64,000 nucleotides of DNA from an uncultured SAR86 cluster bacterium (GTDB taxonomy: Bacteria; Pseudomonadota; Gammaproteobacteria; Magnimaribacterales; D2472). A program made the position numbers and the translations under genes. Position 1 is the stretch's first letter. Every line of letters begins with the position of its first letter. The stretch spans positions 1 through 64,000 of the forward strand of contig CABWZP010000001.1 of the NCBI GenBank assembly GCA_902509965.1, given 5' to 3'. Below are positions 1-64,000 of the stretch, piece after piece. A model generated the notes under the pieces. It did no database searches, was not told the origin of the DNA, and was given only the letters and a program-made list of their open reading frames with translations.

Positions 1-356
1 GGAATGTTTTAAAAAGAACAGACGTTTCTAAAGAAGACATAGTTAAAATCTCTCAAACAGGCGATAGCGATCTGCACTTGCTGGAGAGGGCTATGGTAGA
101 AATCAAGTACAGCGGGTACATAGATAAGCAAAAAAGAGAGGTTACTAAAAATAAAAAACAAAACTTAAAAGAAATACCTTTAAACATAGACTATTCATTA
201 ATAAGCGGGCTTTCAAACGAGGTTAAAGAAAAATTAAACAAATCTCTTCCAACCACGATTGGAGCAGCTGCAAGAATTGAAGGGGTTACGCCGGCAGCAA
301 TTAACTTAATCCTTGTCCATATAAAAAAAACAGAAGCTCAACTGTTAAATGTTTGA
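1..356 (+). CDS. mnmG: MnmG (GidA) C-terminal part, 5' truncated by window edge
   Basis: The frame is open from base 3 and ends at TGA 354-356, so the ORF-track start at 78 is internal. The visible residues match the C-terminal helical domain of MnmG, including the LERAMVEIKYSGYI segment and the closing TPAAINLILVHIKK stretch. MnmG is the FAD-dependent partner of MnmE that makes the 5-carboxymethylaminomethyl modification of wobble uridine in tRNA. The stop overlaps the rsmG start by 8 bp, the usual gidA-gidB coupling next to the replication origin. Confidence 0.93.
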   Translation, partial: NVLKRTDVSKEDIVKISQTGDSDLHLLERAMVEIKYSGYIDKQKREVTKNKKQNLKEIPLNIDYSLISGLSNEVKEKLNKSLPTTIGAAARIEGVTPAAINLILVHIKKTEAQLLNV

Positions 357-942
357 CCCTCAACTAACACTAGATCAAAAAGAACAGCTAAACCGCTTTG
401 TAAAAGAGGCCTATAACTACAACAAAACACACAACCTTTTTGTTAGGGACTCAGAAGAAGCAATATACAACAAAGATATTAAAGATTGTTGGCCAGCCTT
501 GGAATACATAAAAAAAAACGAAAGCGTGCTAGACATTGGTACTGGTGCTGGTTTTCCAGGAATGATAATAGCAATAGCTAAACCAGACGCAAAAGTAACA
601 CTTGCCGAATCAAACAAAAAGAAAACATATTTTTTAAAAAAAACAATTAAAAAACTAGAACTTGTCAACGTAAGTGTTGAAGAAAATCACATAAAAAATA
701 CAACACCCATTGGGCCATTCGACGTAATTACAGCAAGAGCTTTTTCTCATACACAAAACATAATAAACATTTGCAACCCGATGCTTAAGCCAAACGGAAA
801 ATACCTGTTACTAAAAGGGAAGGCGACAAAAATAAACGAAGAGATAAAATCGATAAACAAAAAAGAACACAAGTGTGAAATAATCAGGGTTAAAAATAAA
901 TATGAAGAGAGACACATTCTCCTGATTAAAAAAATAAATTGA
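349..942 (+). CDS. rsmG: 16S rRNA m7G527 methyltransferase RsmG (GidB)
   Basis: A 197-residue class I SAM methyltransferase that methylates N7 of G527 in 16S rRNA. The SAM-binding glycine loop LDIGTGAGFPG lies near residues 62-72, followed by the acidic end of strand 2 (TLAESNKKK) and the family-typical ITARAFS segment near residue 128. Length is close to the usual 200-210. It overlaps mnmG by 8 bp upstream and parA by 3 bp (TTGA) downstream, so the block is probably one transcript. Confidence 0.95.
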   Translation: MFDPQLTLDQKEQLNRFVKEAYNYNKTHNLFVRDSEEAIYNKDIKDCWPALEYIKKNESVLDIGTGAGFPGMIIAIAKPDAKVTLAESNKKKTYFLKKTIKKLELVNVSVEENHIKNTTPIGPFDVITARAFSHTQNIINICNPMLKPNGKYLLLKGKATKINEEIKSINKKEHKCEIIRVKNKYEERHILLIKKIN

Positions 943-1700
943 ATAAAGTCATAGCCATAGCCAACCAAAAAGGCGGAGTTGGTAAAACCACCACAGCTGT
1001 CAATCTTGCAGCAAGCCTTGCGGCCACAAAAAGAAAGGTTCTTCTCATAGACCTTGACCCCCAGGGCAACGCAACAACAGCGGCCGGCATCAAAGAAGAA
1101 AGTCCAAACACGCTATATGAAATATTTTTTGAAAAAATTTCCATCAATGAAAGCATCTATTCGAGCTCTAGCGGATACGAAATTCTTCCAGGCGGACAAG
1201 ACCTTTTAGCGCTAGAGGTGGGCATAAGAAATCAAAACCAGCAACAGTTTTTAGCCAAAACAATCAAAACACTAAAAACAGACTTTGATTACACTATAAT
1301 AGATACACCCCCAACCCTGAATCAATTAACAATAGAGGCTCTGTTTGCGGCATCAGGCACCCTGATACCATTACAGTGCGAATATTATTCACTTGAAGGA
1401 GTTTCTGGCCTTATAGACACCATCCAATCACTTTCAAACAAAAACCTTTCATCAAACAGAGTTTTAGGTATTATTAGAACAATGGTTGATATGCGTAACA
1501 ATTTGGCAAAAGAAGTGTCCGAGGAACTAGAGACCCACTTCCCAAGCGTATTGTTTAACACAATAATTCCAAGAAACATCAAACTTGCAGAGGCCCCAAG
1601 TCACGGGGTTGCAGCCCTCCAATATATGCCTAATTCATATGGAGCAAAATCTTATCTAGCCCTTGCCGGCGAGTTGATTAGAAGGGTCGAAAATGTCTGA
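939..1700 (+). CDS. parA: Chromosome partitioning ATPase ParA (Soj)
   Basis: A 253-residue deviant Walker A ATPase. The signature KGGVGKTTTAVNLA is at residues 11-24, the Walker A' DLDPQGNAT near 40 and the Walker B TIIDTPPTL near 120. It drives origin segregation together with ParB. The start is TTG at 939 sharing bases with the rsmG TGA; the first methionine-type codon gives the canonical short N-terminus (NKVIAIANQKGGVG). parB begins 8 bp before its stop. Confidence 0.95.
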   Translation: MNKVIAIANQKGGVGKTTTAVNLAASLAATKRKVLLIDLDPQGNATTAAGIKEESPNTLYEIFFEKISINESIYSSSSGYEILPGGQDLLALEVGIRNQNQQQFLAKTIKTLKTDFDYTIIDTPPTLNQLTIEALFAASGTLIPLQCEYYSLEGVSGLIDTIQSLSNKNLSSNRVLGIIRTMVDMRNNLAKEVSEELETHFPSVLFNTIIPRNIKLAEAPSHGVAALQYMPNSYGAKSYLALAGELIRRVENV

Positions 1701-2523
1701 TAAAAAAGTTTTAAACAGAGGGCTTGACGCTCTGCTTGGTTCAGCACAAGGAACAACCCAGCGAACTGTAAAAGAAATACAAATTACAGAAATATCCCCA
1801 GGAAGATTTCAACCAAGACAAGATTTTAACGAAGAAAAAATAGCAGAACTTTCTAGCTCTATAAAAAAACACGGAGTTCTTTCTCCAATACTGGTTAGAG
1901 AGATTGGTTTAAATGCGTTTGAGGTTATTGCTGGGGAAAGACGACTTCGAGCTTCAAAAATTGCCGGCCTAAACTCAATCCCTTGCTTGGTTGATCAAAA
2001 AGAAGACCAAAATGCCCTTGAGGCAGCGCTTATAGAAAACCTGCAAAGGGAAGACCTTAATTCGGTAGAGGAAGCCCGAGGCTACGATAGACTTAAAAGA
2101 GAGTTTGGGCTAACCCAAGAGGAGGTTGCTGGAGCAACAGGCAAAGCAAGAAGCACAATTGCAAACTCGTTGCGACTTTTGGCGCTCCCAACCCCGGTTC
2201 TCGAGCTATTATCTCAAGGAAGCTTAGAAAAAGGACACGCCAAACTCCTAGTCTCTCTTGACCCCAACAAAGCTTTAAACCTTGCAAAACAAATTGTTAG
2301 CTCAAAATTAACTGTAAGAGAGGCGCAAAACCTGACCTCTAAAAAAACCACTAAAAATTCAACCAAAACCAAGTCCAAAGATCTTTTAAATATTGAACAA
2401 GAAATGTCAGAAGGCTTTGGGCACAAGGTTGAAATAGAAGCAAAAAACAAAAAAACAGGCAAAGTTTTAATACATTATTCAACAGCAGAAGAGTTGGAAA
2501 ACATTATTAGCAAATTAGTCTAA
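1693..2523 (+). CDS. parB: Chromosome partitioning protein ParB (Spo0J)
   Basis: A 276-residue ParB/Noc family CTPase clamp. It has the N-terminal RGLDALLG motif, the ParB/Srx fold with the GERRLRASKIAG box (residues ~80-91), the ENLQREDLN segment (~115), a helix-turn-helix (LTQEEVAGATGKARSTIAN, ~140-158), and a lysine-rich linker before a short dimerisation tail. It binds parS sites near the origin. I searched by eye for a canonical parS palindrome in the window and did not find one. Confidence 0.95.
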   Translation: MSDKKVLNRGLDALLGSAQGTTQRTVKEIQITEISPGRFQPRQDFNEEKIAELSSSIKKHGVLSPILVREIGLNAFEVIAGERRLRASKIAGLNSIPCLVDQKEDQNALEAALIENLQREDLNSVEEARGYDRLKREFGLTQEEVAGATGKARSTIANSLRLLALPTPVLELLSQGSLEKGHAKLLVSLDPNKALNLAKQIVSSKLTVREAQNLTSKKTTKNSTKTKSKDLLNIEQEMSEGFGHKVEIEAKNKKTGKVLIHYSTAEELENIISKLV

Positions 2524-2541
2524 CTTAAAGACGCAAATAGC

Positions 2542-3857
<1,316 letters not shown>

Positions 3858-3869
3858 TCCTCAACTTAA

Positions 3870-4106
<237 letters not shown>

Positions 4107-4125
4107 TAGTAATAAAAGTTAAAGC

Positions 4126-4596
4126 ATGAATATAAACGCAACTTTACTTGCTCAAGCAATTGTCATGATTGTTTTTGTGGCCATTTGTTGGAGGTATATA
4201 TACCCACCCATCCTATCGGTAATGCAGGAAAGAGAGAAGAAAATATCTGATGGGCTTGAGGCGGCAAAAAAAGCTGATGATTCTTTGGAAGAGGCTCAGC
4301 TAGCATTTGATCAAGAGCTAGACAAAGCAAAAGCAGAAGCGGCTGAATTAATTGATAAAGCCAATCAAAGAGCCTCTCAAATTGTGGGTGATGCGAAAGG
4401 AAAGGCTCAAGATGAAGCTGAGAAAATATTAGCGTCTGCATCCAAGACTATAGAAAACGAAACCAACAAAGCAAAGGAAGAGCTAAAGTTGCAGATGTCA
4501 GAAATTATTATTGATACAACTCAAAAGATTTTGGATCAAGAAATTTCAACTGAAAAACATGACGATCTTCTTAAAAAAGCTGCAGCTGAATTATAA
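4126..4596 (+). CDS. atpF: F1Fo ATP synthase subunit b
   Basis: A 156-residue peripheral stalk subunit. One N-terminal transmembrane helix (residues ~5-26) is followed by a long charged Ala/Glu/Lys-rich helix predicted to be coiled coil, as in the E. coli b subunit (also 156 residues). It anchors the F1 head through subunit delta. It lies 19 bp after atpE and 3 bp before atpH. Confidence 0.96.
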   Translation: MNINATLLAQAIVMIVFVAICWRYIYPPILSVMQEREKKISDGLEAAKKADDSLEEAQLAFDQELDKAKAEAAELIDKANQRASQIVGDAKGKAQDEAEKILASASKTIENETNKAKEELKLQMSEIIIDTTQKILDQEISTEKHDDLLKKAAAEL

Positions 4597-4599
4597 ATA

Positions 4600-5136
4600 A
4601 TGATAGAACTTACCTCATTAGCCAGACCATACGCGAAAGCAATTTTTTCTGCTGCGCTTGAAGCGAATGAGGCCCCTTCTATAGAAAATGAATTAGATCT
4701 TCTTGGTCAAGCTATTCAAACAGATCAAATTAATAAGATTATAGAAGATCCTGAACTATCCAAAACAGACACAGCAGCAAAGCTTGCCGCAGTTTTTGAA
4801 GCAGAACTATCTGCTTTAACAAAACGCCTCATAGATGTACTAGCTGAAAATGGCAGATTAAATCTCCTCAATGCTATTTTTGAAATATATCAAGAGCTTT
4901 TACAAGAACACAACGATCAAAGCTCTATTGAGGTTGTTGTAGCCTCAAAACCAAGCGAAGAATCAAAAGAGAACATTATTAATAAACTTCAAGCCTTGCA
5001 TGGAGCAAGTGCAAACATTAACTTTAAAGAAGATGCCTCAATAATGGGCGGCATGTTTTTAAAGGTTGGTGATGAAACTTTAGACCTTTCTATAAAAGGA
5101 AGAGTTAAAAAACTAGTAAACCAATTAAATTTTTAA
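4600..5136 (+). CDS. atpH: F1Fo ATP synthase subunit delta
   Basis: A 178-residue F1 delta subunit joining the alpha3beta3 head to the b stalk. The N-terminus has the family pattern ARPYAKAIFSAA, and the C-terminal part carries the conserved DASIMGGMFLKVGDETLDLSIKG-like segment. Its size and place between atpF and atpA are canonical. Confidence 0.95.
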   Translation: MIELTSLARPYAKAIFSAALEANEAPSIENELDLLGQAIQTDQINKIIEDPELSKTDTAAKLAAVFEAELSALTKRLIDVLAENGRLNLLNAIFEIYQELLQEHNDQSSIEVVVASKPSEESKENIINKLQALHGASANINFKEDASIMGGMFLKVGDETLDLSIKGRVKKLVNQLNF

Positions 5137-5145
5137 GGTGAAAAA

Positions 5146-6690
5146 ATGAGTCAACTAAATCCATCTGAAATCTCAAGCGTCCTAAAAGACAAAATAGCAG
5201 GCTTAGATTTATCTGCAGAAAGAAAAAATGAGGGCATTATCGTTAGTATTTCCGACGGTATTGTTCGAATACACGGCATGGGTGATGTCATGTACGGTGA
5301 ATTAATCGAATTTGAGAATGGCACACTGGGCTTAGCTCTTAACTTAGAGCAAGATTCAGTTGGTGCAGTTGTGCTTGGAGACTACCTTGAACTTATTGAG
5401 GGCCAAAAAGCAGTTTGTACTGGTAGGATTTTAGAGGTACCAGTAGGCGAGGCATTATTAGGAAGGGTGGTTAATACTCTTGGAGCGCCTATCGATGGAA
5501 AGGGCGAAATCAAAGCAGAAGCGACAGCGCCTGTTGAGGTTGTTGCTCCTGGTGTTATTGCCCGTCAATCTGTAGATCAACCTGTTCAAATTGGCTTAAA
5601 AGCTATTGATGCGATGGTGCCAATTGGAAGAGGCCAAAGAGAGCTTATTATTGGCGACAGACAAACAGGAAAAACAGCTGTAGCTATTGATGCAATAATC
5701 AACCAAAAAGGTACAGGCGTTAAGTGTATCTATGTTGCTATTGGCCAAAAACAATCGACTGTAGCCAACGTGGTTAAAAAGTTAGAAGAATATGGCGCCA
5801 TGGAGCACACCACAGTTGTTTCAGCCTCTGCGTCAGATCCAGCACCTATGCAATATCTGTCAGCCTATGCAGGCTGCTCAATGGGCGAATACTTTAGAGA
5901 CAAAGGCGAAGATGCTCTTATTGTTTATGATGACTTATCGAAGCAAGCGGTGGCATATAGACAAGTATCACTTCTTTTAAAACGTCCTCCCGGAAGAGAG
6001 GCTTACCCTGGAGATGTTTTCTATCTTCACTCAAGATTATTAGAAAGAGCAGCTAGAGTAAATGCAGATTATGTTGAAAAAGCAACAGGCGGAAAAGTTA
6101 AAGGCAAAACTGGATCATTAACTGCGCTGCCCATTATTGAGACTCAGGCTGGTGATGTTTCGGCTTTTGTTCCTACCAATGTGATTTCAATTACAGACGG
6201 CCAAATTTATCTTGAAACTGAATTATTTAACTCAGGCATTAGACCAGCCATTAACGCAGGATTATCTGTTTCCAGAGTTGGCGGCTCCGCACAAACCAAG
6301 ATTATGAAAAAATTAGCTGGTGGTGTAAGAACGGCTTTGGCTCAGTATCGTGAGTTAGCAGCCTTTTCTCAGTTCGCATCTGATTTAGATGATGCAACTA
6401 AACAGCAGCTTGCCAACGGAAGGGCCTTTACTGAGCTTTTAAAACAGAAGCAGTTTGCACCTATGTCAGTTGCACAACAAGCCTTATCTTTATTTGCTGC
6501 AGATAGAGGCTATTTAGCAGATGTTGAGGTGGATAAGATATTAGCTTTTGAAGAAGCTCTTCATGGTTATTTAACAGCAGAAAAGGGCGATCTAGAAAAA
6601 CAGATTAACGATACAGGTGACTGGGATGATGATATTGAAAAGCAGTTTACCGAACTCGTTGAGTCATTTAAAAAAACCCAAACTTTTTAA
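5146..6690 (+). CDS. atpA: F1Fo ATP synthase subunit alpha
   Basis: A 514-residue non-catalytic nucleotide-binding subunit. Walker A GDRQTGKT is near residue 170, and the family signature [14 protein letters not shown] is near residue 368. It pairs with beta in the F1 hexamer. The start has a GGTGAAAA ribosome site 9 bp after atpH. The 62-aa ORF at 5792-5980 is only a shadow in another frame. Confidence 0.98.
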
Positions 6691-6701
6691 TTAGATAAAG
6701 C

Positions 6702-8973
<2,272 letters not shown>

Positions 8974-8975
8974 GT

Positions 8976-9389
8976 ATGAGCAATATTAAGATCAGCATAG
9001 TGTCCTCAAGTGAGGAAATATATTCAGGCGAAGCCACTATGGTCTTTGCTACTGGATCACTAGGCGAACTTGGTATAGCTCCAGGCCACACACCCCTGTT
9101 AACTGGTTTAGCTCCAGGGCCTGTAAGAGTTCAAAATGGATCAGAAGAAGAAACATTTTTTTGCTCGGGTGGTTTTGTTGAAGTGCAGCCTAATGCAGTA
9201 ACTATTTTATCTGATACAGCTGAAAGGGCCGACAGCTTAGACGAGTCGGAAGCCTTGAAAGCCAAAGAAGCTGCAGAACAAAGTTTAGCTGACCAGCAGT
9301 CAACAATTGATTATACAAAAGCCGCTGCTCAATTAGCAGAAGCAGTCGCAAGACTAAAAACTATTCAAAAACTGCGCAAAAACATTTAA
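8976..9389 (+). CDS. atpC: F1Fo ATP synthase subunit epsilon
   Basis: A 137-residue subunit with the N-terminal beta sandwich (GELGIAPGHTPLLTGLAPGPVR) and the two-helix C-terminal domain that can inhibit ATP hydrolysis. It closes the operon; ATG follows the atpD stop by 2 bp. Its TAA stop forms the left arm of a hairpin (next entry). Confidence 0.96.
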   Translation: MSNIKISIVSSSEEIYSGEATMVFATGSLGELGIAPGHTPLLTGLAPGPVRVQNGSEEETFFCSGGFVEVQPNAVTILSDTAERADSLDESEALKAKEAAEQSLADQQSTIDYTKAAAQLAEAVARLKTIQKLRKNI

Positions 9390-9409
9390 GGTTAGTCTTT
9401 AACCTTAAA
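9385..9409 (+). terminator. Hairpin at the end of the atp operon
   Basis: A perfect 10-bp inverted repeat (TTTAAGGTTA, 5-nt loop, TAACCTTAAA) begins at the atpC stop codon. It is followed by AT-rich sequence but not by a run of T, so it may be a weak or partial terminator, or an mRNA 3' stabiliser, between the atp operon and glmU. Confidence 0.4.
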
Positions 9410-9414
9410 ATATT

Positions 9415-10770
9415 GTGAATATACATACTATTATTCTTGCAGCTGGGGCTGGCTCTAGAATGAAATCCAACCAAGCCAAAGTTCTTCAAAGAATTGGCGG
9501 CATGTCTATGTTGCAAAGAGTTTTGCAAACCACAACTAAACTCAACTCAAAATCAACCGTTGTTCTTGGTCACGATAAAGAAGGTGTCTTGCAACACCTT
9601 CAAGATATTGAAGGCAATATTTCTACAGCTATACAGGTCAATCAACTCGGCACTGCAGATGCTGTAAAAAGCGCCATGCATAATACAAAAAGCAGTGAAA
9701 CAATTCTGGTTCTCTATGGAGATGTTCCGCTTGTATCAGAAAAATCTCTTCAAGAACTTATTGATAAATCAGAAAATGGATTTTCAATTCTTACAACTCG
9801 CCTAGATGACCCTTTTGGGTATGGGAGGGTTATTACCGATGCTGATAATTTTGCTACAGCAATAGTTGAAGAAAAAGATGCATCAGAGGATGAAAAGCTA
9901 GTAAATGAAATTTTTACTGGAATTTTGTGCATAAGCCAAGAGCTTTTAGCTGCCGGGCTTCAAGAAATTACAAACGATAATGCGGCCAAAGAATTTTATT
10001 TAACCGACCTAGTTAAGATTATTTCTGCAAAAGGTATTAAAATAATACCTATTAGGGCAAATAATGATGAAGTAAGAGGGGCTAATAGTAAATCAGAGCT
10101 TGAAGCTTTAGAATCAATATTAAGAAATATGAACGCACAAGACTTATTAGACAAAGGTATAACGCTAGCTGACAAATCCAGAACAGATGTCAGAGGTAAT
10201 GTAGATGCGGGTAATGATTGCTCAATTGACGTTAATGTTATTCTTGAAGGAAGTATTAAGCTTGGTAATAGTGTTTCGATAGGGGCTAATAATTATTTAA
10301 AAGATGTCATTATTGGCGACAATACAACCATTGAGCCTTTTTCACACCTTTGTAATACAAGCGTGGGTTCAAATTGTAATGTTGGCCCTTATGCTCGTCT
10401 CAGAGAAGGCAGCACCATAGAAGATGGCGCAAAAGTTGGCAACTTTGTGGAAACTAAAAAAACAACTTTAGGTAAAGGAGCAAAGGCTAACCATTTCACA
10501 TATCTTGGCGATGCTGATATTGGAGAGAATACTAATATAGGCGCCGGAACCATTACATGTAATTATGATGGCACCAACAAACACCAAACAACCGTAGGCA
10601 GCGATAGCTTTATTGGCACTAATTCATCTTTGGTTGCACCAGTTGAGATTGGAAAAAATGCTTATGTTGGCGCAGGCTCAGTTATCACTAAAGATGTGCC
10701 AGATGATGCTCTTGCCGTTGGCAGAGGCAAACAAATTATCAAAGAAGATTGGTCTAAGGATAAGAAATAA
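9415..10770 (+). CDS. glmU: Bifunctional GlmU: GlcN-1-P acetyltransferase / GlcNAc-1-P uridyltransferase
   Basis: A 451-residue enzyme making UDP-GlcNAc for peptidoglycan and lipid A. The N-terminal uridyltransferase has the ILAAGAGSRMKS loop (residues ~6-18) and the VLYGDVPL motif. The C-terminal half is a left-handed beta helix of hexapeptide repeats with the acetyltransferase signature NFVETKKTTLGKGAKANH. The start is GTG at 9415. Its stop shares one base with glmS. Confidence 0.96.
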   Translation: MNIHTIILAAGAGSRMKSNQAKVLQRIGGMSMLQRVLQTTTKLNSKSTVVLGHDKEGVLQHLQDIEGNISTAIQVNQLGTADAVKSAMHNTKSSETILVLYGDVPLVSEKSLQELIDKSENGFSILTTRLDDPFGYGRVITDADNFATAIVEEKDASEDEKLVNEIFTGILCISQELLAAGLQEITNDNAAKEFYLTDLVKIISAKGIKIIPIRANNDEVRGANSKSELEALESILRNMNAQDLLDKGITLADKSRTDVRGNVDAGNDCSIDVNVILEGSIKLGNSVSIGANNYLKDVIIGDNTTIEPFSHLCNTSVGSNCNVGPYARLREGSTIEDGAKVGNFVETKKTTLGKGAKANHFTYLGDADIGENTNIGAGTITCNYDGTNKHQTTVGSDSFIGTNSSLVAPVEIGKNAYVGAGSVITKDVPDDALAVGRGKQIIKEDWSKDKK

Positions 10771-12596
10771 TGTGTGGAATTATAGCAGCCGCATCAACAA
10801 GAAATGTTGGTAAGCTTTTAGTTCAAGGACTCCATAAAATGGAGTACCGAGGCTATGACTCTGCTGGAATAGCGCTCCATCAGCATGAATCAATAGCTCA
10901 CCTTAGAGCTCTTGGAAAAGTTCAGTTACTTGAAGACAAGATGGTTGCTGAAAAACCAAAGAGCAAATTAGGCATAGCTCATACAAGATGGGCTACCCAT
11001 GGTGAGCCATCAGAAGCAAATGCCCACCCTCATAAATCTAAAGACAGAGTTTATATTGTCCACAACGGCATTATTGAAAACTATATCGAATTAAGAGAAT
11101 CCTTAGTCAAGGATGGTTATGAATTCTCATCACAAACCGACTCAGAGCTTATAGCCCATTTGCTAGATTTATATCTCAATCAGGGCAATTGCATGATTGA
11201 TGCTATGTACTTAGCTAAAAAACAATTAGATGGAGCCTATGCTATTGCAGCTATAGATATTGAAAATGATGCAAGTTTAGTTGTAGCAAGAAATAAATCA
11301 CCTTTACTACTAGGCCTTGGCACAGATGAAATGCTTGCAGCATCTGATCCCCTGGCGATTGGTCAATTAACAAATGAGTTTATTTTTCTAGATGATGGCG
11401 ATGTAGCAGAAATATCAGCAGAGACTTATACAATTTTTGATGCAGATAAAAAAGAAGTTACCAGAGAAATCACTAATATTGATATCTCAAGCCAAGCAAC
11501 TTCAAAGGGCGAATTTAGACACTTCATGGAAAAAGAAATTTATGAGCAGCCAGAAGCTATTTTAAACACAATTAATGGCAGAGTGGGTGGAGACGATGTT
11601 CTTGATAATATTTTTGGTCTTGGCTCTACTGACTTATTTAAAAAAGTTAAACGTATTCAAATAGTAGCATGTGGCACTAGTTTGCATGCTGGCCGAGTAG
11701 CAGCCAGCTGGCTTTCATCCATTTCAGAACTTCCGTGTCAAATCGATTATGCAAGTGAGTATAGGTACAGAAATCCCCATGTTGACGAAAACTCTTTGCT
11801 AATTAATATTTCACAATCAGGTGAAACCGCAGATACTCTTGCAGCCCTAAGATATGCAAAAGAAAAAGATTATTTAGGCTCTGTTGGAATTTGCAATGTG
11901 CCAACAAGCTCCTTAGCAAGAGAGTCAGATTTTGTTTTATTTACCAATGCAGGCCCCGAGATTGGAGTTGCCTCTACTAAAGCATTTACTACTCAACTTG
12001 CCGGACTCATGCTCCTTGCATTATCTATAGCTAAAAGCAAAGGCGTAAATCCAAAACTTAGAACACGAGTAGTAACAGCACTAAGATCTTTGCCCGACAT
12101 TATTAATCAGACACTAGAGTTAAAAGACCAAATTTTAGAACTAGCACCTGCAATAGCAAGCAAGGACAATGCTTTATTTCTAGGCAGAGGAATTTTCTAT
12201 CCAATAGCAAAAGAGGGCGCCTTAAAGCTAAAAGAGATTTCATATATTCATGCCGAAGCCTACCCAGCAGGAGAACTTAAGCATGGACCATTAGCCCTTA
12301 TAGATGAAAAGATGCCAGTTATTGCATTAGCTCCAGAGAGTGAGATTGCAGAAAAGCTTGTATCTAACCTAGAAGAAGTAAAAGCCAGAGGCGGCACCCT
12401 ATATGTTTTTGCTGACCCATCTGTCACCATGGATGTTAATAATGGTGCTTTAGTTAGCATGCCTAAGTGCGATTTTCTATTAACACCTATTATTTATACT
12501 ATCCCCCTTCAACTTCTATCTTATGAAGTGGCTCTCTTAAGAGGAACGGACATTGACCAGCCAAGAAATCTAGCTAAGTCAGTCACAGTGGAGTAA
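10770..12596 (+). CDS. glmS: Glutamine-fructose-6-phosphate aminotransferase GlmS
   Basis: A 608-residue class II amidotransferase making glucosamine-6-P. The nucleophile is Cys2 (MCGIIAA), followed by the glutaminase motifs EYRGYDSAGIA and HTRWATHGEPS, then two SIS domains (SQSGETADTL; CGTSLHA) and the C-terminal LRGTDIDQPRNLAKSVTVE tail. The 3' end is the conserved target of Tn7-type elements in many bacteria. Here its last five codons plus stop recur nine times downstream. Confidence 0.97.
   Translation: MCGIIAAASTRNVGKLLVQGLHKMEYRGYDSAGIALHQHESIAHLRALGKVQLLEDKMVAEKPKSKLGIAHTRWATHGEPSEANAHPHKSKDRVYIVHNGIIENYIELRESLVKDGYEFSSQTDSELIAHLLDLYLNQGNCMIDAMYLAKKQLDGAYAIAAIDIENDASLVVARNKSPLLLGLGTDEMLAASDPLAIGQLTNEFIFLDDGDVAEISAETYTIFDADKKEVTREITNIDISSQATSKGEFRHFMEKEIYEQPEAILNTINGRVGGDDVLDNIFGLGSTDLFKKVKRIQIVACGTSLHAGRVAASWLSSISELPCQIDYASEYRYRNPHVDENSLLINISQSGETADTLAALRYAKEKDYLGSVGICNVPTSSLARESDFVLFTNAGPEIGVASTKAFTTQLAGLMLLALSIAKSKGVNPKLRTRVVTALRSLPDIINQTLELKDQILELAPAIASKDNALFLGRGIFYPIAKEGALKLKEISYIHAEAYPAGELKHGPLALIDEKMPVIALAPESEIAEKLVSNLEEVKARGGTLYVFADPSVTMDVNNGALVSMPKCDFLLTPIIYTIPLQLLSYEVALLRGTDIDQPRNLAKSVTVE
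12579..12596 (+). repeat. glmS-tail repeat R0 (native glmS end)
   Basis: TCAGTCACAGTGGAGTAA, coding S-V-T-V-E-stop in the glmS frame. This is the reference copy for the repeats R1-R9 that bound the modules downstream. Confidence 0.9.
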
Positions 12597-12620
12597 GTTT
12601 GAAACGACTTTCGTTCAAAC
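12597..12620 (+). repeat. Hairpin at left end of module 1, directly after glmS
   Basis: GTTTGAA and TTCAAAC form a perfect 7-bp stem around ACGACTTTCG, three bases of which can extend the stem past a bulge. It may end the glmS transcript or be part of the recombination site. The GAAACGACTTT inside it (12601-12611) recurs inverted as AAAGTCGTTTC at the right ends of modules 1 (13694-13704) and 2 (14895-14905). Confidence 0.6.
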
Positions 12621-12624
12621 CTCG

Positions 12625-12795
12625 CATTCTGCCGGGGTTTTAAAAATCACTAAAAATAAATCCCTGTAAAAACTACCCTAAAATTTTCACCTATTTTTTC
12701 GTGTTAGCGGAAGTCATAAGGGATTGATATGACACGTTGCGGTCCTGTATGTATATTCATAGGACATTTATAAGGAGTTGTGGCAGAATTTATTA
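12625..12795 (+). ncRNA. Conserved leader of module 1 (copy A), candidate structured RNA or regulatory leader
   Basis: This stretch aligns without gaps to 13758-13928 in module 2, at about 84% identity by eye, although the genes that follow are unrelated. Two hairpins are possible in both copies: GTCATA...TATGAC (with different loops), and GTCC/GGAC closed over TATG/CATA, where copy B has a compatible G-U change. AAGGAG at 12772 precedes a tiny GTG-initiated frame (MAEFINV-stop) that overlaps the main start. Whether it acts as RNA, promoter or DNA end is unknown. Confidence 0.4.
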
Positions 12796-13635
12796 ATGTC
12801 TAAAAATAAAACTCGATGGTACAAGCCAGTTCGAATTGGTTTGAGAAAAACCACCATATATATTGGTGATACCAAAGTTAAATTTTATAATGACAGAAAA
12901 ACATACAAAGAATATTTAGCCGATAGATTCAATCCTAATATCAATGATGGTAAACATTTTTTGGAACTCCACAAATATGTTAAAAATTATGTCTCCTTTG
13001 AGGGTATACCACTATTTGCTAATTTAGAAGCTGAAACATCAAAAATTGAGTTTCCAGAAATTTGGCGTACCAAAAAAAGTACCATAACAGGATTGGGTCG
13101 TGAGGTCTTTCCGAAGAATGTTGTTTATCTAAAATACTCAACTGAAAAACGTTATCTGCAACTAAAAAAAATACATAAACCAGAACTTCCTGTTGATTAT
13201 AAATTCCCAAAACATTTAGGTTGCAATGATCATTTATACAAAGACCTTAAAGAATATCATCCTGATGAAAGTAGAAAAGAAAAACGTTTAAGAATTAGAT
13301 CCTATGCAAAGAAACGAAGAGAAGAAAATAATATTTATATTACAAAAGAATATGGTTCTATAATTGCAGGAATAATATCCCTATCGATATCCCTATCGAT
13401 AACACTATTTGATGCTATAAAAACAATCATAGTTCTTGCCTTTAAGTTGCCTTTCTTTCCTTTCTGGCTACTAGGACTTTTTTATTGGAAATATCTTCGA
13501 GAGGTGACAGATGAGCTTGATTTGAAATATCAAAATGAGCTTGGATATTTTTTTATAGCAACTCTTGGAATTATACTTGTAGGCGGGTCAGTCGGTATTG
13601 TATTCGCTACTTTAGAAATATTAAGTTACTTATGA
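12796..13635 (+). CDS. Hypothetical protein with C-terminal membrane segments, module 1 cargo
   Basis: I do not recognise this 279-residue protein. The N-terminal ~190 residues are soluble, lysine- and tyrosine-rich, with a very basic stretch (ESRKEKRLRIRSYAKKRREE). Hydrophobic segments follow near residues 190-205, 210-230 and 255-275. The ORF track begins at TTG 12778, but ATG 12796 is preferred because it aligns exactly with the start of the module 2 gene (both 199 nt after the preceding repeat). It has no homologue elsewhere in the window. Confidence 0.75.
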   Translation: MSKNKTRWYKPVRIGLRKTTIYIGDTKVKFYNDRKTYKEYLADRFNPNINDGKHFLELHKYVKNYVSFEGIPLFANLEAETSKIEFPEIWRTKKSTITGLGREVFPKNVVYLKYSTEKRYLQLKKIHKPELPVDYKFPKHLGCNDHLYKDLKEYHPDESRKEKRLRIRSYAKKRREENNIYITKEYGSIIAGIISLSISLSITLFDAIKTIIVLAFKLPFFPFWLLGLFYWKYLREVTDELDLKYQNELGYFFIATLGIILVGGSVGIVFATLEILSYL

Positions 13636-13642
13636 GTAATTC

Positions 13643-13729
13643 ATGCAACCAAAACTCAACTCTTTCAAACACCACAGAAATAGCGGAGATAGAAAAGTCG
13701 TTTCGTACTACTCCGTCACGGTCGAGTAG
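13643..13729 (+). CDS. 28-aa mini-ORF ending in the glmS tail, module 1
   Basis: ATG to TAG, product ending VVSYYSVTVE. A matching 28-aa ORF of the same length ends module 2 (14844-14930); the two differ at about 11 sites, roughly half of them synonymous, including the stop codon. It could be a translated micropeptide or simply an open frame within a conserved recombination end. No good ribosome site is seen. Confidence 0.35.
   Translation: MQPKLNSFKHHRNSGDRKVVSYYSVTVE
13712..13729 (+). repeat. glmS-tail repeat R1
   Basis: TCCGTCACGGTCGAGTAG, coding SVTVE-stop. The flanks ACTACTC and GAGTAGT make a perfect 7-bp hairpin around the core. It ends module 1 (1133 bp). Confidence 0.85.
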
Positions 13730-13757
13730 TTTCAAACTACTTTAGGTTTTAACCCCA

Positions 13758-13928
13758 CATTCTGCCGGGATTTCAAGAATCACTAAAATTTAACCCCGGT
13801 AAAAACTACCCTAAAAATTTCACCTATTTTTTCGTAATAGCGGAAGTCATAAGGGGTGTATATGACTTGTTGCGGTCCCTTATGTGTATTTATAGGACAT
13901 TCATGATGAGTTATGGCAGAATAAATAT
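13758..13928 (+). ncRNA. Conserved leader of module 2 (copy B)
   Basis: This is the ungapped counterpart of 12625-12795, offset by exactly 1133 bp, the length of module 1. It keeps both hairpins (GTCATA...TATGAC; GTCC...GGAC with a G-U for G-C change). It also keeps a mini start at the same position, here ATG-GCA-GAA-TAA, just before the cargo ATG at 13929. That the start codon is GTG in one copy and ATG in the other hints that it is read by ribosomes. Confidence 0.4.
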
Positions 13929-14300
13929 ATGAAAAATTTATTATTTATATTTGCTCTATGTTCGTTTTCATTGCTTTCTTTTGCTGAAGATAACCCAGAA
14001 GGTATTGCCTGCGCAATTTACGTTGACGATAAATCAAACACAAAAGAACAAATCTTAAGTATGGGATGTGAAAAAGGAGACCCTTTGTTATTTTATAACT
14101 ATGCAAATAAGGCAAAATGGAACTTAATGTATTCTTTAAGAATTTCAGCACTTTCAACTTGTGACATGACTCTTCCTATTACCGACAGTGGTGTAATAGG
14201 GGCGCAACCATATCAATCTATTTTTTGCACTTTTTCTGGTAAATTTAGAGATGTAAAGGCAGATCCTAAATATTTAAAGGGTTGGAATTGGAAACTGTAA
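13929..14300 (+). CDS. Small secreted protein, module 2 cargo
   Basis: A 123-residue protein with a clear Sec signal peptide (MKNLLFIFALCSFSLLSFA, cleavage likely before EDNPEG). The mature part of about 104 residues has four cysteines (in IACAIYV, MGCEKGD, STCDMTL, IFCTFSG) that could form two disulfides. The family is not recognised. It is followed after 18 bp by another secreted protein, so the two probably form an operon. Confidence 0.7.
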   Translation: MKNLLFIFALCSFSLLSFAEDNPEGIACAIYVDDKSNTKEQILSMGCEKGDPLLFYNYANKAKWNLMYSLRISALSTCDMTLPITDSGVIGAQPYQSIFCTFSGKFRDVKADPKYLKGWNWKL

Positions 14301-14318
14301 TCATTTTGTATACAAATT

Positions 14319-14798
14319 ATGTATAAATTCTCCACTTTTTTTATTCTTGCAACTTTGTCCACATTCTCTTTTAGTAAGGAGTTGAATTTAACCTGCGTTA
14401 TAGACAACGATGTGTCATTTGATATTTTTTTAAATATTAATAATACATTTTCAACCAATCCAGGTGCATATGCAGGTCATGTTACCTTGGTTTCAGATAA
14501 ATTATTTCATCCGTTCAAGGCGTATCAAGAGGAAGACCTTAAATTATGGTCGGACGTATCAATTAGGGCAATGCCTCTCGTTGTTGCTATTTTTAAAGAT
14601 ACATATGACCTAAAAGCACCACATTCTCTTCCCCTTTCTGGAATAGGAGGCGCTTTTAATATGTCGCTAAACAGAAAAACTCTTTTGGGAGAGGGATCAT
14701 ATAATAGTGGAAGAAAGAAGTGGGGAATGAGAAAAAAAATTGATTTTAAAGACGCTCCATGTAATTTAATTGACCTAGAAGAAGAAAATGTTATCTAG
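14319..14798 (+). CDS. Small secreted protein, module 2 cargo
   Basis: A 159-residue protein with a signal peptide (MYKFSTFFILATLSTFSFS, then KELNLTC). The mature region has two cysteines (NLTCVID and APCNLID) at its two ends and no recognised domain. Its basic/glycine-rich segment GEGSYNSGRKKWGMRKK is near the C-terminus. It lies 18 bp after the preceding secreted protein gene. Confidence 0.65.
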   Translation: MYKFSTFFILATLSTFSFSKELNLTCVIDNDVSFDIFLNINNTFSTNPGAYAGHVTLVSDKLFHPFKAYQEEDLKLWSDVSIRAMPLVVAIFKDTYDLKAPHSLPLSGIGGAFNMSLNRKTLLGEGSYNSGRKKWGMRKKIDFKDAPCNLIDLEEENVI

Positions 14799-14843
14799 AT
14801 TAGTAAATTTTCTGATGGAACATTAGCAACTTGTGAGTTATTC

Positions 14844-14930
14844 ATGCAACCAAACCTCAATACTTTCAAACTCCGCAGAAATAGTGGAGATAAGAAAGTC
14901 GTTTCGTACTACTCCGTTACTGTAGAGTAA
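14844..14930 (+). CDS. 28-aa mini-ORF ending in the glmS tail, module 2
   Basis: Matches the module 1 mini-ORF in length and most residues (MQPxLNxFKxxRNSGDxKVVSYY then SVTVE). Third-position and stop-codon differences in the last six codons preserve the peptide. It may be translated, or its frame may be kept only because the recombination end must rebuild the glmS terminus. Confidence 0.35.
   Translation: MQPNLNTFKLRRNSGDKKVVSYYSVTVE
14913..14930 (+). repeat. glmS-tail repeat R2
   Basis: TCCGTTACTGTAGAGTAA, SVTVE-stop. TACTC and GAGTA pair across the core. It ends module 2 (1201 bp). Confidence 0.85.
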
Positions 14931-14947
14931 GTTTAAACAGTGATTTA
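14931..14947 (+). repeat. Module 3 left-end repeat
   Basis: GTTTAAACAGTGATTTA immediately follows R2. Its exact reverse complement is at 17486-17502, the right end of module 7. Close copies follow R3 (15373), R5 (16906), R6 (17079) and R9 (19554). Paired with the inverted copy TAAATCACTGTTTTG at 15334, it gives module 3 inverted terminal repeats. Confidence 0.7.
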
Positions 14948-14961
14948 TAAAGGAGATAATT

Positions 14962-15336
14962 ATCAATATTAAAGAATCATTTATTTCAGTTTTTACTAAT
15001 TGGAAAAATTTTCATGGAAGAGCATGCAGAAGCGAGTATTGGTATTTTGTTCTTTCAGTGTCTCTAATTGCATTCGTATTGGGATTTGTAGAAGTATTTT
15101 TAGGAATATTTAATGAAGAAATTGGTTATGGACCATTTGCAGCATTATTTCAAATCATAACTTTTATTCCTAGCGTTTCAGTCACATCAAGAAGATTGCA
15201 AGACAGAAGCATTTCTGGTTGGTGGCAACTATCCTACATCACAATTGTTGGGATATTTGTAATTTTAATTTTACTAATGCTTCCAGCAAAAGAAGATGAA
15301 AATAAATGGGGAAGGAATCCACTTCTAGATATGTAA
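14962..15336 (+). CDS. DUF805 membrane protein with non-ATG start, module 3 cargo
   Basis: A DUF805-family inner-membrane protein (function unknown), paralogue of 17111-17488. The ORF track begins at 15058, but the frame and similarity extend upstream through TNWKNFHGRACRSEYWYF, so the true gene is about 124 residues. At the two positions where the paralogue has ATG (MNMKE) this copy has ATC (14962) and ATT (14968), behind AAAGGAG. Either a non-canonical start is used or the gene has lost its start. The RRLQDRSISGWW motif and C-terminal NKWGRNP are intact. Confidence 0.75.
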   Translation: MNIKESFISVFTNWKNFHGRACRSEYWYFVLSVSLIAFVLGFVEVFLGIFNEEIGYGPFAALFQIITFIPSVSVTSRRLQDRSISGWWQLSYITIVGIFVILILLMLPAKEDENKWGRNPLLDM

Positions 15337-15354
15337 ATCACTGTTTTGTTCAAG
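15334..15354 (+). repeat. Module 3 right-end inverted repeat
   Basis: TAAATCACTGTTTTGTTCAAG begins at the DUF805 stop codon and is the inverse of the left-end type TTTGAACAGTGATTTA. With the right arm ATTTGAATGGTGATTA (15373-15388) it forms a dyad that encloses R3. Confidence 0.6.
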
Positions 15355-15372
15355 TCAGTAACCGTTGAATAG
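15355..15372 (+). repeat. glmS-tail repeat R3
   Basis: TCAGTAACCGTTGAATAG, SVTVE-stop, preceded by AAG so that it reads K-S-V-T-V-E as in true GlmS. The DUF805 frame runs into it after the TAA stop. It ends module 3 (442 bp). Confidence 0.85.
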
Positions 15373-15413
15373 ATTTGAATGGTGATTAAATTTTTTTAAA
15401 TGCAATATAATTT

Positions 15414-15728
15414 ATGAATTCTCAAAATCCTAAACGTTGGATTCCTGGTGGGATAACCCTAGTAGCATCACTTATTGTGAAGAACAATGCACCGGCACTG
15501 ATTGCTTCAGAAAGTTTTAGATACTTTTCATTGTTTATACTTCTTTCCGGATTATCTTCAATAATGTTAATGATTTTAATTTCTCAAATTCAGAAACCCC
15601 AGAGTAACGAACAATCAGAAAAAACGTTCGCAATATTCTACTTTTACACCATGCCAACAATGTTTTATAGCATGGTATTTATTGGTGATGATTTTGACAA
15701 TATAAAATTCATAATGTCTTTTTTTTAA
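15414..15728 (+). CDS. Hypothetical small membrane protein, module 4 cargo
   Basis: A 104-residue protein with about three hydrophobic stretches (near residues 12-30, 37-58 and 72-90). It is not recognised. ATG follows a very A/T-rich 40-bp stretch after R3 and has no obvious ribosome site. It is the only sizeable gene in module 4. Confidence 0.5.
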   Translation: MNSQNPKRWIPGGITLVASLIVKNNAPALIASESFRYFSLFILLSGLSSIMLMILISQIQKPQSNEQSEKTFAIFYFYTMPTMFYSMVFIGDDFDNIKFIMSFF

Positions 15729-15747
15729 ATGTGATACATTTAAGGTA

Positions 15748-15801
15748 ATGAACACGATAAACGAAATCACTACTCGCACTTACTCTGCAACTGTAGAATA
15801 G
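15748..15801 (+). CDS. 17-aa mini-ORF ending in a glmS-tail variant, module 4
   Basis: ATG (after TAAGGTA) to TAG, product ending TRTYSATVE. It is another short open frame that runs into the repeat. Translation is unproven. Confidence 0.25.
   Translation: MNTINEITTRTYSATVE
15784..15801 (+). repeat. glmS-tail repeat R4 (variant SATVE)
   Basis: TCTGCAACTGTAGAATAG. This is the only copy with Ala for the first Val, a second-position change. It ends module 4 (429 bp). Confidence 0.75.
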
Positions 15802-15807
15802 TTTCCA

Positions 15808-16905
15808 ATGAGAATATTTTTCTTTATAGCAATTTTCTTTAGTCAACTAATTTTAAGTTCTGATAGCAATTATGTATTTGGATGGACCCAATTAGATAAT
15901 CCAGACTTGATGACACCAAGAGGAGGGACTTCCTCAGGTCCAGATGTTGACTTAGATAAAACTCCCAACCCTTTATGGAAGGAAATACAAAATGATGAAT
16001 TGACCAAATTTGAAAAAGATAGGTTAGCAATTCTTGCAATGCAAGGTGAACATAAAATTAATTTTGATTTCATGGAGACAATGGGTTTCACTAAGGACTA
16101 CATACCGTCAAAACCTTATCAGTCATGGGGAACAGAATTTGTAATCGCGGTTGAAGATGAAAAGGATTTCATAAGTCTGCAACACATAATGGTAATGTTC
16201 TTTGAACAAGATGATGGGACGACCTCAGATCCTATTGTTGTTAAACACTGGAGACAAGATTGGAAATACCAAGATAATTCAATTAATGAGTTTGTTGGAG
16301 AAAATACATGGGAAAGAAAAAATCTATCCTACAGTGAGAGAAGAGGAACTTGGTCACAAACGGTCTATCAAGTAGATGACTCACCAAGATACGAGGGTTT
16401 TGGGGAGTGGAAACATTTTGCAAACTCATCATCATGGACAAGCAATGAAACAAAAAGACCTCTTCCAAGAAGGGAGGCGACCATAAGAGATGATTACGAT
16501 ATTGTTATTGGAACCAACATACACACAATTACCCCGAACGGATGGGTTCATGAGCAAAACAATAATAAAGCGACACTAGATAATAAAGTTATTGCAAAAG
16601 AAATTGGTTTAGCAAGATATCAAAGAATAGAAAACTTTGATTGGTCAGCAGGATATACCTATTGGGATAAAACTTCAGACTTTTGGAAAAAAGTAAGAGA
16701 GGTTTGGAGTGAAAAGATAGAAAAACAAAAAAAAATTAAGGTTAATTCTGATGTTGAAGGTAATATCTTATTCGCACGATTGTTTGGATTAGCAGATGAT
16801 TATAAGAACGGCAATTTAGATGCAATTGAAAAGATAGAAACCACAATTGATGAACATATTGAAAAAAGAAAATTTGGTTATGGTTACTCCGTTACGGTTG
16901 AGTAG
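15808..16905 (+). CDS. Secreted DUF6607-like protein whose C-terminus is the glmS tail, module 5 cargo
   Basis: A 365-residue protein with a signal peptide (MRIFFFIAIFFSQLILS). The middle contains KHWRQDW, VYQVDDSPRYEGFG, RPLPRREATIRDDYD and a GWVHEQNN segment, which I recall as typical of the DUF6607 family; function unknown. It starts 6 bp after the R4 stop. The last residues, GYGYSVTVE, are encoded by repeat R5, so the gene either runs into the recombination site or was fused to it. Confidence 0.75.
   Translation: MRIFFFIAIFFSQLILSSDSNYVFGWTQLDNPDLMTPRGGTSSGPDVDLDKTPNPLWKEIQNDELTKFEKDRLAILAMQGEHKINFDFMETMGFTKDYIPSKPYQSWGTEFVIAVEDEKDFISLQHIMVMFFEQDDGTTSDPIVVKHWRQDWKYQDNSINEFVGENTWERKNLSYSERRGTWSQTVYQVDDSPRYEGFGEWKHFANSSSWTSNETKRPLPRREATIRDDYDIVIGTNIHTITPNGWVHEQNNNKATLDNKVIAKEIGLARYQRIENFDWSAGYTYWDKTSDFWKKVREVWSEKIEKQKKIKVNSDVEGNILFARLFGLADDYKNGNLDAIEKIETTIDEHIEKRKFGYGYSVTVE
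16888..16905 (+). repeat. glmS-tail repeat R5
   Basis: TCCGTTACGGTTGAGTAG, SVTVE-stop, in frame with the preceding 365-aa gene. TACTC/GAGTA pair across it. It ends module 5 (1104 bp). Confidence 0.85.
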
Positions 16906-16923
16906 ATTTGAAAAGATAATTAA

Positions 16924-17019
16924 ATGAGTAAAAAAATAAATTTTGATAGAAAAGCACTCTTTTGGACATTAATAGGTTTTAACCTTGGATGGATATTTAT
17001 GCTTCTTATGGTTGGGTAG
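16924..17019 (+). CDS. 31-aa single-span membrane micropeptide, module 6 cargo
   Basis: Too short for the ORF track. ATG to TAG with a basic start (MSKKINFDRKALFW) and one hydrophobic segment (TLIGFNLGWIFMLLMVG). It lies 18 nt after the R5 stop and is the only plausible gene in a 173-bp module, which supports but does not prove that it is expressed. Confidence 0.45.
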   Translation: MSKKINFDRKALFWTLIGFNLGWIFMLLMVG

Positions 17020-17060
17020 TTTTTAATAAAATAAAAAATGAGAAACCTTGCTACGGACAC

Positions 17061-17078
17061 TCTGTTACCGTGGAGTAG
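17061..17078 (+). repeat. glmS-tail repeat R6
   Basis: TCTGTTACCGTGGAGTAG, SVTVE-stop, preceded by an open frame reading CYGH, similar to GYGY before R5. It ends module 6 (173 bp). Confidence 0.85.
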
Positions 17079-17110
17079 AACAAAACAGATAATTAAAAAG
17101 GAGAATTATT

Positions 17111-17488
17111 ATGAATATGAAAGAGGCAGTCGTTTCAGTTTTAACAAATTGGGACAATTTTAGTGGTAGAGCATGCAGAAGTGAGTATTGGTATTTTGTT
17201 TTAGCATCTATCTTGCTCTACACATTGGTTTTCTTTTTAGAGATTGCAACAGGCATAGTTGAAATTGAAAGTGATGAGATGGGCAAATTAAGTATAATTT
17301 CACAGTTAGTTTTAGCAATACCAACTTTTTCGGTTACCTCAAGACGACTTCAAGATAGGGGATACTCCGGTTGGTGGCAACTATCCTACCTAATCATCAT
17401 TGGTGTTTTTGTGATCCCTTTATTGTGTATATTTCCAGCAAAAGAAGATGAAAATAAATGGGGAAGGAACCCCCTTGTAGAAAATTAA
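17111..17488 (+). CDS. DUF805 membrane protein, module 7 cargo
   Basis: A 125-residue DUF805-family protein with four predicted hydrophobic segments, the N-terminal FSGRACRSEYWYF signature, the central SRRLQDRGYSGWWQLS motif and a C-terminal NKWGRNP. AAGGAG lies 10 bp before ATG. It is paralogous to the module 3 gene and lies between the same type of ends, so the two modules likely share an ancestor. Confidence 0.85.
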   Translation: MNMKEAVVSVLTNWDNFSGRACRSEYWYFVLASILLYTLVFFLEIATGIVEIESDEMGKLSIISQLVLAIPTFSVTSRRLQDRGYSGWWQLSYLIIIGVFVIPLLCIFPAKEDENKWGRNPLVEN

Positions 17489-17502
17489 ATCACTGTTTAA
17501 AC
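17486..17502 (+). repeat. Module 7 right-end inverted repeat
   Basis: TAAATCACTGTTTAAAC starts at the DUF805 stop codon. It is the exact reverse complement of the module 3 left end (14931-14947) and a close inverse of the module 7 left end (17079-17095). Confidence 0.65.
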
Positions 17503-17506
17503 TTAA

Positions 17507-17524
17507 ACAGTCACAGTAGAGTAG
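17507..17524 (+). repeat. glmS-tail repeat R7 (variant TVTVE)
   Basis: ACAGTCACAGTAGAGTAG. Thr replaces Ser and a TAA precedes it in frame, so it is not the end of an ORF. It ends module 7 (446 bp). Confidence 0.75.
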
Positions 17525-17552
17525 TTTATGATTCGTATTGATAAAAAGTAAA

Positions 17553-17918
17553 ATGGATTATTGGTTTCTGATGATTGCGGCCTTCCTTTCTCTGGCAGGA
17601 ATGTTGTTTCATGGGTTCATCGGGGGAAAAATTTATATTAGCAATGTAAATGATAGCGATATGGAGGCATTAACAAAATCGTTAAGCATTGTTTCTTGGC
17701 ACGTGTTCACCATCTTTCTTTTTATAAGTGCTTTAACTTTAATTTATATAGCCTATAACCCAGAATTTGCTATAGCTGCATATCCGGTAATTGGCATTAA
17801 CCTTTTAGGCTCACTTTTATTTATTTTTCTTAGTTTGGGAAGACATAGAGCTTTATTAAGAATGCCAGGTGCTCTTCTAATGGGTATTACGGCATTGCTT
17901 GCTTGGCTGGGAATATGA
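17553..17918 (+). CDS. Hypothetical four-span membrane protein, module 8 cargo
   Basis: A 121-residue protein from ATG 17553 (the track uses TTG 17538). There are four hydrophobic segments near residues 4-22, 45-65, 70-92 and 98-119. It is not recognised. A short 25-aa frame starts inside its stop codon (ATGA overlap) and runs to R8. Confidence 0.6.
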   Translation: MDYWFLMIAAFLSLAGMLFHGFIGGKIYISNVNDSDMEALTKSLSIVSWHVFTIFLFISALTLIYIAYNPEFAIAAYPVIGINLLGSLLFIFLSLGRHRALLRMPGALLMGITALLAWLGI

Positions 17919-17992
17919 TAGAGCTCAAAGGGTTATATCTATTGGAAAATCCCCCAATACGAATTATAAACAACTCCGTAACGGTCGAATGA
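17915..17992 (+). CDS. 25-aa mini-ORF ending in the glmS tail, module 8
   Basis: ATG overlaps the upstream stop as ATGA, which would allow translational coupling. The product ends RIINNSVTVE. Unproven. Confidence 0.3.
   Translation: MIELKGLYLLENPPIRIINNSVTVE
17975..17992 (+). repeat. glmS-tail repeat R8
   Basis: TCCGTAACGGTCGAATGA, SVTVE with a TGA stop, the only TGA among the ten copies. It ends module 8 (468 bp). G+C content rises sharply right after it. Confidence 0.85.
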
Positions 17993-18018
17993 TCGACGGC
18001 GCACTAGGGAGTTGACGT

Positions 18019-18822
18019 CTGTTTAAGCACATTCACATTGTTGCCTGCTCGCCGCGATCCGGTACTACTCTCTTGCACGAGGCGATGGTCACCTGTTTTC
18101 GGACAAACAAGCATTATGACCATGAGATTCGCTTTCACCTCGTAACCGCAAAAAACAACGATGTGGTTATCACGAAACGACCCAAAGATACGTTGTACAT
18201 GCCAGGAGTCATCGACGATCCTAATCTCTATGTCATTTACGTAACGCGCGATCCGCGTGATGTCATCGTTAGCCGGCACGGTAAGAGCGAGGATATGTAC
18301 TACTCGAACATTAGGCTTTGGCGTGAATTGCATGCCTGTGCACGCTCATTGTTCGGCCACGATCGTTTTCTCAATATCCGGTACGAGGATTTCGTAAATA
18401 ACCCTGACGCCACACAAAGCCAAATCACTGCAAAATTTCCATGGCTTGAGAAACAACACAAATTTTCTGAGTACCATGAACACGCGCAAGTGTCTGAAAA
18501 GTCAAAGGTTGCAATGCGTGGCGTCCGTCCTATTGGACCGACCAGTGTCGGTGTCTGGCGAAAACATCTCGGTCGCATCGTTCAACAGCAGGCAATCCAC
18601 GGCACAATGACACCAGATCTGGTCGGTTGTGGATACGAATCATCGCCGGATTGGGAAGTTGTTCTGGACGGCATTTTACCGGATAAATCTAACAGTTGGT
18701 ATCCGGAGAAAAAACGTTTTTGGCAGAGAATTTCGCAATCCATTGATGCTTCGAGAAAAATAGCTATCTATCGGCGCAAGAAAGGACTTAGTCGAATCAG
18801 CAGAGCAACCAATGATCGTTAG
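18019..18822 (+). CDS. Sulfotransferase, module 9 cargo, start codon unclear
   Basis: A PAPS-dependent sulfotransferase family protein. The 5'-phosphosulfate loop CSPRSGTTLL lies upstream of the first ATG (track start 18073), so the gene must begin earlier. In frame, only CTG 18019 (about 8 nt after AGGGAG) or ATT codons lie between the TGA at 18013 and the loop. From CTG the protein is 267 residues. The 3'-phosphate-binding segment YVTRDPRDVIVSRHG is intact. G+C is near 50%, far above the neighbours, so it is probably recently transferred. Confidence 0.75.
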   Translation: MFKHIHIVACSPRSGTTLLHEAMVTCFRTNKHYDHEIRFHLVTAKNNDVVITKRPKDTLYMPGVIDDPNLYVIYVTRDPRDVIVSRHGKSEDMYYSNIRLWRELHACARSLFGHDRFLNIRYEDFVNNPDATQSQITAKFPWLEKQHKFSEYHEHAQVSEKSKVAMRGVRPIGPTSVGVWRKHLGRIVQQQAIHGTMTPDLVGCGYESSPDWEVVLDGILPDKSNSWYPEKKRFWQRISQSIDASRKIAIYRRKKGLSRISRATNDR

Positions 18823-19510
18823 CCATGCAAAGAAGTTTATTTTCGTAAAGACCCGTAAAACCTCGGGCACAAGCATGGAGGTTAGTCTGAGCCAAGTCTG
18901 TGGTCCCGATGACATCATCACTCCGATATCGTTTGAAGACGAACTCGTCAGGCTGGACATGGGCGGCACGTTACCTCAGAACTACGCTGGTCTTGGAGAG
19001 CAGCGATATCGCGATATGATAAAGGCACGCAAGATGAAATTTTTACGCGCCAGACGCCGTGGCAAGTGTTTCAATCATATGCCGGCTGTTGCGATTCGCG
19101 AGTACGTCGGCAAAAAAACTTACGATGATTACTTCACTTTTTCGATCGAAAGGCATCCGTACGAAAAGGTTGTATCACATATCTATTATCATACGCGCGG
19201 AAAAAAGAACTGGAGTTTTGACAAGGAGCTTGAGCGTGTCCTGAAGAAGAAGCATTACGTCAGTTACCCAATCTATTCAGACGGTGAAAAACCTATTGTC
19301 GATTTCATTGTCAATTTTGACAATATGCAGGAAGACCTCACGACCCTCGGCGACAGGCTTGAATTTGATATTGTCGCGCACTATCCACAAACCAAACACG
19401 AATTCCGAACTAACAGAAGGCCTGCATCCGAGCTGTTGTCGCAGAAAGTAAAGGACCAAATATATAAGAACTGCAGGATCGAGTTCGATGCAATGGGTTA
19501 CGAGCGTTAG
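18812..19510 (+). CDS. Sulfotransferase family 2-like protein, module 9 cargo
   Basis: A 232-residue protein resembling carbohydrate sulfotransferases. The PSB loop is KTRKTSGTSMEVSLS (residues ~13-27) and the 3'-PB site is FSIERHPYEKVVSH near residue 110. It overlaps the first sulfotransferase by 11 bp, so the two are one transcription unit. G+C is high, like its partner. A role in modifying surface polysaccharide is plausible, but the substrate cannot be told. Confidence 0.8.
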   Translation: MIVSHAKKFIFVKTRKTSGTSMEVSLSQVCGPDDIITPISFEDELVRLDMGGTLPQNYAGLGEQRYRDMIKARKMKFLRARRRGKCFNHMPAVAIREYVGKKTYDDYFTFSIERHPYEKVVSHIYYHTRGKKNWSFDKELERVLKKKHYVSYPIYSDGEKPIVDFIVNFDNMQEDLTTLGDRLEFDIVAHYPQTKHEFRTNRRPASELLSQKVKDQIYKNCRIEFDAMGYER

Positions 19511-19511
19511 C

Positions 19512-19553
19512 ATGATCACGACACGACGAAAACAATCCGTCACTGTGGAGTAG
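19512..19553 (+). CDS. 13-aa mini-ORF ending in the glmS tail, module 9
   Basis: ATG one base after the sulfotransferase stop, product ending RRKQSVTVE. Another very short frame into the repeat; may be chance. Confidence 0.2.
   Translation: MITTRRKQSVTVE
19536..19553 (+). repeat. glmS-tail repeat R9 (last copy)
   Basis: TCCGTCACTGTGGAGTAG, SVTVE-stop, followed by ATTTGAACAGTGATTTA (19554-19570), the common left-end sequence. No further copy is seen downstream, so it is the distal boundary of the array. Confidence 0.85.
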
Positions 19554-19578
19554 ATTTGAACAGTGATTTAAAAAAAGT

Positions 19579-19905
19579 ATGCATATATACATAATTCTTT
19601 TTTTTGCAATTGCATTAGAAGTTCTTGGAACAATGCTATTGCCTGCATCACAAAATTTCTCAAAACCACTTCCAACTTCAATTTTGTTAGCATCTTATGG
19701 TGCGTCTTTTTATTTTTTGGCGCTAGTATCTCAAAAACTGCCACTTGCAATCATTTATGCATCATGGGCAGGACTGGGTGTTTTCTCAGTAGCAATGCTA
19801 AGTTACCTCTTTTATAAACAAACACTTAACTGGCAGACCATTATTGGGTTGTTTTTGATTATTATCGGGGTAATCATAGTAAATTTGTATAAAACAAAAC
19901 TATGA
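19579..19905 (+). CDS. Small multidrug resistance (SMR) family transporter
   Basis: A 108-residue, four-helix SMR protein like EmrE. The essential glutamate is in ALEVLGT (residue ~13), and the conserved YASWAGLG segment is in helix 3. It would export cationic compounds or guanidinium-type metabolites by proton antiport. It follows R9 and a left-end repeat by a few bases, so it may be the first gene of an open tenth module or the old glmS neighbour. Confidence 0.85.
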   Translation: MHIYIILFFAIALEVLGTMLLPASQNFSKPLPTSILLASYGASFYFLALVSQKLPLAIIYASWAGLGVFSVAMLSYLFYKQTLNWQTIIGLFLIIIGVIIVNLYKTKL

Positions 19906-19938
19906 AGAGATTGAATCGCAGAACATAAGCAAGAATAA

Positions 19939-20520
19939 TTATTTACTTGATTCTCTTATCATCGGAAAGGCAGGCGGAGAGTCCTCAAATTGCACCCTTC
20001 CAATTTCTACAAAACCATGTCTTTCATACAATGCTTTATTTGATTCATTAGATGCTTCTAGATATGCTCTATCTCCTTTTTCATCGATCATTTTAAGAGC
20101 TTCTTTTAGTAAAAAAGACCCTATACCTTTTCTTTGTTGTGAGGGGTCAACAGCAATAAATGGTAAATACCAGGCATCATCTGGATGGTATTTTTCAAAT
20201 TCTTCAAAAAATTTAATAACAACCTCTATTCGATCTGCAGGAATATATTCAAATGTTGATTCCAGAACGGAATTATCAAACTCAACTCCAGGAGGGTGCC
20301 AAAGAGATGAACCGAAAAGATTTTCTTCTGAGTAAACAATATTATTTTCAAAAGCTATTTTTGAATACTCTTCCATCCAAACATCGAAGCATTTAAGGTA
20401 AGAAGATGCATCAGGGAATACCCATCTTAATAAGGCATCAGATGAAAAACCTAACGTAAGAACTGACTTCACCGGCTCTAAATCTGCCGCAGGTGATTTA
20501 ACTATTGTGGGCGTATTCAT
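19939..20520 (-). CDS. GNAT family N-acetyltransferase
   Basis: A 193-residue acetyltransferase. The acetyl-CoA loop is QQRKGIGSFLLKEALK near residue 128, with LPFIAVDPSQ before it and the YERHGFVEIGR motif near the end. The substrate is unknown. It is the first minus-strand gene after the array. Confidence 0.85.
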   Translation of the reverse strand: MNTPTIVKSPAADLEPVKSVLTLGFSSDALLRWVFPDASSYLKCFDVWMEEYSKIAFENNIVYSEENLFGSSLWHPPGVEFDNSVLESTFEYIPADRIEVVIKFFEEFEKYHPDDAWYLPFIAVDPSQQRKGIGSFLLKEALKMIDEKGDRAYLEASNESNKALYERHGFVEIGRVQFEDSPPAFPMIRESSK

Positions 20521-20654
20521 AAGTATTATATTAAGCTATAAAGTTTAATAAAAATAGAAAGCTTAATCTAGTAAGTAAATTTGTAATAATTTCTAATTGT
20601 ATCCAATAAAAAGAGCGGATACATCGTTTTTAAAAATGGGATATCATTACGATA

Positions 20655-20759
20655 ATGAAAATGAAGTCAATTTTTAGTAATCCTAACAGTGAAGGTAAAG
20701 AAACCCCATTATTGCCGAAATTCGTCAACGGCGAAGCAGTTTTGTTTGCCAAAAAATAG
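20655..20759 (+). CDS. Possible 34-aa small protein
   Basis: ATG to TAG, with a product rich in Lys/Pro and ending EAVLFAKK. It is not hydrophobic and is not recognised. The 250-bp gap 20521-20770 otherwise shows only AT-rich sequence that probably holds the divergent promoters. Confidence 0.3.
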   Translation: MKMKSIFSNPNSEGKETPLLPKFVNGEAVLFAKK

Positions 20760-20770
20760 ATATAAGCTAA

Positions 20771-21022
20771 ATGATAAAAACTCTTCGTAAAATATTAGAT
20801 CTAAGCATCTCTTTAGCAGTAACTTTAATTGCACTGGGGCTAATTCTTTCCCCAGTCATTAGAATTAAAATATCATTTATTTTTTCTACATTATTAAATG
20901 GCTCATTGTATCAACAAGTTTTTTTATTTTTTTTGCTATGGGGTTTTTGGACTTTTCTTCAAACAACAAGGAAACTGTATAAATCAAAAGGTTTTAATTA
21001 TAGTTTTTGGAATGATTTGTAA
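20771..21022 (+). CDS. Hypothetical small membrane protein
   Basis: An 83-residue protein with two hydrophobic segments (residues ~12-30 and ~45-62) and a basic C-terminal tail (TTRKLYKSKG). No family recognised. It starts a run of small membrane proteins on the plus strand. Confidence 0.5.
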   Translation: MIKTLRKILDLSISLAVTLIALGLILSPVIRIKISFIFSTLLNGSLYQQVFLFFLLWGFWTFLQTTRKLYKSKGFNYSFWNDL

Positions 21023-21056
21023 TAACTAAAAAGGACTAAAAACTTATTAAATTTAA

Positions 21057-21161
21057 ATGATTGAGATATTGTTTTGGAGTTTGATCGTAGTAACATGGGC
21101 AACAGTTGGCATGCATGTCATTAAAGAGTTTATAAGATTCAATAGGAGAAGTGATGATTGA
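21057..21161 (+). CDS. 34-aa single-span membrane micropeptide
   Basis: ATG to TGA, one hydrophobic helix (ILFWSLIVVTWATVGMHVI) followed by a basic tail (KEFIRFNRRSDD). It overlaps the start of the next gene by 8 bp and contains that gene's AGGAG ribosome site in its end, so coupling is likely. Confidence 0.45.
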   Translation: MIEILFWSLIVVTWATVGMHVIKEFIRFNRRSDD

Positions 21162-21564
21162 ACAAAATGAAGTAAAGTCTAGTCTATTCAGAAGAACAAT
21201 AATGTCTTTTGTGAATGGTTGGAGAAGAGTAATGGATGTGAGGTATAACCCTCTTAAGTACATACCCGATCCAAGTCTACAGACTTACTTTATGTTAGTA
21301 CTGTTCACTATATGGAGCGTCTTCTTTGGATTTTTGGCAGCAAACTACTTAGGATTCTTTAACTACAATACAGTTGCAAGTATAGTGATTCACGTTGCAA
21401 TTCTATTGCCTTTAGCATTTACCAATGCAATCTTTGTTGATGCAGAGAGAGATGGTGCTGAATGGTTAAAGGAATGGAAGGAAGAACAATCAAGATACAA
21501 ATTAGTAGTTAATAGACTTAAGACCAAGAATTTAGTTCTGTGGGACCCAAATAAAGAAGCATAA
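21154..21564 (+). CDS. Hypothetical two-span membrane protein
   Basis: A 136-residue protein from ATG 21154 (AGGAG 5 nt upstream; the track uses GTG 21151). Hydrophobic segments are near residues 48-68 and 75-95, with a charged C-terminal tail (DAERDGAEWLKEWKEEQ). The family is not recognised. Confidence 0.65.
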   Translation: MIEQNEVKSSLFRRTIMSFVNGWRRVMDVRYNPLKYIPDPSLQTYFMLVLFTIWSVFFGFLAANYLGFFNYNTVASIVIHVAILLPLAFTNAIFVDAERDGAEWLKEWKEEQSRYKLVVNRLKTKNLVLWDPNKEA

Positions 21565-21567
21565 TTC

Positions 21568-22104
21568 ATGCATCAGTTTAAAAACCTAATTGTTTTAGGC
21601 CCTTTGATATATGCAATACATCATTTTGAAGAGCATATAATTTTTAATTTTAGGGACTGGAGATTGACTTATTTTTCTGACAATAACTCTATTCCCACAG
21701 AAGCAGTTCTCATAATACTTATTTCACAATTATTAATATTTATTTTTGTACATTTAATAAAGAATAATAGAGGTAGCGCACATCTAGTCCTATTCTTTTT
21801 AATGACAACCCAGGTTGTGAATGCTTTTTTCCATGTTTTCTTTAGTTTTTATTTTAATGACTTTAGTCCAGGAGCCATAACAGCAGTAATTCTTTATCTG
21901 CCTGTTAATTATTTGATTATTAGGGCTGCCTTTCAAGAAGGGTACCTCAAAAGTTATGCAGAATTATTGATTCTCTTTCTTGCAGGAATTACCTGCTTTA
22001 CTTTTTTTGAGCTGATAGGTGCCAAGGTTCTAGGTTACGCATTGATACTGACGCCTTTTTATTACTTCTTTATCAATAAGTACGAAAAGCAGAAGGTAAC
22101 TTAA
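21568..22104 (+). CDS. HXXEE-domain membrane protein
   Basis: A 178-residue polytopic protein with the HHFEEH motif near residue 19, the hallmark of HXXEE-domain proteins of unknown function, and about five hydrophobic segments. It starts 3 bp after the previous gene. Confidence 0.7.
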   Translation: MHQFKNLIVLGPLIYAIHHFEEHIIFNFRDWRLTYFSDNNSIPTEAVLIILISQLLIFIFVHLIKNNRGSAHLVLFFLMTTQVVNAFFHVFFSFYFNDFSPGAITAVILYLPVNYLIIRAAFQEGYLKSYAELLILFLAGITCFTFFELIGAKVLGYALILTPFYYFFINKYEKQKVT

Positions 22105-22110
22105 TTAATT

Positions 22111-22506
22111 CTATTCAGCCTCATTTGCTATAACAGCTTTGATTCCCTCAATAGAAACTAACATACCTTGATGGATAGCTTCAGCAAACATTTCAGGATC
22201 AATTTCAGTAGACCATTTTAGTTGGCAGCTAGATTCATTAATTTTTAATACCTGCATTGTTGCCAAGTGCTCAATTGGCATTTTTGTTTCAACTGCGGAG
22301 TATTGCAATTTCATTGATTCATTATCTAAATGTAATATTTTTTCTTTAACTGACCCCATGCCTTCCATTTCAAATATTCGACAGTCTCCCTCAAGACGAA
22401 TTTCATCTACTGTTGGGACCCAATCACACCTGCTGACGTCAGACAAAATATTCCATAAGCTCTCAGCTGAGCAATTAAAAATAGGTTCCTCTTTGAGGGT
22501 TTTCAT
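22111..22506 (-). CDS. SRPBCC family protein (polyketide cyclase/START-like)
   Basis: A 131-residue START-fold protein. The opening SAESLWNILSDVSRCDWVPTVD and the closing SIEGIKAVIANEAE helix are typical of SRPBCC ligand-binding proteins. Its start directly follows the stop of the upstream methyltransferase-like gene, so the two are co-transcribed. Confidence 0.7.
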   Translation of the reverse strand: MKTLKEEPIFNCSAESLWNILSDVSRCDWVPTVDEIRLEGDCRIFEMEGMGSVKEKILHLDNESMKLQYSAVETKMPIEHLATMQVLKINESSCQLKWSTEIDPEMFAEAIHQGMLVSIEGIKAVIANEAE

Positions 22507-23280
22507 CTAAGACTTTTTAAATAGAAGGGTCATTCTGTCACTTTCACCGATTTCAAGATATTTTTCTCTGTCTTTATCTTTTAATCTTAAGCTTGGAGGC
22601 AAAGTCCAAACCCCACCAGGATGGCTAGCACTATCTTTGGGATTTGAATTTACTTCTGATCTGGCAACCAAGGTAAAGCCATGCTTTTTTGCCACCGCTA
22701 TTGCATGCTCTTCAGTGACATAGCCACTTTTCTTCATCATTTCCATTGTAGTGCCTGGCTTAGCTCTATGCTCAACCACTCCAAACAATCCGCCTGGTTT
22801 AAGCGCTTTAGAACTGTTAGCAAAGATTGCATCCATTTGAGGTCCAAGCCAGTTGTGGAGATTTCTAAATGTCAAAACAGCATCTACACTTCCAGGCTCT
22901 GCTAAGCTTGAGCTCAGGTCAACAATTTCAATATCTTTAAACAAAGGATCTTCATCAATTCTCTTTTCAAAACTTGCTCTGCTTCTTTGAAAGTAGGCTC
23001 TTTGTGAGTCTTTATCAAAGTGGGCAGCTATGAGCTGGCCTGGTTTGTGAATATAGTTAGCTAGGATTTCTGTATACCAACCTCCGCCTGGAGATAGCTC
23101 AACAACTTTCATGTTTGGCTTGATCTCAAAAAAAGTAAGAGTCTCATAAGGATGTCTTGAAGAATCTCTAGTGATGTTTTTTGGACTTCTTTGCTCACTG
23201 CTTATTGCAGCCTCAAGATTATGAGAATTTAGTGATGGTAGAAAGGACATAAGAAAAACAAATGCTATTATTTTTTTCAT
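22507..23280 (-). CDS. Exported class I SAM-dependent methyltransferase-like protein
   Basis: A 257-residue protein with a signal peptide (MKKIIAFVFLMSFLPSLNS). The SAM-binding motif is VVELSPGGGWYTEILA (residues ~58-73), with a VDAVLTFRNLHNW acceptor segment near 130. Exported methyltransferase-fold proteins of this kind are common in marine gammaproteobacteria; their substrate is unknown. Confidence 0.75.
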   Translation of the reverse strand: MKKIIAFVFLMSFLPSLNSHNLEAAISSEQRSPKNITRDSSRHPYETLTFFEIKPNMKVVELSPGGGWYTEILANYIHKPGQLIAAHFDKDSQRAYFQRSRASFEKRIDEDPLFKDIEIVDLSSSLAEPGSVDAVLTFRNLHNWLGPQMDAIFANSSKALKPGGLFGVVEHRAKPGTTMEMMKKSGYVTEEHAIAVAKKHGFTLVARSEVNSNPKDSASHPGGVWTLPPSLRLKDKDREKYLEIGESDRMTLLFKKS

Positions 23281-23426
23281 TTAAGGCGCTCCAATTTATA
23301 GTAAATTAATTATATATGTTTTTTATTTTCCAAGAGGTCGCCAACTAATTTTTGGCAAGACTAATCAATGGATTTAAAAATCCTCGCAAAAGAGTAAGTT
23401 AACTAGATTAAAGATAATAGATATTT

Positions 23427-23573
23427 CTATCGCTTTACTTGGCTAAGTGCTGCACCCAATGCAACACCCACTGCGATCCATACTGGCTCATTTGTGGCAG
23501 CAAAAATCGCTGCTCCTATCGCGGTCCCGATACCCAACATGGAACCTAAATTCTTAGATTTTTTATTTTTCAT
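23427..23573 (-). CDS. 48-aa Gly/Ala-rich small membrane protein
   Basis: Not in the ORF track. The frame starts at ATG 23573 and ends TAG, with a basic N-terminus (MKNKKSKNLG) and two short Gly/Ala hydrophobic stretches (IGTAIGAAIFAA; AVGVALGAALSQ). An AAAAAGGAT ribosome-like site is upstream. The pattern resembles small glycine-zipper membrane proteins. It occupies most of the gap 23281-23616. Confidence 0.55.
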   Translation of the reverse strand: MKNKKSKNLGSMLGIGTAIGAAIFAATNEPVWIAVGVALGAALSQVKR

Positions 23574-23616
23574 TTTATATCCTTTTTTAAACTAGTTATT
23601 TTTAGTTAGTCCATCA

Positions 23617-23829
23617 TTATGGAAGTTTAAATATATCTTCTACTTTTTGCTCTAAAGTCTTTGCAATTTTTAATGCTAGAACAGTGGAGGGCACATAAAC
23701 CCCATTTTCTATTGCATTGATGCTTTTTCTTGAAACCTCTGCGCTTTCAGACAGCTCTTGTTGAGTTAGACCAGATTTTTTTCTTAGCTCTTCAAGATTA
23801 TTAAAAAGTTTTTTGTGATGTTTGCCCAA
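23617..23829 (-). CDS. XRE-family HTH transcriptional regulator
   Basis: A 70-residue single-domain Cro/C1-type repressor with LTQQELSESAEVSRKSINAIENG as the helix-turn-helix and the closing LEQKVEDIFKL of the YozG-like group. The start is probably TTG. It lies 9 bp after the DUF6249-like gene, a pairing that suggests it controls that gene. Confidence 0.85.
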   Translation of the reverse strand: MGKHHKKLFNNLEELRKKSGLTQQELSESAEVSRKSINAIENGVYVPSTVLALKIAKTLEQKVEDIFKLP

Positions 23830-23838
23830 AATTAAAGC

Positions 23839-24228
23839 CTATCTTTTCTCAAAATCTTCAACCGCTTTATTGATTTCGCCGCTAGTATTTGGGTATAGAT
23901 AACCAGCAATCACCATTCCAACACCAATAGCGCTAACAAGCGCTCCAACTCCTTTAAGAATTGAGCCAAGAAAAAATACACCAAATAAAAACAAGCCTAA
24001 TCCGGTAAACATAGTTACTACACCGTTTCTTCTATAATCTAATGGCTCTTGCTTCTTTTCACCAAAAACAGCCATCAACTCTTCAATTTTTCCAGGATCA
24101 TCTAAGTTTTTTGATATTTCTAACATAGTTCTATTTTTATCTTTCTCTTGGTAATAAAGCCAGACAAAAACTGATACAGGTACGACACATCCTGCTAATA
24201 TTCCGACAATTCCGACTAAATGCTCCAT
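23839..24228 (-). CDS. DUF6249-like membrane protein
   Basis: A 129-residue protein from ATG 24228, chosen because AAGGAG lies just upstream (the track starts at 24285). One N-terminal helix is followed by a charged cytoplasmic part (YYQEKDKNRTMLEISKNL) and two C-terminal helices. It resembles DUF6249 proteins, which often sit beside small XRE regulators. Confidence 0.65.
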   Translation of the reverse strand: MEHLVGIVGILAGCVVPVSVFVWLYYQEKDKNRTMLEISKNLDDPGKIEELMAVFGEKKQEPLDYRRNGVVTMFTGLGLFLFGVFFLGSILKGVGALVSAIGVGMVIAGYLYPNTSGEINKAVEDFEKR

Positions 24229-24348
24229 AAAAAACTCCTTAAAATATTTAATTTCTTTCAAAATGTAACGCAAAGGTAACATCATTATAATAGGAAGTAA
24301 AGGTTACATATTAAGTAATTTAATGATTATATGGTTTATACTATTTAG

Positions 24349-24396
24349 ATGTGTGATTGTTGTAGTTGCTGCGAATGCGCTTGTTGCGCAAAGTAG
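24349..24396 (+). CDS. Cysteine-rich 15-aa micropeptide candidate
   Basis: MCDCCSCCECACCAK, eight cysteines in fifteen residues, ATG to TAG. It is in the 214-bp gap before the esterase gene. No ribosome site is evident. The composition resembles metal-binding peptides, but chance in a short frame cannot be excluded. Confidence 0.25.
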   Translation: MCDCCSCCECACCAK

Positions 24397-24499
24397 AAAG
24401 CTAAAAAAAAATATAAACTCTGTTAGTTGCAGTTTTTGCAATAGCAGCTTGCTGTTCTAGAAATATTAATCATTTAGCACCCTTATCTAAAAGTCTTGT

Positions 24500-25333
24500 A
24501 TGAAAATTTTTTTAATATTATCGTTACTTTTTCCTTTCATAGCCTTTTCGGAAGAACCCTTATATTCAAGTGAAATTTCATATGGAAGCAATGAGAAGCA
24601 AAAAATTGATTTGTATGAAGGTTCTTCAGACAAAGTTCTAATATGGATTCATGGGGGCGGATGGCTTTTTGGAGATAAACGTTCTGAAAGATGGATTAAA
24701 AGGTTCCACAATCATTTTATAGATCATGAAAAGCTCAATGTTTACATGATTGGTTATAGGGTTGGAGAAGATACAGCCCCAAGCGCAGTCGATGATGTTA
24801 TATGCGCATATAAAAAAATTGTTGATGATGCAGTTGCAAAAAATCTTTCCGTTAAAGATATTGTGGTATCTGGTGCTAGCGCAGGCGGACATCTGGCTTT
24901 AATGGTTGGATTATCTAATGAATATAATCTTGAAACTTCTTGTAATACTTTGATAAAGCCTAAAGCAGTCATTAACCTATTTGGTATTACTGAAATTGAA
25001 AAAAATTCACAATTTCTCGATGAGGAAAAATTCTTTTCTTTTTCAAATTACATTAAGACATGGTTACCTGAAAGTTTAGCCCTTGAAGAAGCATCAGAAA
25101 AATTTTCACCTATTAATTTAGTAGGTCCAAACTCTCCACAGGTTTTAACTATTCATGGAACCAAAGATGATTGGGTGCCATATGATCAGGCTATTCTTTT
25201 AGGCAAGAAACTTAAAGCTAAGCATCAATTACTAACAATTGAAAATGGTGGCCACTATGGTTTTTCTGATGAGGAAGATCAAATTATCAGACAAAATATT
25301 GCAGAATTCTTAAGAGATACATACAAAGATTAG
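24500..25333 (+). CDS. Secreted alpha/beta hydrolase (esterase/lipase-like)
   Basis: A 277-residue protein with a signal peptide (MKIFLILSLLFPFIAFS). The oxyanion motif is HGGGWLFGD (residues ~51-59), the nucleophile serine is in VSGASAGGH near residue 127, the acid is likely in GTKDDWVP and the histidine in NGGHYGF. This is the hormone-sensitive-lipase/BD-FAE type. Confidence 0.85.
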   Translation: MKIFLILSLLFPFIAFSEEPLYSSEISYGSNEKQKIDLYEGSSDKVLIWIHGGGWLFGDKRSERWIKRFHNHFIDHEKLNVYMIGYRVGEDTAPSAVDDVICAYKKIVDDAVAKNLSVKDIVVSGASAGGHLALMVGLSNEYNLETSCNTLIKPKAVINLFGITEIEKNSQFLDEEKFFSFSNYIKTWLPESLALEEASEKFSPINLVGPNSPQVLTIHGTKDDWVPYDQAILLGKKLKAKHQLLTIENGGHYGFSDEEDQIIRQNIAEFLRDTYKD

Positions 25334-25418
25334 CGTTGTATTTAGTAAATAATATGTAAAAATAATATTAATGACGACTAACTTTTTTAGTCTTAATATT
25401 TCAAGACAGGAGCAAAGG

Positions 25419-25787
25419 ATGAGTGACAAAGAACAAATAAAAAGCGTAGTTCAGCTATATATAGATAGCATGGATGAATCAAGTGCGGATAAAGTTAAAG
25501 AGGCATTTCACCCTAATGCGTCTGTAGTTGGCTATCTTCATGGCGACTTCATGGAAATGTCGGTAGATGACTTTGCAGGCTTTGTATCCTCTCAGCAACC
25601 ATCACCAAGTACTGTTGGAGAAAATGTAGTTTTTGAAATATTTGTTTGCGAAGTTGAAGGAACAACAGCGCTTGTTAAATTAAGAGATAAATATTTAGGA
25701 ATAACTTTTTTTGACACCCTGTCTTTTATTAAGCAAGAGGGAGAGTGGAAAATCTATAATAAGTTATTTAATGTCGAGAGCGAATAA
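25419..25787 (+). CDS. NTF2-like protein (putative lumazine-binding family)
   Basis: A 122-residue cone-fold protein from ATG 25419, preceded by AGGAGC; the track start 25371 adds an implausible extension. The pattern VVQLYIDSMDESSADKVKEAFHP and the HGDFMEMSVDDF segment match the Lumazine_bd_2-type NTF2 family, often of unknown function. Confidence 0.75.
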   Translation: MSDKEQIKSVVQLYIDSMDESSADKVKEAFHPNASVVGYLHGDFMEMSVDDFAGFVSSQQPSPSTVGENVVFEIFVCEVEGTTALVKLRDKYLGITFFDTLSFIKQEGEWKIYNKLFNVESE

Positions 25788-25802
25788 TCATTTAGTAGAG
25801 AC

Positions 25803-26642
25803 ATGATTAGTACATTAGATCATTTAATCATTGCTGTAAAAGATCTAGATGAAGCTGAGAAAGACTACACAAAAATATTTGGTATACCTCCTGTATGGCG
25901 AGGCGAGCACAAAGAGTTAGGCACAATAAATTCAATATTTAGTTTTGAGAATACTTATTTTGAATTACTAGCTAGCAAAGGTGCTGGACTTGGAGCTGAT
26001 CTAGTAAATAGCGCTCTTAAACAAGACGGAGAAGGACTAACCGGCATAGTTCTTGGAACAGATAACATAAAAGATGCTCATGCTTCGATAAGCTCAGCAG
26101 GCTATGGAATAGGTGAAATATCAGACGGTGAGAGAAGTAATTCTGATAATGTAAACATTAGAAGGTGGCAAAATCTCTTTTTACCACCAGAACTTACTAG
26201 AGGGCTATTCTCATTTGTTATTGAACATACTGATGGCGAACTGCCTTCTTCAAACTATCAAACTTCATCTATAAGTAAATTAGACCATGTAGTGATTAAC
26301 ACCAATGATGCAGATGGCTTCATTAGCGTTTACCAAGATATTTTTAAAATAAGACTAGCTTTAGATAAAGTCATTGAGCATTGGAAAAAAAGAATGCTAT
26401 TTTTTAGGCTTAATAAAACCACCATAGAGGTTATTGAAAGCAAGGATGGTCAGCCAGCAAATGATAAATTATGGGGATTAGCCTGGGAGGTGAAGAATAT
26501 TGAAGTTGTTTATCAAAGGCTTATTGGTGTGGGTATAGATGTTTTGCCTGTGCAGAAGGGCATAAAAGAGAATACATTAGTGGCAACTATTAAATCACAT
26601 ACACATAACGTGCCCACTTTATTAATTGAGCATGTTGAATGA
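25803..26642 (+). CDS. VOC/glyoxalase-like protein with two domains
   Basis: A 279-residue protein. The first domain opens with STLDHLIIAVKDLDEAEKDY and matches the Glyoxalase_3-like group; a second VOC half starts near residue 160 (KLDHVVINTNDADGF). The metal site and substrate are not clear. It overlaps the cupin gene by 4 bp (ATGA). Confidence 0.8.
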   Translation: MISTLDHLIIAVKDLDEAEKDYTKIFGIPPVWRGEHKELGTINSIFSFENTYFELLASKGAGLGADLVNSALKQDGEGLTGIVLGTDNIKDAHASISSAGYGIGEISDGERSNSDNVNIRRWQNLFLPPELTRGLFSFVIEHTDGELPSSNYQTSSISKLDHVVINTNDADGFISVYQDIFKIRLALDKVIEHWKKRMLFFRLNKTTIEVIESKDGQPANDKLWGLAWEVKNIEVVYQRLIGVGIDVLPVQKGIKENTLVATIKSHTHNVPTLLIEHVE

Positions 26643-26998
26643 AGAAAATTAATTTTAAATCTAAGTTTGAGAAGTTTAATGACCATTGGTCGCCCAAGCT
26701 CATTGCCGAGATGAATGACTATCAATTTAAGCTGGCAAAAATCAAACATGATTTTATATGGCATGAGCATAAAGATACAGATGAGGTTTTTATTGTTATT
26801 AGCGGAGTGATTTGGATCGAATTCAAAGACGAGACAATTCAAATCAATGCAGGCGAAATGATTGTTGTGCCTAAGGGAACCAAACATAGACCTTATGCAA
26901 TAGAAGAAGCCCAAATAATGTTAATTGAACCAAAAGGAGTTATTAATACTGGAGATATTGAGAGCGATCTGACCGCCCCCAATGACCAATGGATATAA
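26639..26998 (+). CDS. Cupin-domain protein
   Basis: A 119-residue single cupin. The metal ligands fit HEHKDTDEVF (residues ~38-47) and a later PKGTKHRPYA histidine near 84. It probably acts with the preceding VOC protein, given the 4-bp overlap. Confidence 0.8.
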   Translation: MKKINFKSKFEKFNDHWSPKLIAEMNDYQFKLAKIKHDFIWHEHKDTDEVFIVISGVIWIEFKDETIQINAGEMIVVPKGTKHRPYAIEEAQIMLIEPKGVINTGDIESDLTAPNDQWI

Positions 26999-27016
26999 AA
27001 AAAGCCTTCTAAGATA

Positions 27017-27454
27017 TCAGAGCATACACCATCTATTTTGAGCAACCACTTTTGTATTTTCATTATATTTTGCTACAAAAGCATCATATTCTTTTTGTTG
27101 AGCTTTGCGCTTTAAATCTGACATTGTATCCAATCTAGATCTCCAAGATTCCCACTCCTTTAAACTTTTCCATACAACCATAGTTGATGTTCTATGAAGC
27201 TTTTCTTCAGTTCCGCCACCCTCTTTTCGCATATATTGTAATGCTGGATAAACTTTAACTTTAGCTCCCCAAGTGTCATAAAACTTTTGGTGCATTTTTG
27301 TTGCTTCAATCATCCCGTCGACGCTTCCTGCTTGAGTGAGCTCAGCAACATAATAATTTACAAATTTCCCCTTACAGCCTGAGAACTCAGAAGAAATAGA
27401 ATGATCATCAGCAAAACCAATGACAGAAAAGAACATTAAGAATAAATACCGCAT
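27017..27454 (-). CDS. Secreted hypothetical protein
   Basis: A 145-residue protein from ATG 27454, chosen for the AGGAG site just upstream. The signal peptide is MRYLFLMFFSVIGFA. The body has an antibiotic-biosynthesis-monooxygenase-like flavour (KSLKEWESWRSRLDTM) and two cysteines, but I cannot assign a family. Confidence 0.6.
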   Translation of the reverse strand: MRYLFLMFFSVIGFADDHSISSEFSGCKGKFVNYYVAELTQAGSVDGMIEATKMHQKFYDTWGAKVKVYPALQYMRKEGGGTEEKLHRTSTMVVWKSLKEWESWRSRLDTMSDLKRKAQQKEYDAFVAKYNENTKVVAQNRWCML

Positions 27455-27568
27455 AAACAATCTCCTAAAAACATTTGTTTTATCATTTGTATGTAATAAC
27501 AAAATACAATAATAAGAATTTATATGCTATCTAAAGTAGAATATATTTTTTTAAACTTAAACCCATAA

Positions 27569-28561
27569 ATGATCATATTGTTAAAAAACATTCCTAGCTC
27601 TACTTTTTTAGCCTTAATTTTTATCGCTGCTTGTGGAGGCGGAGGTGGAGGGAGTGTGACCACGTCTGATCAACCTGATCTAATTTCTACACCAGATTCA
27701 TCAGCTCCATCATGCTCAAATTACTCTTCAATAGAAAATACTCAATATTGTTCGTTTACTAAAGATGGATTAACAAGAGAATTTTATATATATGTTCCAA
27801 GCGGCTATTCAGAAAATATTTCTCCTGTTTCTGTTTTATTTAGTCTTCACGGCGGCGGTGACTATGCTGAAACCAATATGCAGTATTCTGGTTTCAAAGA
27901 ACATGCTGACACTGACACTTTTATTCTTATTTATCCGCAAGGATCTTATTATGAAGATAAGGGAACTACAGGGTGGAATACTGAAGAAGGTGGCGTCAAT
28001 GATGTAGCTTTCATAGAAAGCATTATTGATTGGACAGGTAATAACTACAATGTTCAGTTAAATGAGGTATATGCAGCAGGATTTTCTAATGGCGGCTTTA
28101 TGGCCTATCATTTAGCCTGTTATTTAAGCGCCAAAATTGCAGCCATAGCACCGGTTGCAGGCCTTATGGGCAATTATACCTACGATACATGTAGCCCACT
28201 TCACCCAACTCCGCTAGCTCATATTCATGGCCTACAAGATGATGTTATTTCTATTAATGGGGGTGATTATCACAGACCACTTGAAGACAACGGGGATACA
28301 ACAGGCGTTATTTCATACTGGCAAGATTACAACCAATGTACAGAATTTTCTCAAGAGGCTCTCTTTGATGGTGAGGAGAATATAGGCACACTTAATAAGT
28401 GGACAAATTGTTCTAATGGTGCAGATATTAACTATTGGATTATTTCCAATCAAGGACATGAATGGAATGAAGATGACAAGGGAGGAACAGGTAGCTTTGA
28501 CACTTCTCAAACTTTATGGAATTTTTTAAAACAGTTCGACATGAACGGCGCTAAAAGTTAA
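27569..28561 (+). CDS. Lipoprotein esterase of the PHB depolymerase / LpqC type
   Basis: A 330-residue lipoprotein (lipobox FIAAC near residue 22 followed by GGGGGG). The alpha/beta hydrolase has LHGGGDYAETN as oxyanion loop, the nucleophile in AAGFSNGGFMAYH, the acid in HGLQDDVI and the base in NQGHEW. This family includes polyhydroxybutyrate depolymerases and feruloyl esterases. Its stop shares one base with the DUF952 gene. Confidence 0.85.
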   Translation: MIILLKNIPSSTFLALIFIAACGGGGGGSVTTSDQPDLISTPDSSAPSCSNYSSIENTQYCSFTKDGLTREFYIYVPSGYSENISPVSVLFSLHGGGDYAETNMQYSGFKEHADTDTFILIYPQGSYYEDKGTTGWNTEEGGVNDVAFIESIIDWTGNNYNVQLNEVYAAGFSNGGFMAYHLACYLSAKIAAIAPVAGLMGNYTYDTCSPLHPTPLAHIHGLQDDVISINGGDYHRPLEDNGDTTGVISYWQDYNQCTEFSQEALFDGEENIGTLNKWTNCSNGADINYWIISNQGHEWNEDDKGGTGSFDTSQTLWNFLKQFDMNGAKS

Positions 28562-28923
28562 TGAGCAAAGAATTTTATAAGATTCTTACCCCAGAGGAGT
28601 GGGAAAGAGCTTCCGAAATAGGCATTATAGAAACAGACCTAGATATCAAAGATGGATTTGTTCACCTATCAACCTCTAGACAGCTGGCAGCCACATTAGC
28701 CTTTTATTTTGCTGATCAAGATAGAGTAATCTTACTGCAGCCAAATTATGAAGCTGTTAAAGATAAACTTAAATACGAAAATACAAAACCCCAAGATAGG
28801 AGACAGAGTAAATTTCCACATTTATATGACAAGCTAAAAGTAAGTCAAATAAGCAAAATGTGGTCCCTTGACAGGGGAGCCTTTAAATTGCCTGATGAGA
28901 TCTTGCTACAATTAGAAAACTAG
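28561..28923 (+). CDS. DUF952 family protein
   Basis: A 120-residue protein matching DUF952: FYKILTPEEWERA at the start, DGFVHLSTSRQL near residue 33 and KFPHLYDKL near 83. Function unknown in the family; the fold is related to ADP-ribosyl-binding proteins. It overlaps the esterase by one base. Confidence 0.85.
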   Translation: MSKEFYKILTPEEWERASEIGIIETDLDIKDGFVHLSTSRQLAATLAFYFADQDRVILLQPNYEAVKDKLKYENTKPQDRRQSKFPHLYDKLKVSQISKMWSLDRGAFKLPDEILLQLEN

Positions 28924-28925
28924 CA

Positions 28926-29402
28926 ATGAGTACAAGAAATAATTTGAGACATTTAAAGATAATTTTCATTCTTTTGATATCCATTGCATTGAACGCTTGT
29001 ATTTCTAATACAATAATAGATGAGCAGAGCAAAGATAATTATTTTAATGTAATTAATACTCCTATTTATGTTTCCAAAGCTGAAAATATAACGCAGGAAG
29101 CATTTGAAGATGAATTGTCTTCTTGCATTTCGTCCTCAGAAAACAAAGTTAATATCTCAAACAAAGTTGGAACAGGAACTGGAGCAATTATTTTAGCCAA
29201 TGGTTTGTATGGAGTAGCAACAGCAACAGGATTCCTTGCTCCAATAATCGTAGTGGGTGGCTCTGTATTGGCTCTTGTTGGCGGTGGCGCAATTTGGGCA
29301 ACTAAAGCAACTGGAGAGAATAGGATATATTTAAATATAGAAAACTGTCTAGAAAAAAGAGGCCATGATGTCATTTTTTATAATGAAAAAAGTAATAAAT
29401 GA
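28926..29402 (+). CDS. Lipoprotein, unknown
   Basis: A 158-residue protein with lipobox ALNAC near residue 25. A glycine-rich hydrophobic stretch (residues ~85-125) resembles a glycine-zipper region of outer-membrane proteins. It overlaps the next lipoprotein gene by 4 bp (ATGA). Confidence 0.65.
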   Translation: MSTRNNLRHLKIIFILLISIALNACISNTIIDEQSKDNYFNVINTPIYVSKAENITQEAFEDELSSCISSSENKVNISNKVGTGTGAIILANGLYGVATATGFLAPIIVVGGSVLALVGGGAIWATKATGENRIYLNIENCLEKRGHDVIFYNEKSNK

Positions 29403-29959
29403 TAATTTTTACCTTAAAGAGAATATCTATCACTTTCATATTTTTTTTAACTGCCTGTGCTGAGCTAGAGCAAAATCAATACTTCTCCCCAAACGCACAG
29501 CCCTATAATGATTTTACTGCTACTATTAACCGCGATGTTGTATCTATTCGATCTGAAATATCAAAATTGCTCAGACAAGACTTTGCAATAAAAGATCTGT
29601 CTTCAGAAGGAAACACTATGTTTGGCCAGATCAACCTTGCAAATACCTCTTTGTATGTTGATTGTGGAATGATGAATAATGAAATATACGTTGATTACAT
29701 TGATAGGATTTTTGAATCTTCATTAAAAGCCAATTTAGTAATAAAACTTAAAGAAACTAATCAGAACGCTACTAGTGCCTCTTTGGATATTTCATATACT
29801 TTTATTTCACTTGAAAGTGGAACAACTTGGGAATTTTCCTCTAATAAGACTGCCTCAATATGGGTTGCAACTCCTGCAGAAGGCGCTTTACCTCAAAGAG
29901 AATGCTTATCTAAGCACATTCTTGAAGAGAGTTTAATTAGCAAAATAAGAGATCTATAA
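29399..29959 (+). CDS. Lipoprotein, unknown
   Basis: A 186-residue protein with a signal and lipobox FLTAC near residue 20. The mature part is mainly beta-rich by eye and ends with a cysteine (QRECLSKHIL). It forms a translationally coupled pair with the previous lipoprotein. Confidence 0.65.
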   Translation: MIIFTLKRISITFIFFLTACAELEQNQYFSPNAQPYNDFTATINRDVVSIRSEISKLLRQDFAIKDLSSEGNTMFGQINLANTSLYVDCGMMNNEIYVDYIDRIFESSLKANLVIKLKETNQNATSASLDISYTFISLESGTTWEFSSNKTASIWVATPAEGALPQRECLSKHILEESLISKIRDL

Positions 29960-29978
29960 TTAATCAGGAAGCTACACG

Positions 29979-30860
29979 ATGATAAGTGAATCTATGCAGT
30001 ATGAAAAAAAGTTTGCCAGCATAGCTGGAAAACAAATAGCCTATGTGGAAGAAGGGTCTGGAGATCCCATTGTGCTTCTTCATGGAAATCCAACTTCGTC
30101 TTTTTTATGGCGTAATATTATTCCTGAGCTTACAGATATAGGAAGGGTTATAGTGCCCGATCTTATAGGCCAAGGAGACTCTGAAAAATTAGCAGCCAGT
30201 GAAGGTCCTGATAGGTATTCACTTGAAGTTGCATACAATTATGTAGATGGTTTGCTTGAGACTATTGGAGCAAATACAAATGTAACTCTTGTCATTCATG
30301 ATTGGGGGAGCGGAATTGGTTTTTTGTGGGCTATGCGTCATCCGGAACAAATCAAAGGCATCGCTTATATGGAAGCAATCGTCAAACCCATGACCTGGGA
30401 TGATTGGCATAAAGATGCTGTTGGAATTTTTAAAGGCTTTCGTTCCGATAAGGGTGAAGACTTAATACTTAATCGCAATATGTTTATAGAAGCCGTGCTT
30501 CCTTCATCAATTATGCGCAAGCTCAGCGATGAAGAGATGAATGCTTACCGTGCTCCGCATATAGAAAACGAGGATCGCCAACCTTTATTAAATTGGCCAC
30601 GTCAGATTCCTATTGAAGGGGAGCCAGAGGAGATAGTTAGTTTAGTTAATGACTATGGATCTTTTATGGCAACTAGCCAAATGCCTAAATTATTCATTAA
30701 TGCAGAACCCGGCTCAATCTTGATTGGAAGGCAGCGTGAATTCTGCAGAACATGGCCAAACCAGCAAGAAGTAACAGTGAAGGGACTTCACTTTATTCAA
30801 GAGGACTCGCCTATCGAAATAGGCCAAGCTATAGCAAAATGGTATAAAATATTTAAATAA
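29979..30860 (+). CDS. Haloalkane dehalogenase, subfamily II (LinB/DhaA-like)
   Basis: A 293-residue alpha/beta hydrolase that removes halide from haloalkanes by hydrolysis. The nucleophile Asp and halide-binding Trp are in VIHDWGSGIGF (near residue 108), the halide-binding Asn is in HGNPTSSFLW, the catalytic Glu is in AYMEAIV and the base His is in GLHFIQEDSP. All residues expected of subfamily II are present. It is followed by a DUF1330 gene after 15 bp. Confidence 0.92.
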   Translation: MISESMQYEKKFASIAGKQIAYVEEGSGDPIVLLHGNPTSSFLWRNIIPELTDIGRVIVPDLIGQGDSEKLAASEGPDRYSLEVAYNYVDGLLETIGANTNVTLVIHDWGSGIGFLWAMRHPEQIKGIAYMEAIVKPMTWDDWHKDAVGIFKGFRSDKGEDLILNRNMFIEAVLPSSIMRKLSDEEMNAYRAPHIENEDRQPLLNWPRQIPIEGEPEEIVSLVNDYGSFMATSQMPKLFINAEPGSILIGRQREFCRTWPNQQEVTVKGLHFIQEDSPIEIGQAIAKWYKIFK

Positions 30861-30875
30861 TTAAGGAGAGATCGC

Positions 30876-31193
30876 ATGTCAGATACACCCGTTTATATGA
30901 TCGCTAATCTAGAAACTCATGAAGATCCGAGTGAATATAGAAAATATGAAAAGGGTTTTTTCCCTATCTTAAAGAAGCACGGCGGCTCTTTTATCACGTT
31001 TGATGACAATCCAAAACACTTAGAAGGCACAGAGCCAAGATCAGGCCGAATGATAATTTTTCAATTCCCAACAGAGGCTGCAGCAGATGCATGGTTTAAT
31101 GATCCAGAATATCAGGCCTTATCGGAATATCGCAGAGCAGGAGCTGACACAAAATCCATAACAATGGTTCATACTCTTCCACCTAGGAAGTAA
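30876..31193 (+). CDS. DUF1330 family protein
   Basis: A 105-residue dimeric alpha-beta barrel (DUF1330) with YRKYEKGFFPILKKHGGSF and a terminal YRRAGADTKSI. It has an AAGGAG site and follows the dehalogenase in the same direction. Family function is unknown. A second DUF1330 protein is at 38894, near the other dehalogenase. Confidence 0.85.
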   Translation: MSDTPVYMIANLETHEDPSEYRKYEKGFFPILKKHGGSFITFDDNPKHLEGTEPRSGRMIIFQFPTEAAADAWFNDPEYQALSEYRRAGADTKSITMVHTLPPRK

Positions 31194-31212
31194 CCTTTTT
31201 AACAAAAAGAAG

Positions 31213-31854
31213 ATGACTTGCATTGTTTGCAAAAGCAAATCAATAAGCTCCTTTATCACCAAAGATAAAAAGACCTATTGGCAATGCTCATGTTGCTCAG
31301 TGAAATTTCTAGATCAAGCTTTCTTTATAGATAAGGACACAGAAAAAGGAAGATACTTGGAGCATCAAAATGAAATAGGCGATCCAGCATATCTTAAATT
31401 CTTATCTAAATTATCAAAGCCTCTTAAGACCAAATTAAAATCCGATGACCGTGGTCTTGATTTTGGTTGTGGTCATGGGCCTGCATTAGCAGAGATGTTC
31501 AAAGAAGATGGATACAGTATCGACCTTTACGACCCATTCTTTTATCCCAATAAAGAAGTCTTTTCTAATAAATATAATTTTATAACCTGTACAGAAACTG
31601 CTGAACATTTTTTTAATCCCAATAGAGAATTTAAAACTTTAGATTCAATATTAGCTCCAGGTGGATGGCTTGGGGTCATGACTACTTTTTTAACTGAAGA
31701 TAAATCTTTTGAAAATTGGTACTACAGAAGGGATCCAACGCATGTTGTTTTCTATGCAGAAAAAACATTTGAAGTTATTGCAGAACAAAATAACTGGCAG
31801 CTAGAAATACCGGCAAAGGATATAGCTTTATTTTGTAAGAATAGAGATTCATAA
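31213..31854 (+). CDS. SAM-dependent methyltransferase with N-terminal zinc-ribbon
   Basis: A 213-residue protein. Four cysteines in CIVCKSK and CSCC form a likely zinc ribbon (residues 3-26), and the SAM site is LDFGCGHGPALAEMF near residue 77. The TCTETAEHFFNP segment is typical of the methyltransferase 23/12 groups. Substrate unknown. Confidence 0.8.
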   Translation: MTCIVCKSKSISSFITKDKKTYWQCSCCSVKFLDQAFFIDKDTEKGRYLEHQNEIGDPAYLKFLSKLSKPLKTKLKSDDRGLDFGCGHGPALAEMFKEDGYSIDLYDPFFYPNKEVFSNKYNFITCTETAEHFFNPNREFKTLDSILAPGGWLGVMTTFLTEDKSFENWYYRRDPTHVVFYAEKTFEVIAEQNNWQLEIPAKDIALFCKNRDS

Positions 31855-31879
31855 TAGATTTAAAAAATAGGAGATATAA

Positions 31880-32284
31880 ATGTTTAGTCATGTAATGCTT
31901 GGAGCAAATGATATTGAGGAATCTAGAATATTTTACGATAAAACCATGCCACTACTTGGTGCGAGAGAAGGCAAGTTATCGATGAATCACGATGGACATA
32001 CAAGATATGTTTACTTTGTTAACAGAAACAATAGCTTTTTAATTTCACAGCCAATTAATGGCGAGGTTGCGACGCATGGAAACGGCAGCACTATAGGATT
32101 TAATGCCTCTAGCACAGAAATGATTGATGCATGGCATGCAGCAGGAATTGCGGCAGGCTCTAAAACACCAGAATTTTGTGAACCTCCTGGAATTAGAGAG
32201 GGCGGAGGCGTACAACTATACCTTGCTTATTTAGTTGATCCATCCGGCAATAAAATATGTGCAATGTATAGGATTCCTAAATGA
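31880..32284 (+). CDS. VOC family protein (glyoxalase/bleomycin-resistance-like)
   Basis: A 134-residue single VOC-fold protein: FSHVMLGANDIEESRIFYDK at the start and LAYLVDPSGNKICAMY near the end. Likely metal ligands are His4 and the late Glu/His positions. It overlaps the DUF2141 gene by 4 bp. Confidence 0.85.
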   Translation: MFSHVMLGANDIEESRIFYDKTMPLLGAREGKLSMNHDGHTRYVYFVNRNNSFLISQPINGEVATHGNGSTIGFNASSTEMIDAWHAAGIAAGSKTPEFCEPPGIREGGGVQLYLAYLVDPSGNKICAMYRIPK

Positions 32285-32772
32285 ATTTAATTTTATTTAA
32301 AGAAGCAATCCAGAATAGATCATTGTTTTTAGCTTTGGCTTTAACCTGTATGGTGTTTGTGCCCAAATCTTACGCCGAGGAATCAAATTTAAAAATAAAT
32401 TTAGTGAATTTAGATAAGCCGGGAGTTTTATTTATAAGTATATGTAGAAATGCAGCTGGATTTGAGAGTTCAGTTGAAAATGAATCTGAAGAAGAATCAT
32501 GTATTAACGATGCAGGCAAAGTAGATCTTCAAAACCATGAAATCAATGGAATACTTCCTCATGGGGAGTATGCTATAGCTATATTTGTTGATGCAAATGG
32601 GAATGGGAAAATGGATAAAAACTTTCTTGGTATTCCAAAAGAACAGTATGGATTTTCTAATAATGTAATGGGCAGGATGGCAGCACCATCATTTGAGCAA
32701 GCGAGATTTGAAGTAACAGGGCCTGCTACACAAAATATTATACTTAGGATTGGTATCCCTAAAAAAGACTAA
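32281..32772 (+). CDS. DUF2141 secreted protein
   Basis: A 163-residue exported protein (hydrophobic signal near residues 16-32, then SYAEES). The core matches DUF2141: LPHGEYAIAIFVDANGNGKMDKN and a PKEQYGFSNN segment. Family function is unknown, likely periplasmic. It converges on the acyltransferase gene with 4 bp overlap. Confidence 0.85.
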   Translation: MNLILFKEAIQNRSLFLALALTCMVFVPKSYAEESNLKINLVNLDKPGVLFISICRNAAGFESSVENESEEESCINDAGKVDLQNHEINGILPHGEYAIAIFVDANGNGKMDKNFLGIPKEQYGFSNNVMGRMAAPSFEQARFEVTGPATQNIILRIGIPKKD

Positions 32773-33371
32773 AAGTATTCTGGTATTTTGCCAATAAAAT
32801 CTTTGTAGTATTTTTTTAAGTACTCAATGTCTCTTTGATTATCTCCTGTTGGGTGGAAGAGCTCCCTAAAACTTATCTCTTTAGATGGGTAGTCTATGGC
32901 AACCAAAAGAATAGGACATTCCATGGATTGAGCTATTCGTAAAAAACCAGACTTCCATTTTTCAGCTTTCTTTCTAGTGCCTTCTGGAGATAGTCCAATA
33001 AGAATACCGCCTTCACGTTTAGCAATTTCTAAAACATCATTAATAGTATTTTTAGCATCTTCTCTATTAACTGGTATACCACCTAAACTTTTTAATAAAC
33101 GGGTAACACCTTTTTTGAAAATAGAGTGTTTGCCAAGCCAATAAATTTTTATCTTAAGACTAAGTATGAGGGCCATGCCATATACAAAATCCCAATTAGA
33201 GGTATGAGGCGCTAAAACAACCAGTAGCTTCTTCATATCAGGTATTTGGCCACTAACTTTCCAGCCTGTAATAGAAAGCAGACTTGTACCCACGAAAGAA
33301 AATAATCGGTTCCTCTGTGTTAAAAAACGCTCAGGAATAGTAACCAATGATTTAGATTTTTTATAGCGCAA
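32769..33371 (-). CDS. 1-acyl-sn-glycerol-3-phosphate acyltransferase family (PlsC-like)
   Basis: A 200-residue acyltransferase with the HxxxxD motif HTSNWD (residues ~56-61), the SPEGTRKK motif near 129 and the GGIPVNRED motif near 95. It probably acylates a lysophospholipid or related acceptor. No partner gene is obvious. Confidence 0.85.
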   Translation of the reverse strand: MRYKKSKSLVTIPERFLTQRNRLFSFVGTSLLSITGWKVSGQIPDMKKLLVVLAPHTSNWDFVYGMALILSLKIKIYWLGKHSIFKKGVTRLLKSLGGIPVNREDAKNTINDVLEIAKREGGILIGLSPEGTRKKAEKWKSGFLRIAQSMECPILLVAIDYPSKEISFRELFHPTGDNQRDIEYLKKYYKDFIGKIPEYF

Positions 33372-33474
33372 TTTAGTCCCTTAACTAAAGTTTATAAACA
33401 TATTTTAATGATAATAAGAAAAAATGGTATCTTCAGAACTAATTAACTATTTTGAAATATAATTCATAACTCAT

Positions 33475-34212
33475 ATGAAGTTATTAAAAGCTGATAATTA
33501 TCAAACTTGGCTTATAGAAGAAGCAGATATAGCTGTCTTAATAGATCCCTGGTTGAGTAAGCAGCTTCAGCCTGACAACTCTATCTTTATTCAGAGAAAA
33601 AAAAGTCAAGCAAGCCTCCTGAATGATGAAGATTATGAGAAAGTCCAAGCGATTATTATTACTGCTCCCTTTGAAGATCATTTACACATTGAATCAATTA
33701 AATCATTTCCAAAAAGCGTAAAGATATATACATCAAAATTTATAAAGAGACTTTTGCTTAGAGCAGGGGTTGCCAATGACATCTACATCATCAATGAAGA
33801 CGGAGTAGATATAGGATCAATAAATATCAGAGCCTTGCCTACTGGATTTCCATATCATCCAGCTACTTTTGCTTTACTGATTGAAGACAGCAAGGGTAAT
33901 AGAATTTTCCATGAAGGACATATAGCAAGATTTAAATACTTAATGAAAAATAACATTAAAGCTGACGTTGCTATTCTTACTGCAGAAGAAGTTAAACTTT
34001 TTGGGTTTCTAAGACTAGGAATGGATTATAAAAGGACCTTAAAGGCATGTGATATTCTCGGTGCAAAAGAATTATTTATAACGGGCTCCAATCCAGAAAA
34101 AACTACAGGCTTTATTAGTAAGTTTCTTTTAATAAGGTCAATAGAGCGAGAAAAAATTCAGGCAAAAATTAATTTACACGACCAAGCGGGCAATTTTATT
34201 AATCTGGACTAG
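33475..34212 (+). CDS. MBL-fold metallo-hydrolase-like protein, degenerate metal motif
   Basis: A 245-residue protein with the UlaG-type layout (ADNYQTWLIEEADIAVLIDPW at the start, HEGH near residue 145). The usual HxHxDH site reads APFEDH, so two histidines are missing while Asp and His remain. The protein may be non-metal-binding or use a different site. Its end overlaps the MAPEG gene by 4 bp, tail to tail. Confidence 0.65.
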   Translation: MKLLKADNYQTWLIEEADIAVLIDPWLSKQLQPDNSIFIQRKKSQASLLNDEDYEKVQAIIITAPFEDHLHIESIKSFPKSVKIYTSKFIKRLLLRAGVANDIYIINEDGVDIGSINIRALPTGFPYHPATFALLIEDSKGNRIFHEGHIARFKYLMKNNIKADVAILTAEEVKLFGFLRLGMDYKRTLKACDILGAKELFITGSNPEKTTGFISKFLLIRSIEREKIQAKINLHDQAGNFINLD

Positions 34213-34628
34213 CTCAATAAATAGATTCCTAAATCAACCATCAAATACATATTTGCGATGAAGCCTGTTGCCCAAAACAAGCTTCTTATACTTGGATTTT
34301 GATCTGTAGCTATTTTGTAGTAAAGAATCATATGAATAATTCTAACTACTGCATAAATCCAGATTACAACTGACAATTTTTGAGGGCTGTATCCAGACAT
34401 CATAGCAATTACAGCCATGCCAAATAACGGAACAATATTTTCTAATGAATTCCAAAAAGTTCTATAAGCTCTAAAGAAAAAAGAAGATTGACCAAGCGCA
34501 GGATCTATAACCCCGACCTTATAACCTTTCTGACGCCTGTGAACTCTTACAAGCACAATTGCTTGGATAATAATAATACTCAGCGTTAACCATAAACCCA
34601 ATAAAACCGATTGATAAACTTCAAACAT
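34209..34628 (-). CDS. MAPEG family membrane protein
   Basis: A 139-residue, four-helix protein of the MAPEG family (membrane-associated eicosanoid/glutathione metabolism). The conserved FRAYRTFWNSLENIVPLF segment near residue 52 is the family signature. It may be a membrane glutathione transferase, in keeping with the soluble GSTs at 37571-41931. Confidence 0.85.
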   Translation of the reverse strand: MFEVYQSVLLGLWLTLSIIIIQAIVLVRVHRRQKGYKVGVIDPALGQSSFFFRAYRTFWNSLENIVPLFGMAVIAMMSGYSPQKLSVVIWIYAVVRIIHMILYYKIATDQNPSIRSLFWATGFIANMYLMVDLGIYLLS

Positions 34629-34639
34629 TTTGCTCTCCT

Positions 34640-35128
34640 TTAAACTATTTTATTATTTTTAATCCATACCATCTGTGCAATAACGAGAATTATATACGAT
34701 ACAAGAAATGCTAAATAGAAACTTAATATCAAAGGATCTTCAAAGCTTTTAGCAATTGGATCATTTACTGGAAGACGCCTCAAGGCATCTGTAATCGCTG
34801 GGATTAAGTGAAAAAGAAAAAGCGCGGAATAGCTTATAGCTTGAAAGTAGGGACACAGCCATCCAAAGATTAATCTTTTTTCCATCATCATTCCACCTGC
34901 TACAGCTAACAAAGCTACCACTGCAAGTAGATGAGCTATCCCAAAACTACCTTGTTTATAAATCATGAGAGCAGATACTGAAGTTATAACAGTTGTTAAG
35001 AGAAATATTTTTGCAGATACATTTTTTGATTCAACTATCTTATATCTAACTATTGTATAAGCGCCGCTTATCAAGGCAGCCATTCCCATAATTGTGTGGA
35101 ACCATCCAAATGGTGACATTTCTGGCAT
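34640..35128 (-). CDS. Hypothetical polytopic membrane protein
   Basis: A 162-residue protein with five hydrophobic segments. It resembles DUF2306-like or small heme-free membrane proteins only loosely (GWFHTIMGMAALISGAY at the start). It is co-oriented with the MAPEG gene 11 bp away. Confidence 0.6.
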   Translation of the reverse strand: MPEMSPFGWFHTIMGMAALISGAYTIVRYKIVESKNVSAKIFLLTTVITSVSALMIYKQGSFGIAHLLAVVALLAVAGGMMMEKRLIFGWLCPYFQAISYSALFLFHLIPAITDALRRLPVNDPIAKSFEDPLILSFYLAFLVSYIILVIAQMVWIKNNKIV

Positions 35129-35199
35129 AAGAGTCTCCTATTACTTCTTATTTTATTAAGTATATTCCCTAGAGCTATCTCTAAGTCAATATGCTCAAT

Positions 35200-36432
35200 T
35201 TATTTTTCAAGTTCAGCAAACAAAGCGTCCATTATTTCATTAACAGTTTTGTATAAATTTTTTACTTCATGCATTTGATTGCATACAAAACCAAAGCCTA
35301 ATTGATTTTCGATATCTCCAAAAGCAACGCCTCCGCCAACACCTGCATGACCAAACATGGCATTTTTAAATTTTGGAGCAAAGTTTCCAACCGGCATAGA
35401 ATTTTTCCCTAATTCATAACCAAGACCAAATGTAATATTCGAACCAAATAATACCGAATCTGGTCCAGATGAAAGTGGGATTATTGCGTAGTCTAAAGTT
35501 TCAGGTTTCATGATTTGACGACCATCCCTTTGACAACCATTGCTTAGGATTCCATAGAGTTTTGCTAGACTATGAGCTGTACCGTGGCCATTTGCTGATG
35601 GGACTTGAGCCATACGCCAATCAGGTAAGTTATGATAGCCAATTGGATCTTCTTCTCTTCCCTCAAATGCAATCTTAAAGTCACCACCTTTAATTGCTTC
35701 TTTTAAATTCCAGTAGCGCTTGGGCAATATAAAATTAGGCACATATTTTATGAGCTCCATGTAATCTATTGAATTTTTCTTTCTACCAAAATCATCCAAC
35801 ATGATCATATCTGCACATCTTTCAAAATCACTTTGATTAAGCCCTATTTGGAAATCAATTCCAAAAGGTTCTGCAATTTCTTCCATGAAATATTGACCGG
35901 TATGCCTTCCATCAACTCTGCGTATAATTTCACCCACAAGCCACCCATATGTAAGGGCATGATAGCCTTGAGCTGAGCCTGGTTCCTTAAAGGGTTTTTG
36001 TGTTTCAAGAGCTTTAGTAAAAACTTCCCAATTCTGCCATGGGCCAGAAGGCATTCCATCTTGAAAACCAAACATTGCAGACCTATGACACAACAAATCA
36101 CTGACTCTAGTATTTTCTTTGCCGTTGCAGCCATACTCAGGCCAATAGAATGAAACCTTGTTATTAACATCAAGTTTTCCTTCATCAATAAGTTTAGCTA
36201 TACAAGTTGCAGCAACACCTTTTGTTACAGAAAATACATTTACGATAGTATTTTCTTCCCAAGGCTTAGTTCTTTTGATGTCCTTATGGCCACCAAACAT
36301 ATCTACCACTATCTTACCTTTATGCTCTATTGCAAGAGAGGCGCCTAATTCAAATTCTGACTCAATAGCTTTAGTGAATACATCACCTATTTTTGCAAAT
36401 GCAGGATCGCAATAGCCAGAAGCTTTTGACAT
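35200..36432 (-). CDS. Serine hydrolase, beta-lactamase/EstB family
   Basis: A 410-residue class C beta-lactamase-fold protein. The SxxK motif is FSVTKG (residues ~68-73), the Tyr motif is YHALTYGW near 158, and the late HAGVGGG segment stands for the KTG box. Such proteins are mostly esterases. No signal peptide, so probably cytoplasmic. Confidence 0.85.
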   Translation of the reverse strand: MSKASGYCDPAFAKIGDVFTKAIESEFELGASLAIEHKGKIVVDMFGGHKDIKRTKPWEENTIVNVFSVTKGVAATCIAKLIDEGKLDVNNKVSFYWPEYGCNGKENTRVSDLLCHRSAMFGFQDGMPSGPWQNWEVFTKALETQKPFKEPGSAQGYHALTYGWLVGEIIRRVDGRHTGQYFMEEIAEPFGIDFQIGLNQSDFERCADMIMLDDFGRKKNSIDYMELIKYVPNFILPKRYWNLKEAIKGGDFKIAFEGREEDPIGYHNLPDWRMAQVPSANGHGTAHSLAKLYGILSNGCQRDGRQIMKPETLDYAIIPLSSGPDSVLFGSNITFGLGYELGKNSMPVGNFAPKFKNAMFGHAGVGGGVAFGDIENQLGFGFVCNQMHEVKNLYKTVNEIMDALFAELEK

Positions 36433-36507
36433 TTAAATTCCCCCCTTCTTATTGGCATCAAGTGTGCCAATTATTATATTATAGTACTAAGACTAACAAG
36501 CATTACT

Positions 36508-37569
36508 ATGAAGATACTAAGAACACCTGATTCACAATTCTCTAACTTAAAAGATTACCCTTACGAACCTATTTATACAAATATTCAAACCCACGATGGC
36601 TCTGATTTAAGGATACATCATATTGATGAAGGCCCTAAAGAGGGTCCTATTCTATTGGCAATGCATGGGCAGCCTGTTTGGAGCTACCTCTATACCAAAA
36701 TGATTCCTTTTTTGACTTCAGCCGGCATCAGAGTTATTGCACCTGATTTGCCTGGTTATGGTAAGTCAGACAAGCCAGCAGCAAGAGAGGACTACAGTTA
36801 TGAAAAACAAGTTGATTGGATGACTCAATGGCTCAAAGCAAACAACTTTGAAAACTTAACTTTTTTTGGACAAGACTGGGGAGGTCTTATAGGCTTGAGA
36901 GTGGTTGCAAATGAACCTAACAGATTTGCTAAAGTTGCTATCGGTAATACTGGACTACCATACAATCCCGAGATTCCCAAAGAGGTGCTTGACCAAATAG
37001 AGGCATTTAGAGAAAGCAATATTCGCTTAACTCCACTTTCTATGATGCGTGAAATAAGACAAATGGATAAAGGGATCTCTCATCCGGCATTAAAATTTAT
37101 GTATTGGCAAAAGTTTTGTTGGGATACTGTTGATTTACCTCATGGGTTTTTAATGTCACAGAGTATGGAAAAGATGTCTAATATAAAAAGACTATTTTAT
37201 TATTTATTTGTTCGTCTTGGTTTAAAACAATATTTTCCATTTAAATCTAATCTTGCTAAGGCTTATGATGCCCCTTTTCCTGATCCTAGCTATCTCATGG
37301 GCACAAGAGCTATGCCCAGCCAAGTTCCAATGACTCCAGATAAATCAACCCAACAACAAAAAGAAGCAAGAGATTTCTTTTACACATGGGAAAAACCATT
37401 TTTAAGCGTTTTTGCAGGCGATGATCCGGTGACAAACGGGATAGAGGCTGATGTTTTAAAGATGTGTCCCAATGCTAGAAGCGCTCCACATATTGGCGGC
37501 GGTCATTTTTTTCAATGGACTAAAGCAAAAGAACTTTCTAATATATTAATAGATTTTATAAAGGAATAG
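36508..37569 (+). CDS. Haloalkane dehalogenase, subfamily I (DhlA-like)
   Basis: A 353-residue dehalogenase. The nucleophile Asp and Trp are in [12 protein letters not shown] (near residue 127), the oxyanion loop is [15 protein letters not shown], the acid is likely in FAGDDPVT and the base in GGGHFFQW. Compared with the ~310-residue DhlA it has an enlarged cap region (about residues 190-265). It begins a run with two GST genes, consistent with halogenated-compound breakdown. Confidence 0.88.
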
Positions 37570-37570
37570 C

Positions 37571-38254
37571 ATGATAGATTTATATACTGCACCAACCCCC
37601 AATGGATACAAGGTATCTTGTACCCTAGAAGCTATGGACATGGATTACGAAGCCCATTTAGTTAATTTAGCTGAGGGTGAGCAAAAGAAACCAGAATTTT
37701 TAGCTATAAGTGCAAATGCAAGGATTCCAGCCATTGTTGATAGAGACAATGATAATCTTGCAATCTTCGAATCTGGCGCCATTATGATTTATCTTGCAGA
37801 AAAATCAGGCAAGCTTCTGCCTTCAGATAGCAAAGGGAGAGCTAAAGTCATTCAATGGTTGATGTTTCAAATGGGAGGAATTGGACCAATGATGGGACAA
37901 GCTAATGTATTCTTTCGTTATTTCCCTGAAAAAATTCAGCCCGCAATTGATCGTTATCAAAATGAGGGCAGAAGACTTTTTGAAGTTTTAGATACACAAC
38001 TGGCAAAAAGCGAGTGGCTGGCTGATGATTATTCAATTGCTGATATTGCAAATTGGTGTTGGACAAGAACACATAAATGGTCAGGTATTTCTGTTGAAGG
38101 ACTAGACAATTTAGCAAGATGGAATGATTCCATGTATAAGCAGTCAGGCATGCTAGAGGGAATCAAGGTACCAGTTTCTGTAGATAATATTTTAAGTGAT
38201 GATAAAAAGATGAAGGAATTTGCAGACAGAGCTCGCAAAAATCTTCAAACATAG
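37571..38254 (+). CDS. Glutathione S-transferase (YfcG/YghU-like)
   Basis: A 227-residue GST. The thioredoxin domain opens with [17 protein letters not shown] and contains the [14 protein letters not shown] glutathione motif near residue 65. The C-terminal helical domain has SIADIANW. The N-terminal Thr/Asn pattern resembles nu-class enzymes such as YfcG. It starts 1 bp after the dehalogenase. Confidence 0.88.
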
Positions 38255-38263
38255 GAGCAAGTT

Positions 38264-38875
38264 ATGTTAAAAGTTCATTTTGTTGCAAATACTAGAGCAG
38301 GGAGGATAGTTTGGTTATTAGAGGAGCTGGGACTTGATTATGAGGTAAATATTATGCCTTTTACTAAAGAGGGCCTTAAGTCAGAGGAACACAGATCAAG
38401 ACATGCTCTTGGTAGAGTTCCAGTATTAGAAGATGGAGATGTTTCTATTTTTGAATCAGGAGCTATTATTGAATATATTCTAGCTAGGCATAAAGATGGC
38501 GGCTTAAAACCAGATGTTAATGCGCCAGAATTCCCTAATTATCTTCAATGGTTTCACTATTGTGAGGGGATGGTGATGCCGCCCATGAATCAGATTGTGG
38601 TTCAAACGATTTTATTACCACCTGATCGCAGAGATGAGAATGTTTTGTTGCAAGCACAAAAATTACTCTCAAAGTCTTTAGCTCCAGTTAATGAGGCCCT
38701 TGTCGGAAAGGATTACTTAGTTGGAGATTTTTCTGCTGCTGATGTAATGCTAGGCCATTCATGCTTTATGGCAAATAGATTAGGATGTGTCGGTGAAGAA
38801 ATGGAAAACATAAAAGCTTATGTTGCAAAAATTCAAGCAAGACCAGCTTTTATTAAAGCTATAGAAATGGAATAA
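38264..38875 (+). CDS. Glutathione S-transferase
   Basis: A 203-residue GST with LKVHFVANTRAGRIVWLLEELGL at the start, the FESGAIIEYILAR motif and the C-terminal FSAADVMLGH N-capping box. It is adjacent to the other GST, 9 bp apart, with an AGGAG site. Confidence 0.88.
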   Translation: MLKVHFVANTRAGRIVWLLEELGLDYEVNIMPFTKEGLKSEEHRSRHALGRVPVLEDGDVSIFESGAIIEYILARHKDGGLKPDVNAPEFPNYLQWFHYCEGMVMPPMNQIVVQTILLPPDRRDENVLLQAQKLLSKSLAPVNEALVGKDYLVGDFSAADVMLGHSCFMANRLGCVGEEMENIKAYVAKIQARPAFIKAIEME

Positions 38876-38893
38876 GTTTAAAAGGAAGTAATT

Positions 38894-39295
38894 ATGAGAG
38901 TAAAAAATGCAGTCATACCAAATGAAGAGCAGATGGCAGGTTTTTTAGAGGGAGACACAGAAACGCCGATAAAAATGGTTAATCTTTTAAAATTTAAAGA
39001 TAAAGCAGATTATAAAGACGGAAGACAGACAAGTCTTTCAGGCAAGGAAGCCTATCAAATTTATGCAGATGAGGTTCAGGGGCACCTTGAAAAGGTTGGA
39101 GGACAATCTATTTTTTTTGGTGAGGTTGAAAGGTTAATGCTTGGTGAGGTAGAGGAACTATGGGACTGGGTTGCTATCGCAGAATATCCTAGTAGAAAAG
39201 CTATGCTAGAAATGGTCATGGACTCTGAATATCAAAAGAGCGAAGAGCATAGAAGTGCTGGTCTTGCAGGCCAGCTAAATATTGAAACTAAGTGA
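38894..39295 (+). CDS. DUF1330 family protein
   Basis: A 133-residue DUF1330 protein (PIKMVNLLKFKDKADYKDG; GKEAYQIYADEV; EYPSRKAMLEM). Function unknown. Like the copy at 30876, it sits near a haloalkane dehalogenase. It overlaps the next gene by 4 bp (GTGA). Confidence 0.82.
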   Translation: MRVKNAVIPNEEQMAGFLEGDTETPIKMVNLLKFKDKADYKDGRQTSLSGKEAYQIYADEVQGHLEKVGGQSIFFGEVERLMLGEVEELWDWVAIAEYPSRKAMLEMVMDSEYQKSEEHRSAGLAGQLNIETK

Positions 39296-39765
39296 TAAAT
39301 CTTAAAAATTTATTACCATCTGCTGCTGATAATAATTATCGCGGCCATCCAGTTGCATTATGGGCTTTCATTTTATTTGTTGCTCTTATGACTTGGCGAT
39401 CAATCATTCATATGTTGTTTGAAGAGGTGGGTATGCACAATATTGCTAATTTCATTATTCTTACTGGCGATCCTGATCCAATGCCTGTTATCTATCAATT
39501 CTTTTCTTTATGGGGCTTTGCCCAGCTCATTTTCTGTTTAGTTTGCTGGATTGTTATCTTTAGATATAAAGCCTTAGTTCCCTTAATGTATTTGTTTTGG
39601 TTATTTGAATGGAGCTTTAGAACTATTGGGTATTCTTTTATAAGAGATTCAATTACAGCTCAAGGAGTATACACAGTTGATGTGACCCCTGGTGTAGCCC
39701 TAGCTCCTTATGCATCTTTACTTTTAATCATTCTTTTAAGCCTTTCACTTTTACAAAAAAAATAA
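39292..39765 (+). CDS. Hypothetical membrane protein
   Basis: A 157-residue protein with four hydrophobic segments; the start is GTG overlapping the DUF1330 stop. It contains HMLFEEVGMHNIANF between helices 1 and 2. Not recognised. Confidence 0.65.
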   Translation: MINLKNLLPSAADNNYRGHPVALWAFILFVALMTWRSIIHMLFEEVGMHNIANFIILTGDPDPMPVIYQFFSLWGFAQLIFCLVCWIVIFRYKALVPLMYLFWLFEWSFRTIGYSFIRDSITAQGVYTVDVTPGVALAPYASLLLIILLSLSLLQKK

Positions 39766-39780
39766 TCCAAGGATACCAAC

Positions 39781-40887
39781 GTGAAGCAATTCCAAACTTT
39801 AAAATCAGACTTAACCCAATCAAGAATCATAGACATTGATTCCACTTCAATTGGCGATGGTGAAATCGCAGTACAAGTTGAAAGTTATGCTTTTACCTCC
39901 AATAACGTCACTTATGGAGTAGCAGGGGATACTATTGGATATTGGAAGTTTTTCCCAACCGAAAAAGATGCAAATAATGAATGGGGCTGCATTCCTATGT
40001 GGGGATTTGCTGAGATCACTCATTCAGGCATTGAAGATCTAAATGTTGGTGAGAGGCTTTTCGGTTATTTCCCAGCTGCAGAATCATTAATTTTAAGCCC
40101 AGTAAAAATTTCTACTCAAAGTTTCAGTGATGGTAAAGATCATCGTAAAGATTTGCCCCCCGTTTATAATAATTATGTAAGGCTTAATGGAGATCAAAAT
40201 TATGATGCATCTATGGATGCAGTTAGAGCACTTTTATTTCCTCTCCATATTACGGCATTCTGCTTGTGTGACTCATTAGCGGAGGATGCATATCTTGAAG
40301 CATCACAGATAATTGTTGTTAGCGCATCTAGTAAAACCGCTATTGGCTTAGCTCAAGGTTTAGATGATGCCGAGAATGCACCCAAAACAATAGGATTAAC
40401 ATCTTCAGGCAACACTGAGTTTGTTAAAAGCCTTGGTTGTTATGATGAAGTGATTTCTTATGATGAGCTAAGTAATCTAGATTATTCGAAAGGCTCTGTC
40501 ATGGTTGATATGGCTGGCAATAGAGAGATTTTAGGTACTCTTCATGAAGAACTAGGAGATAACATGCTCAAGTGTCTTACTGTTGGTATGACTCATTGGG
40601 ATAATGAAACGACTGCAGAGGATGCTTTAGGGCAAGCAATGCTTAGAGATAGAACAGAATTCTTTTTTGCCCCAGCGCACATACAAAAAAGAATTGGAGA
40701 CTGGGGGCATGATGGTTATGCTGAAAAAACAAATTTATTCATGACTGCCAGAGCACTTCAAAGTAAAAATTGGATGCAGCTTAAAGAGATTCATGGGTTA
40801 GAGAGCTTTACTAGCACATACGAAGAAATGGTTGCAGGAAAAATCAATCCAAGCGAAGGAATTATTGTTAATCTCAAAAATATTTAA
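39781..40887 (+). CDS. DUF2855 family protein
   Basis: A 368-residue protein matching DUF2855: SNNVTYGVAGDTIGYWKFFP near residue 40, GCIPMWGFAEI near 75 and a Rossmann-like part (VVSASSKTAIGLA near 180). The fold is related to medium-chain quinone oxidoreductases. The start is GTG. Reaction unknown. Confidence 0.82.
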   Translation: MKQFQTLKSDLTQSRIIDIDSTSIGDGEIAVQVESYAFTSNNVTYGVAGDTIGYWKFFPTEKDANNEWGCIPMWGFAEITHSGIEDLNVGERLFGYFPAAESLILSPVKISTQSFSDGKDHRKDLPPVYNNYVRLNGDQNYDASMDAVRALLFPLHITAFCLCDSLAEDAYLEASQIIVVSASSKTAIGLAQGLDDAENAPKTIGLTSSGNTEFVKSLGCYDEVISYDELSNLDYSKGSVMVDMAGNREILGTLHEELGDNMLKCLTVGMTHWDNETTAEDALGQAMLRDRTEFFFAPAHIQKRIGDWGHDGYAEKTNLFMTARALQSKNWMQLKEIHGLESFTSTYEEMVAGKINPSEGIIVNLKNI

Positions 40888-40893
40888 AAAACT

Positions 40894-41931
40894 ATGACAG
40901 AAAGAATTAAAGTTTTTGGAGCCCCAGCTTCTCCTTATACTCAAAAAATGATTTCTATTATGAGGTATCGACATATAGCTTATGAATTTTATATAGGCGA
41001 TGTTTCAGGAAGATTGAGCAGAATAGAAGGTATAGAACCTCCTAAGCCAGTTTTACTCCCCACTCTGCTTTTAAAAGATGGCCAAGGTAATTTAAAGGCA
41101 ACTACAGACACTACTCCAATTATTAAAAGGTTTGAAAATGAGTATCCTGATAGAAAATTATTACCAGAGGATCCAGCTCTATCTTTCATCAATTACTTAC
41201 TAGAAGATTTTGGTGATGAGTGGGTGACTAAATACATGTTTCATTACAGATGGTATTTTGAAGAAGATGCCAATAATGCATCTACTATTCTTCCATTATC
41301 TGACTTAGCTACAGATATGGATGATGGGACATTAAAAGAAGTTAAAAAGATGATCCATGACAGGCAACACGGAAGGTTATGGGTCGTTGGTTCAAATGAC
41401 ACAACTGCTAAGCTAATTGATTCTAGCTATAGAAGATTTATAAAATTGATGGATGATCACTTATCAATAAGTCGATTTCTTTTTGGCGAAAAGCCTTCTT
41501 CTGCAGATTTTGCTATTTACGGACAGTTAACGCAGTTGATTGGTTTTGATCCAACATCCAGACGAATAGCAAGCGAGAACTCATTAAGGCTTGTTTCTTG
41601 GGTTGATGTAATGGCTGATCTCTCAGGGCACGATGTCAATAACAGTAATTGGACTTCTCTAGAAGATAGCCCACCATCACTTAAAGAAATTATGAAAGAG
41701 TTTGGGCAAATGTATGTTCCAGCATTGCTTGCAAACGCAAAAGCAATTATGGAAGGAGATGAAACATGGGAAACTGAAATTGATGGATCTACTTGGAAGC
41801 AAAAAGCATTTCCTTATCAGGCTAAATGTTTGAAATGGATTAAAGAAGAATTTAATACTTTAAGCAAAAATGATAAAACCAGAATTAAGACATTTCTTAA
41901 AGGAACTGGGTGCGAGGCAATACTAGATTAA
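40894..41931 (+). CDS. Glutathione S-transferase-like protein, long form
   Basis: A 345-residue protein. The first ~85 residues form a thioredoxin-like domain (VFGAPASPYTQKMISIMRYR; KATTDTTPIIKRFE), and the middle has the GST C-terminal box PSSADFAIYGQL. It is longer than a standard GST by about 120 residues. It starts 6 bp after DUF2855. Confidence 0.78.
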   Translation: MTERIKVFGAPASPYTQKMISIMRYRHIAYEFYIGDVSGRLSRIEGIEPPKPVLLPTLLLKDGQGNLKATTDTTPIIKRFENEYPDRKLLPEDPALSFINYLLEDFGDEWVTKYMFHYRWYFEEDANNASTILPLSDLATDMDDGTLKEVKKMIHDRQHGRLWVVGSNDTTAKLIDSSYRRFIKLMDDHLSISRFLFGEKPSSADFAIYGQLTQLIGFDPTSRRIASENSLRLVSWVDVMADLSGHDVNNSNWTSLEDSPPSLKEIMKEFGQMYVPALLANAKAIMEGDETWETEIDGSTWKQKAFPYQAKCLKWIKEEFNTLSKNDKTRIKTFLKGTGCEAILD

Positions 41932-41933
41932 CT

Positions 41934-42431
41934 ATGAGAGATGCGACTATCACTTTATTTAATGAGGATCTGAGTAAAGCAGATTTAGATAGTATTTATA
42001 ATCTCAATCAAGCGAACGTACCTGAGGTTGGATCAATAGCTAATATTTCAGAATTTCAAAAACTTCTTCACATGAGTAGCTATAACTTAATAGCTAAAAT
42101 AGATGATGAGGCTATAGGCTATATATTATGTTTTAGGGATAAATCAGCTTATGGCTCATTAAACTATAAATTTTTTAGTGAGAGCATTAGTAAATTTTTA
42201 TATATAGATAGAATAGCAATAAAAGATATATACAGGCATCAAGGCATAGGTAAGAAAATTTATGAGCAGGTATTTAATAAAGCCAATGAACTTGGTTTAC
42301 CTGTTGTTTGTGAAGTGAATACCAAGCCTCTTAATGAACCATCATTAAAATTCCATAGAAAATTAGGCTTTACAGAATGTGGCACAAATGAATTTTCATA
42401 TAATAGTGTTGTATATTTAAAAAAAGAATAG
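41934..42431 (+). CDS. GNAT family N-acetyltransferase
   Basis: A 165-residue protein from ATG 41934, 2 bp after the previous stop (the track start 41910 lies inside the GST). The acetyl-CoA motif is RHQGIGKKIYEQVFNKA near residue 103, and LKFHRKLGFTECG near the end. Confidence 0.82.
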   Translation: MRDATITLFNEDLSKADLDSIYNLNQANVPEVGSIANISEFQKLLHMSSYNLIAKIDDEAIGYILCFRDKSAYGSLNYKFFSESISKFLYIDRIAIKDIYRHQGIGKKIYEQVFNKANELGLPVVCEVNTKPLNEPSLKFHRKLGFTECGTNEFSYNSVVYLKKE

Positions 42432-42435
42432 CTAT

Positions 42436-42600
42436 ATGGCTTTAATTTTTATAGGTGTATGCTGTCATTTAGGCTATTTAATTGTTGGAAGCAGCATAGA
42501 TACAGATGGCTTTTTAATAGAGCCATTTGCACTTATTCCAATAGGGTATTTATTTTATTTGCTTGGGCTTATTAGGATAATCTACTTAAAGCTTTTTTAA
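42436..42600 (+). CDS. 54-aa small membrane protein
   Basis: Not in the ORF track. ATG 42436 to TAA 42600, two hydrophobic segments (FIGVCCHLGYLIVG; FALIPIGYLFYLLGLIRIIYL). It starts 4 bp after the GNAT stop and its end overlaps the convergent monooxygenase by 29 bp. Real expression is uncertain. Confidence 0.45.
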   Translation: MALIFIGVCCHLGYLIVGSSIDTDGFLIEPFALIPIGYLFYLLGLIRIIYLKLF

Positions 42601-43726
42601 CCTCTCTTACAGCATCATAACCCCAGATCTTTTTTGTTCGCATATTAACAACAGGAGTATATTTAAGTATTAGATTCCTCATATATATACCAAGAGGGTT
42701 TTTAATGTGATTAAGCTTTCCTTGCAGCATAGATGTCGCTTGAACATGATTATTGCGCTTTGATCTTATCTTTTGATAGAGAGTTTGCACTTTATTAAAA
42801 TCACAATCTAATGTGGCCGCAAGAGTTGCAAATGTATAGGCATCTTCAATTGCCATACAAGCACCTTGACCCAAAAAAGGGACCATTGGATGAGCCGCAT
42901 CTCCTATTAAAGTTATGTTCTGAACATACATGGATTTTAATGGTGGCCTTATAAATATTCCCCATTTAAAAATATCTTCGCTTGAATCAATCATATTAAA
43001 AATATCTGTATTAAAGGATTGGAAATCACTTAGCATCGCCTCTTTTGAACCTTTTAATTTCCAAGAGTCTTCATATACCTCTTTATTTTTAATAATACCC
43101 ACAAAGCTTGATCTGCCAGCTTTGTTAATAGGGTAAGTAACAATGTGCGCTCCTGGGCCAAAATGAAATTGAACAGTTTTTGACTCTGATCTGCCAATAC
43201 CTCGCCAGGCACTATAACCACTATAAAGAGGTTTACCAGATGCTGGAAAATGCATGTCTCGCACTTTTGATCTAATGCCATCACATGCAAGTATGTGACT
43301 AACTTTATATTTGGCATTATTTGAAAAAGTTATTTCACAAGAATTTATATCGATATTTACATGCTCGTGGGCATATAGTATTTCACCGTCAAGTCTCGAA
43401 TACTCCGAAAATAATACATGCAATACTTCTTTTCTGCTTGAGGTAACAAGAGATTCAATATCAAGCCTTTTGAGTATTGAATCTAAATACTGAAAGTTTG
43501 TTTCGGATGGAGCAAAGCTAGAACTAGTTAGAGCATTTGTTAGCCCCATTACATCAAATATTTTTAATCCATTTGCTGAAATAGAAATACCAGCACCATA
43601 CTCACTTATCTGCGATGCTTTTTCAAAAATAATGGTATTAATGCCATGAGATTTAAGAATACATCCTGCTGTAAGGCCAGCAATTCCGCCACCGATGATG
43701 CCTATATAAGAAGAAAAATCTTTCAT
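42572..43726 (-). CDS. FAD-dependent monooxygenase
   Basis: A 384-residue aromatic hydroxylase-type flavoprotein from ATG 43726 (the track adds 8 residues from TTG). The FAD-binding GxGxxG is IGGGIAGLTAGCIL (residues ~10-23), and the second FAD motif is LIGDAAHPMVPFLGQGACMAIED near residue 275. It resembles salicylate/6-hydroxynicotinate monooxygenases; the substrate is unknown. Confidence 0.87.
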   Translation of the reverse strand: MKDFSSYIGIIGGGIAGLTAGCILKSHGINTIIFEKASQISEYGAGISISANGLKIFDVMGLTNALTSSSFAPSETNFQYLDSILKRLDIESLVTSSRKEVLHVLFSEYSRLDGEILYAHEHVNIDINSCEITFSNNAKYKVSHILACDGIRSKVRDMHFPASGKPLYSGYSAWRGIGRSESKTVQFHFGPGAHIVTYPINKAGRSSFVGIIKNKEVYEDSWKLKGSKEAMLSDFQSFNTDIFNMIDSSEDIFKWGIFIRPPLKSMYVQNITLIGDAAHPMVPFLGQGACMAIEDAYTFATLAATLDCDFNKVQTLYQKIRSKRNNHVQATSMLQGKLNHIKNPLGIYMRNLILKYTPVVNMRTKKIWGYDAVREVKKALSRLS

Positions 43727-43857
43727 GAAATCATTATCAACTTTATACAAATCTTAATCAAAATTTAACCTTTTTAAGGGGCAGAAAAAATAGTGAAAAA
43801 AAGTATTTACTTTTAAAAAAAAGAGCAGATAATGGCTTGTTTTTTTTAGGAAGATAA

Positions 43858-44106
43858 GTGGATTCTTTGACTATTTTACAGATTGGCAGTGTATTTTTTG
43901 GAACAGTTTTAGCTGCACCTCTTATGATCTCAAAGAAAGTAAATAAGAGAATCATTGGTTATGGCGCAATGTCTACAGGCAGCTTTTTAGCTATATTAGT
44001 TCAACTGTATGTCGGTCTTTATGTCTTTGTATTTGCTAATCTATATTGGCTATTAAATTGCTGTGTTGCCCTTAGAAAAGATCTTAAAATTAGAAAGCTT
44101 AGATAG
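43858..44106 (+). CDS. Hypothetical small membrane protein
   Basis: An 82-residue protein with GTG start behind AGGAAG and two to three hydrophobic stretches, ending with a basic tail (RKDLKIRKLR). It overlaps the convergent typA end by 8 bp. Not recognised. Confidence 0.5.
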   Translation: MDSLTILQIGSVFFGTVLAAPLMISKKVNKRIIGYGAMSTGSFLAILVQLYVGLYVFVFANLYWLLNCCVALRKDLKIRKLR

Positions 44107-45880
44107 ATTTTTTCCTCATTCTTATTGATGTTGGGGTTACCTCAACCAGTTCATCATCTTCTATAAATTCTAAAGCTTGTTCTAGAGTATGCTTTATATG
44201 TGGAACGAGAATTAAATTTTCATCAGTTCCCGCTGCACGAATATTAGTTAATTGTTTTGCTTTTGTTGGATTAACAGGTAAATCGTTATTTCTTGAATGC
44301 AATCCGACGATTTGTCCGACATATACATCCAGTGCATGGCCTACAAAAAGCTTGCCTCGATTTTGTAAATTAAATAAGGAGTAGGCCAATGTTTTGCCGG
44401 CCATCATTGAGTACATTACCCCATTATTTCTTCTTGCTAATTCCCCAACTTTTGCAAGACCATAATGATCAAACACGCTTGTCATTATTCCAGTTCCGCT
44501 TGTAATAGTTAGAAAATGAGATCTAAATCCAATTACACCTCTTGAAGGAGCCATAAATTCCAACTTTACTCTACCTTTACCATCTGGCTCAAGGCTTTTT
44601 AATTCAGCCTTTCTTGGGCCAAACTCTTCCATAATAGCGCCCTGATGCTGTTCTTCAACATCTATGACTATCATTTCATAAGGCTCGTGAATCTCACCAT
44701 CAACTTCTTTTTGGATTACTTGTGGCTTTGCTATTGCTAGCTCAAAACCCTCTCTGCGCATAGTCTCAATTAATACGGATAGATGTAGTTCACCTCTACC
44801 AGAAACGATAAATTTGTCAGGGCTATCTCCTTGCTCAACCCTTAAAGCAACATTTGAAATAAGCTCTTTTTCTAGCCTCTCTTTAATATTTCTTGAAGTT
44901 ACAAATTTACCTTCAAGTCCAGCAAAAGGAGAATCATTTACTTGAAATGTCATACGAACAGTTGGCTCATCCACCGAAAGGGCAGGCAAGGCAGCGACCT
45001 CTTCAGGATGGCAAATAGTGTCTGAAATATTTAGTTTATCTACACCGGTAATACAGACAATTGATCCAGCTTGAGCTTCTGGAACTTCAACTCTGTCTAA
45101 TCCTTCGTGACCCATGACTTGGAGAATTTTTGCCTTTCTTGTTTTACCATCTCTGTCTATAACAACTACTTGGTCATTAGGCTTAACGATACCTCTTTTT
45201 ATTCTTCCAATTCCAATTACTCCAACATAACTATTACTATCTAATGCACTTATTTGGAGCTGGAGAGGGCCATCGACATTAACTTCAGGTGCAGAAACTT
45301 TTTCTAAAATCATTTCAAGCAACGGCGTCATGTCTGTAGTCATTTGATCTGGCTCTAATCCAGCAATGCCTTGAATGGCTGAAGCATAAATTACAGGAAA
45401 GTCTAATTGTTCATCAGTAGCTCCAAGGCGATCAAATAAATCAAAAACTTGATCCAAAACCCAATGAGGTCGTGCGTCATCTCTATCAACTTTATTGATA
45501 ACAACAATAGGTTTTAAGCCTTTTTCAAATGCTTTTTGCGTAACAAATCTAGTTTGAGGCATTGGACCATCTACTGCATCTACTAAAAGAAGCACTGAAT
45601 CAACCATTGATAGAGCTCTTTCAACCTCTCCACCAAAGTCAGCATGACCTGGTGTATCTACAATATTTATTAAGTGATCTTGCCAAATGATAGAGGTATT
45701 CTTTGCAAGTATGGTGATGCCTCTTTCTTTTTCTTGGTCATTTGAATCCATAATTCTTTCTGAATCCATATTTTTTCTATCCAGAGTTCCGGATTGTTGT
45801 AACAGCTTATCAACAAGCGTAGTTTTCCCATGATCGACGTGAGCGATAATAGCTATATTTCTCAAGTTTTCTATTGACAT
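44099..45880 (-). CDS. typA: Ribosome-associated GTPase TypA (BipA)
   Basis: A 593-residue translational GTPase from ATG 45880 (the track adds 16 residues). G1 is AHVDHGKTTL, the G3 region DTPGHADF and G4 NKVDRDDA, followed by EF-Tu domain II, the EF-G C-terminal domain and the TypA-specific C-terminal region ending TSIRMRKK. It acts in 50S assembly and stress adaptation. Confidence 0.96.
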   Translation of the reverse strand: MSIENLRNIAIIAHVDHGKTTLVDKLLQQSGTLDRKNMDSERIMDSNDQEKERGITILAKNTSIIWQDHLINIVDTPGHADFGGEVERALSMVDSVLLLVDAVDGPMPQTRFVTQKAFEKGLKPIVVINKVDRDDARPHWVLDQVFDLFDRLGATDEQLDFPVIYASAIQGIAGLEPDQMTTDMTPLLEMILEKVSAPEVNVDGPLQLQISALDSNSYVGVIGIGRIKRGIVKPNDQVVVIDRDGKTRKAKILQVMGHEGLDRVEVPEAQAGSIVCITGVDKLNISDTICHPEEVAALPALSVDEPTVRMTFQVNDSPFAGLEGKFVTSRNIKERLEKELISNVALRVEQGDSPDKFIVSGRGELHLSVLIETMRREGFELAIAKPQVIQKEVDGEIHEPYEMIVIDVEEQHQGAIMEEFGPRKAELKSLEPDGKGRVKLEFMAPSRGVIGFRSHFLTITSGTGIMTSVFDHYGLAKVGELARRNNGVMYSMMAGKTLAYSLFNLQNRGKLFVGHALDVYVGQIVGLHSRNNDLPVNPTKAKQLTNIRAAGTDENLILVPHIKHTLEQALEFIEDDELVEVTPTSIRMRKKSI

Positions 45881-45965
45881 AATTTGGGGCGCTTCTAAAA
45901 AAGAAATGATTATACGAGAATCTAGCAAAAGTGCTATTAATCAGAGCATTTTATATATAATGGGT

Positions 45966-45996
45966 TTGACTTAGAGTAAACTCTAACCTGTACAAT
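45966..45996 (+). promoter_or_regulatory. MerR-type promoter with 19-bp spacer and operator palindrome
   Basis: A -35 of TTGACT (45966-45971) and a -10 of TACAAT (45991-45996) are separated by 19 bp, the long spacing used by MerR-family activators. Between them lies TTAGAGTAAACTCTAA (45971-45986), a palindrome of two 7-bp arms. It precedes the SDR-reductase-MerR operon, whose last gene encodes a MerR regulator. Confidence 0.8.
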
Positions 45997-46020
45997 TTGC
46001 TGCAATTAAAGGAAATAAAT

Positions 46021-46845
46021 ATGTACATATACGATCAAAAAACCGTTTTGGTAACAGGAGCATCAACAGGCATAGGTTATGCATTAGCCCAAGAGCTTGC
46101 TAAAAAAGGCAGTAAACTAATATTAACAGCAACCGCTAGGTCAGAAGATAAACTGCATACCTTGGCAGATGAACTAAAGTCTTCTGGTACAGAGGCCCAT
46201 GTCTTTATTAAAGACCTATCTGAAATTGGTGCTGCTGAAGAACTTTTTAATGAAATTAAATCTAGCGGACTTGATATAGATCTTTTAATAAATAATGCTG
46301 GTTACGGAAGATGGGGAGAATTAACAAGTATTGATAAGGATGATTATGCGAGCATGATCCAGCTAAATGTAGTTGCTTTGACTGATTTATGTCATTTATG
46401 TATTCCGGATATGATTGCTAAAGGCGAAGGAGGCATCATTAATGTTGGTTCAATGGCTTCTTTGTCGCCTATTCCCTATGCTGGCATTTATTCATCTACT
46501 AAGGCATATGTATTAATGTTTTCTGAGGCAATTCGATATGAATATCAATCTAAAGGCATTCAGATCATGGCTTTGCTCCCAGGAGGGACTGAATCAGAGT
46601 TTGCAAAGGTGGCAACTGAAAAGTCTGAAAAGTTAACTCGTAGAAATGAAAAGCGGACTGGATCAACTATCGGCATGCAAACTTCAGCTGAGGTCGCTAT
46701 TGAGGGTTTAGCCGCATTTGAAAAAAATAAACAATATATTCTTTGCGGAAGAAATAATAGACTTTTATTTAGCTTGACCAAACTTATGTCCAGAAAAGGT
46801 GTCTTAAACTTTACTGGTAATATGTTTAAGAAAATTGCTGGCTAA
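46021..46845 (+). CDS. Short-chain dehydrogenase/reductase (SDR)
   Basis: A 274-residue classical SDR from ATG 46021, with AAAGGA upstream (the track start 45997 lies in the promoter). NAD(P)-binding TGASTGIGYALA (residues ~13-24), NNAGYG near 90, catalytic Ser in NVGSMASLS and YSSTKAYV for the Tyr-Lys pair. First gene of the MerR-controlled operon. Confidence 0.9.
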   Translation: MYIYDQKTVLVTGASTGIGYALAQELAKKGSKLILTATARSEDKLHTLADELKSSGTEAHVFIKDLSEIGAAEELFNEIKSSGLDIDLLINNAGYGRWGELTSIDKDDYASMIQLNVVALTDLCHLCIPDMIAKGEGGIINVGSMASLSPIPYAGIYSSTKAYVLMFSEAIRYEYQSKGIQIMALLPGGTESEFAKVATEKSEKLTRRNEKRTGSTIGMQTSAEVAIEGLAAFEKNKQYILCGRNNRLLFSLTKLMSRKGVLNFTGNMFKKIAG

Positions 46846-46869
46846 TATTAAATTAGAGGAGTAAAAAAA

Positions 46870-47880
46870 ATGGAAAAAGTTTTAGTAACAGGCGGTTCAG
46901 GCTTTATTGGCTTGCATTGCATTCAACAATTATTAGATCAAGGTTATGATGTTAGATGTACCGTTAGATCTGAATCCAAAAGACAAGAAATTGTTGAATC
47001 AATGACCAAGCATTCATCAAATGCTAATAACCTTGAAGTAGTGATGACAGATTTATTAAAGGATGAAGGTTGGAATGAAGCTGTGTCAGGATGTGAATAT
47101 GTTTTACATGTAGCTTCACCTTTTATTTTAGAAGTTCCTAGTGACGAAAATGTTTTAATCAAACCTGCAGTGGAGGGCACTCTAAGAGTACTTAATGCAT
47201 GTAAAAATAATAAGGTTAAGAAGGTTGTCCTTACATCCTCAGTTGCAGCTGTTGCATATGGTCACAAAGAAGAAAAGATTTATGATGAAAATGATTGGTC
47301 AGATACCGGGCCAGGAATAACTCCCTATGCAAAAAGCAAGACTCTTGCTGAGAAGGCGGCATGGGATTTCGTAAGTGAGTTATCTAATGAAGATAAGTTT
47401 GCACTTACCGTAATTAATCCAGTTGCAGTGACAGGCCCCATGCTTACTAATGATATTGGCACTTCTAATGAATTATTAGTAAAGCTAGCCGGTGGGCAAC
47501 TGCCAGCGTGTCCCAGAACACACATGGGATTTATTGACGTTAGAGATGTAGCCAAGGCACATATATTTTCTATGAAATCTGAAAAAACGAATGGCGAGAG
47601 GATTATAGTGAGTGAAAAAGAAATGTTTTTTGTAGAAATGAGTCGAGCTCTTAACAATGCTGGCTTTAAAAAAGCGCCTAAAAGAGAAATGCCAAATTTC
47701 GTGGTAAAAGTAATGGCACTCTTTATTAAGGAATTAAGTGGTGTTGTAGCCAGTCTTGGTAAAAAAGTTACAACTGATAAATCTAAAGCTAAGAATTTAT
47801 TTGATTGGGAGTATATTTCTGCTGAAGATTCAGCAATAGAGGCAACAAATCAATTAATAGCCATGGGACTAATTAAGTAG
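46870..47880 (+). CDS. NAD-dependent epimerase/dehydratase, aldehyde-reductase-like
   Basis: A 336-residue extended SDR of the dihydroflavonol-reductase type. It has VTGGSGFIGLHCIQQL at the start, HVASPF near residue 78, LTSSVAAVAYG near 122 and the active-site YAKSKTLAEKAAW near 155. AGAGGAG lies upstream. With its SDR neighbour it may reduce aldehydes or ketones. Confidence 0.87.
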   Translation: MEKVLVTGGSGFIGLHCIQQLLDQGYDVRCTVRSESKRQEIVESMTKHSSNANNLEVVMTDLLKDEGWNEAVSGCEYVLHVASPFILEVPSDENVLIKPAVEGTLRVLNACKNNKVKKVVLTSSVAAVAYGHKEEKIYDENDWSDTGPGITPYAKSKTLAEKAAWDFVSELSNEDKFALTVINPVAVTGPMLTNDIGTSNELLVKLAGGQLPACPRTHMGFIDVRDVAKAHIFSMKSEKTNGERIIVSEKEMFFVEMSRALNNAGFKKAPKREMPNFVVKVMALFIKELSGVVASLGKKVTTDKSKAKNLFDWEYISAEDSAIEATNQLIAMGLIK

Positions 47881-47882
47881 CT

Positions 47883-48233
47883 ATGTACAACATTTCAGAA
47901 GCAGCAAAAGAGACAGGATTATCAAAACATACATTGCGTTATTATGAAAAGATTGAATTGCTTGCCATAACCAAAGATGAAAAAGGCCACAGAATATATA
48001 AGCAAGCAGACCTGGGCGCTTTAACTTTTATTAAGTGTTTAACAAAAACAGGCATGGCTTTAGACCAGATTAAAGAGATGAGCAGGCTTGCTTTAGTAAA
48101 ACCAGAAGAGAATGCTGAACGTATTCTATATTTACTACAAATGCATAAAGAAAAAATTCTATCAGACTTAAAAGAAAGTAAAGAAAGTTTAAAAATGATA
48201 GAAGCAAAAATTGAATTAGCTTTAAACCTATAA
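47883..48233 (+). CDS. MerR family transcriptional regulator (AdhR/NmlR-like)
   Basis: A 116-residue regulator with the MerR HTH (NISEAAKETGLSKHTLRYYEKI) and a C-terminal coiled coil. It has no cysteine-rich metal loop, as in aldehyde- or stress-sensing members. It begins 2 bp after the reductase and probably controls the operon through the promoter at 45966. Confidence 0.88.
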   Translation: MYNISEAAKETGLSKHTLRYYEKIELLAITKDEKGHRIYKQADLGALTFIKCLTKTGMALDQIKEMSRLALVKPEENAERILYLLQMHKEKILSDLKESKESLKMIEAKIELALNL

Positions 48234-48259
48234 TCAATAAGAGAAAACTTTACTAATTT

Positions 48260-48907
48260 ATGAATTCTATAAAAGCAGTTTTCTGGGATTTTGGTGGCGT
48301 TATAACCACCAGCCCTTTTGATTCATTTAATCTTTTCGAAGAAAAGCATGGTCTTGAAAAAGACTTTATTCGAAGAGTTAACTCTACTAATCCAGATAGC
48401 AATGCTTGGGCTAAGCTTGAGCGAAATCAAATAGATTTAAGTGAATTTGATGATCTATTTCTTAATGAGAGCACTAATCTTGGATATCCCATTCAAGGTG
48501 TCGATGTAATTAGTTTACTTCAAGGTCAAATCAGGCCTGAAATGATTCAAGCTCTTAAGGCAATCAAAGGTAATCTAATTCAGGCATGTCTTACCAATAA
48601 TATTGTTTCTCCTGAAACTCAGCTAAATGATCAGAATGTATCTATTGCTGGTAAGAATGAAGAAATTATGAGCTTATTTGATTTTGTAATAGCGTCTAGT
48701 GAACAAAATGTTAGAAAACCTGATCCTGCTTTTTATGATCTTGCTTTAAATCGTGCAGGTATAAAAGCTGAAGAAGCTGTATTTCTTGATGATCTTGGAA
48801 TTAACCTAAAACCAGCAAGGGAATTAGGTATGCATACTATTAAAGTAACCAACGCCAATGAGGCGCTCAGAGAACTCAATGCAGTTTTACCCATAAATAT
48901 AATCTAA
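48260..48907 (+). CDS. HAD superfamily hydrolase (IA type)
   Basis: A 215-residue phosphatase. Motif I is VFWDFGGVITTSPF; this lacks the usual second Asp (DxD reads DFG), as in epoxide-hydrolase N-terminal-domain-like HADs. Motif II is in CLTNNI, the Lys is in NVRKPDPAFYDLAL, and motif IV is VFLDDLGINLKPA. Confidence 0.82.
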   Translation: MNSIKAVFWDFGGVITTSPFDSFNLFEEKHGLEKDFIRRVNSTNPDSNAWAKLERNQIDLSEFDDLFLNESTNLGYPIQGVDVISLLQGQIRPEMIQALKAIKGNLIQACLTNNIVSPETQLNDQNVSIAGKNEEIMSLFDFVIASSEQNVRKPDPAFYDLALNRAGIKAEEAVFLDDLGINLKPARELGMHTIKVTNANEALRELNAVLPINII

Positions 48908-48973
48908 GGTTTATACTTATACAATCTGGCACTCTCAATGTCATAAAAATGCCAGACAATATAAGGATAAAAA

Positions 48974-51076
48974 ATGCAGTTAAATATTAAATATGCTTTA
49001 GCAATATTTCTATTATGTGGCTTTAATGCAAATCTAATTTCTAATGAAGCTACTCCTCAATACAGTGCAACAATCACAAGAGATATATTTGGAGTTCCCC
49101 ATGTTCATGGAGCTACAGATGCTGATGCAGCTTTTGGTTTAGCATACGCTCAAGCCGATGACGATATAACTAACATCCTTTCAACAATTGACTTAGCAAG
49201 AGCCGGATCTGGTTTAAAAAACGGTCGTGATGGAGCTATAGCTGACTACCTCATTAAAGCTCTAGGAATTAGGGAGTTGGTAGAAGAAAGATATGAAGAA
49301 GATCTATCATCTGAAGTTAAGGCGGTATTAGAGGGTTTTGTTGCAGGACTTAATTATTGGATGTCTTTAAATCTTGATCGAAACATCAAAGACTATTATC
49401 CGGTCAATAAGGTTGATTTAGTTTCAAGTTTCGCGATTCAAAATCTTTTCTTTGCTGGAATAGATAGCGCTATTAAAGAACTAATGAATGCACCCAAAGA
49501 AGTAAGTGAAGCAGAGCTTGATAAAGGCGGTGAATCAAGAACAGTTGCAAGCTTAGTAGCAGGATCAAATGCTTTTGCCCTAAATTCTAATAAAACATCT
49601 GATGGCAAAACCAGACTTGTTATAAACTCTCATCAACCATTAGAAGGTCCTGTAGCCTGGTATGAAGCTCATATTTCAAGCGATGAGGGTTGGAATATGA
49701 TGGGTGGCTTATTTCCTGGAGCTCCTTTTGTTTTTGTTGGATTTAATGAAAGTCTTGGTTGGGGCATGACAGTTAATGGCCCAGATTTAACAGACGCCTT
49801 TAAGCTCTCAATAAACCCTGAAAATAAAAATCAATATCTGCTTGATGGCAAGTGGGAAAATTTCGATATAAAAAATATTAAATTACCAGTCAAGCTCTTA
49901 GGACCTATAAGTTGGACTTTTAATAGAGAAGCTAAGTTTTCTGAACATGGTTTAGTGCTGGAAACTGCATCCGGATCTTATGCACTAAAGTTTGCAGGTA
50001 TGAAAGAAATTCGTCAGCCTGATCAATGGTTTAGAATGAATAAAGCTCAAAACAAAGATCAATGGTTAGAGGCAATGAAGATGCGCGCAATCATTTCTTT
50101 TAATGCAGTTTATGCCGATAAAGAAGATAACATCATGTTGCTCCACAACACAGCAGGACCTATAAGAAATGAGGCATATAATTGGAAGCAACCCGTTGAT
50201 GGAACTAACTCAGCATTAATATGGAATGAAATCACTCCTTTTGATGAGATACCTCTTTTGATTAATCCAAATTCTGGATGGGTTGTTAGCGCCAATCAAG
50301 ATCCTTTTAGAGCCTCTTCAATAAAAGATAACTTAAAACGAAGCGATTTTTCTGAAACTCTAGGAATAGAAACTAAAATGACAAATCGTGCCTATAGAGT
50401 TATTGAGATTTTTGATAATGATAAGAAATTTACTGAACAAGACCTCTTGGATGCAAAGTTTGATAATGAATATTCGAGGCAATCACGATCCATAAAATAT
50501 CTTCAAAATGTTCTAGCACAAGAATATGAAGATAAAGAATTTCAAGAAGCCCAAGCAATCTTAAATGCCTGGGACCTAAAAACAGATAGGAATAATAGAT
50601 CAGCAGCACTTGGTGTTTGTATTCTCCAAGAAGAATGGAGAGCATTTATGAATAGGATAGATGCTCCTAGCTCAAAAGAAATGTTTAAAAAATGCATTGA
50701 TGAGCTTCAAGATTCATTTGGCCGAGTTGATCCACTATGGTCAGAAGTTAATATGCTAGTTCGAGGAGATATGGCGCTTCCCATTCAAGGTGGCCCTGAT
50801 ACCTTAAGAGCTGTTTACGGAAGGCCGCAAGATAACGGAACTCTCAAAGCTGTTGCTGGTGATGGTTTAGTTGTATCTTTATCATGGGATTCAGATGGTA
50901 ATCAAGAAAGTCAGAGTATTCATCAATATGGAAGTGCAACTCAAGACTCTTCTTCAAAGCATTATGATGATCAGGTCCAATTATTTGTAGATGAAAAAAT
51001 GAAACCAACATTTTTTGATAAGCTAGAGCTTAAAAAGAACACTGAAAGCGTTATTACAGTTCCATTCAAGAATTAG
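48974..51076 (+). CDS. Penicillin-acylase family (S45) amidohydrolase
   Basis: A 700-residue Ntn hydrolase precursor, exported (MQLNIKYALAIFLLCGFNANL). The alpha chain has ITRDIFGVPHVHG near residue 34; the autocatalytic site and nucleophile serine are in VAGSNAFAL near residue 197, giving the beta chain N-terminus. Relatives cleave acyl-homoserine lactones, penicillins or other N-acyl amides; substrate here unknown. Confidence 0.88.
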   Translation: MQLNIKYALAIFLLCGFNANLISNEATPQYSATITRDIFGVPHVHGATDADAAFGLAYAQADDDITNILSTIDLARAGSGLKNGRDGAIADYLIKALGIRELVEERYEEDLSSEVKAVLEGFVAGLNYWMSLNLDRNIKDYYPVNKVDLVSSFAIQNLFFAGIDSAIKELMNAPKEVSEAELDKGGESRTVASLVAGSNAFALNSNKTSDGKTRLVINSHQPLEGPVAWYEAHISSDEGWNMMGGLFPGAPFVFVGFNESLGWGMTVNGPDLTDAFKLSINPENKNQYLLDGKWENFDIKNIKLPVKLLGPISWTFNREAKFSEHGLVLETASGSYALKFAGMKEIRQPDQWFRMNKAQNKDQWLEAMKMRAIISFNAVYADKEDNIMLLHNTAGPIRNEAYNWKQPVDGTNSALIWNEITPFDEIPLLINPNSGWVVSANQDPFRASSIKDNLKRSDFSETLGIETKMTNRAYRVIEIFDNDKKFTEQDLLDAKFDNEYSRQSRSIKYLQNVLAQEYEDKEFQEAQAILNAWDLKTDRNNRSAALGVCILQEEWRAFMNRIDAPSSKEMFKKCIDELQDSFGRVDPLWSEVNMLVRGDMALPIQGGPDTLRAVYGRPQDNGTLKAVAGDGLVVSLSWDSDGNQESQSIHQYGSATQDSSSKHYDDQVQLFVDEKMKPTFFDKLELKKNTESVITVPFKN

Positions 51077-51092
51077 TTGTATAGGAGAGGAC

Positions 51093-52067
51093 ATGATATC
51101 AATAAATCAAAAACCCACAGGATCAAATTTTGGAGCTAAATCTGAACCAAGTGAAGTTCTTGCAGGCATAGAATTACATGGAAAAATTGCAATAGTGACT
51201 GGTGGCTATTCAGGCATTGGCCTTGAAACAACTAGAGCTTTAACAGAGTGTGGTGCAAGAGTAATTGTTCCTGCTAGAAGAAAAGACATAGCTAAAACTG
51301 CTTTAGAGGGAATTATTCCACTTGATGACATTGTTGAGATGGACTTAGCTGACATAAATTCAGTTCAAGATTTTGTAAATGGCTTCATCAGTCAAGACAT
51401 ATCTTTAGATTTACTAATAAACAATGCAGGAGTTATGGCATGCCCAGAAGGTCGTGTTGGAGATGGCTGGGAGCGCCAATTTGGCGTAAATCAAATAGGC
51501 CATTTTGTATTAACTAAAGGCCTTATGGGAGCAATGAAGAATGAGGGATCTAGGTTTGTGAGCCTCTCATCATCAGCTCACTCTCTAACAGGCATTTTAT
51601 GGGACGACATTCATTTTAATGAAAGCCCATATGATAAGTGGGTTGCCTATGGTCAATCAAAAACAGCCTCATCGCTTATAGCTATAGAGTTCGATAGGCT
51701 AATGAAAGACAAGGGGATAAGAGGTTATAGTGTTCATCCTGGAGGAATTATGACTCCATTGCAAAGACATCTTGATAATGAAGAAATGGTAGCCCTAGGC
51801 TGGCTAAAAGAAGACGGGTCACCCTCAGACATGGCCGCGTCATTCTTTAAATCTTCAACACAAGGAGCAACCACCTCTTTATGGTGCGCAACAAATAATG
51901 CACTGGATGACATAGGAGGAGTTTTTTGCGAAAATTGCGATGTCGCCGTCTTAAAAAAAGAGGTTGATGATTCCATGAAAAGATTCGTAGGCGTTGCAGA
52001 CTGGGCAATAGACTCTGAAGAGGCAACAAGGTTATGGGAAACAACAGAAAATATGCTAAATAGTTAA
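51093..52067 (+). CDS. Short-chain dehydrogenase/reductase (SDR), long form
   Basis: A 324-residue SDR of the WW-domain oxidoreductase/retinol-dehydrogenase type. It has VTGGYSGIGLETTRAL near residue 34, NNAGVMACP near 110, Ser in SLSSSAHS and YGQSKTASS for Tyr-Lys. AGGAGAGG is upstream. Confidence 0.87.
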   Translation: MISINQKPTGSNFGAKSEPSEVLAGIELHGKIAIVTGGYSGIGLETTRALTECGARVIVPARRKDIAKTALEGIIPLDDIVEMDLADINSVQDFVNGFISQDISLDLLINNAGVMACPEGRVGDGWERQFGVNQIGHFVLTKGLMGAMKNEGSRFVSLSSSAHSLTGILWDDIHFNESPYDKWVAYGQSKTASSLIAIEFDRLMKDKGIRGYSVHPGGIMTPLQRHLDNEEMVALGWLKEDGSPSDMAASFFKSSTQGATTSLWCATNNALDDIGGVFCENCDVAVLKKEVDDSMKRFVGVADWAIDSEEATRLWETTENMLNS

Positions 52068-52073
52068 AGAATA

Positions 52074-53324
52074 ATGAGTTTTTTTCAAAATATAATTTCT
52101 TCTATTATGAGCGGAACGCTTAAGAATAACTTATTTGGCGGGGAAGACTTTGGAGTTTTACATAAAGATATAAATAAAGCACTTGAATCTGTCATGATTT
52201 CTAGTGGAGAAGTTTCATCCTTGGTCTATGCCGAACACCTTTTAACCTTAATTGAACAACTTAATGATAATGATCTTGTTATCTTTTTAAAAGAACTAGC
52301 AGAAAATTACGACATAGATCCATCAGTTTTATCTGAGGCATCAAAAGAATACGCAGCTAATAAGACACAAGCAAATTTAGAGAAGGTAGCTACTGCTTCA
52401 GAGCCTGGGTGGGTAGAACTTTTTAGAAGACTTAACACAACCCCAAATGGAACAGTCAGACTTGTCAGATTAAGAGAAACAATTAGAGGTCTTGTTAAAG
52501 ATAATCCGGAAATAGCATTTTTTAATTCAAGTTTACTTTGCCTCTTTAAAAGCTGGTTTAATCCATCTTTTCTTGTCTTAGAAAAAATAGACTGGTCAAC
52601 CCCCGCAAACATACTTGAAAAAATCATTGAATATGAGGCTGTTCATGAAATAAATTCTTGGGATGACTTGAGAGCGCGATTAGCTCCTGAAGATAGAAGA
52701 TGTTTTGCTTTTTTCCATCCGTTAATTCCCGATGAACCTCTTATTTTTGTTGAGGTCGCACTATGTGACAAAATGCCAGAATCAATTAATGAGGTAATCA
52801 AGATTGATAGAGAAATAACAGAATACAAAGATATTAATACTGCAGTATTTTATTCAATATCCAATTGCCAAGATGGCCTAGCAGGAATTTCATTTGGCAA
52901 CTTTCTTATAAAAAAAGTAGCTCATAAACTAAAACAAGAATTAGATGATTTAAGTAAATTTGTCACTCTTTCACCAATGCCCAGTTTTGTAAAATGGCTA
53001 GAAAAAAAATCAATTTATGAAGATATGGATGAAGACGGCCTTATGACCCAAGCAATTTTATATTTAACTGAATCTGAAAGAGAAGATAACTCACCAAATG
53101 ATCCAGTAGCTAAATTTCATTTAGGCAATGGAGCAATATTAGAAAAAATTAATCTGAATGCTGATTTGTCTGAGAAAGGCATAATGCAGTCAAAGGGTTT
53201 GATGGTAAATTATTTATATAATTTAGAGTTGCTTGAAAAAAACCATGAATTATTTTTCAAGACAAAAAATGTTCAGCAGTCTGATGGCATAAAGTCTTTG
53301 AAGAAAAAATTACAAATTCATTAA
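52074..53324 (+). CDS. Malonyl-CoA decarboxylase
   Basis: A 416-residue enzyme decarboxylating malonyl-CoA to acetyl-CoA. Family segments are LNTTPNGTVRLVRLRE near residue 123, the catalytic region FFHPLIPDEPLIFVEVAL near 215 and FYSISNCQDGLAGISFGNFLIKKV. It is found with acyl-CoA or malonate catabolism; no mat-type malonate genes are adjacent. Confidence 0.9.
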   Translation: MSFFQNIISSIMSGTLKNNLFGGEDFGVLHKDINKALESVMISSGEVSSLVYAEHLLTLIEQLNDNDLVIFLKELAENYDIDPSVLSEASKEYAANKTQANLEKVATASEPGWVELFRRLNTTPNGTVRLVRLRETIRGLVKDNPEIAFFNSSLLCLFKSWFNPSFLVLEKIDWSTPANILEKIIEYEAVHEINSWDDLRARLAPEDRRCFAFFHPLIPDEPLIFVEVALCDKMPESINEVIKIDREITEYKDINTAVFYSISNCQDGLAGISFGNFLIKKVAHKLKQELDDLSKFVTLSPMPSFVKWLEKKSIYEDMDEDGLMTQAILYLTESEREDNSPNDPVAKFHLGNGAILEKINLNADLSEKGIMQSKGLMVNYLYNLELLEKNHELFFKTKNVQQSDGIKSLKKKLQIH

Positions 53325-53374
53325 TTATTTTGAGTTAGAATGTCGCTGTAAATAAAATAAATTAAAAACAAATC

Positions 53375-54346
53375 ATGTCATTACCAAAAATTCTTGAAGG
53401 CAATTTATCAATACCTGTTATAGGTTCTCCATTATTTTTAGTTTCAGGTCCTGAGCTTGTAATTGCTCAATGTAAAGCTGGAATAGTGGGCTCTTTCCCG
53501 GCACTTAATGCAAGACCTCAACACGTCTTGGGAGAGTGGATTGTTAGGATTAAAACTGAACTCGCTGAGTATCAAGCTGCAAATCCTGATGCAAAAGTTG
53601 CACCTTTTGCTGTAAATCAAATATGCCATGGCTCAAATGATCGCCTTATGGATGATATGCAGACTTGTGTAGAGCACGAAGTTCCAATCATTATTACTTC
53701 CTTAAGACCCCCAGCTGAGCTTGTTGAGGCTGCCCATAGTTATGGAGGATTGGTTTTTCATGATGTTATAAGTGTTAGGCATGCAAAGAAGGCAGCTGAA
53801 CAGGGAGTCGATGGTTTAATTTTAGTATGTGCAGGAGCAGGTGGGCATGCAGGAGCACTTTCACCATTCGCATTAGTAAGAGAAGTTAAAGAGTGGTTTG
53901 ATGGCACTATTATTCTTTCTGGGTCGATTGGAGATGGATACTCAGTTGCATCCTCTTTAGCCTTGGGTGCTGACCTTGCTTATATGGGGACTAGATTTAT
54001 TGCTACCGAAGAAGCTAATGCTGATATTGGGTATAAGAAGATGTTAGAAGAAAGTGCAGCAAGTGATATTGTTTATTCTTCATTATTTACAGGCGTACAT
54101 GGCAATTATTTAAAACCTTCAATTGATAAAGCTGGACTTGACTCAAATAATTTACCGGAAGCTGATAAAAGCAGCATGAACTTTGGTTCGGGTGGCAATA
54201 CTGATGCTAAAGCATGGAAAGATATATGGGGCTCAGGTCAGGGTATTGGTGGAATAGTTGACTCCCCACCAGTTCAAGAGCTTGTAGACAGAATCCAGTC
54301 TGAATATGAAGAAGCTTCTCAAGAATTTATAAGGAAGTCTTCATAA
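53375..54346 (+). CDS. Nitronate monooxygenase family (2-nitropropane dioxygenase-like)
   Basis: A 323-residue FMN TIM barrel with IPVIGSPLFLVSGPELVIA at the start, CAGAGGHAGALSPFALVREV near residue 155, LSGSIGDG and MGTRFIATEEANA phosphate-binding segments. The catalytic His lies in the GAGGHAG loop. A second family member is at 56475-57404. Confidence 0.88.
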   Translation: MSLPKILEGNLSIPVIGSPLFLVSGPELVIAQCKAGIVGSFPALNARPQHVLGEWIVRIKTELAEYQAANPDAKVAPFAVNQICHGSNDRLMDDMQTCVEHEVPIIITSLRPPAELVEAAHSYGGLVFHDVISVRHAKKAAEQGVDGLILVCAGAGGHAGALSPFALVREVKEWFDGTIILSGSIGDGYSVASSLALGADLAYMGTRFIATEEANADIGYKKMLEESAASDIVYSSLFTGVHGNYLKPSIDKAGLDSNNLPEADKSSMNFGSGGNTDAKAWKDIWGSGQGIGGIVDSPPVQELVDRIQSEYEEASQEFIRKSS

Positions 54347-54364
54347 GGAATGCTAATAATTTAA

Positions 54365-55714
54365 ATGGAGTCTTTTAAAAAACTTCTTTATTTGTATTTA
54401 ATATTTTTTTTAGTTTCATGCGGGGGAGGTGGAAGCAGCCCTTTAGCTCCTGATCCGGTAGTTCCTAATCAATATCCAACACACCCCTTAGTCTGGGATG
54501 TTGTTACTCCTGAAAGTGCGGGAATGTCATCCTCAAAGTTAGATCAAGCTTTTGATTATGCATTTCAGGATGGCGCTTATACCCAAGCAGCTATTGTTAT
54601 CAAAGATGGCGAACTTGTGTATGAGAGATATAGAGGAATTTTAGCTGGCGAAAAAAATACGCTAAGAAATATAACTGGAATAAGCGAATCCCGTTTAGAA
54701 GATCTATATGGCAACAAAACTATTAACAGTTATGTTACTTCTTGGTCATCTTCAAAATCATTTGTAAGTTTTTTAATTGGTATTGCTGAAGAAAATCAAC
54801 TTATTGCATCTATCAATGATCCAGCATCTATTTTTATACAAGAGTGGGCTAATGATGAAAGATCATCTATCACCATAAAGAATTTATTAGATATGCGCTC
54901 GGGCCTTGATCCAATGTGCTTTGATAACAATTTAAATGATTTATATACATGTAAAAACACCTCTGATTCTTCCTCAGGTGGAAATTTAGTTTTCTCAGAT
55001 GATCAATTAACAAAATGTATTGATAGAAACTTTGCAGAAAGCGGGGTTATACAACCTTGGTACTCTGATACCGTAATTTACAATCGGGGGGATTTTAAAT
55101 ACTCAAATTGTGATACTCAGGTTTTAGGAGAAATTTTATTGAGAGCAACTGGTCAAGACCTCCAAACATATGCTGACTATCAGTTATTTTCAAAAATAGG
55201 AATTAATGCCACTTGGTGGAAAGATTTTGTTGATGCTGGCCAATCTAATGGTAATTATTTGGCTTACTGTTGTCTTGATTCCACAGCAAGGGATTATGCT
55301 AAATTTGGCCACATGTTATTACTGGGGGGCGTGTGGGAGGGCGATAAAGTTAGCTATAGAAATTATGTAGATTCTATTGCAAGTCTCAACTCCTACGGAC
55401 TTCAATTTTGGAATTTATGCTCAAGACCTTTGGATGAGAATAATAATTGTCCCAATGGGGATTGGATTACTTCAACTATTGGGTATGATGGCCAATACAT
55501 AATGATTGATTTTAATAGGAATATTGTTGTGGTTAGATCAAGCTTGTATGAACCAGTTTTGAATATCTCAAATGAGAGGAAAATGAAATTAGTTTCAAAT
55601 GATCTTACCCAATCAAATTGGGTATCAACAGTTCCTAATGGGGTGGGCGCGTTTATTCCTACATCCTTTTCACCAAATCAATTTTTTTACATGATAACTG
55701 AGGCTATAGAATAA
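54365..55714 (+). CDS. Lipoprotein serine hydrolase (beta-lactamase fold)
   Basis: A 449-residue protein with lipobox LVSC (residue ~19) then GGGGSS. The SxxK motif is SSSKSF near residue 130, and the YSNCDTQ segment stands for YxN near 236. Related proteins are esterases or 6-aminohexanoate hydrolases. Several cysteines in the mature region fit an extracytoplasmic place. Confidence 0.83.
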   Translation: MESFKKLLYLYLIFFLVSCGGGGSSPLAPDPVVPNQYPTHPLVWDVVTPESAGMSSSKLDQAFDYAFQDGAYTQAAIVIKDGELVYERYRGILAGEKNTLRNITGISESRLEDLYGNKTINSYVTSWSSSKSFVSFLIGIAEENQLIASINDPASIFIQEWANDERSSITIKNLLDMRSGLDPMCFDNNLNDLYTCKNTSDSSSGGNLVFSDDQLTKCIDRNFAESGVIQPWYSDTVIYNRGDFKYSNCDTQVLGEILLRATGQDLQTYADYQLFSKIGINATWWKDFVDAGQSNGNYLAYCCLDSTARDYAKFGHMLLLGGVWEGDKVSYRNYVDSIASLNSYGLQFWNLCSRPLDENNNCPNGDWITSTIGYDGQYIMIDFNRNIVVVRSSLYEPVLNISNERKMKLVSNDLTQSNWVSTVPNGVGAFIPTSFSPNQFFYMITEAIE

Positions 55715-55716
55715 TT

Positions 55717-55890
55717 ATGAGTAATTTAATATTAACAATAATTGTAATTGCAGCTTTGAGCGCTGTAGTGATTTTACTAAATATGTCCAAAAAGGATAAA
55801 GCTGGCTCTAAAGGAATTACTAATGAATATACCTCAAAAGAAGGTATTACTAGAACAGCAAAGAAAGAAAGAGAGGACCATATAGTTTAG
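55717..55890 (+). CDS. 57-aa single-span membrane protein
   Basis: Not in the ORF track. ATG 55717 to TAG, 2 bp after the serine hydrolase. One helix (ILTIIVIAALSAVVILLN) is followed by a basic/charged tail (SKKDKAGSKG ... KKEREDHIV). Unknown function. Confidence 0.5.
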   Translation: MSNLILTIIVIAALSAVVILLNMSKKDKAGSKGITNEYTSKEGITRTAKKEREDHIV

Positions 55891-55891
55891 T

Positions 55892-56041
55892 TTAAAAGTG
55901 AGGAGGTTTCTCGTAGTCAATTGGCGGAAATTTGGGTTTATCTGAAGATTTTTTAAATCTTTCATGTTTTGAGGTTACATCAGCACAGTCATCAGCTGCT
56001 GAAGGCAATTCTTCTTTAGGTTGTTTCTCTTTATTCTCCAT
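55892..56041 (-). CDS. 49-aa hydrophilic small protein
   Basis: Not in the ORF track. ATG 56041 to TAA, very charged (MENKEKQPKEELPS) with a proline-rich end (PKFPPIDYEKPPHF). The plus-strand track ORF 55932-56237 is treated as its shadow. It lies 24 bp after the MazG-like gene. No confident family. Confidence 0.5.
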   Translation of the reverse strand: MENKEKQPKEELPSAADDCADVTSKHERFKKSSDKPKFPPIDYEKPPHF

Positions 56042-56065
56042 TTTTATGAACAGCTATTCACTAAT

Positions 56066-56485
56066 TTACAAATCACCATCTTGTCTGACTTCGCTGCGAC
56101 CAACCTCAAACTTTTCACCATACCTAGCTTCCAGTTTCTTTTGGTTTTCGCTAATCACTTCATATGGATCTAATCCAAGAGAAGCACAAGCAGTAGTCCA
56201 ATACCACATAATATCACCAAGCTCTCTTTTCATATGAAAGATGTTGTCTTCTGAAGCAGGCTTGCCTTGTAAAAACATTTTTTTAACAATTTCTACAAAC
56301 TCACCTGTTTCGCTTCCAAGACCAAGGGCCGCAGTTAATAGTCTTGGGGTTTTAATCGGAGAATCTGCTTCGATTTCATCAAGACGCTCCTTTAGAGCAT
56401 CTAAGTCCAGACTCGGATCACTAGTAACTTTGGTTACGAAGTCAGTATAGGTTTTAAAAAAATCTCTTGTTTCTTCACTCATCAA
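56066..56485 (-). CDS. MazG-like nucleotide pyrophosphohydrolase
   Basis: A 139-residue all-alpha NTP-PPase. The Mg-binding acidic motifs are GSETGEFVEIVKK (residues ~54-66) and RELGDIMWYW (~87-96). It probably hydrolyses non-canonical or excess nucleoside triphosphates. Its start overlaps the upstream nitronate monooxygenase by 11 bp. Confidence 0.82.
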   Translation of the reverse strand: MMSEETRDFFKTYTDFVTKVTSDPSLDLDALKERLDEIEADSPIKTPRLLTAALGLGSETGEFVEIVKKMFLQGKPASEDNIFHMKRELGDIMWYWTTACASLGLDPYEVISENQKKLEARYGEKFEVGRSEVRQDGDL

Positions 56486-57404
56486 ATGTCTCCTTTGAAA
56501 GCTTTAAGCAGGTTGTATTAAATTCACTGATAGTTTCTTTAATTATAGTCTCTACAGATTTTACACTATCAATAAGGCCGACTGATTGACCAGATAATGC
56601 AGGCGCTGCCTCCATATCTCCACCAAAATATAAATCTTTAATATTCATTAGAGCTGTCATTTCCATAACACCTTCTTCATGTATTTTGCTTGTCATCTCA
56701 GACTTTAAAGCTCTTATACAAGGCTTTGATTTTTTATTTAAAATCCATGTACCGGCTTCATCTGAATCAATAATTTTATTTTTAAAGTTATCATGCACTG
56801 GGCTTTCTTTGCTTGAAACAAACCTAGTCCCCATTTGTATTCCTTCAGCTCCTGCAGCAAAAACTGCAGCCATACCAACTCCATCAACAATACCACCAGC
56901 AGCAATAATGGGTATATCAGATTGTTTTCTTATAGCTTGAATAAGAACAAGCAAGCCAATTTCTTCCATACCCTTAAATCCACCACCTTCAGTACCCTCA
57001 ACCACCAAGCCATCTACTCCAGCTGCAACAGCTTTCATAGCTCCTGCTACATTTGGTACAGCATGATAAACAGTAATACCTGCATCTTTTAAGACACCTA
57101 TATATTTTGAAGGGTCTCCAGCTGAAGTTGTTACAAACTTAACACCATGCTCAACAATAAAATTAACCATGCTGTCATCTTTTAAAAACAGTAAAGGAAG
57201 ATTGATACCAAAAGGTTTATCTGTAAGATTAGCCATCTTTTGTATTTCTTCTTTACAGTTTTCAACTTCACCAGATGAGGTCTCTATAATCCCAAAACCT
57301 CCAGCATTAGAAACCGCTGAAGCGAGCTGGCTCCTTGCTATCCATCCCATTGGCGCTTGAACGATTGGGTACTTGCACCCCAAATGCTCTAGAACTCTAT
57401 TCAT
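56475..57404 (-). CDS. Nitronate monooxygenase family (2-nitropropane dioxygenase-like)
   Basis: A 309-residue FMN enzyme with CKYPIVQAPMGWIARSQLASAV at the start, VVEGTEGGGFKGMEE near residue 133, AAGGIVDG near 170 and MGTRFVSSKESP near 195. In place of the His-containing GGHxG loop it has GGGFKG, so activity on nitronates is uncertain and an enoyl-reductase-like role is possible. Confidence 0.85.
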   Translation of the reverse strand: MNRVLEHLGCKYPIVQAPMGWIARSQLASAVSNAGGFGIIETSSGEVENCKEEIQKMANLTDKPFGINLPLLFLKDDSMVNFIVEHGVKFVTTSAGDPSKYIGVLKDAGITVYHAVPNVAGAMKAVAAGVDGLVVEGTEGGGFKGMEEIGLLVLIQAIRKQSDIPIIAAGGIVDGVGMAAVFAAGAEGIQMGTRFVSSKESPVHDNFKNKIIDSDEAGTWILNKKSKPCIRALKSEMTSKIHEEGVMEMTALMNIKDLYFGGDMEAAPALSGQSVGLIDSVKSVETIIKETISEFNTTCLKLSKETFDE

Positions 57405-57421
57405 ATAATTCCCCTATAAAA

Positions 57422-58267
57422 TTAAGAATCTATTTTTAATGATCTTTGGCTATCAGCAATATTATATAAATGATCCTGTGCCTCAGGTCTCAATTGAGCC
57501 ACACCCATCGTTAAAACATCAATAACAGCTGTGTAGGCTAACCTTGATGTTAGAGGCATAGTTAATCTGTCATTGCTACCAACATTAATAGTTAAAGAAA
57601 GATCACAAATATCAGCCAATGGTGTATTGCCAGGCATTATTCCTATTACCTTTGCTCCTGATTCTCTTACAGTCTTAACACTGTCGACAATTGCGGTTGT
57701 TGTTCCAGACTGGGAAATAGCTACAACGACATCATTTTTACTTAAGGAATTTGCAGACATAAATTGAATATGCGGATCAGAGATACAAGAGGTAGGTATT
57801 TTTAATCTAAAAAACTTATGCTGCCCATCCATTGCAACTGGCGCTGAACCACCAAAAGCATAAAACTCGACCCTTCTAGCTTTTGCTAAAGCTTGAATGG
57901 CTTGCTCTAAGATATCTTGATCAATTTGCGATCTAACATTTAAGATTTCACTAACTGCAGTATCAAAAACTTTTTCACATAAATCATGTATTGAATCATC
58001 TGGGTATATCTCATAGATTTCAAAATAATCATCTGCCGCTAGTTGTTGAGATAAATTAATTTTAAGCTCCTGATAACCCGTAAAGCCCATAGCTTTACAA
58101 AATCTTATAAGAGTAGGCTCACTAATTCCCATAAGAGAAGAAGCATCTGCAGTTTTAAGAGTAATAATAGATTTGGGGTCTTTTAAAATATATTCAGCCA
58201 CAATCTTTTCAGATTTTCTTAATTCAGGAATAGTATTTTTAATCTTGCGTAATAATTTCGTTGACAT
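57422..58267 (-). CDS. hexR: RpiR/HexR family transcriptional regulator with SIS domain
   Basis: A 281-residue regulator: N-terminal HTH (IPELRKSEKIVAEYILK; MGISEPTLIRFCKAMGF) and C-terminal sugar-isomerase domain (AFGGSAPVAMD; AISQSGTT). It fits HexR, which senses KDPG and controls central carbon genes, but neighbours zwf/edd/eda are not in the window, so the symbol is tentative. Divergent from uvrD. Confidence 0.8.
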   Translation of the reverse strand: MSTKLLRKIKNTIPELRKSEKIVAEYILKDPKSIITLKTADASSLMGISEPTLIRFCKAMGFTGYQELKINLSQQLAADDYFEIYEIYPDDSIHDLCEKVFDTAVSEILNVRSQIDQDILEQAIQALAKARRVEFYAFGGSAPVAMDGQHKFFRLKIPTSCISDPHIQFMSANSLSKNDVVVAISQSGTTTAIVDSVKTVRESGAKVIGIMPGNTPLADICDLSLTINVGSNDRLTMPLTSRLAYTAVIDVLTMGVAQLRPEAQDHLYNIADSQRSLKIDS

Positions 58268-58309
58268 AAGGTTAGAATATCCTTCCTAAGCAAAAAAATG
58301 AATCCCTAA

Positions 58310-60493
58310 ATGGATGTATCTTACATATTAGACAACTTAAATGAAGAACAGCGTAAAGCTGTGACTTCGGAAAAGCAGCATCTTATGGTTCTTGCAGGTG
58401 CAGGTTCAGGAAAAACAAGAGTTCTTGTTCATAAAGTTGCATGGGAAGTAGAGGCGTTACAAAAAAATCCAGCAGCCATTATGGCAGTTACCTTTACCAA
58501 CAAAGCTGCGGCAGAAATGCGCTCTAGAATTGAAGAATTACTTCAATCTCCTGCAATGGATTTATGGTGTGGAACTTTTCATGGTTTATCTCACAGGATG
58601 TTAAAACGCTTCCATAAAGAAGCAGGACTTGAAAGTGGCTTTACTATTTTGGATTCTGACGATCAATTAAGAATTATTAAGAGAATTGCCAAAGAATTAA
58701 ATCTAGATGAAGCTTCATGGCCGTCTCGTCAAAGCCAGTGGCAAATTAATTCCTGGAAAGATGACGGTCTTAGATCCTCATCAGTACAAGACCATGGAGA
58801 TTTTTTCAAAGAAACCATCAAGAAGATTTACAAAGAGTATGAAGAGATTTGCACTCAAGATAATCTACTTGATTTTGGCGAACTCTTACTCAAGTCCTAT
58901 GAGGTTATAAAAAATAGTGAATCAGTCAGATCCTACTTTCATACAAGGTTTAAAACAATCTTAATTGATGAGTTCCAAGATACTAATGCGATTCAATATA
59001 AATGGTTATTAGAGATAGCTTCATCCCATGCCTCTATTGCCGCTGTAGGAGATGATGATCAGTCTATCTATGGATGGAGAGGTGCCAAAGTAGAGAATGT
59101 AGCTTCTTTTACAAAAACCTTTAAACAATCTGAAACAATAAGACTTGAACAAAATTATAGATCTACCAATATTATTCTTTCCGCAGCAAATGCATTAATT
59201 GAAAATAATAGTGATAGGCTTGGCAAGAATTTATGGACTGAGCAGCTTGAGGGCGAAAATATTATTTTGTACCAAGCCTATAACGAGCAAGACGAGGCTC
59301 GTTTCGTGGCTGATATCCTCAGAGAGTGGATGAACAAAGGTGAGTTATATGAAGATGCAGCTGTTTTATATAGATCAAATGCTCAATCACGTGCTCTAGA
59401 AGAGGCCTTATTAAGATCATCTATTCCATATAGAATATATGGTGGCCAAAGGTTTTATGAACGACTAGAAATTAAAAATGCTATTAGCTATCTAAAGATC
59501 ATTTTTAACCATTCAGACAATCCCTCTTTTGAAAGATCTATATCCAATCCAACCAGAGGCGTTGGCGAAAAAACTTTAAGTAAAATAAGAAGTGCTGCAA
59601 AAAAAGATAACATTTCATATATCAAAGCATCTGCAAAGTTAATTGATGAAGGAGTTATTTCAGGAAAGGGAGGCAGCGGGCTTAGATCTTATTTAGAATT
59701 AATTGCAACGTGTAGAGAATTAGCCGAAAGCAATTCTTTGTCTGAATTAATGGAATACATTATTCAAACATCAGGACTCTATGCCTACCATGGCAAAGAG
59801 CCAGGTGAAAAAGGAAAAACTAGAACCGAAAATTTAGAAGAGTTAATTACTGCCACTAAAAATTTCGAGCAAAGCACAAATGATGAAAAGAAAAATATTG
59901 AAATAGCAGAAGACTATTTAGATATGATTTCTCTTGATTCAGGAGACAGGCAAGCCAGCGAGCATGATGATGCAGCTCAACTCATGACACTCCACTCAGC
60001 TAAAGGTTTAGAGTTTAAATTGGTTTTGATGACTGGATTAGAGGAAAGTTTATTTCCTCATGGTCGCTCTATGGATAGTATTTCTCAATTAGAAGAAGAG
60101 AGAAGGTTATGTTATGTAGGCATAACAAGAGCAATGCAAAAGCTTTATATTACCTATGCTGAATCAAGAAGATTGCATGGATCAGATACTTTTAATCCTC
60201 CCTCAAGATTTATCCGAGAGATTCCTAAAGAATTAATGGATGAAATAAGGCCCCGTGCTCAGACTACAACTGCTTATACGAGAAGAGAATTCCCTGCTGC
60301 AAAAGAATCAAAATACAAGGTTGAGGATGAAATAGGTTTTGCATTAGGTCAAAAAGTCTTGCACCCATCATTTGGAGAGGGCATAGTTCTTAACTATGAG
60401 GGAACCGGAGAGGCAGCAAGAGTGCAAATCAACTTTGATAAATCAGGAACTAAATGGCTAGTCTTGTCTTTTGCAAAACTTGAGAAAATATAA
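58310..60493 (+). CDS. uvrD: DNA helicase II UvrD
   Basis: A 727-residue superfamily 1A helicase. Walker A AGAGSGKTRVL (residues ~29-39), motif Ia TFTNKAAAEM, motif II DEFQDTN, motif III GDDDQSIYGWRGA, motif IV QNYRST, motif V TLHSAKGLEF and motif VI YVGITRAM are all present, and the C-terminus has the Tudor-like RNA-polymerase-interacting segment. It works in mismatch and excision repair. Confidence 0.96.
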   Translation: MDVSYILDNLNEEQRKAVTSEKQHLMVLAGAGSGKTRVLVHKVAWEVEALQKNPAAIMAVTFTNKAAAEMRSRIEELLQSPAMDLWCGTFHGLSHRMLKRFHKEAGLESGFTILDSDDQLRIIKRIAKELNLDEASWPSRQSQWQINSWKDDGLRSSSVQDHGDFFKETIKKIYKEYEEICTQDNLLDFGELLLKSYEVIKNSESVRSYFHTRFKTILIDEFQDTNAIQYKWLLEIASSHASIAAVGDDDQSIYGWRGAKVENVASFTKTFKQSETIRLEQNYRSTNIILSAANALIENNSDRLGKNLWTEQLEGENIILYQAYNEQDEARFVADILREWMNKGELYEDAAVLYRSNAQSRALEEALLRSSIPYRIYGGQRFYERLEIKNAISYLKIIFNHSDNPSFERSISNPTRGVGEKTLSKIRSAAKKDNISYIKASAKLIDEGVISGKGGSGLRSYLELIATCRELAESNSLSELMEYIIQTSGLYAYHGKEPGEKGKTRTENLEELITATKNFEQSTNDEKKNIEIAEDYLDMISLDSGDRQASEHDDAAQLMTLHSAKGLEFKLVLMTGLEESLFPHGRSMDSISQLEEERRLCYVGITRAMQKLYITYAESRRLHGSDTFNPPSRFIREIPKELMDEIRPRAQTTTAYTRREFPAAKESKYKVEDEIGFALGQKVLHPSFGEGIVLNYEGTGEAARVQINFDKSGTKWLVLSFAKLEKI

Positions 60494-61584
60494 TGAAACA
60501 TAAGCATTTATCCACTATCTTAGGACTCATCTTAATAGCTTCATGCTCTAATGATACTTCTGTAGATATGAGCGATGAATCTAAGATAGCAGAAACGTAT
60601 AATTGGCGATTAGTTACAGCATGGCCTAAAAATTACCCTGGTCTTGGTATGGCACCTGAAAAGATTGCAAATCTGGTAGAAGAAATGAGCAATGGCCAAA
60701 TGAAAATTACTGTTTATGGAGCTGGCGAACAAGTTCCAGCTTTTGGAGTTTTTGATGCAGTATCAAGCGGCTCTCATCAAATGGGACATAGTGGAAGTTA
60801 TTTTTGGAAGGGAAAAGTTCCAGCAGCTCAATTTTTTTCAGGCGTTCCTTTTGGATTTACCTCTGATGAAATAAATGCATGGGTATATAGAGGCGGAGGA
60901 CTTGAGATATGGAGAGAGATTTATGAGCCCTTTAATATTCATCCGATGCCTGCTGGCAATACTGGAACCCAGATGTTTGGTTGGTTTAACAAAGAGATTA
61001 ATTCTCTAGAAGATATTAAAGGCTTAAAAATGCGCATACCTGGAGTTGGTGGCGAGGTTTTTAAAAGAGCTGGTGGAATTCCTGTAACTCTGCCAGCCGG
61101 CGAACTCTTTACTGCCCTTCAAACCGGTGTAATTGATGCAACTGAGTGGGTCGGACCCTACAATGATCTAACTTTTGGTTTTCAACAAGCTGCTAAGTAC
61201 TATTACTATCCAGGTTGGCATGAACCAGGTTCAATGCTTGAGCTTTTAATTAATAAAGAAGCCTGGGAGTCTCTTCCAGAGCATCTTCAAGTTATTATCG
61301 AGACAGCTGCAAAAGCAGTTAACCAAGATACTCTAGATGAATACACTGCTAGAAACAATAGAGCTTTAAGAGAGCTAATAGATGTACATGGGGTGGAGTT
61401 AAGAAAATTACCAAATGATGTTATTGCTGAATTCAAGGTTATAGCTCATGAAATTATGGAAGAGAATGCGGCTGATGATCCAACTATTAATAAAGTCTAT
61501 CAATCCTACAAAAATTTCCATGACGAAGTTTCTGCATATCATGCAATCTCAGAGAATGCTTTTATTGAGGCTAGAAATAATTAG
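60493..61584 (+). CDS. TRAP transporter substrate-binding protein (DctP/TakP-like)
   Basis: A 363-residue periplasmic binding protein with lipobox LIASC near residue 18. Family segments are LRMRIPG-like KGLKMRIPGVGGEVF near residue 178 and LFTALQTGVIDATEWVGP near 207. It resembles TakP-type alpha-keto-acid binders. No TRAP membrane subunits are nearby. It overlaps uvrD by one base and lipB by one base. Confidence 0.87.
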   Translation: MKHKHLSTILGLILIASCSNDTSVDMSDESKIAETYNWRLVTAWPKNYPGLGMAPEKIANLVEEMSNGQMKITVYGAGEQVPAFGVFDAVSSGSHQMGHSGSYFWKGKVPAAQFFSGVPFGFTSDEINAWVYRGGGLEIWREIYEPFNIHPMPAGNTGTQMFGWFNKEINSLEDIKGLKMRIPGVGGEVFKRAGGIPVTLPAGELFTALQTGVIDATEWVGPYNDLTFGFQQAAKYYYYPGWHEPGSMLELLINKEAWESLPEHLQVIIETAAKAVNQDTLDEYTARNNRALRELIDVHGVELRKLPNDVIAEFKVIAHEIMEENAADDPTINKVYQSYKNFHDEVSAYHAISENAFIEARNN

Positions 61585-62186
61585 TGGAAAATGATTTAAC
61601 CTTTAAATCACTTGGACTTATCAATTACCAAGATTCATATGATGCTATGAAGGCGCATATAACAAAACCTAATTTTGAAAATCAGATTTGGTTATTAGAG
61701 CATCCACCAGTATTTACCCTTGGAACAGCTGCAAGCAAGGAACATATCCTTGATGCTAAAAATATTCCAGTCATACAAACCGATAGGGGTGGAGAGGTAA
61801 CCTATCATGGACCTGGTCAATTAGTAATTTACTTCCTACTTGATATTAAAACTTTAAAGTGGGGCCCAAAAGCGTTAGTAAAAAATTTAGAGGACTTTAT
61901 TCAAGATCTACTAAAGCAATATGGTATTGAAACTAATATAATAAGCGGCGCTCCTGGAGTTTATGTTCAGGATAAAAAGATTGCCTCAATTGGTTTAAGA
62001 ATATCAAGAGGCAAAACTTATCATGGTATTAGTTTGAATGTGGACATGGATACAAAACCATTTAAGCAAATTAATCCATGTGGATATGAGGGATTAAAGG
62101 TAACGCAAATAAAAGATTTTATTGATACTATAGACCTCAAAGAGGTTGAATCTTTAGCAATAAAAACATTAGGCAACCAATTATAA
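61584..62186 (+). CDS. lipB: Octanoyl-ACP:protein octanoyltransferase LipB
   Basis: A 200-residue enzyme that attaches octanoate to lipoyl domains. [14 protein letters not shown] (residues ~69-82), the catalytic Lys in KKIASIGLR and the catalytic Cys in NPCGYEG are all present. Start GTG at 61584, sharing a base with the previous stop. lipA follows after 2 bp. Confidence 0.95.
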
Positions 62187-62188
62187 TT

Positions 62189-63163
62189 ATGGAAATTATT
62201 CCAACAGTAAAAATTGTAAATAGAGATGGCATTAAAGCTGTGAAGAATGGTCAGAAAGCTAACAAGTATTCAGACATTCCAAATACGCGAAAGCCAAATT
62301 GGATTCGTGTAAAAGCCACCTTTGATCCTCGCTACAATGCTGTTAAACAACAAGTCAAAGAAAAGCGCCTTAATACAGTATGTGAAGAAGGTATGTGTCC
62401 TAATATTTCTGAATGTTGGTCCAATGGAACTGCTACATTTATGTTAATGGGTTCTGTTTGTACAAGAGCATGTAAATTTTGCTCAGTAGATACTGGTAAT
62501 CCAAAAGGCTGGCTTGATCATGAGGAGCCAAAAAATACTGCTAAAGCTGTCTCAGTCATGGGGCTTAAGTATGTTGTTCTTACTTCAGTTAACAGAGATG
62601 ATTTAGCTGATGGTGGCGCAGAGCATTATGCTCAGACAGTAAAGGCCATTAAAGCAAGCAATCCAAATACTGCAGTAGAGGCGTTAACACCAGATTTTAA
62701 GGGCATTTACTCTTCTATTCAGACAATCGTAAATTCAGGAATTGAAGTATTTGCACAAAATATGGAAACTGTTGAAAGACTTACTCATCCTGTAAGAGAT
62801 ATTAGAGCAGGATATCAGCAAACCCTTGATGTCTTAGCTGAATCTAAGAGGATTAATCCAAATGTTTTAACAAAAACCAGTTTAATCCTTGGGCTTGGAG
62901 AGACTGACGATGAAATTGAAAAGACTATGGATGATTTAATTGCTAATAATGTTGATATCCTAACTCTTGGGCAATATCTAAGACCAACCTTAAACCATCT
63001 ACCTATTGAAAAATGGGTCACCCCAGAAGAATTTAATTATTATAGAGATCTAGGTTTAAGAAAAGGCTTCTTAGAAGTTGTATCAGGACCAATGGTGAGA
63101 TCAAGTTATAGAGCAGAAAGAGTTCTAGAAAAAAATAATGCCGGACTTGATCAGGTAATTTAG
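62189..63163 (+). CDS. lipA: Lipoyl synthase LipA
   Basis: A 324-residue radical SAM enzyme. The auxiliary cluster cysteines are in [12 protein letters not shown] (residues ~65-76), the radical SAM CxxxCxxC is CTRACKFC (~91-98), and the serine of the closing RSSYRA motif is the third-cluster ligand. It inserts sulfur at C6 and C8 of the octanoyl chain made by LipB. Confidence 0.97.
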
Positions 63164-63182
63164 CTTATAAAGGGGATAAGTA

Positions 63183-64000
63183 ATGGCAAGTGATGCTCTT
63201 AAAGATTTTGTTTCAGGCTACTCAATTGAAGTAGTTCCTAATTCTGCTGCTAAGGTTGAAAGCTTTGCTGAAACTCTTCCTGCAAATACCAGAGTTTATA
63301 TCGCCCATTTATCTGAAAAAGAAGATATTAAGACCATGGTTGCTACTGCTAAAAGAATAAATGCTGAGGGTTTTTCAGTGATGCCGCATATTCCAGCAAG
63401 AATTATTAAAGATAAGAATATGTTAACTGAATGGTTATCTATGTATCAAAATGAAGCAAATGTTAGTGAGGCACTTTTGCTAGCAGGAGGCTCATCGCAA
63501 CCACTAGGAGAGTTTGACTCTTCTATGCAACTTATTGAAACAGGTGAATTTGATAAACTGGGTTTCACAAGGCTTCATGTGGCAGGCCATCCAGAGGGCA
63601 GCAAAGACATTGATCCAGATGGAGGAAAGAAAAATACCTCTAGTGCTCTTTCATGGAAGCAGGAATTTTCTAAGCGAACTGATGCAAAAATGGCTATAGC
63701 TACACAATTTTGTTTTGATGCTAATACAGTCATTTCATGGGCAGAGAATCTTAAAAAAGATGGTATTGATATTCCAATTCACATTGGTATTTCCGGTCCA
63801 GCAAAACTTCAAACTCTTTTAAAGTTCTCTATTCAATGTGGCATAGGACCATCAATGAAAGTACTTACCAAAAGAGCTAAAGATATCACAAAGCTCTTAT
63901 TGCCTTACAAGCCTACTGAGATTTTAGAGGGATTAGCCGCATATAAATTGAAAGATCCAGATCTGAATATTGAACAAGTTCACTTTTTTCCAATTGGTGG
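63183..64000 (+). CDS. Methylenetetrahydrofolate reductase-like protein (MetF family), 3' truncated by window edge
   Basis: ATG 63183 follows GGGGATAAG, and the frame stays open to the window end (272 codons). YSIEVVPNSAAKVESFAETL at the start, LLLAGGSSQPLG near residue 100, TRLHVAGHPEG near 128 and ATQFCFDANTVISWA near 180 fit the MetF TIM barrel. It may be a divergent paralogue in one-carbon metabolism rather than the housekeeping MetF. The track ORF 63514-63699 is a shadow. Confidence 0.82.
   Translation, partial: MASDALKDFVSGYSIEVVPNSAAKVESFAETLPANTRVYIAHLSEKEDIKTMVATAKRINAEGFSVMPHIPARIIKDKNMLTEWLSMYQNEANVSEALLLAGGSSQPLGEFDSSMQLIETGEFDKLGFTRLHVAGHPEGSKDIDPDGGKKNTSSALSWKQEFSKRTDAKMAIATQFCFDANTVISWAENLKKDGIDIPIHIGISGPAKLQTLLKFSIQCGIGPSMKVLTKRAKDITKLLLPYKPTEILEGLAAYKLKDPDLNIEQVHFFPIG

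Follow-up and report, generated by a model that had tools for sequence, protein, structure and literature searches.

A SAR86-order genome carries mobile gene cassettes arrayed at the 3′ end of glmS. The inverted repeats of these cassettes most likely represent the half-sites of an attachment site for a serine recombinase and not a hairpin of the integron type. Comparison of SAR86 arrays shows the structure of the junctions, the register of the palindrome, a crossover at a central AC dinucleotide, distinct arm classes and the shuffling of cassettes. Integrons are the textbook example of single-gene cassette arrays; here, a housekeeping gene bears a comparable array that appears to depend on recombination of the serine type. 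SAR86 bacteria are uncultured, have small genomes, and are among the most abundant bacteria of the surface ocean. The literature library that was searched contained no paper on a SAR86 glmS cassette system.

The glmS array

The window, the whole 64,000-nt stretch that was analyzed, comprises positions 1-64,000 of contig CABWZP010000001.1 from an uncultured SAR86 cluster bacterium (assembly GCA_902509965.1, a draft that is 82% complete). It contains ten glmS-tail cores, TCNGTNACNGTNGARTRR, every one on the forward strand; the core pattern gave 11 matches where 1.3 were expected. The end of glmS itself is presumed to be the original attB of the array. Cassette coordinates run from AC to AC.

glmS, 10770-12596, forward strand: 608 aa, ending in NLAKSVTVE-stop; host site of the array, from the ORF and sequence
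Core R0, 12579-12596, forward strand: genuine glmS end, central AC at 12585-12586, from the pattern and crossover mapping
Core R1, 13712-13729, forward strand: flanked by a 7-bp stem
Core R2, 14913-14930, forward strand: pattern match
Core R3, 15355-15372, forward strand: pattern match
Core R4, 15784-15801, forward strand: pattern match with 1 mismatch
Core R5, 16888-16905, forward strand: in-frame SVTVE-stop of the upstream cassette's gene
Core R6, 17061-17078, forward strand: pattern match
Core R7, 17507-17524, forward strand: pattern match with 1 mismatch
Core R8, 17975-17992, forward strand: pattern match
Core R9, 19536-19553, forward strand: pattern match, the final core detected
Cassette 1, 12587-13719, forward strand: 285-aa membrane-type ORF
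Cassette 2, 13720-14920, forward strand: 2 small secreted-type ORFs
Cassette 3, 14921-15362, forward strand: DUF805 gene
Cassette 4, 15363-15791, forward strand: 104-aa ORF; ends pair at 10/17
Cassette 5, 15792-16895, forward strand: DUF6607 gene
Cassette 6, 16896-17068, forward strand: 173 bp
Cassette 7, 17069-17514, forward strand: second DUF805 gene
Cassette 8, 17515-17982, forward strand: 126-aa membrane ORF
Cassette 9, 17983-19543, forward strand: 2 sulfotransferase genes, GC 0.47

The repeats named in the preliminary description are present in the window. The ends of cassette 3 contain GTTTAAACAGTGATTTA (14931-14947) and TAAATCACTGTTTTG (15334-15348), with 13/17 positions paired, and the right end of cassette 7, TAAATCACTGTTTAAAC (17486-17502), is the exact reverse complement of GTTTAAACAGTGATTTA. 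The first two cassettes use another arm pair, with GAAACGACTTT at 12601-12611 and AAAGTCGTTTC at 13694-13704 at the two ends of cassette 1 (1 nt off register), and AAAGTCGTTTC again at the right end of cassette 2 (14895-14905). Core R1 is enclosed by a perfect 7-bp stem, ACTACTC/GAGTAGT (13707-13730). The best-paired ends in the window are those of cassette 8, TTTATGATTCGTATT (17525-17539) and AATACGAATTATAAA (17956-17970), which match at 15/17 positions. Within the window, arm pairing is weak (3-15/17 per match, with a best p of 0.014 for cassette 8), and statistics on the window alone were abandoned as too weak.

A comparison set was assembled from 80 further SAR86 arrays containing 279 cassettes (median 625 bp). 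The main ORF lies on the glmS strand in 88% of the 279, and the first ORF starts a median of 32 bp past the core. Forty-nine cassette families recur, in orders that are shuffled between arrays; the family of cassette 9 has different neighbors in ~12 other arrays, and the left end of cassette 5 recurs beside other neighbors in L111, L112, L113, L132 and L149. The cassettes are small, co-oriented, single-gene units shuffled between relatives, as in integron arrays, and within the sample examined only the SAR86 order has such arrays. Their cargo includes membrane proteins, sulfotransferases, and restriction and HNH nucleases; no RNA structure was found in the leader that cassettes share. These data bear out the earlier reading of the sites as recombination junctions, with differing paired arms around a constant core, in an integron-like cassette array.

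Cassette ends and the crossover point

Each pair of inverted repeats consists of the left and right ends of a single cassette, and the central AC of TCNGTNACNGTNGARTRR is the point about which they are exactly in register. After dereplication, same-cassette ends match at 11.1/17 positions, compared with 6.8±0.2 for shuffled ends, and the effect was replicated in a second family, f2 (12.1 versus 6.6). Pairing peaks only at offset 0 about the AC (9.16/15 versus 5.87 for random ends), with matches near random at other offsets, and the raised identity spans about d=11-30. Well-paired ends are found for 64% of cassettes in the first place of an array, 33% in the fifth and 17% in the sixth, beyond which samples are small and noisy; cassette ends decay with distance in the array. 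About half of cassettes lack well-paired ungapped ends, which counts against a serine-recombinase site; this poor pairing is due to missed junctions, indels or decay.

Evidence for the position of the crossover came from the same cassettes (95% flank identity) lying beside different neighbors. Core positions 3 and 6 follow only the left neighbor, with linkage of 0.97 and 0.82, compared with 0.04 and 0.19 for the right neighbor. Core positions 9, 12, 15 and 18 follow the right neighbor, with linkage of 0.53, 0.61, 0.95 and 0.75, while their linkage to the left neighbor is between -0.18 and 0.16. Given that positions 3 and 6 are linked upstream and positions 9-18 downstream, the switch occurs at the AC (positions 7-8), the center of the dyad. 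A 2-bp crossover centered in inverted half-sites of ~25-30 bp is the signature of serine integrases, and the arrays have both a switch between positions 6 and 9 and pseudo-palindromic half-sites of ~25 bp (d=11-30, with replication in f2). The attP half-site described for serine integrases is a 25-bp, pseudo-palindromic sequence with a zinc-domain motif at positions 16-24 and a central dinucleotide (PMC3783163).

Recombinase genes and alternative explanations

A search of 187 SAR86-order genomes, many of them incomplete drafts, recovered only one intact array-borne serine recombinase. It is a 551-aa large serine recombinase in a glmS-proximal 6.0-kb module of the SAR86 MAG AH-326-D05 (G084), with Resolvase, Recombinase and weak Zn-ribbon domains; its relatives in the PDB are YokA/SprA and TP901-1. 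The ends of this element, GAGTAAGTTTAGTCGGTCTTTC and GACTAAGTTTAATCGGTCTTTC, pair at 15/17 positions and belong to the CGGTCTTTC arm class, which is common to unrelated cassettes. The commonest arm class, AACAGTGATTTA (65/151), has no known enzyme; this and the single intact recombinase weigh against a serine model. A decayed serine-recombinase-like fragment adjoins a cassette end at a second locus, L083 (E=9e-4). Relatives of the intact recombinase were not found in viral contigs and, among genome contigs, only its own genome was recovered; its phage matches are distant (<30% identity), and no attP-like patterns or attP-bearing contigs were found among viral contigs. Several other candidates were rejected: serine recombinases in G079 and G088 adjoin a tRNA-Ala-like gene (read by eye) and not glmS, a PF07508 match corresponds to a stand-alone 89-aa protein family, and the L081 protein matches only an EF-hand.

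A tyrosine recombinase, of phage type or Xer, could instead act on double-stranded cores with inverted arms. Inverted arms around a center, a target at the 3′ end of a gene, and restoration of an intact gene are equally typical of such enzymes, and SAR86 genomes usually carry two PF00589 genes each, XerC/XerD-like. However, an overlap of 6-8 bp would take in wobble position 6 or 9, which would then be inherited both ways, and this was not observed. Moreover, the only array-borne recombinase whose element has matching ends is of the serine type, and the arrays have no associated tyrosine integrase, making this explanation unlikely.

The preliminary description proposed that the arms enclose the core and could fold it into a hairpin, and that structure rather than sequence is recognized. 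An integron-like mechanism of this kind, with single-stranded hairpins at junctions or in circles recognized structurally by an IntI-type tyrosine recombinase, is consistent with the single-gene, co-oriented cassettes and with arms that differ among cassettes yet pair inside one; sites reconstituted as circles fold at -9.55 kcal/mol, compared with -5.07 for random pairings. Array junctions, however, fold no better than random pairings (-5.20 versus -5.07, p=0.41). At R3 (15355), the arms said to enclose the core match at only 10/17 positions (p=0.17), and across many arrays the arms that face each other at a junction match at 5.01/13 positions, compared with 4.95 for random pairing; these facing arms stem from two different cassettes. 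The junctions do not behave as attC sites foldable from one strand, and junction hairpins were rejected in view of the folding energies and shuffled pairings. Complementarity far beyond chance is confined to same-cassette ends: the arms pair only if a cassette's left and right ends are brought together, as they would be in an excised circle. The refuting outcome named in the preliminary description, a lack of complementary arms at most junctions of a larger data set, was observed for junctions but not for cassette ends. Recognition of structure is also at odds with the arms of unrelated cassettes, which fall into shared sequence classes (78% versus 14% for a column shuffle), and mismatches compatible with G.T pairing are not clearly enriched (19%/23% versus 19%/16% for random). 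The crossover AC would sit in the unpaired loop of the hairpin, whereas in attC it is at the base of the stem. No IntI was found in the window genome, as represented by its 82% complete draft, whose only two PF00589 genes (300 and 301 aa) are on other contigs, and the extra PF00589 genes of relatives are not near arrays. Together, these data make an integron-like mechanism very unlikely.

It is highly improbable that the cassettes are transposons, whether Tn7-like or of another kind, that have inverted repeats at their termini and are aimed at the glmS tail. While glmS is the classic Tn7 target and each cassette has terminal inverted repeats, these repeats vary among cassettes at one site, no transposase is present in the 25 best-represented Pfam families of 128 cassette proteins, and core halves are swapped at a fixed point, which is the mark of conservative site-specific recombination. 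Shuffling of short repeats by homologous recombination, with no dedicated recombinase and ends alike through old elements, would fit the fact that a serine recombinase is undetected in most genomes, but hardly deserves credence since neither exchange at a single dinucleotide in 18-bp cores with unrelated flanks nor a conserved register within cassettes would be expected.

Proposed mechanism and known systems

The cassettes are probably moved in trans, most of them being non-autonomous, by large serine recombinases, in an integron-like manner but without IntI or attC; the role of the enzyme is inferred. Each cassette would be a small, non-autonomous and usually promoterless integrative unit whose two ends are inverted half-sites. 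Joining of the ends in an excised circle would create a pseudo-palindromic attP centered on the core AC. Rarer elements may supply a serine-family recombinase in trans, which would cut on the AC and insert the circle, usually adjoining glmS; insertion at this proximal end, as in integrons, is suggested. The left end of each cassette bears its own last glmS codons (GTN GAR TRR), such that insertion would rewrite yet preserve the GlmS end and remake the core for the next insertion. Separate arm classes would correspond to separate recombinase specificities, and cassettes may be expressed from the glmS operon. Textbook serine integrases do not join a hybrid attL to attP, and an array could grow at glmS only through attL x attP recombination or an equivalent, which counts against a serine model.

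Somewhat more likely than not, the arrays represent an independently evolved form of integron-type gene capture, in which a single 2-bp crossover in the glmS stop-codon region would serve serine recombinases of many specificities, glmS would act as the platform and probably as the promoter, and single-gene cassettes would be arrayed order-wide. The glmS tail, the central AC and the arm classes provide a concrete handle for finding the enzymes and for tracing SAR86 gene flow, defence genes included, and the arm classes are ready-made candidate attP sites.

There are parallels with SCC/SCCmec, where a serine recombinase targets a housekeeping gene, orfX/rlmH, at its 3′ end and leaves the gene intact. 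Ccr enzymes are serine-type, and SCC elements can be mobilized in trans. SCC has direct repeats at each junction and inverted repeats at element ends, and its tandem composites contain up to eight copies of the integration site, with some members lacking their own recombinase (PMC3900703). By contrast, the SAR86 arrays use glmS, lack ccr genes and the rlmH target (no PF00239 gene is present in the window genome), consist mostly of single genes of ~0.6 kb rather than tens of kb, almost always occur in genomes without a recombinase, and have many arm classes around one core. Large serine integrase elements (A118/LI, phiC31, TP901-1, SPbeta SprA) share the domains of the AH-326-D05 enzyme and the size and symmetry of the attP half-site (PMC3783163), but SAR86 cassettes lack an integrase, have far more varied arms and are stacked. 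Tn7 likewise uses the glmS 3′ end at attTn7; however, Tn7 transposes downstream of the last codons, whereas the SAR86 exchange is conservative and within them, with core halves exchanged rather than a target site duplicated, and no Tns proteins were seen in the best-represented Pfam families of cassette proteins. Integrons likewise consist of small cassettes that mostly hold one gene, point the same way and are shuffled between relatives (compare PMC1382264), but the SAR86 sites are split over both cassette ends, symmetric about the crossover and without an attC-type junction hairpin, and the platform is the end of glmS rather than attI.

Composition and spread of the glmS arrays

Nine units lie behind glmS in the window, which comes from a draft genome of the SAR86 order (1.08 Mb, 82% complete). 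They are set apart by an 18-bp core, TCNGTNACNGTNGARTRR, which occurs ten times and is the coding sequence of the GlmS end; a cassette is counted from the central AC of one core (positions 7-8) to that of the next. Features of this region are as follows:

10770-12596, glmS, preceded by atp genes and glmU
12613-12808 and 13746-13929, two copies of a conserved cassette leader
14830-14900, an example of a shared cassette tail
15808-16905, a cassette gene (DUF6607) that reads in frame into the core and terminates in SVTVE, as GlmS does
17983-19543, a sulfotransferase cassette with a GC content of 0.47, versus 0.29-0.36 for the other cassettes; its family also occurs in about 12 further SAR86 arrays

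The exact core is present in 87/107 genomes of the same family and 157/203 of the SAR86 order, and in most cases it is repeated on one strand of a single contig. Three same-strand cores were found in none of 365 other gammaproteobacterial genomes in a class-wide sample, where one copy or zero is usual. One genome outside the order (G550, locus L179) has an extra core 980 bp downstream of glmS, after an ORF of 310 aa; ORF and core may represent a lone cassette. No description of such arrays was found in the open-access literature, while subscription journals or preprints may hold one.

Eighty array regions yielded 363 junctions, including 76 at which glmS itself ends. They contain 279 cassettes with a median length of 625 bp. 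The largest ORF is on the glmS strand in 88% of cassettes, and the median distance from core to first ORF start is 32 bp; these short distances suggest that cassettes may be expressed by read-through from glmS. Cassette proteins form 241 clusters, with recognisable cargo including DUF805 proteins, sulfotransferases, HNH and Mrr nucleases, methylases, and type I and type II restriction-modification. One 5.2-kb cassette with paired ends (locus L122, oriented coordinates 8850-14080) carries a complete-looking type I system. An SMR transporter gene is located downstream of the last core.

A conserved leader of ~200 bp, usually reaching a start codon, is common to 27/279 cassettes with unrelated genes behind it, and many of these cassettes also share the ~75-bp tail. 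Leader and tail around unrelated genes appear to be a reusable cassette chassis. An alignment of the 27 leaders (A2) gave no Rfam match and no conserved RNA fold.

Cassette ends and the point of exchange

The preliminary description proposed that complementary arms around the cores could fold the core into a hairpin. The arm strings it listed are correct, but the window alone gives weak per-cassette matches (3-15 of 17 positions; best p=0.014). Half-sites from all arrays were compared position by position, counting outward from the core centre. Over roughly positions 11-30, the ends of a single cassette resemble each other, with identities of mostly 0.5-0.7 versus 0.3-0.5 for random pairs. Agreement is 9.16/15 at offset 0 about the AC, with the remaining offsets near random. 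With related cassettes removed (n=151), same-cassette ends match at 11.14/17 positions versus 6.76 (sd 0.20); leaving out the commonest arm class (n=98) gives 10.35 versus 5.93 (sd 0.23), and an independent family of 35 cassettes gives 12.11 versus 6.58 (sd 0.48). Across a junction, the two facing arms match only at the random-pair level, and the folding of junction DNA likewise does not exceed that of random pairings, so neither pairing across the junction nor the junction hairpin is supported. Sites rebuilt from both ends of one cassette do fold better than random pairings. Since same-cassette ends pair and facing arms do not, the arms are two ends of one unit rather than two sides of a junction.

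Among the 151 unrelated cassettes, 78% have a left arm common to at least one other cassette (at least 12/15 positions), versus 14% after column shuffling. The largest class, AACAGTGA-TTA, includes 65 cassettes; further classes are GGTTGTACC, CGTTTGCAGAATTA and AATCGGTCTTTC. These shared classes, together with the lack of a clear bias toward G.T-compatible changes among arm differences, point to recognition of arm sequence by several proteins.

The crossover was mapped on cassettes whose same end lies beside one neighbour in some genomes and beside another elsewhere. Of the wobble positions in the core, 3 and 6 track the left neighbour and 9, 12, 15 and 18 the right, with leakage in the opposite direction within noise, placing the exchange point within or next to the AC, which is also the centre of symmetry. 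Serine recombinases have a 2-bp overlap, and exchange at the AC fits this. A sharp crossover alone is not proof of the serine type, since single-strand exchange could give the same pattern. With the 6-8-bp overlap of a tyrosine recombinase, position 6 or 9 would be expected to show a mixture of left and right inheritance.

Candidate recombinases

Serine recombinases were found in only 3/107 genomes of the family; 80 further genomes of the order gave a small open frame of 213 aa and a single hit below threshold. Two of the three are large serine recombinases that adjoin a tRNA-Ala-like gene (L155 in G079 and L156 in G088, ~520 aa each), which suggests that SAR86 has another type of integrative element. 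The third, in the SAR86 genome G084 (MAG AH-326-D05), is a 551-aa protein that has Resolvase and Recombinase domains as well as a zinc-ribbon match below threshold; its relatives with solved structures are SPbeta SprA/YokA and TP901-1 integrase. Its gene sits in the first module after glmS (6.0 kb, locus L127), which also encodes a REP_ORF2-G2P-type, rolling-circle replication-initiator-like protein and lacks recognisable virion genes. The module ends form a good palindrome (15/17) and fall in an arm class also found on unrelated small cassettes. The putative link between recombinase and cassettes is based on this one intact element. A decayed catalytic-domain-like fragment adjoins a cassette end in L083, with a weak match (E=9e-4). 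Tyrosine recombinases usually number two per genome and are XerC/XerD-like, with extras located off the arrays.

A family of ~85-aa proteins is often encoded by the first cassette gene (loci L122, L141, L103, L084, L085, L106, L097, L100, L087 and L130), in several cassettes together with HNH or restriction cargo. The member scanned matches half of a PF07508 Recombinase domain, the DNA-binding part of serine integrases, and these proteins are possibly regulators or directionality factors.

Proposed insertion and array growth

Most probably, a cassette circle with an attP site (right half-site, AC, left half-site) would recombine at the AC with the glmS end or with an adjacent core. The upstream DNA would keep the left part of the core, and the right part, coding for V-E-stop, would arrive on the cassette. 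GlmS would thus stay intact, and splitting the core in this way would account for SVTVE-stop being repeated at every junction with its wobble positions free. New units probably enter next to glmS: as expected, ends are better preserved in first cassettes than in cassettes 5-6, and shared blocks tend to sit distant from glmS (families 11-7-14 in L086, L087 and L088).

The usual rule for serine integrases is against growth at a hybrid site, and array growth of this kind departs from it. Stacking at a single site, as in the SAR86 glmS arrays, is likewise seen in SCC islands (PMC3900703).
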